Assembly (NCBI GenBank): GCA_030699905.1
Contig: JAUYKQ010000007.1
Span: 1-37,542 of the forward strand
Length of the DNA: 37,542 nt
Reading direction: 5' to 3'
Source: a bacterium
GTDB lineage: Bacteria > Patescibacteriota > Minisyncoccia > Phycocordibacterales > GCA-002787175
Part shown: in pieces, positions 1 to 37,542 of the stretch
Numbering within the stretch: position 1 is the first letter of the stretch
Layout of the letters: each line of letters starts with the position of its first letter
The notes under the pieces: model-generated
Seen by the model: only the letters and a program-made list of their open reading frames with translations
What the model was told of the DNA's origin: nothing
Databases searched by the model: none
Position numbers and translations under genes: made by a program

Positions 1-38
1 CTTACGATAAGAATCGTTCGAAAATATGGGAGAAGGGC

Positions 39-121
39 TTCGAATCTCTCACGCGATGTGCGCAGGCACATCGCTACCCTCCGTTTTTCGCGGACTCAAA
101 ACGGAGGGTGAGAGATTCGAA
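39..121. repeat. Inverted partial copy of the tRNA-Ser 3' end
   Basis: Bases 98-121, the T-arm/acceptor 3' part of the adjacent tRNA-Ser plus its AAAA flank, are repeated in inverted orientation at 39-51 and 77-87. The left copy is split by a 25-nt insert (52-76) that is itself a hairpin, GCGATGTG (53-60) pairing with CACATCGC (67-74). The inner part (77-87 against 98-108) is a perfect 11-bp stem with a 10-nt loop and could act as a terminator for the tRNA. The structure is read directly; its origin is unknown. Confidence 0.7.
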
Positions 122-186
122 CTCTCGGTGGGTTTCCCCACACACGCTTTCCAAGCGTGCGCACTAGACCGCTATGCGAACCCTCC
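102..186 (-). tRNA. tRNA-Ser(GGA)
   Basis: On the minus strand the acceptor stem GGAGGGT pairs with ACCCTCC, followed by discriminator G73 as expected for serine. The D-stem is GCAT/GTGC, and the anticodon stem CACGC/GCGTG holds loop TTGGAAA, giving anticodon GGA. A long variable arm (GTGGG-GAAA-CCCAC) and T-arm GAGAG-TTCGAAT-CTCTC complete a class II tRNA of 85 nt. CCA is not encoded. It decodes UCC/UCU. Confidence 0.95.
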
Positions 187-230
187 ATAATTTTACTTTC
201 AACAGCCGTTCCGAGGCCTTTACATTACCG

Positions 231-248
231 CTTGGAAAGCTTTCCAAG
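231..248. repeat. 18-bp perfect palindrome downstream of pgsA-like gene
   Basis: CTTGGAAAGCTTTCCAAG is a perfect palindrome lying between the phosphatidyltransferase stop and the tRNA-Ser. On the plus strand it is followed by a short T run. Its left half, with the two preceding bases, is identical over 12 nt to the tRNA-Ser anticodon arm (CGCTTGGAAAGC), in the opposite orientation. It may be a terminator or another tRNA-derived fragment. Confidence 0.5.
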
Positions 249-254
249 TCCTTT

Positions 255-887
255 TTATATAGAACGATACACAAAAAGAGACAGAATTGCAAAAAATAAT
301 CCGGCAAAAAGAAGATAGGCGGCAGTCGTCAGAAATATAGGTACGGGATAAACAATAAAAAGCATGGCAAACCCCAAGCCGAATGACTGCAAAACCATTT
401 TTATTTTCCCGACCTTTTTGGCCGAAATATCTTTTCCTTTGAATTTTTTTCTGTAAAAAGCAAAGGTTACGATGAGCAGTTCCAAAATTATAATCGCCAG
501 AGCCAGTTCTTTGCCGATGACTTTGGTAACGACGATGGCAGAAATAGAACCGATAAGCAGTTTGTCTGCCACAGGGTCATACATTTTACCCCATTCCGTG
601 ATTTGTTTTTTGGTTCTGGCGAGAGCGCCATCCACCGCGTCTGAAAAAGCCGAAACAATAAAGGTCGCGATGCCTAAATGGATGTTGCCTGCGGTGAAAA
701 AATAAATGACAACAGGAATGGAAGCAAAACGAAAAGCGGTTATATGATTGGGAGTTACGAATGACGGAATGAAAGGTAAAATTGCCACCGAGATTATTTT
801 GTCCGTTATTGTTACTTTAGAATTTGGTGAGATCATTATGATGCCCGAGATTAAATTAATAACCAAACAATAAATGAAATTGTTCAC
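255..887 (-). CDS. pgsA: CDP-alcohol phosphatidyltransferase (PgsA-like)
   Basis: An integral membrane enzyme that transfers a phosphatidyl group from a CDP-lipid to an alcohol, probably glycerol-3-phosphate, in phospholipid synthesis. The full CDP-alcohol phosphotransferase signature is present: D83, D86, G87, A90, R91, G100, D104 and D108, in the order DxxDGxxAR-x8-GxxxDxxxD. Four to six hydrophobic segments surround it, and 210 aa is close to the usual PgsA length. The start follows htpX by only 3 nt, so the two are probably co-transcribed; M18 is an alternative start. The substrate is inferred from family size; a phosphatidylinositol- or other alcohol-specific enzyme cannot be excluded. 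Confidence 0.85.
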   Translation of the reverse strand: MNNFIYCLVINLISGIIMISPNSKVTITDKIISVAILPFIPSFVTPNHITAFRFASIPVVIYFFTAGNIHLGIATFIVSAFSDAVDGALARTKKQITEWGKMYDPVADKLLIGSISAIVVTKVIGKELALAIIILELLIVTFAFYRKKFKGKDISAKKVGKIKMVLQSFGLGFAMLFIVYPVPIFLTTAAYLLFAGLFFAILSLFVYRSI

Positions 888-890
888 GGA

Positions 891-1796
891 TCAAGCGTTT
901 CTCAACGCTTTTATTCTCTCCTCCACCGGCGGATGGGTCATAAAAAGCTTGGTCAAAAAACCTTTGGTGCTTCCATGATTTGAAAAAGGATTTGATATGA
1001 ACAAATGCGCTGTGGCGTGATTTGCGCGCTTCATGGGAGTTCCTTCAGCGGATATTTTTCGGAGAGCAGAAGCCAAAGCATCGGGATAGCGAGTCAAAAG
1101 CGCGCCGGAAGCATCCGCCAAAAACTCGCGTTTCCTTGAAATGGCAAGCTGTATTATTGTCGCTATGATAGGGGACAGTATGGCGAGAGCCACACCTATT
1201 AAAATCAAGATAAGCTGTATTCTGCCGTCGCGGTTGCCGTTTCCCCTGTTTCCCCCACCCCATATGGTCATTCGCAGGAAAAAGTCGGACAAAAGAGCGA
1301 CAAAGCCCACAAGCACCACCACAATTGTGGAAACAAGTATGTCGCGATTGCCGATATGCGACAGCTCATGGGCTATCACCCCCTCAAGTTCGCTTCTATC
1401 CAGTATGGCGAGAAGTCCCGTGGTTACCGCCACGGCCGAGTTTTCTTTGTTTCTGCCGGTCGCGAAAGCGTTGGGCGATGGGTCTTCAATAATGTAAAGG
1501 CGAGGCAGAGGAAGGCCTGCCGTGATGCAAAGATTTTCGGTAATATTCCAAAGTTCTCTGTGACTTTCGCGAGTGGTTGGCTTGGCGCCGGAGATAGCTA
1601 AAGCTATTTTATCTGAATACCAATAGCTGAAAACGTTCATAAAGACGCTAAACACAACGGCGATTAAAAGAATTTCCGGCGCGTTGTAGATAAACGAAAA
1701 ACCCCAGCCGAGAGTGATGATAACAATGAAAAAGCCCGTCATCAAAATCCAGGTTTTTCGTATGTTTGCGTCTTGATGAGTATAAAGGCTAGACAT
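891..1796 (-). CDS. htpX: HtpX family membrane zinc metalloprotease
   Basis: A membrane-bound M48B endopeptidase for quality control of misfolded membrane proteins. The zinc motif HELSH lies at residues 143-147 with catalytic E144, and the third ligand is E224 in REFLADA. Transmembrane segments lie at about 15-60 (two), 155-175 and 195-218. A Gly/Asn/Arg-rich patch (180-190) sits between the HExxH helix and the third ligand. At 301 aa it is normal in length. It lies in the same direction as lemA and a small membrane protein, the pairing commonly seen for LemA and HtpX, and is followed 3 nt later by the phosphatidyltransferase. Confidence 0.95.
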   Translation of the reverse strand: MSSLYTHQDANIRKTWILMTGFFIVIITLGWGFSFIYNAPEILLIAVVFSVFMNVFSYWYSDKIALAISGAKPTTRESHRELWNITENLCITAGLPLPRLYIIEDPSPNAFATGRNKENSAVAVTTGLLAILDRSELEGVIAHELSHIGNRDILVSTIVVVLVGFVALLSDFFLRMTIWGGGNRGNGNRDGRIQLILILIGVALAILSPIIATIIQLAISRKREFLADASGALLTRYPDALASALRKISAEGTPMKRANHATAHLFISNPFSNHGSTKGFLTKLFMTHPPVEERIKALRNA

Positions 1797-1927
1797 GTTA
1801 AAGATGTTATAATGTTCTACTTGTTTTAGATCTCTGCTGTATACTTTTGTCGCGGATTTAATTTCAAGAATAATCGAAAAACTGGGTCATAACTCGCTGG
1901 AATCCCGCTATCTTTTTCCCGAAAAAT

Positions 1928-2227
1928 TCAGAAAGAACTACTAATTACGATACTGGCAATAATTATACCCAGTAGAAAATAAATGGCGGGAAATAACAAG
2001 CCGAACAGAACTAAAATCAATCCTTTTTCTTTCTTCCTTACAATTTGTACCAACGCCACAATTGAAAGGATAACAATAATCGCAATCCCAGGAAGGACTA
2101 ACTGGTTTATGAATACAATAAAAGACATCGGAAGAAAACTTCTTCCGAAAAAGGACGCGATAAGCGAAACTGTGAAAATCAAAGAGATAGTAAAGGTGGC
2201 TTTTGCAAGACCGTTTGTAGTATTCAT
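1928..2227 (-). CDS. Small hydrophobic membrane protein, unknown function
   Basis: A 99-aa protein made almost entirely of three predicted membrane helices (about 8-30, 38-62, 68-95) with a short basic loop RKKEK near residue 64. I recognise no conserved motif. It begins 5 nt after the lemA stop and precedes htpX by about 130 nt, so it is probably in the lemA transcript. Codon use and composition match its neighbours. It may be a membrane partner of LemA or HtpX, but nothing in the sequence proves this. Confidence 0.65.
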   Translation of the reverse strand: MNTTNGLAKATFTISLIFTVSLIASFFGRSFLPMSFIVFINQLVLPGIAIIVILSIVALVQIVRKKEKGLILVLFGLLFPAIYFLLGIIIASIVISSSF

Positions 2228-2232
2228 TTTAT

Positions 2233-2796
2233 TTAGAATTTCACCTCCACCGGTTGCCTAGCCGCCGATTCTCCCTCCCCGAGCTCAAACAATTCCATTT
2301 TGGAAAAATGGAACATTGAGGCGACAACATTTGCAGGAAAACTTTCAATTTTGGTGTTAAGGTCTCGGACATTGGTGTTGTAGAACCTTCTTGCCGCCTG
2401 TACCTTGTTTTCAGTATCGGAAAGTTCGCGCTGAAGTTCCAAAAAATTTTGATTGGCTTTCAAATCTGGATAGGCCTCCGCTATGGCGAAAATGGATTTC
2501 AAAGCCCCCGTAAGCATATTTTCCGCCTGCGACTTGTCGTGGAGATTGCCCGCTCCCATGGCACGCGCCCTCGCTTCACTTACTTTCTCAAAAGCCGCCG
2601 ATTCGTGCGTGGCGTATCCTTTGACCGTGTTTACAAGATTAGGAATAAGGTCGTATCGGCGTTTTAACTGAACGTCAATGTCGGCCCATGCCTCTTTGGC
2701 GCGATTTACAAGTCGCACAAAACCGTTGTAAGCAAAAACCACCCACAAAGCTAAAATGACTATAATACCAATCGCGATATAAAGTGTCGTGTTCAT
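2233..2796 (-). CDS. lemA: LemA family protein
   Basis: A single-pass membrane protein with a helical-bundle domain outside the anchor. Residues 4-23 are the membrane segment. It is followed by the LemA hallmarks: the NRAKEAWADIDVQLKRRYDL region (31-50), IPNLVNTVKGY (51-61), and a C-terminal stretch with RRFYN and FPANVVASMFHF. Its length of 187 aa is typical. Its molecular role is unsettled, but the gene is often found with htpX, as here. No good Shine-Dalgarno lies directly before the ATG; a promoter-like TATAAT lies about 150 nt upstream. Confidence 0.93.
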   Translation of the reverse strand: MNTTLYIAIGIIVILALWVVFAYNGFVRLVNRAKEAWADIDVQLKRRYDLIPNLVNTVKGYATHESAAFEKVSEARARAMGAGNLHDKSQAENMLTGALKSIFAIAEAYPDLKANQNFLELQRELSDTENKVQAARRFYNTNVRDLNTKIESFPANVVASMFHFSKMELFELGEGESAARQPVEVKF

Positions 2797-2937
2797 GTTT
2801 TTGAATTAACCTGTGTATACTCCGCCTCAAACGCAAAGTAAAAGAAGAGGTGCTGACAACGGGTAAACTACAAGTTCTCGGCGCGGGAAGCGTGAACGTA
2901 AATGTCTCCACCTCCTTTGCGCCACGTCGCTTATAAT

Positions 2938-2956
2938 ATGTAATATTATACCGCAA
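2938..2956 (-). promoter_or_regulatory. Putative promoter -10 region upstream of lemA
   Basis: On the minus strand the sequence reads TTGCGGTATAATATTACAT, containing a perfect TATAAT (2950-2945). The same 19-nt string with one change occurs upstream of the glycosyltransferase gene at 30,423-30,441. No good -35 box is visible. The predicted leader to lemA is about 145 nt and contains a Shine-Dalgarno-like AAAGGAGGTG (2918-2909) not followed by an ATG. Confidence 0.5.
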
Positions 2957-2984
2957 AACGCAAAAAGAGGGAATGCTATTATTC

Positions 2985-3136
2985 ATAACCCATCACACTC
3001 TTATTCTCCCTTTACAAAAGGGAGTGGCTCATTCCGATGAGCCGAGGGATTTTTAAATCCTCCGTCACATAAGAATGTGACACCTCCTTTAGAAAAGGAG
3101 GAATGAAGCCACTTTCTGATAGGTGTGAGGGGTTAC
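2985..3136. mobile_element. MITE-like element, family A copy 1
   Basis: A 152-bp element with inverted ends (ATAACCCATCACACT, and GGTGTGAGGGGTTAC at the right, imperfect versions of the ends of copy 2). It is flanked by an exact 8-bp duplication TATTATTC (2977-2984 and 3137-3144). Inside are tandem hairpins: CTCCCTTT/AAAGGGAG, GGCTCAT/ATGAGCC, TCACAT/ATGTGA and CCTCCTTT/AAAGGAGG. It carries no gene. The right-hand target duplication overlaps the stop codon of the sensor kinase without changing the protein. Confidence 0.85.
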
Positions 3137-3138
3137 TA

Positions 3139-4263
3139 TTATTCACCTTTTACCGGCAAAGTTACCGTAAATGTGGAACCTTGGCCCGGCGCGCTTTCCA
3201 AGGTCAGTTTTCCTTTATGCGCCCTTACTATTTCACGAGAAAGGTAGAGTCCGATGCCAAGCCCGGGAAACGTTTTTTCTCTTTCGCCGGAAGAGCGGAA
3301 AAATCTGGTGAATATTTTTCTCTGTTCTTTTTTTTCTATGCCTATGCCGAAGTCCTTTACTTTCACCATAACTTTCCCTCCCTTCCCTGAAACCGTTACC
3401 ACAACTTGCTCCGCCAACGGGGAATATTTTATAGCGTTGGAAAACAAGTTAACAAGAACCTGTTCCATTCTGTCCGGATCGCCGAAAACCGGTGATTTTA
3501 CTTTTCCTTCCAACTTGAAAACGTGCCGCGACTTAAATATTGAGTTGGCCTGGTCAACGTTTTTTTTGACAAGTTCGTCAAAGTCAAACATTTCCTTTTT
3601 CAGACCAAACTTGCCGAACCCGATTTTTGTCATATCCAAAAGGTCGTTTATGAGCATCACCTGTTTTGAGACCTTTCCCCTGGCCAGTTTAACAAGTCGT
3701 ACCACTTCTTCGTGGTAGGCGTTTTCGGCATTATCCGCGCCTTCCAGCTTGGACTGAAGTATTTCAAGGTAAAGAGACATGCTTGTAACAGGGGTGTTTA
3801 ATTCATGGCTCACCATTGACATGAAAAGATTCTTACGGCGTTCTGCTTCTTTGTCGCGAGACACGTCTCGCAACGTTGAAATCACCTTTCCGTTGGGCAA
3901 AATCCTGGCCTTTCTTTCAACAACAATGTATTTCCCGTCTTTCCCTTTGATTCTCCTCTCGGTGGTAAGCTTTTTCTTTTTCTTCAGAATTTCATAGTAC
4001 TTTTTCACTTCTTGCTTGTCTTCAGGATGAACAAGCTCAAAAAGCTTGACTTTGTGGAGATTCGCCCCTTTCAAACCCAAAAGCTTCAAAGCCGCCGAAT
4101 TTGCGTATAAAATTTCGGTCGTTCTATCGTCCGTGAGCATTACTCCTTCTGAAATTTCTTCCAAAAGGACATTGTAAGACATCGGTAAGTCAAAACGCCA
4201 CCTTTTTTCGCTTTGTTTCGATTTTTTAAGCTTTTTCCTCATGTTCGTAATGAATCTTGCCAT
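3139..4263 (-). CDS. Cytoplasmic PAS-domain sensor histidine kinase
   Basis: A two-component sensor of 374 aa. A PAS domain spans roughly residues 28-138. The HisKA helix has the phosphoacceptor H153 in VSHELNTPVTSM. The HATPase domain has the N-box N272/N276 (NLFSNAIKYS), G1 D304 (DFGIGI), an F-box (FTRFFRSS) and G2 GLGIGLYLS (334-342). No membrane segment is present, so the input is probably intracellular. No response regulator is adjacent; the nearest are at 23.7 and 24.4 kb. Its TAA stop (3139-3141) lies inside the target duplication of the family A element. A TATACA box lies 13 nt before the ATG. Confidence 0.92.
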   Translation of the reverse strand: MARFITNMRKKLKKSKQSEKRWRFDLPMSYNVLLEEISEGVMLTDDRTTEILYANSAALKLLGLKGANLHKVKLFELVHPEDKQEVKKYYEILKKKKKLTTERRIKGKDGKYIVVERKARILPNGKVISTLRDVSRDKEAERRKNLFMSMVSHELNTPVTSMSLYLEILQSKLEGADNAENAYHEEVVRLVKLARGKVSKQVMLINDLLDMTKIGFGKFGLKKEMFDFDELVKKNVDQANSIFKSRHVFKLEGKVKSPVFGDPDRMEQVLVNLFSNAIKYSPLAEQVVVTVSGKGGKVMVKVKDFGIGIEKKEQRKIFTRFFRSSGEREKTFPGLGIGLYLSREIVRAHKGKLTLESAPGQGSTFTVTLPVKGE

Positions 4264-4336
4264 AAAAGTTTATTAATGTATAGTTTAATACGGATCAGGC
4301 CTTTGAGAAACAATACCACTCTCGGAGGAAAACGAA

Positions 4337-5026
4337 ATGAAGAAGAACAGAAAACTGTCTGATTTAGTCAGGCGAATAGGAGACGGCCGTATTTCTTTTC
4401 GGCTGGCTGAAGAGAGGGATTTACCCATCATCAGAGAGTGGTGGAAAGACCCTTCTTCAAAGTTTTACTTCAACCGACGTAAAACTTTCACGGACAAAGG
4501 AAGAATCAAATTGGCCGTCGGCGCGTTAGCGCCACCGATTAATTATCGTCCGAGAGAGGGAAATCGGAATCTCTTTCCGGATGAAATCCCCATGATAGTG
4601 GAAGCGGTTTTTTCGGACAGAAAACCCGCCGTGCCTATTGGCATTTTTGTCCTAGAAAAAATTGACTGGGGGAAAGGGGAAGCGTCTTTCAGGATTTTCG
4701 TGGACAGCAGATATCGAAGGTTGAAATACGGGTTGGAAATGATGATACTCATTTTTGACTTTGTGTTCACGACACTTGAATTCACGCGCCTTTATGCCTC
4801 CACGATCAGCCGGCTCAATGACCGGACTGAAAAGTTCATGATTCAGGTCGGCTTCAGATTAGCCGACCGAATCAAAAAATACGTAAAGCGTGGCGACGAA
4901 CGCTACGACCTCGTAACTTTTGAAATCTTCCCGCACAGAGCGGAAAGAGTCAGGAACAAGTTCCAAGAGAACCGAGACAGAATTATGCAAAATTATAGGG
5001 TCTACTCGCACGAGGGTTCCTTATAA
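4337..5026 (+). CDS. GNAT family N-acetyltransferase
   Basis: A 229-aa acetyl-CoA-dependent acyltransferase of the RimJ/RimL-like GNAT type. The N-terminal strand is ISFRLAEERDLPIIREWW (19-36). The core strands are at IGIFVLEKIDW (101-111) and ASFRIFVDSRYRRLKYG (116-132); the latter is the region that binds the acetyl-CoA pyrophosphate, though the usual QxxGxG is relaxed. A clear Shine-Dalgarno (GGAGG, 4324-4328) precedes the ATG, which is unusual for this window. It is transcribed divergently from the sensor kinase. The acceptor is unknown: a protein N-terminus, an antibiotic or a sugar are all possible. Confidence 0.8.
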   Translation: MKKNRKLSDLVRRIGDGRISFRLAEERDLPIIREWWKDPSSKFYFNRRKTFTDKGRIKLAVGALAPPINYRPREGNRNLFPDEIPMIVEAVFSDRKPAVPIGIFVLEKIDWGKGEASFRIFVDSRYRRLKYGLEMMILIFDFVFTTLEFTRLYASTISRLNDRTEKFMIQVGFRLADRIKKYVKRGDERYDLVTFEIFPHRAERVRNKFQENRDRIMQNYRVYSHEGSL

Positions 5027-5048
5027 AGAAAGCACAATCCGCAAGCAC

Positions 5049-5082
5049 CCGCGCCCACAAAAATAGGCGCGGTTATTTTTTA
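5049..5082 (+). terminator. Rho-independent terminator after the GNAT gene
   Basis: Stem CCGCGCC (5049-5055) pairs with GGCGCGG (5066-5072) and is followed by TTATTTTTTAAT. Confidence 0.8.
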
Positions 5083-5094
5083 ATAAAAACAGGC

Positions 5095-5127
5095 AAAACG
5101 CCCGCGGCCTTTGGCCGCGGGCGTTTT
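5095..5127. terminator. Bidirectional terminator between convergent genes
   Basis: A perfect 15-bp stem AAAACGCCCGCGGCC (5095-5109) and GGCCGCGGGCGTTTT (5113-5127) closes a TTT loop. With A and T runs on both sides it can serve both the GNAT gene and the convergent groEL. Confidence 0.85.
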
Positions 5128-5168
5128 CTTTTTATCTCTTCCCCCCTATGTACCCCGCCGATAGTTTT

Positions 5169-6989
<1,821 letters not shown>

Positions 6990-6990
6990 C

Positions 6991-7308
6991 TTATTTTATG
7001 ATTGCTAATATATTACTCGCGGAAACAACCTGATATTCTTCATTATCCACTTTAAGAAAGTCTCCCCACTGAAAAAGAACAATGTCTCCCTTTTTGACTT
7101 TTACAGGAACAAGTTTTCCGTCTTCGTATTTGCCTTCTCCTACGGAAACCACCTCACCCTGTTTTGTCTCTCGGCCATCTGATGCCGACTCTGGAATAAA
7201 TATTCCGGAAGCTGTCTTCTTTTCAGCGTCCTCTTTTTTCTCTTTTACAAGAACGCGATCTCCTATCGGTATGATGTTTACGGTGCCACTCTTTGATGAT
7301 TTAGCCAT
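6991..7308 (-). CDS. groES: Co-chaperonin GroES (Hsp10)
   Basis: The heptameric lid of the GroEL chamber. Its 105 aa show the typical N-terminus IIPIGDRVLVKEKKEDAEKKTASGI, the mobile loop around TASGIFIPESASDGRETKQGEVVSVGEG, and the C-terminal GDIVLFQWGDFLKVDNEEYQVVSASNILAII. It is slightly longer than the usual 95-100 aa because of an N-terminal MAKSSKSGTVN extension. It is first in the groES-groEL unit. A TATAAG box 14-19 nt upstream and a 10-bp inverted repeat farther up suggest its own promoter. No CIRCE (HrcA) operator is visible. Confidence 0.97.
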   Translation of the reverse strand: MAKSSKSGTVNIIPIGDRVLVKEKKEDAEKKTASGIFIPESASDGRETKQGEVVSVGEGKYEDGKLVPVKVKKGDIVLFQWGDFLKVDNEEYQVVSASNILAIIK

Positions 7309-7321
7309 AGTTTTTAGTTAG

Positions 7322-7359
7322 CTTATAAAACTGAAACCAAAGCCGTTAAAACGGCTTTG
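7322..7359 (-). promoter_or_regulatory. Putative groES promoter with 10-bp inverted repeat
   Basis: A minus-strand TATAAG (7327-7322) ends 13 nt before the groES ATG. CAAAGCCGTT (7338-7347) and AACGGCTTTG (7350-7359) form a perfect inverted repeat covering the expected -35 position. It could be an operator that replaces CIRCE, or an upstream terminator. The assignment is inference. Confidence 0.4.
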
Positions 7360-7406
7360 TCTAATAATAATACAGTTAAATACTCCAATCTGCAATAGGC
7401 GTAAAA

Positions 7407-7608
7407 GTAACCCCTCACACTCTTAATTCTCCATTTTCTAAAGGGAGTGGCTCATTCCGATGAGCTGAGGGATTTATTCTCCCTTTCGTAAAGGGAGTAC
7501 CCGAGTCGGCGAGGGGGAGGGATTTTTAAATCCTCCGTCACATAAGAATGTGACACCTCCTTTAAAAAGGAGGAATAAAGACACTTTCTGATAAGTGTGA
7601 GGGGTTAC
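7407..7608. mobile_element. MITE-like element, family A copy 2
   Basis: A 202-bp element with perfect 15-bp inverted ends GTAACCCCTCACACT (7407-7421) and AGTGTGAGGGGTTAC (7594-7608). It is flanked by the exact 8-bp duplication GCGTAAAA (7399-7406, 7609-7616). It matches copy 1 throughout but carries one additional module of about 50 bp (CTCCCTTT/AAAGGGAG hairpin plus ACCCGAG/GCGAGGG) before the central TTTTTAAATCCTCC. No coding capacity. It lies between groES and secG, which are divergent. Confidence 0.9.
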
Positions 7609-7613
7609 GCGTA

Positions 7614-7643
7614 AAACGCCTAATACTGCAGTATTAGGCGTTT
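7614..7643. repeat. 30-bp perfect palindrome next to the family A insertion
   Basis: The perfect palindrome is centred on CTGCAG at 7628/7629, with arms of 15 nt (AAACGCCTAATACTG and its complement). The family A element inserted directly beside it, and the target duplication overlaps its first bases, so the hairpin or its flank was the target. It may be a transcription terminator. Confidence 0.7.
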
Positions 7644-7728
7644 ACACGAACCCACTTCACCGACACAAACTGAAAAAGTAGTCAAAGACACGCAAACAAC
7701 TTAGTGTCGGAGAGGACTAATACAAAAG

Positions 7729-7757
7729 TTGCATTTTTGAGCGACTTTTGGTATCCT
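7729..7757 (+). promoter_or_regulatory. Putative secG promoter, leaderless
   Basis: TTGCAT (7729-7734) and TATCCT (7752-7757) are separated by 17 nt. The -10 box ends 7 nt before the secG ATG at 7765, so transcription would start at or within a base or two of the start codon. Confidence 0.55.
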
Positions 7758-7764
7758 TTAATAA

Positions 7765-7989
7765 ATGGATGCTATTTTGCCGATAGTTCAGATAATATTG
7801 GCCGTGGCGCTTGTTATTGCCATTTTGCTCCAACAGACCGGAGCGGGATTGGGTGGCGCTTTCGGCGGTACTGATACCGGCGGCGGTTTTAACACTCGTC
7901 GCGGGTTTGAAAAAATTTTATTTCGCGCCACAATTATTTTGGCTTTTCTTTTTGTTTTTTCAGCTCTGTTTGCGTTTTTTATGCAGTAG
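7765..7989 (+). CDS. secG: Preprotein translocase subunit SecG
   Basis: The small accessory subunit of the SecYEG channel in the cytoplasmic membrane. At 74 aa it has the SecG pattern: helix 1 (4-22, IVQIILAVALVIAILLQQ), the Gly-rich cytoplasmic loop TGAGLGGAFGGTDTGGGFNTRRGFEKIL (25-52), and helix 2 (54-73). There is no Shine-Dalgarno, and the -10 box is 7 nt from the ATG. The binding protein downstream starts 55 nt later and may share the transcript. Confidence 0.92.
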   Translation: MDAILPIVQIILAVALVIAILLQQTGAGLGGAFGGTDTGGGFNTRRGFEKILFRATIILAFLFVFSALFAFFMQ

Positions 7990-8043
7990 AGCAGACACCT
8001 AATCCAGTCGCAAATTTTTTCGCGTAATTTTGCGAAATGATTT

Positions 8044-9876
8044 GTGCACTGTCGCATGAAGGAACTACTATCCGTGAAAGAGAAAATTAAACAACTTTTC
8101 AAAAAGCAATGGACGGTTTCCCCGATAAAAAATGCCGAAACGGCCGTAAAGGGATTCTCGCATCTTGAGCGTCTTATTTTTTATGCTTTGCTTTTAATTT
8201 GCGCGGGAGCGTCTTTCTTTCTTCTATCGCATGTAAACACGGCATATCTCGTGGAAATACCGAAATTCGGCGGAACTTTAACGGAAGGCGTGGTTGGTTC
8301 CCCTCGCTTTATAAACCCTATTTTGGCCATAAGTGATGCCGACCGAGACCTTACCGCCCTTATTTATTCCGGACTTTTAAAACCGGAAGGCGACGGAACC
8401 TTAACTGTAAACTTGGCTAAAGAATACAACGTGTCAGAAGACGGACTTGTCTACACTTTCATATTGCGCGAAGATGCCTATTTTCACGACGGAAAACCCG
8501 TAACGGCGGACGACGTGATTTTCACAGTGGAGCTGGCTAAAGACCCTTTCTTAAAAAGTCCGAAACGCGCCAACTGGGAAGGCGTAACAGTGGAAAAAGT
8601 GAACGACTACGAAGTTCGTTTTATACTACGCCAACCGTATTCTCCTTTTCTTGAAAATACCACCATTGGTATTTTACCCAAACATATTTGGAAAGACGCC
8701 GAAATAGAACAGTTTCCTTTCAGTCAGTTTAACGTGGAGCCGATAGGTTCCGGCCCGTATAAGGTCAAAAAAATAAAAAGAAGCAACGCCGGAGTTCCCA
8801 CCTACTACCACCTGACATCTTTCAAGGACTATGCTTCGGGAGAGCCATTTATTGAAAATCTTATTATCCGATTTTACGGTTCGGAAAAATCTCTCATTGA
8901 AAGTTACGCGAGAAAAGACATAGAGAGCATGAGCGCCATATCGCCCGAAGATAGCGCCAAACTGGAAATAGCCGGCGCAAACATCGTTTCCGCTTCGTTG
9001 CCTCGCGTCTTTGGAGTGTTTTTCAACCAAAACCAGGCGACGATTCTTTCGGAAAAAGCGGTAAGAGAAGCGCTGGATACCGCCTTAGACAAACAAGCGA
9101 TAGTAACCGAGGTTCTGAAAGGTTACGGAAGTCCTTTAAACGGTCCCATACCTAAAGACATGATAAAAATAAACAGCGAGACCCAGACACAAGAAAAAAC
9201 CGAGGGGGAAGAGGCGCAAACGGTTGAAGAAAGTCCGACGGAGAAGGCCCTGAAAATTTTTGAAAAAGCCGGTTGGGAAATAAACGAGGAAACGGGGCTG
9301 TTGGAAAAAAAAGTCAAAGAGGAAACACAGACCTTGTCTTTTTCTTTATCTACGTCAAACGCTCCTGAACTCAAACACGCAGCGGAAATGATACAGGAAA
9401 TGTGGAAAGCGGTCGGCGTGGAAGTTTCCGTAAATATTTTTGAGTCCGGAGATTTAAATCAAAATGTTATCCGGCCCAGAAAATATGATGCTCTTCTTTT
9501 CGGAGAAGTGGTGGGAAGGGATCTTGATCTTTTCGCTTTTTGGCACTCTTCACAGAGAAACGACCCGGGACTGAATATCGCCCTTTACGCGAACATAACG
9601 GCTGACAAACTTCTGGATGAGGTCAGAACAATAAACGACAGCGATTTGAGAGCGGAAAAATATCTGGCCTTTGAAAAAGAAGTGGTGAATGACCTGCCGG
9701 CCTCTTTTCTCTATTCGCCGGATTTTCTGTATGTTGTTCCCGCCAAAGTAAAAAATATGGACATCGGACAAATAGCCGTCCCTCACGAACGTTTTGCGTC
9801 AATAAAAAACTGGTATATAGAAACGGAAAAGGTCTGGAAAGTTTTCGTTCCCGAATCAATTACAACTCGGTTTTAA
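8044..9876 (+). CDS. ABC-type peptide/nickel substrate-binding protein, membrane-anchored
   Basis: A family 5 extracellular solute-binding protein (610 aa) that would capture peptides or similar substrates. A basic cytoplasmic N-terminus of about 42 residues is followed by a single membrane segment (43-63) instead of a lipobox signal peptide. The binding domain then begins with FGGTLTEGVVGSPRFINPIL (75-94) and carries the signature REDAYFHDGKPVTADDVIFT. A Glu/Thr-rich insert (TQTQEKTEGEEAQTVEE) interrupts the domain in its second half. No permease or ATPase genes are in the window. M5 or a nearby GTG are alternative starts. The substrate cannot be assigned. Confidence 0.88.
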   Translation: MHCRMKELLSVKEKIKQLFKKQWTVSPIKNAETAVKGFSHLERLIFYALLLICAGASFFLLSHVNTAYLVEIPKFGGTLTEGVVGSPRFINPILAISDADRDLTALIYSGLLKPEGDGTLTVNLAKEYNVSEDGLVYTFILREDAYFHDGKPVTADDVIFTVELAKDPFLKSPKRANWEGVTVEKVNDYEVRFILRQPYSPFLENTTIGILPKHIWKDAEIEQFPFSQFNVEPIGSGPYKVKKIKRSNAGVPTYYHLTSFKDYASGEPFIENLIIRFYGSEKSLIESYARKDIESMSAISPEDSAKLEIAGANIVSASLPRVFGVFFNQNQATILSEKAVREALDTALDKQAIVTEVLKGYGSPLNGPIPKDMIKINSETQTQEKTEGEEAQTVEESPTEKALKIFEKAGWEINEETGLLEKKVKEETQTLSFSLSTSNAPELKHAAEMIQEMWKAVGVEVSVNIFESGDLNQNVIRPRKYDALLFGEVVGRDLDLFAFWHSSQRNDPGLNIALYANITADKLLDEVRTINDSDLRAEKYLAFEKEVVNDLPASFLYSPDFLYVVPAKVKNMDIGQIAVPHERFASIKNWYIETEKVWKVFVPESITTRF

Positions 9877-9960
9877 CATTATTATTAACCAAAAAATATT
9901 TTCCGCTTTAAAAATTACGGAACATATTTGAGCGGCTTTGCCGTGATATAGAAGAACGCA

Positions 9961-11940
9961 ATGGAAAAAAACACAAACATAAGACGAGGAGGTTCTCACG
10001 CCCCGAACCCAAAAGAGAGGCGTTTTTATAGTAGGACAAAAAATACGGCAGTCGTGAGATTTGAAAGCAACACTTCTCAAAAGTCCGTATCCGTTTCGCC
10101 CAGAAACCCCTACGGACCCGTTCCACCAAAGAAAAGATTGCCTCATACGTATTCCACCTCTAACTCCCCAAGCCCCCGAAAGAGGATGCCTGAAAAGCGT
10201 CTCGGCCATAAAAGAGCTTTTGGAGGCCACGTCTCCTCAAAACAGAAGACGGTAATCCCTCCCGTGCCGGCAAACGCCATCCGCATCATACCTTTAGGTG
10301 GCGTTGAAGAGATAGGAAAAAATATGACGGTTATAGAGGTCGGGGGCGATATTATAGTCATAGACGCCGGTTTTCAGTTTACAAGCGAAGACACGCCGGG
10401 AATTGACTACATTCTCCCCAATACACGCTACCTTGAAGAAAGAAAAGACCGAGTAAAAGCGGTGTTTATAACCCACGGACACCTTGACCACATAGGCGGT
10501 GTTCCTTACATTTTGTCGCGGATAGGGAACCCGCCCATTTACAGCCGACAGTTCGGTTCTATAATGCTCAAAAAAAGGCAAGAGGAATTCCCTCACTTGC
10601 CCGCTTTGGATATCCGCACCATAGACGGCAACGAGACAATCACCATAAGCGAAAACTTGAAAGTTGAAACATTTCCGATTTCACACACAATACCCGATTC
10701 CATGGGCCTTATCATCAAAACCCCTATCGGTAATATTGTTTTCATAGAAGACGTCCGCGTTGACAACATAGACGGAAAAGTTACGGAGGAGGAAGAGGAA
10801 CAATACAAGAGATTCAAAGACATGGACGTTCTTCTTCTGACCATGGATTCAACAAGCATAGAAAAACAGGGATTTTCACTTTCCGAACAGACAGTGATAC
10901 AGAACATAGAGAAAATTATTCGCGACACGAAATCGCGGCTCATTGTTGCCACTTTCGCCTCTCAAGTTGAAAGAATTATCGCCATAATAAACGCCTGCAG
11001 AAAACTCAACAAGAAAATCGCCGTTGAAGGAAGAAGCATGAAAAACAACCTGGAAATAATAAAGCACCTGAAACTTGTTGATACTGAAAACGTAGTGATA
11101 CCGATTGAAGAAATAGAAAACTACCCGCCAGACAGGATAGTTATGATAGTAACGGGAGCGCAAGGGGAAGAGTTCGCGGCCCTTATGCGCATAGCCAGCA
11201 AATCCCATAAGCACGTAAAACTCAGAGAGACCGATACCATACTTCTCTCGTCTTCCATAATACCCACCAACTACAAAGCCGTCGTGAAGCTCAAAGACAA
11301 CCTGTACAGAACATCGGCCAGAGTCATAACGTATCTGGACTCCGACGTGCACGCTTCCGGACACGGCAACCGAGAGGAGTTGAAATGGATACACGAGAGG
11401 ATAAATTACAAATTCTTTATGCCACTACACGGACATCACTTCATGCTTCGCCAACACGCGGAACTGGCCCGAACACTTGGCACCCCTGCCGAAAACATTG
11501 TTGTACCGGACAACGGCAGTATCATAGAGATAACCGATAACGGTAAAAAAATATCTTTACTGAAAGACAAAGCGCCGGCAAGTCCCGTAATGGTTGACGG
11601 ATTTTCCATTGGTGATGTCCAAGAAGTCGTATTAAGAGACCGAGTCATGCTCGCACAGGACGGAATGTTTGTAATCATTGCCAGTTTAAACACAACCACC
11701 GGCAAGTTACGAAAGTCGCCGGATATCATATCTCGCGGTTTTGTATATCTTCGCGAGTCCCAAGACCTTTTGGAAGAAACTCGTCTAATCATAAAGAAAA
11801 CCGTTGAAGAAACATCCGCCGGAATGAACCCTATTAACTTTGACTTCGTAAAGACAGCCCTGACCGACAATATTAGCAGATATCTTTTCCAGAAGACGGC
11901 AAAGAGACCGATAGTGATACCTGTACTGCTCGGGATATAG
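9961..11940 (+). CDS. rnj: Ribonuclease J
   Basis: A metallo-beta-lactamase/beta-CASP ribonuclease for mRNA decay and RNA maturation in the cytoplasm. The catalytic zinc motif THGHLDHIGG gives H172, H174, D176 and H177. SHTIPDSMGL and the later DVHASGHG and LHGHHFMLRQHA motifs belong to the beta-lactamase/beta-CASP core, and the C-terminal domain ends VIPVLLGI. The core starts near residue 105 (AIRIIPLGGVEEIGKNM). The first about 100 residues are a basic, Pro/Ser-rich, probably disordered extension found in many CPR RNase J proteins. The ATG lacks a Shine-Dalgarno. An inverted-repeat element follows 16 nt after the stop. Confidence 0.96.
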   Translation: MEKNTNIRRGGSHAPNPKERRFYSRTKNTAVVRFESNTSQKSVSVSPRNPYGPVPPKKRLPHTYSTSNSPSPRKRMPEKRLGHKRAFGGHVSSKQKTVIPPVPANAIRIIPLGGVEEIGKNMTVIEVGGDIIVIDAGFQFTSEDTPGIDYILPNTRYLEERKDRVKAVFITHGHLDHIGGVPYILSRIGNPPIYSRQFGSIMLKKRQEEFPHLPALDIRTIDGNETITISENLKVETFPISHTIPDSMGLIIKTPIGNIVFIEDVRVDNIDGKVTEEEEEQYKRFKDMDVLLLTMDSTSIEKQGFSLSEQTVIQNIEKIIRDTKSRLIVATFASQVERIIAIINACRKLNKKIAVEGRSMKNNLEIIKHLKLVDTENVVIPIEEIENYPPDRIVMIVTGAQGEEFAALMRIASKSHKHVKLRETDTILLSSSIIPTNYKAVVKLKDNLYRTSARVITYLDSDVHASGHGNREELKWIHERINYKFFMPLHGHHFMLRQHAELARTLGTPAENIVVPDNGSIIEITDNGKKISLLKDKAPASPVMVDGFSIGDVQEVVLRDRVMLAQDGMFVIIASLNTTTGKLRKSPDIISRGFVYLRESQDLLEETRLIIKKTVEETSAGMNPINFDFVKTALTDNISRYLFQKTAKRPIVIPVLLGI

Positions 11941-11956
11941 CAGTCCGGTTAAAATA

Positions 11957-12113
11957 TCCTGAATTACGAAAAACGGGAAGCCCCGCAAAGAAAGTCGCAA
12001 AAAAGTGACTAAGACCGGGCAAACGCCCTTGGAGTGGTCACTTTTTTGCGACTTTCTTTGCGGGGGAGGGTTCCGCGAGGCCAAGTCAAAAGCGGACATT
12101 TCGTAATTCAAAG
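11957..12113. mobile_element. Palindromic element, family E copy 1
   Basis: Ends TGAATTACGAAA (11960-11971) and TTTCGTAATTCA (12099-12110). Inside is a perfect 29-bp stem (11981-12009 with 12037-12065) and a 27-nt loop. AAAATA directly flanks both ends (11951-11956, 12114-12119). The loop, read on the minus strand, matches copies 2 and 3 (CTCCAAGGGCG core), so this copy is inverted relative to them. It sits between RNase J and the MFS gene and would also act as a terminator. Confidence 0.8.
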
Positions 12114-12135
12114 AAAATAGAGTAAAATAACAGAC

Positions 12136-13290
12136 ATGCGCCAACGTGCCATTACCTCTCTCTACGCTTTAGCGTTTCTATTTACAATCCACTTCAGCAT
12201 AAGCGTATATATCAACTCTTCTTTTTTGGGGACGATACTGCCTACAAAGTTTGTAGGTATTGTTTATACTCTCGGCTCGCTTTTTACTATTGTCGCTTTT
12301 TTCGGAATTCCTAAGATACTGCGCGAAGCCGGCGACTACAAGACAACAATGCGTCTTTTGACGCTACTTTTACTGTCCCTTGTTGCCATTATTATATTCA
12401 AAAACCCGATAATCGTCGTCGCCGCTTTTATCGTAAACGTTGTCGCCGTATCTCTCGTGTATTTCAACATAGACGTAATCTTGGAAAATTTTACAACCAA
12501 CAAAGAAACAGGCAAAGTAAGAGGCTCTTTTCTTACGGCCTCAAACATCGCTTGGGTTATGGCACCTCTTTTGGCAAGTTTGATTTTAGCCGACACGGAA
12601 ATATATCGCCGTGTATATATTGTCGCCGCCCTGCTCCTTCTACCGACACTTTATATTTTAAGACGCAACTTCAAGGACTTCAAAGACCCCACTTACAGAA
12701 GCATCTCTTTGCTTTCAGCCATTAAAGGCCTTTTGGTAAACAAAAACTTGCGACTTATTTGTCTTTCCATGTTTATACTGCACTTTTTTTTCTCATGGAT
12801 GGTTATATACATGCCGATATATTTGCATGAATACATCGGATTTAACTGGAGAGAAATAGGTATTATGCTTTCTATCGCCCTTTTACCCTATGTTGTTCTG
12901 GAGCTTCCGCTTGGAAAATTGGCCGATACCCGTTGGGGAGAAAAAGAAATTTTGTCTATCGGGTTTGCGATATCGGCGCTTGGCGCGGCCGGCGTATTTT
13001 TTATAGAAGGAGGCGACTTTTTTACATGGACAGCGATTCTTGTGGTTACTCGTATCGGCGCCAGCATGGTGGAAATAATGAGTGAGACGTATTTCTTTAA
13101 GGTCGTGGACGCGGCTCAAATAGACGTGCTTAGCTTTTTCCGAATGATGAGGCCGTTTGCATATATCGTAGGACCTCTAAGTGGGACACTGCTTCTCTTG
13201 TTTGTATCTTACAAAACCTTGTTTTTGATTTTGGGAGCAATTACTCTGTACGGTCTCCGATACAGTTTGGCGCTTAAGGACACTAAATAA
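12136..13290 (+). CDS. MFS family transporter
   Basis: A 384-aa polytopic membrane protein with about 11-12 hydrophobic helices and the two-halved layout of the major facilitator superfamily. The second half begins near LICLSMFILHFFFSWMVIYMP after a basic loop (RRNFKDFKDPTYR), and LPLGKLADTRWGEKE resembles the loop 8-9 repeat of the MFS motif. Substrate unknown; it could be an exporter. The gene is closely bracketed by two inverted copies of the family E element, 22 nt before the start and immediately after the stop. A TAAAAT box lies a few nt before the ATG. There is no Shine-Dalgarno. Confidence 0.82.
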   Translation: MRQRAITSLYALAFLFTIHFSISVYINSSFLGTILPTKFVGIVYTLGSLFTIVAFFGIPKILREAGDYKTTMRLLTLLLLSLVAIIIFKNPIIVVAAFIVNVVAVSLVYFNIDVILENFTTNKETGKVRGSFLTASNIAWVMAPLLASLILADTEIYRRVYIVAALLLLPTLYILRRNFKDFKDPTYRSISLLSAIKGLLVNKNLRLICLSMFILHFFFSWMVIYMPIYLHEYIGFNWREIGIMLSIALLPYVVLELPLGKLADTRWGEKEILSIGFAISALGAAGVFFIEGGDFFTWTAILVVTRIGASMVEIMSETYFFKVVDAAQIDVLSFFRMMRPFAYIVGPLSGTLLLLFVSYKTLFLILGAITLYGLRYSLALKDTK

Positions 13291-13434
13291 CTTTGAATTA
13301 CGAAACACCTGCTTCCCCCCCACGAGGGAAAGCTCCCAAAAAAGTGACCGCTCCAAGGGCGCTTGCCTAGGGCTCAGTCACTTTTTCGTGACTTTCCTCG
13401 TGGGGGGCCGCCTGCCATATTTCTTAATTCAAAC
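13291..13434. mobile_element. Palindromic element, family E copy 2
   Basis: It begins directly after the MFS stop with CTTTGAATTACGAAA (13291-13305) and ends TTTCTTAATTCAAA (13420-13433). Nested stems CCCCCCACGAGG/CCTCGTGGGGGG, CTTT/AAAG and AAAAAGTGAC/GTCACTTTTT enclose a loop with CGCTCCAAGGGCGCTTGCC. No target duplication is seen, and the right end has a base change, so this is an older copy. Confidence 0.75.
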
Positions 13435-13451
13435 TATCTTTCAATGACCGC

Positions 13452-13482
13452 AAAAAAACCGCTAAATGTAAGCGGTTTTTTT
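13452..13482. terminator. Bidirectional terminator
   Basis: AAAAAAACCGCT (13452-13463) pairs with AGCGGTTTTTTT (13471-13482) around a 7-nt loop. It lies between the convergent MFS and Cys-rich miniprotein genes and works in both directions. Confidence 0.85.
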
Positions 13483-13487
13483 GTTTC

Positions 13488-13679
13488 CTATTCTTCTTCC
13501 GATAACTCCTCGCCGTCCGGAATCATCATCTCCTTGTCCTCAAGAATATTTTTATGAAGACCGTCTTCACAGTTACATTCAGTAAGATGCTCGCCGTGTT
13601 TGGAACAACTTTCCATTTGACATACGCCCGCCGTGGGGCTTTCCCCGCCACATTCTCCCGTGCAAATATAATGCTGCAT
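13488..13679 (-). CDS. Cys-rich metal-binding-like miniprotein
   Basis: A 63-aa soluble protein with six cysteines (C6, C10, C20, C25, C35, C37) and histidines H28, H31 and H42, in the spacing CTGxC, CxxxxC and CxC. This suggests a small zinc-ribbon-like fold or metal store. The C-terminus is very acidic (DGEELSEEE). Similar short Cys-rich proteins are common in CPR genomes, but I know no characterised member. It lies just downstream of the glutaredoxin gene on the same strand (35 nt gap), which fits a thiol or metal role. A TTTATAAAT promoter-like stretch precedes the ATG. Confidence 0.75.
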   Translation of the reverse strand: MQHYICTGECGGESPTAGVCQMESCSKHGEHLTECNCEDGLHKNILEDKEMMIPDGEELSEEE

Positions 13680-13714
13680 GGTGTTTTTAAAACGCTTAAT
13701 TTATAAAACTAAAA

Positions 13715-13957
13715 TTATCTTATGACCCCTCTTTCTCTTAAGAATTTCCCTATGGCCTCCTTGTCCATATCTGCCAAAATTTCTCCGTCCACCTCAAGTG
13801 TCGGGGTCTTACCTTGGCCGGATTTGGCGACCAGTTCTTTTCGGTAGTCCTCATTGCCGAGCACTTCTCTTTCTTCAAAGTCAACTCTTTTCTCTTTCAG
13901 AAATGTCCGCGCCTCGTTGCACCAAGGACATCCTGTTTTCGTGTACATTATAATCAT
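13715..13957 (-). CDS. Glutaredoxin-like protein
   Basis: A small thioredoxin-fold redox protein with the motif MYTKTGCPWCNEA. The dithiol CPWC is the active site, and KTPTLEVDGE contains the cis-Pro (TP) loop. From the ATG at 13957 it is 80 aa, the normal glutaredoxin/NrdH size. An in-frame ATG at 13993 would add 12 non-conserved residues; AAGGAG inside that extension, 14 nt before the shorter start, supports the shorter form. It probably reduces protein or small-molecule disulfides. It is divergent from the aromatic leader transcript. Confidence 0.88.
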   Translation of the reverse strand: MIIMYTKTGCPWCNEARTFLKEKRVDFEEREVLGNEDYRKELVAKSGQGKTPTLEVDGEILADMDKEAIGKFLRERGVIR

Positions 13958-14083
13958 AGTACCAATATCATCTCCTTTCAACATTCCACTCAAATCCTTT
14001 AATTTTTAATGTGAAAGAATTAACCGGAGATGGTCTAAATAATATCATATCGGTATCAATGTCAAACGACTTTTCCACAAGCA

Positions 14084-14111
14084 TTGACCGAAAAAACGCA
14101 TTGTGTATACT
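14084..14111 (+). promoter_or_regulatory. Strong sigma70-type promoter for the aromatic leader
   Basis: TTGACC (14084-14089) and TATACT (14106-14111) are separated by 16 nt. Transcription should begin near 14117-14119, only a few bases before the leader peptide GTG at 14122. Confidence 0.75.
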
Positions 14112-14121
14112 GTGTAGTACC

Positions 14122-14211
14122 GTGCAATCAATAATAAACACATATTTTTTCTTCTTTTTCTTTTTTTGGTCTGCGCTTCCAGCGCCTGTGTTTGCGATTG
14201 TTAAAAACTAA
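14122..14211 (+). CDS. Aromatic leader peptide of the DAHP synthase attenuator
   Basis: A 29-codon open frame from GTG 14122 to TAA 14209-14211. After GTG and seven codons come TAT (14143), seven consecutive Phe codons (14146-14166) and TGG (14167): the peptide contains YFFFFFFFW, then SALPAPVFAIVKN. Runs of regulatory codons of this kind are the hallmark of leader peptides such as those of E. coli pheA, pheST and trp. The frame stays open upstream to GTG 14011, but the promoter lies inside that part, so the short form is chosen. The message would be almost leaderless. Function: its translation reports the charging of tRNA-Phe, and perhaps tRNA-Tyr and tRNA-Trp. The exact start is inferred. 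Confidence 0.75.
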   Translation: MQSIINTYFFFFFFFWSALPAPVFAIVKN

Positions 14212-14278
14212 TCTAACTAACGATCCCAAGAACAGGCTCTGGAAACCGGGACCTGTTTTGTTTTAGTTCTTTTACATT
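14173..14278 (+). promoter_or_regulatory. Transcription attenuator controlling DAHP synthase
   Basis: Four pairing segments are visible. Segment 1 GCGCT (14173-14177) pairs with segment 2 AGCGC (14181-14185). Segment 2 in the form CCAGCGCCTGT (14179-14189) can instead pair with segment 3 ACAGGCTCTGG (14232-14242), 10 of 11 bases. Segment 3 (14231-14242) also forms the terminator with segment 4 (14246-14257), followed by TTTTGTTTTAGTTCTTTT. A ribosome stalled at the last Phe codon would cover segment 1 and leave segment 2 free, giving the antiterminator. This is the classic attenuation arrangement, read from sequence only. Confidence 0.75.
14231..14274 (+). terminator. Attenuator terminator hairpin
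   Basis: AACAGG (14231-14236) pairs with CCTGTT (14252-14257). An inner stem TCTGG/CCGGG caps it around AAA, and a T-rich tract follows. It lies about 90 nt before the DAHP synthase ATG, inside its leader. Confidence 0.8.
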
Positions 14279-14291
14279 CCTGTGAGTAGGT

Positions 14292-14343
14292 TTTTCAGAA
14301 GAATTCTGCTTGGGAGAAACCCTTAGCGGAACACTTCTGAAAA
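14292..14343 (+). promoter_or_regulatory. Second leader hairpin before DAHP synthase start
   Basis: TTTTCAGAAG (14292-14301) pairs perfectly with CTTCTGAAAA (14334-14343). Inside, GGG and CCC around AGAAA can form an inner stem. It ends 18 nt before the ATG and has no T tract, so it is not a terminator; it may affect translation or mRNA stability. No Shine-Dalgarno is seen between it and the ATG. Confidence 0.45.
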
Positions 14344-14361
14344 GTTCAACTCAAATACCTT

Positions 14362-15462
14362 ATGAATACGGAGTTTACTCACAACATAAACATACGCAGC
14401 ATATCAAAACTGCCGTCTCCGGGCCAAATGAAAGCAAACCTCCCGTTGACGGAGAAATCATGGGATACGGTCAGCGAGGGCCGAGAAGTCATCCGCCGCA
14501 TCATTGCGGGCGACGATAAGAGAATGCTGGTAATTGTAGGGCCGTGCTCAATTCACGACACACGGGAAGCGGTCAGGTACGCGGAGAAACTGGCGAAATT
14601 CAAAACTTTCCTTCAAGAAAATAATTCTCAAATGCCTCTTTTCCTGGCTATGAGAGTCAACTGCGATAAACCTCGTAGCCGCGCGCAGACAAATGGAAAG
14701 GCCTCTTGGCAAGGACTCTTCAATGACCCAAAAATGGACGGATCATACGACATGGAAAGAGGATTCAACCTTGCGAGGAATATGATGCTGCAAATCACCT
14801 CGTTAGGAATACCTATCGCGACGGAGATGCTTGAAGCGGCCAACTATCAAGTCATAGACGACTGCATCAGTTATGTATGGCTTGGAGCTCGCGACTCCGG
14901 TTCGCAAGACAAGAAAAAAATTGCGAGCGGAGCTTCAACGCCGGTCGGCTTTAAAAACGGCCTTTCCGGGTCAGTGGACTCTGCGATCCATGCCATTGAA
15001 TTCGCGAGACATCCTCATGTATTCGCGGCTCCAGATGATGACGGCGTCATGTGCAGGTTCGCTACAAATGGCAACTCTCACGGACATTTGATCCATAGGG
15101 GTTTTGAAGACAAGCTGAACTACGATAGCGAAAGCATCAGAACTTCATCACGCAAGCTAAAAGAACTCGGCTTGCCGGAAAGAATTCTTGTGGACATGTC
15201 TCATGGCAACTCGCGAAAAGACCATATCAAGCAAAGGGGCGTGGCCGAATCCGTTCTTGAGCAGATTGAAAAAGGAGAGAGAGCCATCTTGGGCGTAATG
15301 TACGAAAGCTACCTTAAAGACGGGAAGCAGGAAATACCGACAAACCTGCACCGATTGAGGAAGGGAGTTTCCGTCACAGACGCATGCGATGGGTGGGAGC
15401 GAACGGAGGAAACATTGAAAATTCTCGCCCGAAGATTTTCAAAACATCTTTCAAAGAGGTGA
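14362..15462 (+). CDS. aroG: 3-deoxy-7-phosphoheptulonate (DAHP) synthase, class I
   Basis: It catalyses the first step of the shikimate pathway, joining phosphoenolpyruvate and erythrose-4-phosphate. Its 366 aa follow the AroF/G/H type: VGPCSIHD (active-site lysine region upstream of MRVNCDKPRSR), GARDSGSQ...IASGASTPVGFKNGLSGS, the metal-site region MSHGNSRKDH, and the C-terminal SVTDACDGWE. A short insert (RAQTNGKASWQ) is present where E. coli AroG has TTVGWK. No other aro gene is in the window, which is notable for a reduced CPR genome and may point to acquisition together with its leader. It stands alone behind the attenuator and ends at a strong terminator. Feedback specificity cannot be read. 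Confidence 0.95.
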   Translation: MNTEFTHNINIRSISKLPSPGQMKANLPLTEKSWDTVSEGREVIRRIIAGDDKRMLVIVGPCSIHDTREAVRYAEKLAKFKTFLQENNSQMPLFLAMRVNCDKPRSRAQTNGKASWQGLFNDPKMDGSYDMERGFNLARNMMLQITSLGIPIATEMLEAANYQVIDDCISYVWLGARDSGSQDKKKIASGASTPVGFKNGLSGSVDSAIHAIEFARHPHVFAAPDDDGVMCRFATNGNSHGHLIHRGFEDKLNYDSESIRTSSRKLKELGLPERILVDMSHGNSRKDHIKQRGVAESVLEQIEKGERAILGVMYESYLKDGKQEIPTNLHRLRKGVSVTDACDGWERTEETLKILARRFSKHLSKR

Positions 15463-15484
15463 GAAATTGCCGCGTAAGTTTAAC

Positions 15485-15510
15485 ACCGACCATTCGTGGT
15501 CGGTTTTTTT
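15485..15510 (+). terminator. Terminator after DAHP synthase
   Basis: ACCGACCA (15485-15492) and TGGTCGGT (15497-15504) close a stable TTCG tetraloop, followed by a run of T. Confidence 0.9.
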
Positions 15511-15544
15511 AACTGGGAGTCAAAAACGGCATTCGGCAATTCAC

Positions 15545-15568
15545 AAAAAAGCCGCGTGGCACGCGGCT
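15545..15568 (-). terminator. Terminator after the Cys-repeat surface protein
   Basis: On the minus strand AGCCGCGT pairs with ACGCGGCT around a 3-nt loop (plus-strand arms 15550-15557 and 15561-15568) and is followed by TTTTTT. Confidence 0.85.
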
Positions 15569-15579
15569 AAATTAAGGAA

Positions 15580-17148
15580 TTACCGACCGACCACAAGTCC
15601 GCTTAACAGAATCCCGATAGAGCCAAGAAGGTGATTTATGTGCAAGGAACTTGTTTCCGCGCTTTCCTCGCGATAAGGTTCCGTTTCCACGCTTCCTTCA
15701 AACTGCTCGGTATTTACGTTCTCATAATCGGTTTGAGAATCTTGGAATTCAGAAGGAGGCGGATAAAATTCACGATAATCCGGCGCTTCTCCCTCTGGAT
15801 AAACCGGAACGAACTCTTGAGTGGGCGAAATATTTCCATCCCGACTGTCATAAGGACGGGATTCGGAAGGAGGAAGAGAGCGGAAGTCATGGATCTGCCC
15901 GTCTTGAAGCGGTATTACATACTCGCGAATACATTCTTCAATTTTAATGCGAATAGTTTCCGGATCCGGACGCTCTTCGGAAGCTCCGACATCTTCCATA
16001 ACACGTCTTTGACAATCGGCAATGTTTGGCGGCGGCATATTGTCGCCATTTTGCTGTATCTGTCCTCGGTCAGGCCGAAACTTTGTTTCATTTCCTTCTC
16101 TCGGCCCGCCAAATTCCTTAAAACATGCGTCCATTTCTTCGTGAATATCCCTATCCGGCGATTCTCCGTTTTTCATTTTGCGGATAACTTCCGAACCGAC
16201 CTTGCTTTCAAGACAAGCCAGAACTTGCGGCGGAGTATTATCCACCATCTCTCTATTTCCCGGACCGTCAGATTGTCTGAAATGGCTGTCAAAACAAGTT
16301 CTTACCGCTTCTCCTGCTTGAGGCCCCGGCATAAATTGGCCGCTTTCCATTTTGGCAATAACATCCGAACCCAACTTTTCTTTTATGCAGGAAACCACTT
16401 CCGACGGAGCATCACTTAAAGCTTTTCTCATATGCCCCATTCCTTCTTCTACATTTTTCATTTCTTCTTCCGATAAAAGACCGTGCTCTTTAGCGAAAGC
16501 GAAACATGCTTCCCTGTTATCGGGATCATTGCAGAATCTTTCGCATTCTCGTCCGCGACAACCACCCGGGCCACGGCCCCCCGTTTTTCTAAACATTTCA
16601 AGCTCTTCTTTGCTCATTACGCCGTGCTTTTCAAAGAAAGTCACGCATTCTTCTATATTATTTCCGCTCGTGCAATACGCCTCGCATTCGCTTTTATTTC
16701 CGCACCCGCCCGGCATTTCCCCATCTCTCATAAGGCGCATGAACTTCTTCGCTTCAGCGAGCTCTTTGGTCGGCATAAGACCGTTCTCCTCGGCGAAAGA
16801 AAGGCATTCCTCCATATGACTGACATTTTCGCAATACGATTCGCACTCGCGGCGCGTCTTGCATCTCCCGGGACCCTCTTTGAAATCGGCGAATTTCTCG
16901 GCGTGACGCGCCTCTTCTTCGTTCAGCAGGCCGCTTCGGCGAGCGAAATCTATGCACTGTTTCCTGTTCGCTTCGTCTTCGCAGTAAGAATGACAGGCCT
17001 CTTTGCTGCCGCAATTGCCGAGCTCCTTTACCGGAAACGAAATGCCTGAAAGTTCATTATCGCGGGGTCCTTGAGCCGACACCGTGGCTACTCCAGATAT
17101 GAATATCAGGGCGGCGGCAATTATCAAACTTATGTATTTTGAACGCAT
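15580..17148 (-). CDS. Secreted Cys-repeat surface protein
   Basis: A 522-aa exported protein of unknown function. A signal peptide (1-25, ending VSAQ) comes first. Four repeats of about 50 aa follow, each with four cysteines in the pattern C-x4-6-C-x3-(Y/F)C-x8-C-x2-F: C46/52/56/65, C96/102/106/115, C149/155/159/168 and C197/202/206/215. Then come three repeats with paired cysteines (C254/285, C312/342, C379/406), a Pro/Glu/Asp-rich tail (about 415-500) and a hydrophobic C-terminal segment (about 504-520) that could anchor it. Disulfide-rich repeats suggest a stable cell-surface protein, perhaps for host or partner contact. It starts 12 nt after the upstream gene on the same strand. Confidence 0.8.
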   Translation of the reverse strand: MRSKYISLIIAAALIFISGVATVSAQGPRDNELSGISFPVKELGNCGSKEACHSYCEDEANRKQCIDFARRSGLLNEEEARHAEKFADFKEGPGRCKTRRECESYCENVSHMEECLSFAEENGLMPTKELAEAKKFMRLMRDGEMPGGCGNKSECEAYCTSGNNIEECVTFFEKHGVMSKEELEMFRKTGGRGPGGCRGRECERFCNDPDNREACFAFAKEHGLLSEEEMKNVEEGMGHMRKALSDAPSEVVSCIKEKLGSDVIAKMESGQFMPGPQAGEAVRTCFDSHFRQSDGPGNREMVDNTPPQVLACLESKVGSEVIRKMKNGESPDRDIHEEMDACFKEFGGPREGNETKFRPDRGQIQQNGDNMPPPNIADCQRRVMEDVGASEERPDPETIRIKIEECIREYVIPLQDGQIHDFRSLPPSESRPYDSRDGNISPTQEFVPVYPEGEAPDYREFYPPPSEFQDSQTDYENVNTEQFEGSVETEPYREESAETSSLHINHLLGSIGILLSGLVVGR

Positions 17149-17160
17149 AAATATTACGGT

Positions 17161-17442
17161 TTACTCAAAAGGATTCTTGTAAGTGTCTTTGTAAGGATTG
17201 GTTTGAGGTATTTTTTCCTCCACGACCGATTCCGCTGTCGGTATTTTATTAGAAAGTTCCGCGCCGAAGCTTTGGTCTGAAATTTCGGCGCTCTCTTGCG
17301 TATCGGTTTGAGCCCCCTCCGCGTTTTCCGCGTCTTTACTCGGCGACCGCAACAAAAAAGCGGCTGTCGCTACTACTATTATCAAAACTACTGCCACTAT
17401 AACGACAATAATATTTCTATTAGCATTGGCGGTATTCTCCAT
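17161..17442 (-). CDS. Single-pass membrane protein with NPFE-type C-terminus
   Basis: A 93-aa protein from the ATG at 17442 (MENTANANRN). One membrane helix (about 10-32, IIVVIVAVVLIIVVATAAFLL) is followed by an acidic, Ser/Gln-rich outer part ending NPYKDTYKNPFE. Tails of this NP(F/Y)-KNPF form recur in CPR proteins, but I know of no function. A longer in-frame start at 17523 would place charged, Cys-containing residues ahead of the helix and has no support. It lies 12 nt before the Cys-repeat protein gene and is probably co-transcribed with it. Confidence 0.65.
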   Translation of the reverse strand: MENTANANRNIIVVIVAVVLIIVVATAAFLLRSPSKDAENAEGAQTDTQESAEISDQSFGAELSNKIPTAESVVEEKIPQTNPYKDTYKNPFE

Positions 17443-17580
17443 GATTAAATTGTACGCCCCTTTGCCAAAAGCAAAACCGCTTTCTGTGGATAAACATCCG
17501 CATCTTTTTCGAAATATTTCCATGGTTCAATTTCGCTATAGTTTTCATACGCTACAGGTTCGAGCTTCGTTCGGTAATTG

Positions 17581-17639
17581 CGACCATACGTAACACACAA
17601 AAACTCCGCGGTTGCGGAGCTTTTTGTTACGTATGGTCG
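17581..17639. repeat. 59-bp palindrome with internal terminator-like stem
   Basis: CGACCATACGTAACA (17581-17595) is complementary to TGTTACGTATGGTCG (17625-17639). Inside, AAAAACTCCGC pairs with GCGGAG and TTTTT around GGTT. It forms one long hairpin able to terminate transcription in either direction, and abuts the displaced tRNA-Pro fragment. Confidence 0.75.
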
Positions 17640-17657
17640 GGCTGCCGGGAATTGAAC
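17637..17657 (-). repeat. Displaced duplicate of the tRNA-Pro 3' end
   Basis: These 21 bp are identical to the last 21 nt of the tRNA-Pro gene (17947-17967), in the same orientation, 310 bp away. The T-stem 5' half is absent, so this is only a fragment. A further inverted, imperfect copy (CTTCAATTCCGGC) lies at about 17,727-17,739. The pair looks like attL/attR of a former integration at the tRNA 3' end. Confidence 0.75.
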
Positions 17658-17782
17658 GCTACTCGTTCAGTCCCCTTGTTGGATCCCGACGTCGCCGAAG
17701 CGGCTCGTCGGGATGCTCAACAAGGCTTCAATTCCGGCCGCAGGCAAAGCAGTTTGCCTGCTAACCCTCACTCGCTGACTTA

Positions 17783-17941
17783 GAGCCTATCCCAACAAGC
17801 ACTTTCCTACTGCAACGCGCAATCTCCGCCAAAAACATGCGAAACCTTTGGCGACATATCTTGATATGCCTTCGCAGGTTTCGCATGTTTTTGTAGCGAA
17901 GCTTGCACGTCTCGCTACGGAGTACTTATTGGGATAGGCTC
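17783..17941. mobile_element. Short inverted-repeat element next to tRNA-Pro
   Basis: Perfect 13-bp ends GAGCCTATCCCAA (17783-17795) and TTGGGATAGGCTC (17929-17941) enclose 133 bp with a central 17-bp stem (AAAAACATGCGAAACCT and its complement). There is no coding capacity and no clear target duplication. It is a third MITE-like type, distinct from families A and E, and lies between the two tRNA-Pro 3'-end copies. Confidence 0.75.
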
Positions 17942-17946
17942 TTCAT

Positions 17947-18017
17947 TCGGGCTGCCGGGAATTGAACCCGGTCTACACCCACCCCATGGGCGCGTACTAC
18001 CGGTATACTACAGCCCG
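17947..18017 (-). tRNA. tRNA-Pro(GGG)
   Basis: On the minus strand acceptor CGGGCTG pairs with CAGCCCG, with discriminator A. The D-stem is GTAT/GTAC and the anticodon stem CGCCC/GGGTG holds loop ATGGGGT, giving anticodon GGG with G37 as usual for proline. T-arm CCGGG-TTCAATT-CCCGG. It is 71 nt with a 4-nt variable loop, slightly short. CCA is not encoded. Confidence 0.92.
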
Positions 18018-18057
18018 GCTATTTGCCCATATTACCACAAAATCGGCTTTTGAAAAA

Positions 18058-18387
18058 TTACTTTGAAAATCTTTTTTTCAAATCGTTCCAATGCGACTTT
18101 AAATCCTTAACCGATTTTTCAAGCTCTTTATTGTCTACGTTTTTGGCCGCTTTGTATCTTTTGGAAACATTGTCAACAACCGCGTTGTATGACTCTTCGT
18201 TTAAATGCTTCAGATTTTCTATTTCTTCCAAAACTTCTCCTTTCATTTTCAAAACCCAACCACGCATTTTGGTTCTCTTGTTTTTGCCCTCCTTTGTGCC
18301 GTAAAGAAAGTAAGCGCCCAAAGCTGCCAAAGCGGCGGCCGCGCCCAAACCAAAACCTGTCATTTTTTCTTTATTTTTATTTGCCAT
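18058..18387 (-). CDS. YtxH-like small membrane protein
   Basis: A 109-aa protein with an Ala/Gly-rich membrane helix (10-30, FGLGAAAALAALGAYFLYGT) followed by KEGKNKRTKMRGW and a long charged, probably coiled-coil tail. This arrangement matches the YtxH family, whose members are short membrane-anchored, stress-associated proteins of unclear function. It lies 26 nt downstream of another small single-pass protein gene, probably in one operon. The family assignment rests on pattern only. Confidence 0.65.
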   Translation of the reverse strand: MANKNKEKMTGFGLGAAAALAALGAYFLYGTKEGKNKRTKMRGWVLKMKGEVLEEIENLKHLNEESYNAVVDNVSKRYKAAKNVDNKELEKSVKDLKSHWNDLKKRFSK

Positions 18388-18413
18388 AGTGATTATATTT
18401 TAATAACTGTTAA

Positions 18414-18701
18414 TTACTGACTATCGCTCTCTTCTTTTTTCTTTCTTCTTGAGCTCTTTCTCACAAAGGGCTTGAAAAAGAAGGCGAGCATTTTGTTGCC
18501 CGCGTCTTTCAGAGAGCCGCGAAATGCGCGCGCTTCGGCAATAATATTATCGCTTTCTTCCCTTACCTTTTTTGAAATACCGCGGACGTCGCGAAGCACC
18601 CCTATAACGTAAAAAAGGGCCGTTACGACAAGCGCGAACACTATCAAAAATCCCACGCCACTTATGAAAAAGAAAATGTCTGCTTGTGCCAAGTTGCTCA
18701 T
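18414..18701 (-). CDS. Small single-pass membrane protein
   Basis: A 95-aa protein: a hydrophobic helix (about 8-35), an amphipathic charged segment (VRGISKKVREESDNIIAEARAF) and a basic tail (RKSSRRKKKEESDSQ). The design resembles DUF948-like proteins, but I cannot assign it firmly. It is followed closely by the YtxH-like gene, so the two may work together at the membrane. Confidence 0.6.
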   Translation of the reverse strand: MSNLAQADIFFFISGVGFLIVFALVVTALFYVIGVLRDVRGISKKVREESDNIIAEARAFRGSLKDAGNKMLAFFFKPFVRKSSRRKKKEESDSQ

Positions 18702-18769
18702 GAATAAATTCTATCACAAGTACCCTGTATTTTAAAAGACATACACAGCCAGTTATAACTCTTCTAACT

Positions 18770-19882
18770 CTACATGAACTTCTCAACCCTGATTCCAACA
18801 AGGCGGATTTTTTGACGACCCGGATTTTCTCGGCGGTCTAAAAACGGACAAAACATGGCGGTCGCGTACCGCGCCAACATTCCGCCTTGAGATATTGGAC
18901 TTTTGAAAGTCCGGCTTCGGGAAACGGTGGTAAAGTCGGCAAAACGAACAGTCACGACCACAGTGCGAAAACTGTCAATTCCTTCCTCGATTACCCTTTC
19001 CGCCACCTGTTTGGCCAACTTTTGAACAAACGGGATAAGCTCTTTGAATTCCAGCGAATCCACGGACAACGTCTCCTGCTCGCCCACCGACTTGGCCGGC
19101 GGTTTTTCCGTGATTATCACAGAGTCGCTCTGTCCGGTAAATTTCCGATATAAATCACTTCCCCATTTCCCGAGCAGAGAACGGATTTTTTCTTCTCCAA
19201 GTTTTCTGGCCTGAACTATTTTTGTAACTCCGCATGCCTTAAATTTCGCTTCGGCCACTGGCCCCACTCCGGGGATTTTTCTAATCGGAAGGGGATTTAG
19301 AAACTCTTCCACAAATTCCTCTTTCACAACGGTAAGCCCGTTAGGTTTTTCAAAATCAGAAGCAACTTTGGCTATGAGCTTGTTCGGTCCAATGCCGACA
19401 GAACACGTCAGTTTCTCTTTTATTTTTATCTGCCTCTTTATTTTTCCGGCAATTTCGGTGGCCTTGGCGTAAGTTCCGGCAAAAGATAAGTCAAAATAAC
19501 ATTCGTCCACGGAAACCTGCTCAAAAGCCGGCTTTTCTTTTTCAAACAAAGAAACGTAAAAGGGCTTTAAATGGCGTTTTACTATGTCCATGACTTTATC
19601 CGACACTTCCCCGTATTTGCTAAAACGCGGTGTTACAAAAACAACTCCCTGAAGTCCTTCTTTTTTTGCTTTTTCGGACAGTCGCCAGGCCTGACCTATG
19701 GGGGTTGCCGAAAAAATACCGTAACTCCTCGCGGCATAACTTGAAGTGGAGACCACCCCTCTGCCAGAGCCACCTTTGGGATCCGCGCCTACGACAATAG
19801 GCAGACCTTTAAGATAAGGTTTGTCGCGCTCCTCCACAGAAGCAAAAAAAGAGTCCATATCTAAATGGGCAATGATTCTCAT
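18770..19882 (-). CDS. dinB: DNA polymerase IV (Y-family translesion polymerase)
   Basis: An error-prone polymerase that copies damaged templates. From ATG 19882 it is 370 aa and begins MRIIAHLDMDSFFASVE, the canonical Y-family start with metal ligand D8. SYAARSYGI (49-57) is the conserved palm/finger motif, and SVDECYFD (124-131) gives catalytic D126/E127. A helix-hairpin-helix follows (NPLPIRKIPGVGPVAEAKF), then the little-finger domain ending KIRLVGIRVEKFM. The usual C-terminal beta-clamp peptide (QLSLF type) is absent. An in-frame ATG at 19945 would overlap the antiporter gene and is rejected. The antiporter gene ends 32 nt upstream. Confidence 0.95.
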   Translation of the reverse strand: MRIIAHLDMDSFFASVEERDKPYLKGLPIVVGADPKGGSGRGVVSTSSYAARSYGIFSATPIGQAWRLSEKAKKEGLQGVVFVTPRFSKYGEVSDKVMDIVKRHLKPFYVSLFEKEKPAFEQVSVDECYFDLSFAGTYAKATEIAGKIKRQIKIKEKLTCSVGIGPNKLIAKVASDFEKPNGLTVVKEEFVEEFLNPLPIRKIPGVGPVAEAKFKACGVTKIVQARKLGEEKIRSLLGKWGSDLYRKFTGQSDSVIITEKPPAKSVGEQETLSVDSLEFKELIPFVQKLAKQVAERVIEEGIDSFRTVVVTVRFADFTTVSRSRTFKSPISQGGMLARYATAMFCPFLDRRENPGRQKIRLVGIRVEKFM

Positions 19883-19914
19883 CTGCACATCATACACCCT
19901 CTTCCACAGGGCTT

Positions 19915-21180
19915 CTAAATAATCATCCAATACTGCACCCCCCAAACAGCTATCGCCGCCGCAAAACTCACAAGAGCCGGAATAAATCCTATCTTAAAGT
20001 ATTCCTCAAAAGAAAGCTCCTTTATCATACCCATGGCTATGACGCCAGCGGCGCTCCCGAGGGCCAAAAGCGAACCTCCCGTTCCCACGGAAATAGCGAG
20101 AAGTACCCATAAACTGACTGAGTCCACATGTAAAATATCAATGGCAATGGCGGTCAACGGAATATTATCAAGGAAAGACGATGCCATTCCAAGCACAATA
20201 TTGCCTCCAATGACGTGAGAAACCGACTGACTTGACCCGTAAACAAATTCAGATACGTACTGCAACACTCCCAAAGCGCCAAGGGCTGAAACCGCCAAAA
20301 GAATTCCAATAAAAAACTGCAAGGAAGATATGTCGGTTTTTTGAAGCATGTGCTCAATAGACGCGTTTAGGTGGGTCTGTGTGCCGTTTAAGCTTTTCAA
20401 AACATCTATGACTATCCAGGTCAGTCCCACACCGAAAAGAATGCCTAACACAGGAGTAAGTCCGATAGCTTTAGCGGCAATCGGCATGAGAAAAGACAAA
20501 CCGACAAGCGACACAACCAGTTTTTCGGTGGAAGTCAGTTTTTCCACTATTTCGTCAGGCACATCGTCTCCCGATTCTATCACTTTGGGCATCATCATTA
20601 TGACCATGACGAAAAACAGCGCGAGCGATGGTAAGAAACCTTGCATGATAATATCTCCCGCCTCAAATTTGCCCGCAAGCCAAAGCATAATCGTAGTAAC
20701 GTCCCCTATCGGAGAAAACGCGCCACCGGCATTGGCCGCAATCACTATACCCACGGCCGCCACCAACATGTTTCTTCCTTTAAAAAACTGACGCGATATC
20801 TGAATCATGACGATAGTGGCTGTCATGTTGTCTATAATCGCGGAAAGAAAAAAGGCCAGTCCCGTCAAAGCCAGAAACTGCCGCCTGTCCGAAAGTTTGT
20901 ATTTGAATATTTTGCCCCTGATAACGTCAAAAACTCTATAGTGGACGAGAATTTCCACAAGAGACATCGCTGCCAGAAGAAACACAACAACGTTAAAAAT
21001 ATCATAGGCCACCGTAACCATCTCTTCTTTTACCAAATCAGAGTCGTGAAATCCGAGTATAATCCATAAAATCCCGCCCATAGCCAAAGCAAAAGCCGAT
21101 TTACTGACTCTGACTTTTGACTCCAGAGCAATCAAAATGTAACCGCAGATAAATACAATAGAAGCAATTAAAGCGCTCAT
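19915..21180 (-). CDS. nhaD: NhaD-type Na+/H+ antiporter (ion transporter superfamily)
   Basis: A polytopic membrane protein of 421 aa with about 12 helices, belonging to the ion transporter superfamily that includes ArsB and NhaD. The motifs FFLSAIIDNMTATIVMI (110-126) and IAANAGGAFSPIGDVTTIML are characteristic of NhaD, and their counterpart SSFLDNIPLTAIAI with GTGGSLLALGSAAGVIAMG lies in the second half. It would exchange sodium for protons to balance pH and salt. The gene precedes dinB by 32 nt and is followed upstream by a family E element at -14. Confidence 0.88.
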   Translation of the reverse strand: MSALIASIVFICGYILIALESKVRVSKSAFALAMGGILWIILGFHDSDLVKEEMVTVAYDIFNVVVFLLAAMSLVEILVHYRVFDVIRGKIFKYKLSDRRQFLALTGLAFFLSAIIDNMTATIVMIQISRQFFKGRNMLVAAVGIVIAANAGGAFSPIGDVTTIMLWLAGKFEAGDIIMQGFLPSLALFFVMVIMMMPKVIESGDDVPDEIVEKLTSTEKLVVSLVGLSFLMPIAAKAIGLTPVLGILFGVGLTWIVIDVLKSLNGTQTHLNASIEHMLQKTDISSLQFFIGILLAVSALGALGVLQYVSEFVYGSSQSVSHVIGGNIVLGMASSFLDNIPLTAIAIDILHVDSVSLWVLLAISVGTGGSLLALGSAAGVIAMGMIKELSFEEYFKIGFIPALVSFAAAIAVWGVQYWMII

Positions 21181-21194
21181 GTGTGTTTAAAAGA

Positions 21195-21355
21195 CTTTGA
21201 ATTACGAAACTCCAGATCCGCGTCTTTCTTTTCAATTTCGGCTACGGCTTTGCAAAAATTATTCAACAGATACTCTGTATATGCCTCATAATTTTTGCTT
21301 CGCCTCGCTCGAAATTGAAAAGAAATCCATCGGAAGCGAGTTTCGTAACTCAAAG
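21195..21355. mobile_element. Palindromic element, family E copy 4
   Basis: Ends CTTTGAATTACGAAAC (21195-21210) and GTTTCGTAACTCAAAG (21340-21355), flanked by the direct repeat TAAAAGA (21188-21194, 21356-21362). The interior differs from the other copies but has the same design: an outer stem TCTTTTCAATTTCG/CGAAATTGAAAAGA and an inner AAAAATTAT/ATAATTTTT. It sits directly upstream of nhaD. Confidence 0.8.
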
Positions 21356-21395
21356 TAAAAGAAGAGAAACCGAAAACCTCGGTCTTTATGGCAAC

Positions 21396-21418
21396 AAAAA
21401 AAGCCCGAAGGGCTCTTT
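21396..21418 (-). terminator. Terminator downstream of the ROK kinase gene
   Basis: On the minus strand AAAGAGCCC, TTC and GGGCTTTTTTT form a short GC stem followed by a T run. It lies about 230 nt after the ROK kinase stop. Confidence 0.7.
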
Positions 21419-21500
21419 AAAAGCCAACTATGAAAAGTATATCATTGCTGTCTTTTTTTTCATCCCCAATACACAATACCACAAAGACCATTCTTTCCTA

Positions 21501-21554
21501 TGGTATCAAATTTGTATCAATACCAAGTATTAGTATACCACAAATATTGATACG
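21501..21554. repeat. AT-rich inverted repeats, operator-like
   Basis: GTATCAAATTTGT (21503-21515) is complementary, allowing one gap, to ACAAATATTGATAC (21540-21553). Between them lie TATCAATACC and GTATACCAC half-sites. This is the only structured part of the gene-free stretch 21,419-21,647. It could be an operator or a remnant; no adjacent start codon is obviously controlled by it. Confidence 0.4.
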
Positions 21555-21647
21555 CCGCAATGCATACACAATTTCTATAGTTTATGAGTTTTGAAAACTT
21601 TCCGAGCGGGACGTGCCGTTTTTCGCAATTAAGGAACCGTACCGCTT

Positions 21648-22460
21648 TTAACGCGGGCGTAAGTACGCCAGTCCCCCGTAAAGTCCGCCGAAATCTCCGA
21701 GTTCGGCTTTTTTTATTTCCGGACATTTTGGAAAAATCTGCAGAACACGCTCTCTAGTCCTCTCCGCGACAATATCAAAAGGAATGGCCGGATTTCCCAA
21801 AATCATAGGCCCTCCCAATACCAGAACATCCGGTGAACAGTGCATTATCGTATTATAAAGCCCGACAGAAAGAACCTCCGCCGATTCTTGCCAAACTGTC
21901 GGGTCAGTAACATCTTTCGGAGATTTACCGAAACGCCTCTTGAAAGAACCGCCACCGACAAGGTACTCAAGAGTTTCGCCGTCTTTTCCTACAATCTGCT
22001 GTCCGGGTTCAAACCCCGAAACATTTTTGCTTATTTGGCCAAGAGCGACAAGTCCCCCGCCGACTCCGGTAGAGACCGTAACGTAAACAGAGGAGCCAAA
22101 TCCTTTCCCCGCGCCGAAAACAGCTTCGCCGAGGCCAACCAAGTCAGCGTCATTTACAATGTCAAAGGACACGCCCACCGCCTCCTCAATCTCTTTTTTT
22201 ATTTTTCGCCCTTTCCAGCCGGGCAGATTTGGCGACCAGACAAGCTCGCCTTTCTCTTTGTCATATACACCGGGAATTCCGCAAACAGCGCGAGATACTT
22301 TTCTGCCCTTTGTCGCCTTTTCGCGCATTTCAGAAATCAAAGAAATCGCTTCGTCAAATTCCGGCAGTGTTTTCTCAACAACCGGCTCTTCAAACCGCTC
22401 GTCTCCGTCCGAAAAAGCCACTCTTATCTTTGTCCCGCCGATATCAAAAAGTAAATGCAT
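21648..22460 (-). CDS. ROK family sugar kinase (probable glucokinase)
   Basis: A cytoplasmic ATP-dependent hexose kinase of 270 aa. The phosphate loop DIGGTK is at residues 6-11, and catalytic D104 lies in IVNDADLVGLGEA. STGVGGGLV (130-138) and the sugar ligand GFEPG (149-153) follow. The Cys cluster that binds zinc in many ROK proteins is missing, and the histidine normally after E-P-G is Q. LVLGGPMI and FGGLYGGLAYL complete the C-terminal half. It follows the phosphosugar isomerase by 30 nt, so glucose phosphorylation followed by isomerisation is the likely joint task. N-acetylglucosamine or mannose cannot be excluded as substrates. Confidence 0.87.
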   Translation of the reverse strand: MHLLFDIGGTKIRVAFSDGDERFEEPVVEKTLPEFDEAISLISEMREKATKGRKVSRAVCGIPGVYDKEKGELVWSPNLPGWKGRKIKKEIEEAVGVSFDIVNDADLVGLGEAVFGAGKGFGSSVYVTVSTGVGGGLVALGQISKNVSGFEPGQQIVGKDGETLEYLVGGGSFKRRFGKSPKDVTDPTVWQESAEVLSVGLYNTIMHCSPDVLVLGGPMILGNPAIPFDIVAERTRERVLQIFPKCPEIKKAELGDFGGLYGGLAYLRPR

Positions 22461-22490
22461 ATTGTTTTGAGAGCTTTAATTGTCCGCAAA

Positions 22491-23459
22491 TTATTCCGTG
22501 ATAAGTTTTTTAAACTCCTCAACCATCGGCACTTTTTCCGCCTCGGTACCGTAAATCAGGGAAAGTTCAAAAGCCGTCCAGTCGGCGATAAGGAGCGAGC
22601 GGAATGTTTTTTCATACTTGCCGGCGCCATCTAACCACAGAGTCGTTACCGGAAGTCCCCTGTCCTCATAAAGTTTTTCGGTGACTTTCATTCTTTTTCT
22701 GACCTGCGGATGGTCGGCGCTGTCGTTTAAAAACACAAAGTGAAAATGTTTTGAAAGATTGCCGGTGTCGCCTTTGGCGTCAAAACCTGTCATTTCGTTG
22801 TGGTTAAGTTCGGGAAACATATTGCAAAAAGCCGGAATTTTAGCCGTTTCATTAAACTTTATTTTCCAATTATAAGCGATGGATTTGTGAACCAAGGAAG
22901 AATAAATGACCGGCACTTTTCCTTTCAAACTTTCCGCGATGGCGCGACCTTCGGCGCGTAGCTCATCCGGCTTCAAAATCTCTCGAAGGGCGGAAAGTTC
23001 AGAGAAACATTCGTCCAAGCGTAAAATTTTAGCCATAGCCAGTATTGAAAAACCCAAAGCCGAGCGGGGCTGTATGCCGGTATCAGGCAATTGCACATAG
23101 GGAATGCCGTTTTCTTTCGCAAAATTCAAAAGTTTACCGCCCACCGTTATACAAGCGAGCGCGTGGCCGTTTTCAAATGCCGTCTCGGCGAAACTAATCG
23201 TCTCTTCGGTATTGCCGGAATAAGAACTGGCAACATACAAATATTCTTTCATTCGGTCTTTTGCAAGAGGTGGCAACCCGTAACTCTCCCAAACCAAAAT
23301 GTCCGCAAAAGGATTGCCTTCTTTCAAAATGTCGGCCGAGAGATGCGAGCCACCCATTCCGGCCACCACAAAACGGCTCTTTACCGGCAGTTTTTCCACA
23401 TTTACAATTTCCGGTTGCCATCCAAACTGTTTATTAAAATCCAAAATCGCCTTTTCCAT
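22491..23459 (-). CDS. SIS-domain phosphoglucose/phosphomannose isomerase
   Basis: A bifunctional-type phosphoglucose/phosphomannose isomerase (322 aa) interconverting glucose-6-phosphate or mannose-6-phosphate with fructose-6-phosphate. The two SIS domains contain GMGGSHLSADIL (34-45), SYSGNTEET (79-87), the family signature QPRSALGF (130-137), and ELNHNEMTGF with its catalytic Glu/His. It leads the operon with the ROK kinase. A promoter with 17-nt spacing lies just upstream and predicts a leader of under 10 nt. No classical pgi is in the window, so this may be the main isomerase. Confidence 0.9.
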   Translation of the reverse strand: MEKAILDFNKQFGWQPEIVNVEKLPVKSRFVVAGMGGSHLSADILKEGNPFADILVWESYGLPPLAKDRMKEYLYVASSYSGNTEETISFAETAFENGHALACITVGGKLLNFAKENGIPYVQLPDTGIQPRSALGFSILAMAKILRLDECFSELSALREILKPDELRAEGRAIAESLKGKVPVIYSSLVHKSIAYNWKIKFNETAKIPAFCNMFPELNHNEMTGFDAKGDTGNLSKHFHFVFLNDSADHPQVRKRMKVTEKLYEDRGLPVTTLWLDGAGKYEKTFRSLLIADWTAFELSLIYGTEAEKVPMVEEFKKLITE

Positions 23460-23474
23460 TTATCGTATGTTATA

Positions 23475-23503
23475 TTTATATTGTAGAATATATTGTACAA
23501 CAA
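23475..23503 (-). promoter_or_regulatory. Putative promoter of the isomerase-kinase operon
   Basis: On the minus strand TTGTTG (23503-23498) and TATAAA (23480-23475) are separated by 17 nt. The -10 box ends 15 nt before the ATG, predicting a very short leader without a Shine-Dalgarno. Confidence 0.5.
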
Positions 23504-23535
23504 AGGCACTGAAAAAACCACTTGCGAGTGACCCG

Positions 23536-23556
23536 TTCTTATGTGACGGAGGATTT
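23536..23556. repeat. Fragment of family A element
   Basis: Twenty-one bases are identical, on the opposite strand, to the TCCTCCGTCACATAAGAA core shared by both intact family A elements. No ends or target duplication remain, so this is a relic in the divergent spacer between the isomerase and the response regulator. Confidence 0.6.
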
Positions 23557-23703
23557 GTGAATTAAGACGAGGGCAGATTTATGATCCATGTTCACACAAC
23601 TTTCATAATACGCCTATAAATTGACTTTATGTGTTTTCCCGCATTTTTAAGCAAATCATGTTTTTTAATAACGTAAAAGCGTTTTTCATATTTTATAGTA
23701 GTC

Positions 23704-24060
23704 ATGACAAAAAAAATACTGGTGATAGAAGATAACGACGATATATTGGAAGCCCTGTCCATTATTCTAAAATCGGCCAGTTATGAAGTCCACTTAAGCA
23801 AAGGAAGAGAGTCAATTTTGGGACTTATAGAAAACACTGAACCGAAACTCATAATTTTGGACGCTTTGCTTGGAGGGGTTGACGGAAGAGAAATAGCCAA
23901 AAAGATAAAAGAGGATACTCGCCTTTCCGGAATTCCCATAATCATGATATCTGCCCATCCCGAACTTGAGCAGATGGCTTTTGAATGCGGTATAGAGGAC
24001 TTTATATCCAAACCATTTGATATTTCAACGCTTCTTGGAAAAGTTCGCGCCTACATTTAA
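23704..24060 (+). CDS. Single-domain response regulator (CheY-like)
   Basis: A 118-aa receiver domain without an output domain. Phosphorylation site D53 (LIILDALLG), acidic pocket E9/D10 (VIEDND), switch S83 (IMISAHP) and K103 (ISKPF) are all present, so it should be phosphorylatable. It may relay phosphate or act through protein contacts. No kinase is adjacent; the orphan PAS kinase at 3.1-4.3 kb is one candidate partner. The ATG lacks a Shine-Dalgarno. A terminator follows 50 nt after the stop. Confidence 0.92.
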   Translation: MTKKILVIEDNDDILEALSIILKSASYEVHLSKGRESILGLIENTEPKLIILDALLGGVDGREIAKKIKEDTRLSGIPIIMISAHPELEQMAFECGIEDFISKPFDISTLLGKVRAYI

Positions 24061-24109
24061 ATAACCGGAAAATCGTTTACGGAATTATGTTTACTCCCGA
24101 TTCTCAAGG

Positions 24110-24142
24110 AAAAACACGTCATTGACATGACGTGTTTTTTTG
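24110..24142. terminator. Terminator after the response regulator
   Basis: AAAAACACGTCAT (24110-24122) pairs with ATGACGTGTTTTT (24127-24139), followed by more T. It probably works in both directions. Confidence 0.88.
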
Positions 24143-24262
24143 TTTTAAGGAGATTGAATAACTGTTTACAATATTTCACAGACCGTACAGAGTTTTCGGT
24201 AAATGACTTTGAACTTGCTTAAAAAGCTTTTGTTATGATGTTTTATTACTTTGTTTTTTAGT

Positions 24263-24296
24263 GGCGCCTATAGGCGCCGAAATTTCCCATGGGAAA
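24263..24296. repeat. Two adjacent perfect palindromes in a convergent spacer
   Basis: GGCGCCTATAGGCGCC (24263-24278) and TTTCCCATGGGAAA (24283-24296) lie four bases apart, downstream of both convergent response-regulator genes. They could be transcription stops or protein sites. In the rest of 24,143-24,439 I see only a loose AGGTTAT/ATAACCT pair near 24,370-24,402. Confidence 0.5.
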
Positions 24297-24439
24297 AAAG
24301 TTCCCGAAAGACACATCGCCCGTCTTCCGCCACCCCCAAAAAGCTTGTTGATACTTTTGTGTACATAAGAGGTTATATTTTTCAACTGACAATAACCTCA
24401 TTATACGAATTGCAAATGAATAAAAGATGAAAGAAAGTT

Positions 24440-25117
24440 CTAATCAGACCGAATCTTGTAACCGACACCTCTTTCGGTTTGTAAGATATGATAGTTTTCG
24501 TTGTTTAGTTTTTTCCGCAGGTTTTTAACATGAACATCAACAATATTACTGAAAGAATTGAAGTCAAAGCCCCACAAATGGTCCAGAATTTGGTTTCTAC
24601 TCACCACCTGGTTCGGATGACGCATCAAATATTCAAGAATCGCAAACTCTTTTACGGAAAGCTTTATCTCGCGACCTGAAAGTTTTACCACCCGAGTGGA
24701 AGTGTCAAGTTCCAGCTCGCGAACTTTCAAAACAGTCGGCAAAGAAGCTTTGGGGCGTCTCAAAACCGCTCGTATTCTTGCCACAAGCTCTTCCAAAGAA
24801 AACGGCTTTACCATATAGTCGTCCGCTCCGGCATCAAGAGCTCTAACTTTGTCGGCGGTGTCAAATTTGGCCGTGAGCATGAGAATTGGCACAGTCACGC
24901 CGCCCGCGCGAGCTTCTCTGCATATTTTTTCTATGCCTTCTTTGCCGGGAAGAATCCAGTCCAAAATAACAAGGTCGTAATCATCCCTGTAAAGCTCCAC
25001 TCTGCGAAGTGCCTTTTTCGCGTCTGAAACTATATCAACCGTAAAACTTTCTTTTTCCAGGCCCTTTTTGATGGATTTTGCCAAATCTATTTCATCTTCT
25101 ATAAGCAAAAGTCGCAT
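24440..25117 (-). CDS. OmpR/PhoB-family response regulator
   Basis: A DNA-binding two-component regulator of 225 aa. The receiver has E7/D8, phospho-site D53 (VILDWILPGKEG), T82 and K104 (MVKPFS). The C-terminal winged helix (about 128-224) shows IKLSVKEFAILEYLMRHPNQVVSR and the recognition helix SNIVDVHVKNLRKKL, ending RGVGYKI. No sensor kinase is adjacent, so its partner is unknown. A family E element lies about 50 nt upstream of the start, in the promoter region. Confidence 0.95.
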   Translation of the reverse strand: MRLLLIEDEIDLAKSIKKGLEKESFTVDIVSDAKKALRRVELYRDDYDLVILDWILPGKEGIEKICREARAGGVTVPILMLTAKFDTADKVRALDAGADDYMVKPFSLEELVARIRAVLRRPKASLPTVLKVRELELDTSTRVVKLSGREIKLSVKEFAILEYLMRHPNQVVSRNQILDHLWGFDFNSFSNIVDVHVKNLRKKLNNENYHILQTERGVGYKIRSD

Positions 25118-25167
25118 ATTGAATCACAGTTATTCTTGATTTTTAAAAACATTTGACCCACGTTTTA

Positions 25168-25307
25168 CTGTGAATTACGAAACGCCTGCCCCCCACTCGG
25201 AAAGCTCCCAAAAAAGTGACCGCTCCAAGGGCGCTTGCCTAGGGCTTCCGTCACTTTTTTGTGACTTTCCTCGTGGGGGGGCGCCTGCTGCATTTCGTAA
25301 TTCAAGA
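25168..25307. mobile_element. Palindromic element, family E copy 3
   Basis: Ends TGAATTACGAAA (25171-25182) and TTTCGTAATTCA (25293-25304), flanked by the direct repeat ACGTTTTA (25160-25167, 25308-25315). The interior is nearly the same as copy 2: stems GCCCCCCAC/GTGGGGGGGC and AAAAAAGTGAC/GTCACTTTTTT, loop CGCTCCAAGGGCGCTTGCC. It lies between the response regulator and the GH15 gene. Confidence 0.85.
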
Positions 25308-25411
25308 ACGTTTTAGTGTTAATGAAGTAAACATCTTTATGATGAAGATTTCATGAAAAGTCAGCAAATGACCGTATGTGTTGGGGACTATCGCGCAAAA
25401 CCTATTATGGG

Positions 25412-27400
25412 TCATTTAACGGGATTGCATTCTCCGCATAATCCAAATTCGGCCAGTTTATCAAGATAGTCAAAAACAGTGAGAACAAAAGCGGCATGGC
25501 TCCAGACAAGAGGGGAAGCTGATATATGTTCTCCGGTATTCGGGTTCAACTGCTCCGGCAGAACTCCGGACTCTAAGGCCCACGATGATATTTTTTCAAT
25601 TATGTCTTTAGCCGGTGCTAAATCTTCAGGTTTTTTGGATGAAAAGATATGATACGACGCCTCCCAAAGAGAGGTTATGACCCAGACATTGCCCGGGAGG
25701 TTGTCGTCTTTCCTATGATAAGCATCGTTTTCATTTCTGGCTATGCCGGAAATAGCGGTCTTTAATTTAAGTTTTTCCAAAAATACCTTAAAAGAACTGA
25801 CGACTCTTTCATCATCGGCCGGTAGAATACCGAAAAAGAAAATTCCGTAGAAGCTTGAAAAATCGGCGGTTTTGTCTATTGCCATTTTACCGTCAGTATC
25901 CCAATATACCGACTTGTAAAAATAGCCGAGCTCTTGGCTGTATAAGTTTTTCAGTATAGCGTCTTTTATTTCTTCAGCCACGGAAAGAAACTTGTTTTCG
26001 GAGTCGTCTTTGCCTAAAATTCCGGCAAAATCAGCCGCCGCTTTTAGCGCTCCGTAAACGGCGCAATTGGTAAAAGTATGGCTTCCGAATTTTTCCTCCC
26101 ATAGGTCGTAGCTTGACTTCACAAGTCCGCTGTCTTTTTCCCTGAAATCTGCCAAGAAATTTCCGGCTTTTTTTATGAAAGAATTGTAAATTTCTTCTAT
26201 GAATTCTATGTCTCTGGAGTAGTGGTAATGTTTATGAAGGGCCAAAATGGCAAGAGCGGTTTCATCTTCCTGTATGGGAAGAACCGGCTTGCCGTCCCTG
26301 ACCCACGCTTCCCATGAACTGCCAAGGGACTTATCCGGCCTATACTTATGCATTAAATATCCTTCTTCGCTTAAAACATCGTTGGTAAATTCAAAAAACT
26401 TTTTTGTGAGGGCCGAGTCGCCGGCTCTATCAAGAGCCATAGCGGCGAAAGAAGCGTCTCTGTGCCACACGTATCCGTATGTATCTTTGCCTCCCTGCTT
26501 CATGTCAGTATCGCCGGAAGCGATAATAGCCCCGCCTTTGTCAAAATGAGCCCGTATCAAAAGGAGCGATTTGAAGAAAAGAGAAGAAACCTTTTCGGGC
26601 AAATCGTAAAAGTCAAAAGGGTATTTGCCCGTCCATGCTCTCCAATAGTCCCCCGTGCTTTTTAAAAGATACTCAACTCCTTTTTCTTTTACATAATCGT
26701 TTAGAGCGCGGGCAAGAGTCATCGTCTCCGCCACGGCAACCCAATAAAAAACTTTTCGGGAAGTTTTGGCGGCGATGGTAAGAGAAAGGCCCAGAGCGGA
26801 ATCGGTAGGACCGTGCTCTATGGGATTTTTAGAAAGTTTACCTTCATCAGCGTCTTTAAAAGTGCCTTCTTTTCCTTCTATGCCGAAAGTTCCGGTACTC
26901 CAATCGTCAAAAACAGCGCCTTCTTCCGTGACGGCATTTATGAGAAAAATTCTTCTGCCGTTATAATGCAAAAGAATATTTTCTTTCGGTTCAAAATAGG
27001 CGGTGTCCCCCCTATGAGCTTCGTACATTTCAAATTCATGTCCCAAGAAAAGCTTTACTTGTTTCTCATAATCGTCGTCGTTTGTAATTTCAAACTCTCT
27101 CAAAAATATGTTCTTCTCATTGTAGACGGCATCTGAAATTTTAATGCTTATTCCAAGCGAACTGTTTTTCAATCGGCTTTTTCCGATAAGAGCTTTATCG
27201 TCGCAAAATACGGAAATAGACCATGTACCGTCGTCCGACCAGCTTATTTTATCTCCGACAAATATTCCCACTCGGTGGCAGAGTCCCCCGCCGACATGGT
27301 TTTCAAGACCAACAAAGGGAAAATAGAAGTCGCGAACGCGCGCGAATTCATCCAAACAAACTAAGATAGAGCCGTTTCCGAGGGCTAACGATCGCGCCAT
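25412..27400 (-). CDS. Glycoside hydrolase family 15 (glucoamylase-like)
   Basis: An exo-acting alpha-glucosidase of 662 aa that would release glucose from glycogen, maltodextrin or a related glucan. An N-terminal beta-sandwich (about 1-250) is followed by the (alpha/alpha)6 barrel. YGYVWHRDASFAAMALDRAG (308-327), SWEAWVRDGKPVLPIQEDET (362-381, probable acid E378 or E380) and GVLPEQLNPNTGE (612-624, probable base E616) are the family motifs, ending PLVWSHA. No signal peptide is seen, so it acts in the cytoplasm. It is last in the glucan operon, 2 nt after the DUF5752-like gene. Trehalase-like GH15 enzymes look similar, so the exact substrate is open. Confidence 0.9.
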   Translation of the reverse strand: MARSLALGNGSILVCLDEFARVRDFYFPFVGLENHVGGGLCHRVGIFVGDKISWSDDGTWSISVFCDDKALIGKSRLKNSSLGISIKISDAVYNEKNIFLREFEITNDDDYEKQVKLFLGHEFEMYEAHRGDTAYFEPKENILLHYNGRRIFLINAVTEEGAVFDDWSTGTFGIEGKEGTFKDADEGKLSKNPIEHGPTDSALGLSLTIAAKTSRKVFYWVAVAETMTLARALNDYVKEKGVEYLLKSTGDYWRAWTGKYPFDFYDLPEKVSSLFFKSLLLIRAHFDKGGAIIASGDTDMKQGGKDTYGYVWHRDASFAAMALDRAGDSALTKKFFEFTNDVLSEEGYLMHKYRPDKSLGSSWEAWVRDGKPVLPIQEDETALAILALHKHYHYSRDIEFIEEIYNSFIKKAGNFLADFREKDSGLVKSSYDLWEEKFGSHTFTNCAVYGALKAAADFAGILGKDDSENKFLSVAEEIKDAILKNLYSQELGYFYKSVYWDTDGKMAIDKTADFSSFYGIFFFGILPADDERVVSSFKVFLEKLKLKTAISGIARNENDAYHRKDDNLPGNVWVITSLWEASYHIFSSKKPEDLAPAKDIIEKISSWALESGVLPEQLNPNTGEHISASPLVWSHAAFVLTVFDYLDKLAEFGLCGECNPVK

Positions 27401-27402
27401 TT

Positions 27403-27774
27403 TTATATCTTATAACTTTTAATAATTTTCGCCAGACGTTTCTTGGCATCGGAAAAATCTTTGGCTCCGCGGAGCGACTTGGCCGCGCTCTCATCCATCA
27501 AAACACACGATATCCAGTTGGCAAAATCATTGTTGTCTTTTTTTACGTGATGGCCGTAAAAACTCTGGTCCAGATTTTTGAAAGCGTCTTCCAAATCCTT
27601 TAAACTGCAAAGAACCGCTCCGCCGAAAAGCCAGAAACGTTCCCCGCCGGAGACGATTTTCATTTCTTTTTTACCTCCTTTGGACGACTGCGTTTTTTTG
27701 ACCGACCCTACACCGCGAGAAATTTTTGTTTTCATTTTTTTGTTCCCAGAGCGACCTGATAACGATATCGCCAT
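27403..27774 (-). CDS. DUF5752-like protein of glucan operons
   Basis: A small protein with a basic N-terminal tail (about 1-40) and a domain starting RFWLFGGAVLCSLKDLEDAF. GHHVKKDNNDFANWISCVLMDESAAKSL follows, then a helical end. The FH/HH-(x)n-NDFANW pattern fits DUF5752, a family I associate with GH57/GH15 operons; this is a recollection and was not searched. It lies directly upstream of GH15 (2-nt gap) and about 70 nt after GH57. M14 (MKTKISRG) is an alternative start. No enzymatic role can be assigned. Confidence 0.65.
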   Translation of the reverse strand: MAISLSGRSGNKKMKTKISRGVGSVKKTQSSKGGKKEMKIVSGGERFWLFGGAVLCSLKDLEDAFKNLDQSFYGHHVKKDNNDFANWISCVLMDESAAKSLRGAKDFSDAKKRLAKIIKSYKI

Positions 27775-27842
27775 GGAAATTGTTAAAGGTCTCCGGCCAA
27801 AGAACCAAACGATTATTCGGCCGGAAACCGGTTAGTCAACTT

Positions 27843-29039
27843 TTAATTCTTGTTTAATCTTAATTGTACATCGTGAACGACGTTCATAAAAGTCACAAAG
27901 GCCTCATAAGGTGAACCGTACGGGCTGAAATATTTGTGAACATCTCCGTCATTCCACCATTTGGTGCACATATAATAGAAATGATCCGATGTCTGAAGCC
28001 GTCTCCAGTCATCCAAAAGCACTTGGTCTCCCTTGGCTAAAACGTCTCTTTCCATCCCATAAAGGTTGGCAATGGCGTCTTTTTGCATCGGATTATGAAG
28101 CCATGCCGACAGGTCTCTTTCAATATCCGCCCACGACACAAACTGATGCATATCAAGAGGCGCTTCGGGAGGATATCTTTCCAAAACCTCCGATACTGTT
28201 ACAAAATCATTATCCGGGTCCCTATAGACCTCCGTCGGCAATGATTTTAAAAATTCAAATATGCCCGTATCTTGCCACTGATGTTCGCCGAATGTCTCGT
28301 AGTCCATAAACAGATTTACGACCTTACCTCCTCCGTTTACGGCGCTTATCCATCTTCCGAATTTATCGGCTGTCAAAGGAAATTCAGACCAATCTCTTGA
28401 AGAAAAACGGAAAGCTATGTCATCGGAAAGCCGGTAATTTTTCAAAAGAAGGCCTATGTTTTTGGAATGCGGAGGATGATAAACGAAATTCGGACTTCGC
28501 CAACCTAAAACGTAATCCGCCCCTTCGGCAAGAATTCCCTTATAGCCCATTTTCTCCGCATAGGCCCCGAGCTCGTTATTATATATAAGTTCGGTATTTC
28601 TGAAAACCGTCGGAGAAAATCCGAAAAGCTCTTTTAAGATCCTCTTATGTTTCAGCACTTGCCTTTCAAATTCTTCCTTGGAATACAGAAAGGCCAAAGA
28701 GTGATAATAGGTCTCCGATAGAAGCTCCACCTTGCCAGTATCAACCAAACGTTTAAATGACTCTATGACTTCCGGACAGTATTCCAAGGCCTGCTCCAAA
28801 AATATTCCGGAAATTGAGTAGCTTATCTTAAAGTCCTCATGTTTCTTTAAAAGCTCAAGCATCAGAGCGTTGGTCGGCAGGTAGCATTTGTTCGCCACCT
28901 TGTTAAATACTTTTCTGTTATTCAAGTTGGTCTCCGAAGAATCATTGAAATAATCGCCTCCCGAGCCAATATCATAGACACGGAATTTCTTGATTCTTTT
29001 TGGCTGATGCACTTGAAAATAAAGGCAAACTGATGGCAT
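27843..29039 (-). CDS. Glycoside hydrolase family 57 (alpha-amylase-like)
   Basis: A retaining alpha-glucan hydrolase or transferase of 398 aa. The family motifs are visible in order: YFQVHQP (7-13, motif 1), GKVELLSETYYHSLAFL (motif 2), FRNTELIYNNE with nucleophile E150 (motif 3), MDYETFGEHQW with acid/base D246 (motif 4), and FVSWADIERDLSAWLHNPMQ (motif 5). It has no signal peptide and is cytoplasmic. The glycosyltransferase gene ends 45 nt upstream. Amylase activity is the likeliest; 4-alpha-glucanotransferase activity also occurs in the family. Confidence 0.93.
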   Translation of the reverse strand: MPSVCLYFQVHQPKRIKKFRVYDIGSGGDYFNDSSETNLNNRKVFNKVANKCYLPTNALMLELLKKHEDFKISYSISGIFLEQALEYCPEVIESFKRLVDTGKVELLSETYYHSLAFLYSKEEFERQVLKHKRILKELFGFSPTVFRNTELIYNNELGAYAEKMGYKGILAEGADYVLGWRSPNFVYHPPHSKNIGLLLKNYRLSDDIAFRFSSRDWSEFPLTADKFGRWISAVNGGGKVVNLFMDYETFGEHQWQDTGIFEFLKSLPTEVYRDPDNDFVTVSEVLERYPPEAPLDMHQFVSWADIERDLSAWLHNPMQKDAIANLYGMERDVLAKGDQVLLDDWRRLQTSDHFYYMCTKWWNDGDVHKYFSPYGSPYEAFVTFMNVVHDVQLRLNKN

Positions 29040-29084
29040 AAATTTTTAACAATGTTAAAAGCCGAGAGACACCGAAAGACGGTT

Positions 29085-30350
29085 TTACCCTTTTGTGAAA
29101 AAGCTTATAAGTTTTCTGTACACCTGAACGCATTTTTCGGCCGCTCTCTTCCAAGTGCTTTTTGAAACATCCTCCGCTGTTTTTTTTGTTACTGTCTTAG
29201 CCAGTGTTGGATTTTTCAAAATTGATACTATTTGACCGGCCATTTTATCCACATCCCAAAAATCAACGCTAAAAGCGTTTTTCAAGACCTCGGTTACGCC
29301 GGACTGTTTTGAGACAATGACCGGCACCCCTCTTTTGGCCGCTTCCAAGGCCGTAAGCCCGAACGGTTCTGACACGGATGGCATTACAAAAACATCGGCA
29401 TTTCTGTAAGCGTATTCAAGTTCTTCCCCCCTTAAAAAACCGGCAAACAAAATGTGCGATGAAAGACGGCCATAAGCCGCCTGTCTCATAATCTGCTCTT
29501 CCATATCCCCGCTACCGACAATTAAAAATCGCACATTGGGGTAAAGTTCCGAGACCTTCCCGGCCACTCTGACAAAATAATCCGGCCCTTTTTGCAAAGT
29601 TATCCTTCCGACAAAAAGAACCAGCTTAATGGAGGCCTTTTTCAGGGTCTCAAAAAAACGAGTCGTCTCTTTTTCTCCAGAAAAATCTCGGAGCTCCTCA
29701 ACTCCGTTATGAACCACTTCTATTTTCGCTGGGTCTATTCCGTACTTTTCCACTATGATATTTTTGGTGTAAGAGCTTACCGCTATTATTTTATCCGCCA
29801 CGATCATGCCGGTCTTCTCCATTTCATAGATGTCTCGGTTTAAGGCGCCACCCGTCCTGTCAAATTCGGTAGCGTGTACATGGATTATGAGCGGTTTACC
29901 CGATACCTCTTTTGCCTTCATACCGGCAGAAAATGAAAGCCAATCATGAGCGTGAATGACATCATGGTCAGTGCTTTTGGCAATTTCTCTAGCCGCTTCT
30001 CCGTAACGTTTAACTTCTTCCAAAAGAGTGTCCCCGTAGACGCCACAGTGTTCCTCGGAGCGTAGAAAACTGTAACCGGAAGAGTCAATGTAGGGTTTAA
30101 GCAGACAATTGACTCTTCGGACGGCAAAAGAACCTATTACATCTTCGGCAAAAATAATTCGCTCCGAATAACCGGAAATCGGCATTTTTTTAGGTAAAAC
30201 GAAAATGACCTCAACCCCTTCAAAAAAAAGCGCCTTGGAAAGTCCCAGGCAAGCAACCCCAAGCCCTCCACTGTTATGAGGCGGAAATTCCCAACCGAAC
30301 ATTAGGACTTTAATCTTTTCTTGATTCAAAAAATGCTCGCTGTTTCTCAA
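29085..30350 (-). CDS. GT4-family glycosyltransferase, glycogen-synthase-like
   Basis: A two-Rossmann-domain (GT-B) glycosyltransferase of 421 aa. The N-terminal KVLMFGWEFPPHNSGGLGVACLGL contains the GGLG loop typical of glycogen and sucrose synthases. HAHDWLS (135-141) and IAVSSYTKNIIVEKYGI follow, then LFVGRITLQKGPDYFVRV, and the C-terminal donor site SEPFGLTALEAAKRGVPVI with the EX7E glutamates. It heads the operon with GH57, the DUF5752-like gene and GH15, which suggests synthesis of an alpha-glucan from a nucleotide sugar. A TATAAT box lies about 80 nt upstream. Confidence 0.88.
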   Translation of the reverse strand: MRNSEHFLNQEKIKVLMFGWEFPPHNSGGLGVACLGLSKALFFEGVEVIFVLPKKMPISGYSERIIFAEDVIGSFAVRRVNCLLKPYIDSSGYSFLRSEEHCGVYGDTLLEEVKRYGEAAREIAKSTDHDVIHAHDWLSFSAGMKAKEVSGKPLIIHVHATEFDRTGGALNRDIYEMEKTGMIVADKIIAVSSYTKNIIVEKYGIDPAKIEVVHNGVEELRDFSGEKETTRFFETLKKASIKLVLFVGRITLQKGPDYFVRVAGKVSELYPNVRFLIVGSGDMEEQIMRQAAYGRLSSHILFAGFLRGEELEYAYRNADVFVMPSVSEPFGLTALEAAKRGVPVIVSKQSGVTEVLKNAFSVDFWDVDKMAGQIVSILKNPTLAKTVTKKTAEDVSKSTWKRAAEKCVQVYRKLISFFTKG

Positions 30351-30422
30351 TGGAAATCGGCGCCGACTTAAACGTCAAAATTCCATCTGCAAATTCGGTC
30401 AACCACTGCGAGTCCCTTTGGT

Positions 30423-30441
30423 ATGAAATATTATACCGCAA
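30423..30441 (-). promoter_or_regulatory. Putative promoter -10 region of the glucan operon
   Basis: On the minus strand TTGCGGTATAATATTTCAT, with TATAAT at 30435-30430. It matches 18 of 19 bases upstream of lemA (2938-2956). No good -35 is visible; the TTGCGG extension may replace it. Confidence 0.5.
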
Positions 30442-30533
30442 TGCCAAATTAAACGCTACAAAATGGTGGCAAACGTTCATTCCACCCTAAAAAATGAATT
30501 AGGATTTAGGAGATATGAATGAAGTACAATTCT

Positions 30534-30594
30534 CCCCCCCCTCCTCTTTGAGGAGGAGGGGGGATTTGCTTAACTTCCAAAAATTTAAGCAAAT
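30534..30594. terminator. Tandem hairpins downstream of the copper cluster
   Basis: A C-rich/G-rich stem (30534-30546 with 30550-30563, one mismatch) adjoins a second stem ATTTGCTTAA (30564-30573) with TTAAGCAAAT (30585-30594). They lie just after the cupredoxin-like gene, where the cluster transcript should end. No T tract is evident, so the assignment as terminator is tentative. Confidence 0.5.
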
Positions 30595-30611
30595 TAGGCC
30601 CCAATTAAAAG

Positions 30612-30986
30612 CTATTTAAAATTGACGGTGAAGTTATACATTCCCATACTACATACTCCTTCTAATGGTTCTCCCGCTTTGGGTATGCCTATATCAATTT
30701 CTGTTTCTCCCGTTTGCGGTAAAATTTGCTGAAATCCAATAGAACGAATCATTAGGGCGGAAGAGCAATCAAAGGAGCCGTTTGTTTTCATGATGAGTTT
30801 TGTCGGGATGCCACTTTGCGCCTCTGTCACTCGCGGAGAATATCCGCCTGAAGCCAAGATGGTTATATATTGGATACCGTCTCGTATCTCAACGCTCTGC
30901 TTTGATTCTTTTTCTCCACCCGTAAAAATAATGCCGATAGCGATGATGAGAGCAAGCGTGATAATTATATAAACTGTTTTTTGCAT
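30612..30986 (-). CDS. Membrane-anchored cupredoxin-like protein
   Basis: A 124-aa protein with one N-terminal membrane segment or signal anchor (4-22) and an outer beta-rich domain. The copper-type ligands are in place: C74 in NGSFDCSSALMI and C112, M114 and M116 in GVCSMGMYNFTV, with VTEAQSGIPTKLIMKTNG as the cupredoxin strand. A copper-binding or copper-delivery role outside the membrane fits. It lies 14 nt after the HMA-SafE gene, last in the cluster transcript. Whether it binds copper is an inference from residue pattern. Confidence 0.75.
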   Translation of the reverse strand: MQKTVYIIITLALIIAIGIIFTGGEKESKQSVEIRDGIQYITILASGGYSPRVTEAQSGIPTKLIMKTNGSFDCSSALMIRSIGFQQILPQTGETEIDIGIPKAGEPLEGVCSMGMYNFTVNFK

Positions 30987-31000
30987 GGCTAAAATTTCAT

Positions 31001-32011
31001 TTAAATATTGAATAATGGGTTGATAATGCCGAGACCCGCGAGCCCCGACAACAGCGCGAATATTCCGAGACCTGTAACCACAACTCCGGCGGACTTAAAG
31101 AAAAGAGGCGCGTGCTTCCCGCGCGCGAAAGAAGCCGAGCCGAAGGACAGAAAGGCAAGCATTGGCAGAGTGCCAAGCGCGAAAGCGAACATAATCAAAA
31201 ACCCTGATGTGAATGACCCGCTCGCAACTGCCGCGATTTGCATTGATTGAGTGAATCCGCATGGCAAGAAAAATGTGGCGAAGCCGATGATGAGTGGTGT
31301 GAGCGTCTTGTGTTCTATTTTTCTAAAAAAGTTAAAAATGCCGGAGGGTAGAGTGAAATGGTTTTTTGAAAATACTCCCGTTAAATTTAGTCCGAAGAGC
31401 AGCATTATAATTGCCGCAATAATTCCCAATATTGCCGTAAAGGTGAAATTGACGCCAAAAGCGCTACCGATGAGCCCAAGAATTCCGCCCAAGATGGCAA
31501 AGCTCGCCAATCTTCCCGCGTGAAAAAGCAGAAAAGTTTTTGTATCGCTCACATTATCTTGCGATATTTTTGCCGAAAGTGAAAGCACCAGTCCGCCCAC
31601 TATCGCAAGACAGCTTGAAACCGAAGCGATAAGCCCGATAAAAAAACCGGTTGCGGGTGTGATTTTACCTCCGATGCCAAAATTCAAAATTCCTGATTTT
31701 TGCAACATGAAAAATAAAACCAAAAAGGCAAGCCCTATAGGTAATGCTTTCCAAATGATGTCATTTGATTTATTTTCTTGAATGACCTCTGTTACGGAAA
31801 GAGCATAGCCGTGCGATTTTATTTTATCTGTTAAGAAACTAACTATTTCTTCAGGACTTTTTTCGCTATTCGTTTCTATTTGGATGGTCTCTCTCTTTAG
31901 GTCAACTTTGGCATTTTTCACAAACTCCTGCTCCTTCAAAATATCTTCAATCAATATTTTGCAAGAGGCGCAATGAGTGCCGTAAACATGGAATGTGTAT
32001 GTTTTTGACAT
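31001..32011 (-). CDS. HMA domain fused to DsbD/SafE-type membrane protein
   Basis: A 336-aa fusion. Residues 1-72 form a heavy-metal-associated domain with YGTHCASCK (C14, C17), the metal-binding CxxC. Residues 88-330 are six or seven helices of the cytochrome c biogenesis transmembrane (DsbD_2 / sulfite exporter TauE-SafE-like) type, with C134 (SSCLAIVGGLV) and PCGF (250-253, C251), a pair suited to thiol-disulfide exchange or metal passage. Such fusions are seen in copper clusters. Role inferred: moving copper or reducing power across the membrane. It precedes the cupredoxin-like gene. Confidence 0.82.
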   Translation of the reverse strand: MSKTYTFHVYGTHCASCKILIEDILKEQEFVKNAKVDLKRETIQIETNSEKSPEEIVSFLTDKIKSHGYALSVTEVIQENKSNDIIWKALPIGLAFLVLFFMLQKSGILNFGIGGKITPATGFFIGLIASVSSCLAIVGGLVLSLSAKISQDNVSDTKTFLLFHAGRLASFAILGGILGLIGSAFGVNFTFTAILGIIAAIIMLLFGLNLTGVFSKNHFTLPSGIFNFFRKIEHKTLTPLIIGFATFFLPCGFTQSMQIAAVASGSFTSGFLIMFAFALGTLPMLAFLSFGSASFARGKHAPLFFKSAGVVVTGLGIFALLSGLAGLGIINPLFNI

Positions 32012-32092
32012 TGAACATACAATTTATCACGAAAAACCGCCATTTACAAATTAGGATACGGCATAAGATAATTCTCGCGCTTCATTTCCATA

Positions 32093-32473
32093 CTACTTGA
32101 ACCATTCTCTAAACGAACGAGGCCAGCCGATCAAAAGAAGCAATGCAAGCGGCGCGCCCCAGTTTGCCCATCGTTCAACGAAATCCCAGACAGGCATGCC
32201 GACAATCGGACGCAGAAGCGCTGTCCAAAAAGCCCAGAACACCATCCATAAAAGCGCGACGCGAATCGGTTTAATTAAAACGAGAATTGCTAACGCAATG
32301 TCCATGATTCCCAGGATAAAAAGAAGCTCTGTGGCTGTCCCCGGATCAGAGATGCCGAATTTTGCAAACCATAGAACCCAATCTTGTTTGCCTTGCAAAG
32401 CAAAGACGCCATGGCCGATAAACTCTCCGGCAACCGATATTCGCAAGACCCATTCAATAAGTTTTGTGTTCAT
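32093..32473 (-). CDS. DoxX-like membrane protein
   Basis: A 126-aa protein of four helices with the DoxX pattern: WVLRISVAGEFIGHGVFALQGK (8-29), a central LLFILGIMDIALAILVLI, and TALLRPIVGMPVWDFVERWANWGAPLALLLL. DoxX-like proteins are associated with quinone or redox functions, but most are uncharacterised. It lies between the CCNN/CNHG protein and the HMA-SafE gene. A TATAGT box (32506-32501) is 27 nt before its ATG. Confidence 0.75.
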   Translation of the reverse strand: MNTKLIEWVLRISVAGEFIGHGVFALQGKQDWVLWFAKFGISDPGTATELLFILGIMDIALAILVLIKPIRVALLWMVFWAFWTALLRPIVGMPVWDFVERWANWGAPLALLLLIGWPRSFREWFK

Positions 32474-32500
32474 AATGTTTTTAGGTAATTTAGATTAGTT

Positions 32501-32553
32501 ACTATACCGACCTTTACTACCAATACTCTAACCTTTATATGTCCTTAAAGGTT
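32501..32553 (-). promoter_or_regulatory. Putative promoter and operator upstream of doxX-like gene
   Basis: Minus-strand TATAGT (32506-32501) is preceded by an inverted repeat AACCTTT/AAAGGTT (32530-32536, 32547-32553). This could be an operator or the end of the upstream transcript. A single TTATCCACA box overlaps its far side. Confidence 0.35.
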
Positions 32554-32562
32554 GTGGATAAA

Positions 32563-33459
32563 CTAAATCCCGCACCCGCCCTGCCGTATCTGCGGCGCGG
32601 GAGCTGTTTCATTAGAATCCACGCCGCAACCGCTTCCACCCTTCTGTTGCCCCGACTGTGGAACTTCTGCGGCAATTTTTGCAAAGCCCGAACCGCTTGA
32701 ATATTCCGCGCCAAGAAGCATTTGTGGAGTTACGGTTTTTGAATCAATGCCTTTTATTTTAAGATATTGACCAATCGTCTGATATTGTTCCGGAAACCAG
32801 TTCATATTTGCCGTTATGGCCGCATTCCACATTTCTTCTTCTGTCGCTCCTTGTGATGCCATATATTCAAGAAGTCCGAGCATGGCCATGCCGTGATTGC
32901 AGTCCGGGAAATGTGTTGAGTTGTTGCAACATGGTCTGTAAATTCCTTTTGCAATTTTCTCCACAAGTGACTGCTGATCTCTCGTAAGAGTGGCCAGAGC
33001 ATGTTTGTTGTAGTGATCCATTACCGATCCGGTCGTCACCGTCCACCCTCCAACTGATGCCATGTTTGAGGGACCGCCATATCTTGCGTCCATAATAGGA
33101 CCATCCTCTAAAATCGGATTCTCATTTGCCAATCCGAAGGCCCAGAGCAGGTTAAGTTCTGTAACTTGAGACAACTTGACAGAGTCAATTGTGCCATTGG
33201 CGGTAAGAGTTGCAAGTATCTTTTTTTCAGCTTCCAAAGGTAGTATTCGTCCGCCATCAACTATTGTCGCCGGAATATTTTGGCTGGTTGAACTTTTCGC
33301 AGTTTGCTCCTGCGACAAGCGGTCCCCACCGTTATAGACCATAGCTCCCGCGACCACGACTCCAGCGATGACAATAGCTACTGGTATTGCGTACGGGCTA
33401 TCTTTCGCGGATATTTCGCTTTCAAAGTTTTCACTTTCCGTCCCATTAGAAGTTTTCAT
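32563..33459 (-). CDS. Membrane-anchored CCNN/CNHG-motif protein, unknown
   Basis: From M5 (33459; another in-frame ATG is at 33471) this is 298 aa. Numbering from the longer start, a membrane helix (27-45) is followed by an outer domain whose striking feature is IYRPCCNNSTHFPDCNHGMAML: C181, C182, C191 and H193. Two more cysteines lie in SGCGV and GGCGI at the very C-terminus (C282, C300). I do not recognise a named family. The Cys/His content and location between CcdA and DoxX genes suggest metal or thiol chemistry outside the membrane. Its start (MKTSNG) resembles the DUF1573 start (MTTKISNG). Confidence 0.7.
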   Translation of the reverse strand: MKTSNGTESENFESEISAKDSPYAIPVAIVIAGVVVAGAMVYNGGDRLSQEQTAKSSTSQNIPATIVDGGRILPLEAEKKILATLTANGTIDSVKLSQVTELNLLWAFGLANENPILEDGPIMDARYGGPSNMASVGGWTVTTGSVMDHYNKHALATLTRDQQSLVEKIAKGIYRPCCNNSTHFPDCNHGMAMLGLLEYMASQGATEEEMWNAAITANMNWFPEQYQTIGQYLKIKGIDSKTVTPQMLLGAEYSSGSGFAKIAAEVPQSGQQKGGSGCGVDSNETAPAPQIRQGGCGI

Positions 33460-33504
33460 AATTAATTTCAATATTTAATAGCTGTTAATTTTCTACCCAT
33501 AGGT

Positions 33505-34284
33505 TTAGATGAAGAAAATCAATATGCCGATAATAATCATGGCAATCCCCGCCCAGAGTCTGACCCCTCTTATATTTTCCCGCTTCCAAGTTTGCACCTT
33601 TTCAACCATCTCTTTCTTTGCGGATAGAAGAAGCACAACCATAAGCGGAGCAATAAGAATCAGATTATATAGAACTAAATAACCAAAACCTGATAAATAC
33701 GTGACTTGGTCGCGCAGGAGTCCTATAACCATTAGATACGGTCCGCCCATGCATGGGAATTGGCAGATACCGACAAGCAATCCAAGTCCGAATACCGCGG
33801 GGAACGAAGCCCTATCCATTAATTTGCCCATAGTTCCATGAACAACTCCCGGAATTTTTAGCTTGATTGGAAATTTGGGGAAAAAACGATTTAGTAGATT
33901 GATTACTCCAAAAGCAATGAGAAGTGTGGCGCCCAATTTACCCATAAAGTGCGGAGTGTTGAACAAGTGGAGTACCTTCAAAATTCCCAAGCCAATCAAG
34001 AAGTATGCCGTGAAGATTCCCGCGATATATGTGCCACCCAATTGAAGAATTTTTGCCCGAGTCATTTGTATTCCAAAGAGGAACGCAATTGTGATAAGAA
34101 GAATGGAGAATGAGCAGGGATGCACACTGTCTAATATCGCGGATACCAAGAGAAGCGGTAGAAGCCATGTTCCCTCCCGGCTTATATTCCAAATTATCTC
34201 CGAAGTTGCCGGACTGTTTTTAAGAATGGTTATGCCAATTATGGCGACAAGCGAAATACCGATGAGTATAATTATTTTTTTCAT
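33505..34284 (-). CDS. CcdA/DsbD-family thiol-disulfide membrane transporter
   Basis: A 259-aa protein with about seven helices. ILDSVHPCSFSILLITIAFL (C57) and GICQFPCMGGPYLMVIGLL (C174, C178) are the repeated Pro-Cys motifs of CcdA-type proteins, which pass reducing equivalents from cytoplasmic thioredoxin to outer-face proteins. A hydrophobic N-terminus (3-21) and an outer segment precede the core. Likely partners are the neighbouring Cys-rich proteins. It starts 7 nt after the DUF1573 gene, so they share a transcript. Confidence 0.87.
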   Translation of the reverse strand: MKKIIILIGISLVAIIGITILKNSPATSEIIWNISREGTWLLPLLLVSAILDSVHPCSFSILLITIAFLFGIQMTRAKILQLGGTYIAGIFTAYFLIGLGILKVLHLFNTPHFMGKLGATLLIAFGVINLLNRFFPKFPIKLKIPGVVHGTMGKLMDRASFPAVFGLGLLVGICQFPCMGGPYLMVIGLLRDQVTYLSGFGYLVLYNLILIAPLMVVLLLSAKKEMVEKVQTWKRENIRGVRLWAGIAMIIIGILIFFI

Positions 34285-34291
34285 GGACTTA

Positions 34292-34837
34292 TTATGGAGT
34301 TACGTTTACCTTGAATTTCAACTCTATGACATTTTTATTTTCGTCTTCCAAAAAAACAGAACGTTCAATACGGCCGACTCCCGCCGGACCATGAGCATTC
34401 GGATCAAACACAACTTCAATATCAAGCGTCCCGCCTGCTTTTACGATGGCCTTGGCCTTGGGCACTGCCCCGCCGTGGCCCGGCATGCCAAATGGCCTGC
34501 CTCTTTCTCCGTCTTCATTCAAGATATAAGCAGTAGTGCACATACAAGAAGTTGTCACACTCGGCACTTTTATATCTTCCGATGAATTGTTGGTTACTTT
34601 GAATATTTTGCTGACATTTCCATTCTTCATAGAGATCGTGCCGAAATCATAAAACTCCTCTATGGCGGCTAAAGCATTGCTTGTGTTAGCCAAATGGTAC
34701 TTTTGAGACCCTTCTGCGCTCAACCCCTTGTTGTCCGCCGACTTGCTCCACCACGCCAAACCGGCCACGCCGACAACGATTATTGCGATTGAGATAATTG
34801 TTTGTTTGGTCACCCCGTTAGAAATTTTCGTAGTCAT
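34292..34837 (-). CDS. DUF1573 membrane-anchored protein
   Basis: A 181-aa protein with an N-terminal helix (13-31) and an Ig-like DUF1573 domain. Domain marks are FYDFGTISMKNGNVSKIFKVTNNS (62-85), TTSCMCTTAYI with C98 and C100, GRPFGMPGHGG (113-123), and VVFDPNAHGPAGVGRIERSVFL. C98, C100, M118 and H121 could bind copper. It acts outside the membrane. The first gene of the ccdA transcript, it follows a terminator and sits in an RNA structure that can mask its start codon region (34,811-34,893). Confidence 0.8.
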   Translation of the reverse strand: MTTKISNGVTKQTIISIAIIVVGVAGLAWWSKSADNKGLSAEGSQKYHLANTSNALAAIEEFYDFGTISMKNGNVSKIFKVTNNSSEDIKVPSVTTSCMCTTAYILNEDGERGRPFGMPGHGGAVPKAKAIVKAGGTLDIEVVFDPNAHGPAGVGRIERSVFLEDENKNVIELKFKVNVTP

Positions 34838-34893
34838 ATTGTTTTTTACCTTATTTGCCCCGATAGTTTAATTTAATAAATTTCTAACGGGGC
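34811..34893 (-). promoter_or_regulatory. Alternative RNA pairings around the DUF1573 start
   Basis: In the minus-strand transcript, CCCCGTTAGAAATTT (34892-34878) is exactly complementary to coding bases AAATTTCTAACGGGG (34825-34811), looping out the start codon at 34837. The same upstream arm, as GCCCCGTTAG, can instead pair with CTATCGGGGC (34866-34857) in a compact hairpin. The two pairings exclude each other, a switch-like layout. Function is inferred only. Confidence 0.5.
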
Positions 34894-34920
34894 TCGTAAG
34901 ATTTTAGATGTTTAGAATAG

Positions 34921-34944
34921 AAAAAAATCCCTTGCTGGGGATTT
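34921..34944 (-). terminator. Terminator after the Cys-containing membrane protein
   Basis: On the minus strand AAATCCCC and GGGATTT close a 5-nt loop and are followed by TTTT. It separates the small-protein genes from the DUF1573-ccdA unit. Confidence 0.8.
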
Positions 34945-34975
34945 AAAAGGCACGGCTAAAAATTTTACGACAAAA

Positions 34976-35398
34976 TTAAAAGCTATGCCTTACATATGAA
35001 AGAGATGGGCTGTTTTCAAAAAGCGATAGCCATTTAATTATTTTTTGTTGATGGGAATATAATTTTTTATTATTTAAATAATGCTTCCACTTGTAAAGAT
35101 GTTTTTCTTGATCTAAAAACTTTGGACTATAAATATAAAAAACTGCAAGCAAAAGAATTGAGAAGATAAACAACAGGGGCAAAATGGCATTGGAAAATTG
35201 CTGCCAGTTATTGATATGCCCTAAGGAGCTCTCGCATATTGAAAAACCGTTCTCCGCGTAGAGGCAATTTACCATCGGTGTTTCCGCTGAATGTTCAACA
35301 TGAAAAATCGAGAGCAAGCCGAACACGCCTATGTTTATATATAAAAGCAAGACAAAACAGGCAAGAAAAATTTTCACGGTGCGCGATTTCATTTCCAC
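34976..35398 (-). CDS. Two-helix membrane protein with outer Cys/His loop
   Basis: A 140-aa protein with helices at about 10-31 and 71-91. The loop between them carries H33, H36, C45 (PMVNCLY) and C55 (SICESS), and the basic C-terminal part faces the other side. I recognise no named family; similar loops occur in copper-cluster proteins of CPR and other bacteria. It begins at GTG (35398), overlapping the TAG of the upstream MMG-type protein by one base; ATG 35392 is an alternative. It ends before a strong terminator. Confidence 0.7.
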   Translation of the reverse strand: MEMKSRTVKIFLACFVLLLYINIGVFGLLSIFHVEHSAETPMVNCLYAENGFSICESSLGHINNWQQFSNAILPLLFIFSILLLAVFYIYSPKFLDQEKHLYKWKHYLNNKKLYSHQQKIIKWLSLFENSPSLSYVRHSF

Positions 35399-35526
35399 TA
35401 TTTATTAATTTGTTTGTAAAGCCAGATGCCGAGCAGAACAAGGTCTATTATCACTATCGTCATAATAATGATACCGAACCCTCCGCCCATCATCCCGCTA
35501 TACCCTCCATATCCAAATCCCATCAT
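35398..35526 (-). CDS. 42-aa Met/Gly-rich membrane peptide (MMG type)
   Basis: A short gene easily missed: MMGFGYGGYSGMMGGG, one membrane helix (about 17-36, FGIIIMTIVIIDLVLLGIWL) and KQINK. Met/Gly-rich small membrane proteins of this design are common beside copper and heavy-metal genes, sometimes with a SHOCT domain, which is absent here. Its TAG overlaps the GTG of the next gene by one base, supporting coupled translation. A TATAAT box lies six bases before the first ATG. Function unknown; methionines could bind Cu+. Confidence 0.75.
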   Translation of the reverse strand: MMGFGYGGYSGMMGGGFGIIIMTIVIIDLVLLGIWLYKQINK

Positions 35527-35532
35527 ATAGTT

Positions 35533-35541
35533 ATTATAGCA
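35533..35541 (-). promoter_or_regulatory. Extended -10 promoter, leaderless
   Basis: Minus-strand TGCTATAAT: a perfect TATAAT (35538-35533) with the TGn extension. It ends 6 nt before the ATG of the MMG peptide, so the mRNA would start at the start codon. Confidence 0.6.
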
Positions 35542-35575
35542 TATTTTAATAATTGCGACCTGTTACCATTTTACT

Positions 35576-35959
35576 CTATTTTGTGTTGTTGATAATATTT
35601 TGAATAATTTGATCAATTTCTTTTAACTTCTCTCCGAAATCAACTTGTGGAAAAAATCGCGATAAAACAATCGGACGCATACCGGAAATGAAAGTTTGTC
35701 CGTCTTTGTTATACACATTTATCTTGCAGGGTATACAAAGTCCGATTTTAATATCCATATTTAAAAATTCATTGGCGAATTTTGCGTTACAAAATTCAAT
35801 TATTTTAAACGGCTCTCTGTTAAACCCTTTTTCGCCCAGAGTTTCCTGCACATTATGAACATACAAGACCCGCATCCCAGCTTTGGCGATTTCCTCTTGC
35901 GCGTCTTGAACCGCTTTATCAAAATCCTTTGTTGTAATTATAGTGTAATCAAATTCCAT
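35576..35959 (-). CDS. DUF302 domain protein
   Basis: A soluble 127-aa protein matching DUF302: an N-terminal FDYTIITTKDFDKAVQDAQEEIAKAGMRVLYVHNV, the middle PFKIIEFCNAKFANEFLN (C57), and GLCIPCKINVY (C75, C78) with ISGMRPIVLSRFF. The CxxC pair is typical of DUF302 proteins near metal genes. It has no signal peptide. Its role is not established. It lies between the MMG peptide and a family A remnant, on the same strand. Confidence 0.85.
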   Translation of the reverse strand: MEFDYTIITTKDFDKAVQDAQEEIAKAGMRVLYVHNVQETLGEKGFNREPFKIIEFCNAKFANEFLNMDIKIGLCIPCKINVYNKDGQTFISGMRPIVLSRFFPQVDFGEKLKEIDQIIQNIINNTK

Positions 35960-36007
35960 ATATTTATTTCATTAATTTTAGGACTTACGCAATTTATTTC
36001 TTTTCTT

Positions 36008-36116
36008 ATTCCCCCTTTCCTAAAGGGGGTATCCGAGTCATCGAGGACGGGGGATTTAAGACACAAAACCCCTCGGCTCATCGGAATGAGCCCCTCCCTT
36101 TACGAAAGGGAGAATT
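36008..36116. mobile_element. Family A element, rearranged copy
   Basis: About 50 bp matching the additional module of copy 2 (CCCCCTTT/AAAGGGGG hairpin, ATCCGAGTCATCGAGGA, GGGATTT) is followed by an inverted module of copies 1 and 2 (CTCGGCTCATCGGAATGAGC and CTCCCTTT/AAAGGGAG). The outer 15-bp ends are missing and no target duplication is visible. Its right part supplies the stop codon of the BRO-like gene. Confidence 0.75.
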
Positions 36117-36783
36117 CAGAAAAGTGCGTAGAGAGTTCGGCAAGCGCGGTAAAAATTAATTCTGCTTCACTCATGTGGTCTCGTAAATTATGCGTTTTTA
36201 ATCCCTTTTTATTTTTATGATCTCGAACAGACAAATCGCTCCATTCTTGGTGAATAATATTTGTAAGTATGGCGAACTCTTCTCCTTTTTTCACATCATG
36301 CTCGCTCCAATAATCCGTCAATTTATTTCTGGTTTCTTGACCCATCATTCTCTGTTGTATCCATTTTGGGCTTCTGCCATGTTTTTGCCAATTTTCTCTC
36401 GCTCTATTAACTGATTTTTCTGGATCAGTTATTTCTTGCATTCGCTCGTATCCAACCTTAGCAAGCCATTTTTTGAAAGGTTCTGCCTTGGTAGATGGGA
36501 TAGATTGAATAATACGGAAAACAGATTCAATATTAGCGCAATCTGTATCATACTTTTTGCCATCTGTTGATTCTAATTTCAGTTGCCGACAAAGTGTAGA
36601 CAACTCAACTCCATCATCACTTTTTACCCTTATTTTCATTGCATACCAATAATCTCTTGGTTTGGTACTATCTGTAAGCGCCGCAATGATATCTACAACA
36701 GAAAAATACCACATTTCCTTTTTTTCATCGAAATACCGCCTAATCTTGAAATTTTCAAAAATTGTTAGTTGATTTTTCTTCAT
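36100..36783 (-). pseudogene. BRO-N/phage antirepressor-like protein, C-terminally truncated
   Basis: A 227-aa frame starting MKKNQLTIFENFKIRRYFDE, with the BRO-N/antirepressor core WYFSVVDIIAALTDSTKPRDYWYAMKIRV, KYDTDCANIESVFRIIQSIPS and EPFKKWLAKVGYERMQEI. Family members that I recall continue after ALAELST with a further C-terminal region; here the frame runs into the family A element and ends EFSLS within a few codons. It is therefore probably truncated, though the N-terminal domain is intact and may still be made. The gene is phage- or plasmid-like and interrupts the copper cluster between DUF302 and copA. Confidence 0.7.
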
Positions 36784-36801
36784 GGTTCAATTTTATTCGC
36801 C

Positions 36802-36831
36802 ATGACCCTGAGTTTTTTGTCGAAGGGTCAT
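36802..36831. terminator. Inverted repeat after copA
   Basis: ATGACCCT (36802-36809) pairs with AGGGTCAT (36824-36831) around a 14-nt loop, between the copA stop and the BRO-like start. It could end the copA transcript; no T tract is seen on the minus strand beyond it. Confidence 0.45.
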
Positions 36832-36849
36832 AAATTTCTTTTGCTTTAA

Positions 36850-37542
36850 CTACAATTTCTTGCCTTTTATTCTCAAAGAATTCCCGACGACTGATACGCT
36901 AGACATCGCCATAGCAAATCCGGCAAACACGGGCGACAAGAGCCAGCCGAAAATCGGATAAAAAATCCCGGAGGCGAGCGGTATGCCCACTATATTATAT
37001 ATAAATGCCCAGAAAAGATTTTGCTTGATTCCGCGCATGGTTATTTTTGACAACTTTATCGCTTTTACAAGTTTGGAAATATCTCCGTGCAGCAGTGTAA
37101 TTCCCGCCGACTCAATTGCCACATCCGTACCCGTGCCCATAGCTATTCCCACATCCGCCTGAGCGAGTGCAGGAGCGTCATTCACGCCGTCCCCCGCCAT
37201 TGCCACTATTCTGCCTTGCGCCTGCAACTCCTTTATTTTTTCCAACTTATCCTGTGGCATTACATGAGCCACGACATCATCAATACCGACAAGAGAAGCC
37301 ATGTGCTTCGCCGCCTTTTGGTCGTCCCCCGTGAGCATTATCACTTTAATTCCAAGTTTGTGGAGGCCGGCAACGGCCTCTTTTGATTCTGCCTTTATTT
37401 CATCAGCGACCATCACAAAGCCCAGCGCTTTTTCGGCAGTTGCAATAATTACCGGCGTCTTGCCCTGTGTCGTATATTTTTCAAAAGAAGAACTATCAAA
37501 ATTAATTTTTAATTCTTGAATGAGTTTCGCGTTTCCGACAAA
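36850..37542 (-). CDS. copA: Cu+-exporting P-type ATPase, C-terminal part (cut by window edge)
   Basis: The frame is open to the window edge, giving 230 residues from FVGNAKLIQEL onward; an internal ATG at 37416 is not the real start. It has the end of the nucleotide-binding domain, the P-domain motifs MLTGDDQKAAKH and AMAGDGVNDAPALAQADVGIAMGTGTD, and the last two helices with the Cu+ signature MAMSSVSVVGNSLRI. The phosphorylation motif and N-terminal metal domains lie outside. It pumps Cu+ out of the cytoplasm at ATP cost and anchors the interpretation of the neighbouring cluster as copper-related. Confidence 0.93.
   Translation of the reverse strand, partial: FVGNAKLIQELKINFDSSSFEKYTTQGKTPVIIATAEKALGFVMVADEIKAESKEAVAGLHKLGIKVIMLTGDDQKAAKHMASLVGIDDVVAHVMPQDKLEKIKELQAQGRIVAMAGDGVNDAPALAQADVGIAMGTGTDVAIESAGITLLHGDISKLVKAIKLSKITMRGIKQNLFWAFIYNIVGIPLASGIFYPIFGWLLSPVFAGFAMAMSSVSVVGNSLRIKGKKL

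Follow-up and report, generated by a model that had tools for sequence, protein, structure and literature searches.

In C. glutamicum, the DAHP synthase gene aroF is preceded by the aroR leader, which encodes Phe-Tyr-Phe, and Phe limitation raises expression from this system (Neshat et al., 2014, as reported in PMC11802643 and also in PMC4046766). Some attenuator leaders of the same bacterium are described as having no ribosome-binding site (Morbach, 2000, as cited in PMC4046766). The locus analysed here resembles aroR, as portrayed in these accounts, in that a leader peptide with consecutive aromatic residues stands before a DAHP synthase gene; the aromatic run comprises three residues in aroR and up to nine here, and the likeness lies in the described layout. 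C. glutamicum is an actinobacterium that lives free and can synthesise aromatic amino acids for itself, whereas the DAHP synthase studied here is an orphan, and the aromatic-leader switch recurs through a phylum other than that of C. glutamicum. For the actinobacterial trp, leuS and ilvB attenuators (PMC1262725), too, leader peptides and their terminators were predicted comparatively in a phylum outside Proteobacteria and Firmicutes, and a search of that source by term returned neither DAHP synthase nor aroF. The pheL-pheA and trpL-trpE systems of E. coli share with the present locus a leader peptide with control codons, a mutually exclusive antiterminator and terminator, and a U tract. Unlike pheL and trpL, the leaders in this work have the antiterminator arm inside the frame, no conserved protector hairpin, and a predicted translation start near the 5' end. 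Furthermore, the distance from the stop codon to the terminator is 42–46 nt in pheL and trpL, but 17–30 nt in the 11 loci described below. Full-text searches of a literature collection turned up nothing that links such attenuation to Patescibacteria or the Candidate Phyla Radiation. The principle is already known from aroR of C. glutamicum; what is new is the stripped-down anatomy and the orphan target.

Architecture of the leader locus

The window, by which we mean the whole stretch of DNA analysed (37,542 nt), carries the leader and the DAHP synthase gene in the arrangement given in Table 1. The promoter and the 29-codon frame with TAT, seven Phe codons and TGG, both proposed in the initial annotation, were re-derived from the sequence, and the proposed terminator with T tract followed by the DAHP synthase gene was confirmed by folding and by the profile matches listed in the table. 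The GTG start of the leader lies 10 nt past the –10 box and has no Shine-Dalgarno sequence. The antiterminator had been annotated as a pairing of 14179–14189 with 14232–14242; this helix exists and covaries, but it is only the outer part of the full structure. The fold of 14169–14264 that contains the antiterminator has an energy of –34.7 kcal/mol (z –5.4; 0 of 200 shuffles as good), and the terminator begins 17 nt downstream of the leader stop codon.

Table 1. Parts of the leader locus and the DAHP synthase transcription unit, with positions in the window.
Feature	Position	Strand	Details and basis
Promoter TTGACC-16-TATACT	14084–14111	+	–35 at 14084–14089, –10 at 14106–14111; read from sequence
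Leader peptide frame VQSIINTYFFFFFFFWSALPAPVFAIVKN	14122–14211	+	GTG start, 29 codons, TAA stop at 14209–14211
Control codons TAT-(TTT/TTC)x7-TGG	14143–14169	+	Sequence
Antiterminator 5' arm	14177–14203	+	Inside leader frame, begins ~7 nt past the TGG codon; folding and covariation
Antiterminator 3' arm	14218–14244	+	Overlaps terminator 5' arm; folding and covariation
Intrinsic terminator hairpin and U tract	14229–14275	+	Hairpin ~14229–14259, U tract to ~14275; –14.4 kcal/mol
Second long hairpin, AA/CA internal loop	14292–14343	+	Between terminator and DAHP synthase gene
DAHP synthase, type I alpha (AroFGH)	14362–15462	+	TIGR00034, Pfam PF00793; ATG at 14362
Likely terminator of DAHP synthase transcript ACCGACCATTCGTGGTCGGTTTTTTT	15485–15510	+	Sequence; single-gene unit

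The identity of the enzyme is clear. It scores 351.9 bits against TIGR00034 (cut-off 173.2), E. coli AroF is 39% identical to it, and the nearest solved structures are DAHP synthases. Moreover, the motifs GPCS, MRV-KPR, GAR, GFKN, SH.NS, ES and TD, which we take to be catalytic, are all found in it.

In the second long hairpin, a small internal loop is bordered by conserved AAUUCUGC / GGAACA, and the sister genome (L002) retains the stems despite differing sequence. This element is confined to the genus; it was rejected as a wider motif, the other pattern matches in 297 genomes looking like chance and the stems being kept only in the two genus members. On the minus strand, positions 15580–17148 encode a 522-aa protein with repeated Cys-rich units (e.g., ECEAYC, ECERFC) and no Pfam match.

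Conservation and covariation among relatives

The search covered overlapping sets of genomes from the order (297), the class (384) and the phylum (380). Their sizes of 0.4–1.4 Mb agree with the placement among CPR bacteria given in the initial annotation. A DAHP synthase of the window type was found in 27 of them. An equivalent aromatic leader lies directly upstream of the gene at 11 of these 27 loci, the window included, and a recognisable leader is missing at the other 16. The sister genome, which belongs to the same genus and whose enzyme is 61% identical to that of the window, has the leader MKLITNSYRFFFFFTWSQTSWAGICYR and the same arrangement of codon run and paired segments. The other nine leaders are MQQKFYNFFSFFWTPNSRVDF, MKSGNNYSNFFFFGFWGTASRADSCYR, MKNTRFNFFFFSFYGSISRAHLCDC, MNSFRNSYFFSFFLNSFCFRVNC, MTTSISQLFFFYSFFFGTYRLQGQFVVLQ, MTAQKWGFFYFFFNSQKGDFVATR, MTKQASTYFFYFMFINPAKSLESL, MTHSGIFFGAYWYPFSAGKVLLRLS and MTSNMFFNGYWSFAFCARTVL. 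Phe and Tyr occur in all 11 leaders and Trp in seven. At some of the loci without the switch, the aro genes sit behind aroE-like genes. On the DAHP synthase tree the switch is scattered, with 7 label changes, at least 4 of which are forced by well-supported branches. Therefore, simple single descent of the switch along with the gene is not supported, and the pattern calls for repeated gain, loss or transfer.

An orphan locus in G006 (L005) was considered as a twelfth attenuator and left out of the count; its aromatic frame is weaker, the pairing is an alternative one, and its geometry does not fit. It may be an atypical attenuator, in which MKKSNLFGARNLFYKRFF is followed by ACAAGAGACTGGTT, complementary to AACCGGCCTCTTGT of the terminator, with the pairing located after the stop codon.

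The anatomy is shared by all 11 loci. An equivalent promoter is present at each of them, the –10 box ending 6–12 nt before the leader start codon, and a Shine-Dalgarno sequence at none. Because of this short distance and the missing Shine-Dalgarno sequence, the messages are predicted to be leaderless or almost leaderless, with transcription presumably starting between the –10 box and the start codon. The initial annotation had called a nearly leaderless message unusual for attenuation, which is not quite right, given the C. glutamicum leaders reported without a ribosome-binding site (PMC4046766, PMC11802643). The aromatic run ends 39–48 nt from the start codon, and the 5' arm of the antiterminator lies inside the frame, starting 4–17 nt past the last aromatic codon, a gap that is approximately the reach of a stalled ribosome.

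The 3' half of the leader is complementary to the 5' side of the terminator beyond what shuffled sequences give at each locus (p ≤ 0.014, mean z –4.4). From an alignment of seven loci, all from one order, RNAalifold recovered the antiterminator on its own, and in this alignment 95.1% of the cells of its 18 pairs are paired, with two-sided changes at 9 pairs. When the partner is slid by 1–3 columns, pairing falls to 28–49%. The nucleotides TTTGCGATTGTTAAAA are common to the window and G025, but the reading frame across them differs, an indication that selection acts on the RNA and not on the C-terminus of the peptide. Thus, the conserved aromatic runs and compensatory stem changes that the initial annotation proposed to look for in relatives are there, and its reading of the locus as a near-leaderless leader-peptide transcription attenuator of DAHP synthase gains support from both.

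Proposed attenuation mechanism

Scoring of the alternative folds, also proposed earlier, gave mutually exclusive antiterminator and terminator helices. With the ribosome placed at the stop codon, the probability of the terminator is 0.83–0.99 at all 11 loci. With the ribosome placed in the aromatic run, it is ≤0.05 at one or more positions at 9 of the 11 loci, and two loci (L015 and L017) give no clean switch in equilibrium folding. The comparison of the two ribosome positions would therefore correspond to a conserved logic, in which a stall leads to readthrough and completion of the leader leads to termination. We consider it very probable, from the sequence comparisons and folds, that the element is a leaderless ribosome-mediated transcription attenuator sensing the charging of tRNA for Phe, plus Tyr or Trp. 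This high confidence is placed in the attenuator and does not extend to the purpose of the orphan DAHP synthase, for which a hypothesis is offered below.

The untranslated leader behaves differently from those of E. coli. In folding, pheL and trpL form the terminator by default when untranslated (probability 0.96–0.97), whereas the window leader, when untranslated, adopts the antiterminator (with the terminator at a probability of 0.00); in the other ten loci this state varies, with terminator probabilities from 0.00 to 0.99. The 1:2 hairpin of the initial annotation (GCGC-UUCCA-GCGC, 14173–14185) is present in the window, but it is no better than shuffles (z 0.1, and mean z –0.5 over the 11 loci), so that its role as a working part is unsupported. 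With no conserved 1:2 protector and no default terminator in the window, the E. coli-style three-hairpin subtype is not supported. As the hairpin is not conserved, the ribosome itself would occlude the antiterminator; a ribosome running to the stop codon would act as the protector and make a protector hairpin unnecessary.

The folds are equilibrium structures, and for the co-transcriptional kinetics, the start site, the stalling and the direction of control we infer the following course. Transcription would start a few bases 5' of the GTG codon, and the ribosome would start at the 5' end of the message and translate the leader behind RNA polymerase. With an ample supply of charged tRNA-Phe (also Tyr or Trp), the ribosome would reach the stop codon and cover the 5' arm of the antiterminator, the terminator could form 17 nt downstream, and transcription would stop. 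When charged tRNA is scarce, the ribosome would stall in the aromatic run with its front edge ending near 14177, the antiterminator (14177–14203/14218–14244) would form first, the terminator would not, and DAHP synthase would be transcribed.

Small-genome bacteria of this group are usually assumed to regulate few genes and to synthesise almost no amino acids. The present analysis indicates that they use a classical starvation-sensing attenuator, reduced to a near-leaderless version that lacks a protector hairpin.

Metabolic context of the DAHP synthase

The initial annotation had matched a peptide naming all three aromatic amino acids to the enzyme common to all three pathways. This does not hold here, since the window genome yielded no chorismate synthase, shikimate dehydrogenase or prephenate dehydratase, and searches of it with E. 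coli aroA, aroC, aroD, aroE, aroK, pheA, tyrA and trpA-E gave no significant match. Chorismate synthase and shikimate dehydrogenase were found in 0 of the 11 switch-bearing genomes, and a DHQ synthase domain in two of them (the window genome and G025). The same searches for chorismate synthase and shikimate dehydrogenase matched the family in 14 of 14 control genomes, and the eleven switch genomes are rated 93–100% complete; gaps in the assemblies are therefore an unlikely cause of the absent genes. On the other hand, where chorismate synthase, DHQ synthase and shikimate dehydrogenase are all encoded, as in seven genomes, the leader is always missing. It is present in 11 of 20 genomes without chorismate synthase versus 0 of 7 with it (one-sided Fisher 0.013, uncorrected for relatedness). 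Given the absence of both genes from all 11 switch genomes, the attenuator would control an orphan first enzyme, which suggests a metabolic exchange with a host. The puzzle, a switch on the enzyme of the first step where the rest of the pathway is missing and no switch where the pathway is present, makes a trade between epibiont and host a testable question.

DAHP would perhaps be supplied to the host or partner when aromatic amino acids are short. We hypothesize, only tentatively, that an ultra-small, host-dependent symbiont makes DAHP at low Phe/Tyr/Trp, bypasses the feedback-inhibited first step of its partner and so drives the aromatic pathway of the partner, which would place the switch on orphan DAHP synthases and leave it out where the symbiont owns the pathway. 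Three genomes offer clues to a continued use of the product for aromatic amino acids. A prephenate dehydratase was found in G009. The other two cases concern neighbouring genes. In G110 (contig C4, L015), a genome lacking chorismate synthase, the DAHP synthase with its attenuator is flanked by a weak TyrA-like gene on one side and tyrS on the other, and a prephenate dehydratase domain is encoded ~1.5 kb downstream. In G744 (contig C2, L026), the DAHP synthase is followed after ~20 nt, apparently in one transcript, by a gene that is closest to aromatic aminotransferases and scores below the curated cut-off. The ends of the pathway are thus kept and the middle is missing in these genomes, which suggests that a partner may do the middle.

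The enzyme could instead serve another 3-deoxy-sugar or cyclitol route, with the leader only tying it to amino acid status, which is compatible with the attenuator and which we likewise regard as doubtful. The window genome does encode an AroB-like protein (contig C10) that scores 242 bits, under the 3-dehydroquinate synthase cut-off of 305, and whose gene lies in a sugar-type cluster of glycerate kinase-like, short-chain dehydrogenase and nucleotidyltransferase-like genes; the DHQ synthase domain in G025 also fits such a route. However, a cyclase of this kind occurs in only 2 of the 11 genomes, the leaders specifically name aromatic amino acids, and the gene neighbourhoods described above for G110 and G744 also count against such a route. 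The cluster itself (L071, 11441–14659; G000:C10, ~71.4–74.7 kb), in which the kinase gene is glycerate 2-kinase-like, might encode a sugar phosphate cyclase in its AroB-like member.

Alternative explanations of the leader

Two other ways of sensing would suit part of the layout. A nascent Phe-rich peptide might itself stall the ribosome, in the manner of tnaC or ermCL, with no shortage of charged tRNA involved. Homopolymeric aromatic peptides could indeed slow a ribosome, and the arrangement would work with any stall inside the run; however, the leader peptides have no common motif beyond their aromatic residues, and the freely interspersed Tyr and Trp are more readily explained by codon supply than by one particular arrest peptide, so that we hold peptide-dependent arrest to be very unlikely. 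Even less probable is direct sensing of an aromatic amino acid or uncharged tRNA by a ligand riboswitch or T-box, with the short frame being incidental: in such layouts, too, a biosynthetic gene is preceded by a terminator and an antiterminator, but the window element has no Rfam match, nor has any of the 11 loci against 4227 families, no conserved aptamer is visible, and the feature common to the space between promoter and antiterminator is the in-frame aromatic run. The charged-tRNA attenuator remains our preferred reading.

The aromatic density of the leader was also compared with chance. When 600-nt pieces were drawn at random from this genome 4000 times, none contained a short ORF with 9 aromatics per 10 codons, and 0.8% contained one with at least 7 per 10. 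Across the whole genome (815,879 bases), the window leader is the only short frame with 9 of 10 aromatics plus a terminator-like hairpin. Aromatic codons summed over the 11 loci number 75, 20 and 32 in the three frames. It is hardly credible that a chance polypyrimidine tract reads as Phe codons next to an unrelated terminator of the upstream transcript, for while such codons come easily from T-rich tracts, with at least 6 of 10 aromatics in 4.4% of random genome windows and 3 of 27 antisense upstream regions passing the same threshold as the leaders, the arrangement is conserved in the sister genome and in nine further genomes, which already largely refutes this, the leader recurring at 11 of 27 loci in a single frame with Tyr and Trp codons interspersed, a covarying antiterminator, constant geometry and a promoter directly 5' of every frame.

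Searches beyond the phylum

Neither the viral contigs searched nor an initial scan of genome contigs yielded relatives, and the matches of a tblastn search of plasmids were all below 60% identity. An alignment-based scan returned only DAHP synthases of other phyla, which were kept as a comparison set. A leader-like frame is present in 7 of these 79 loci, and five of the seven are of one Burkholderiales-like kind with terminators, whose leaders gave no match in Rfam. In these five loci (L139, L159, L165, L169 and L171), a leader such as MSAKFYFYFFAYLAPLAEGEGL is followed by a terminator, ~160–260 nt upstream of DAHP synthase.
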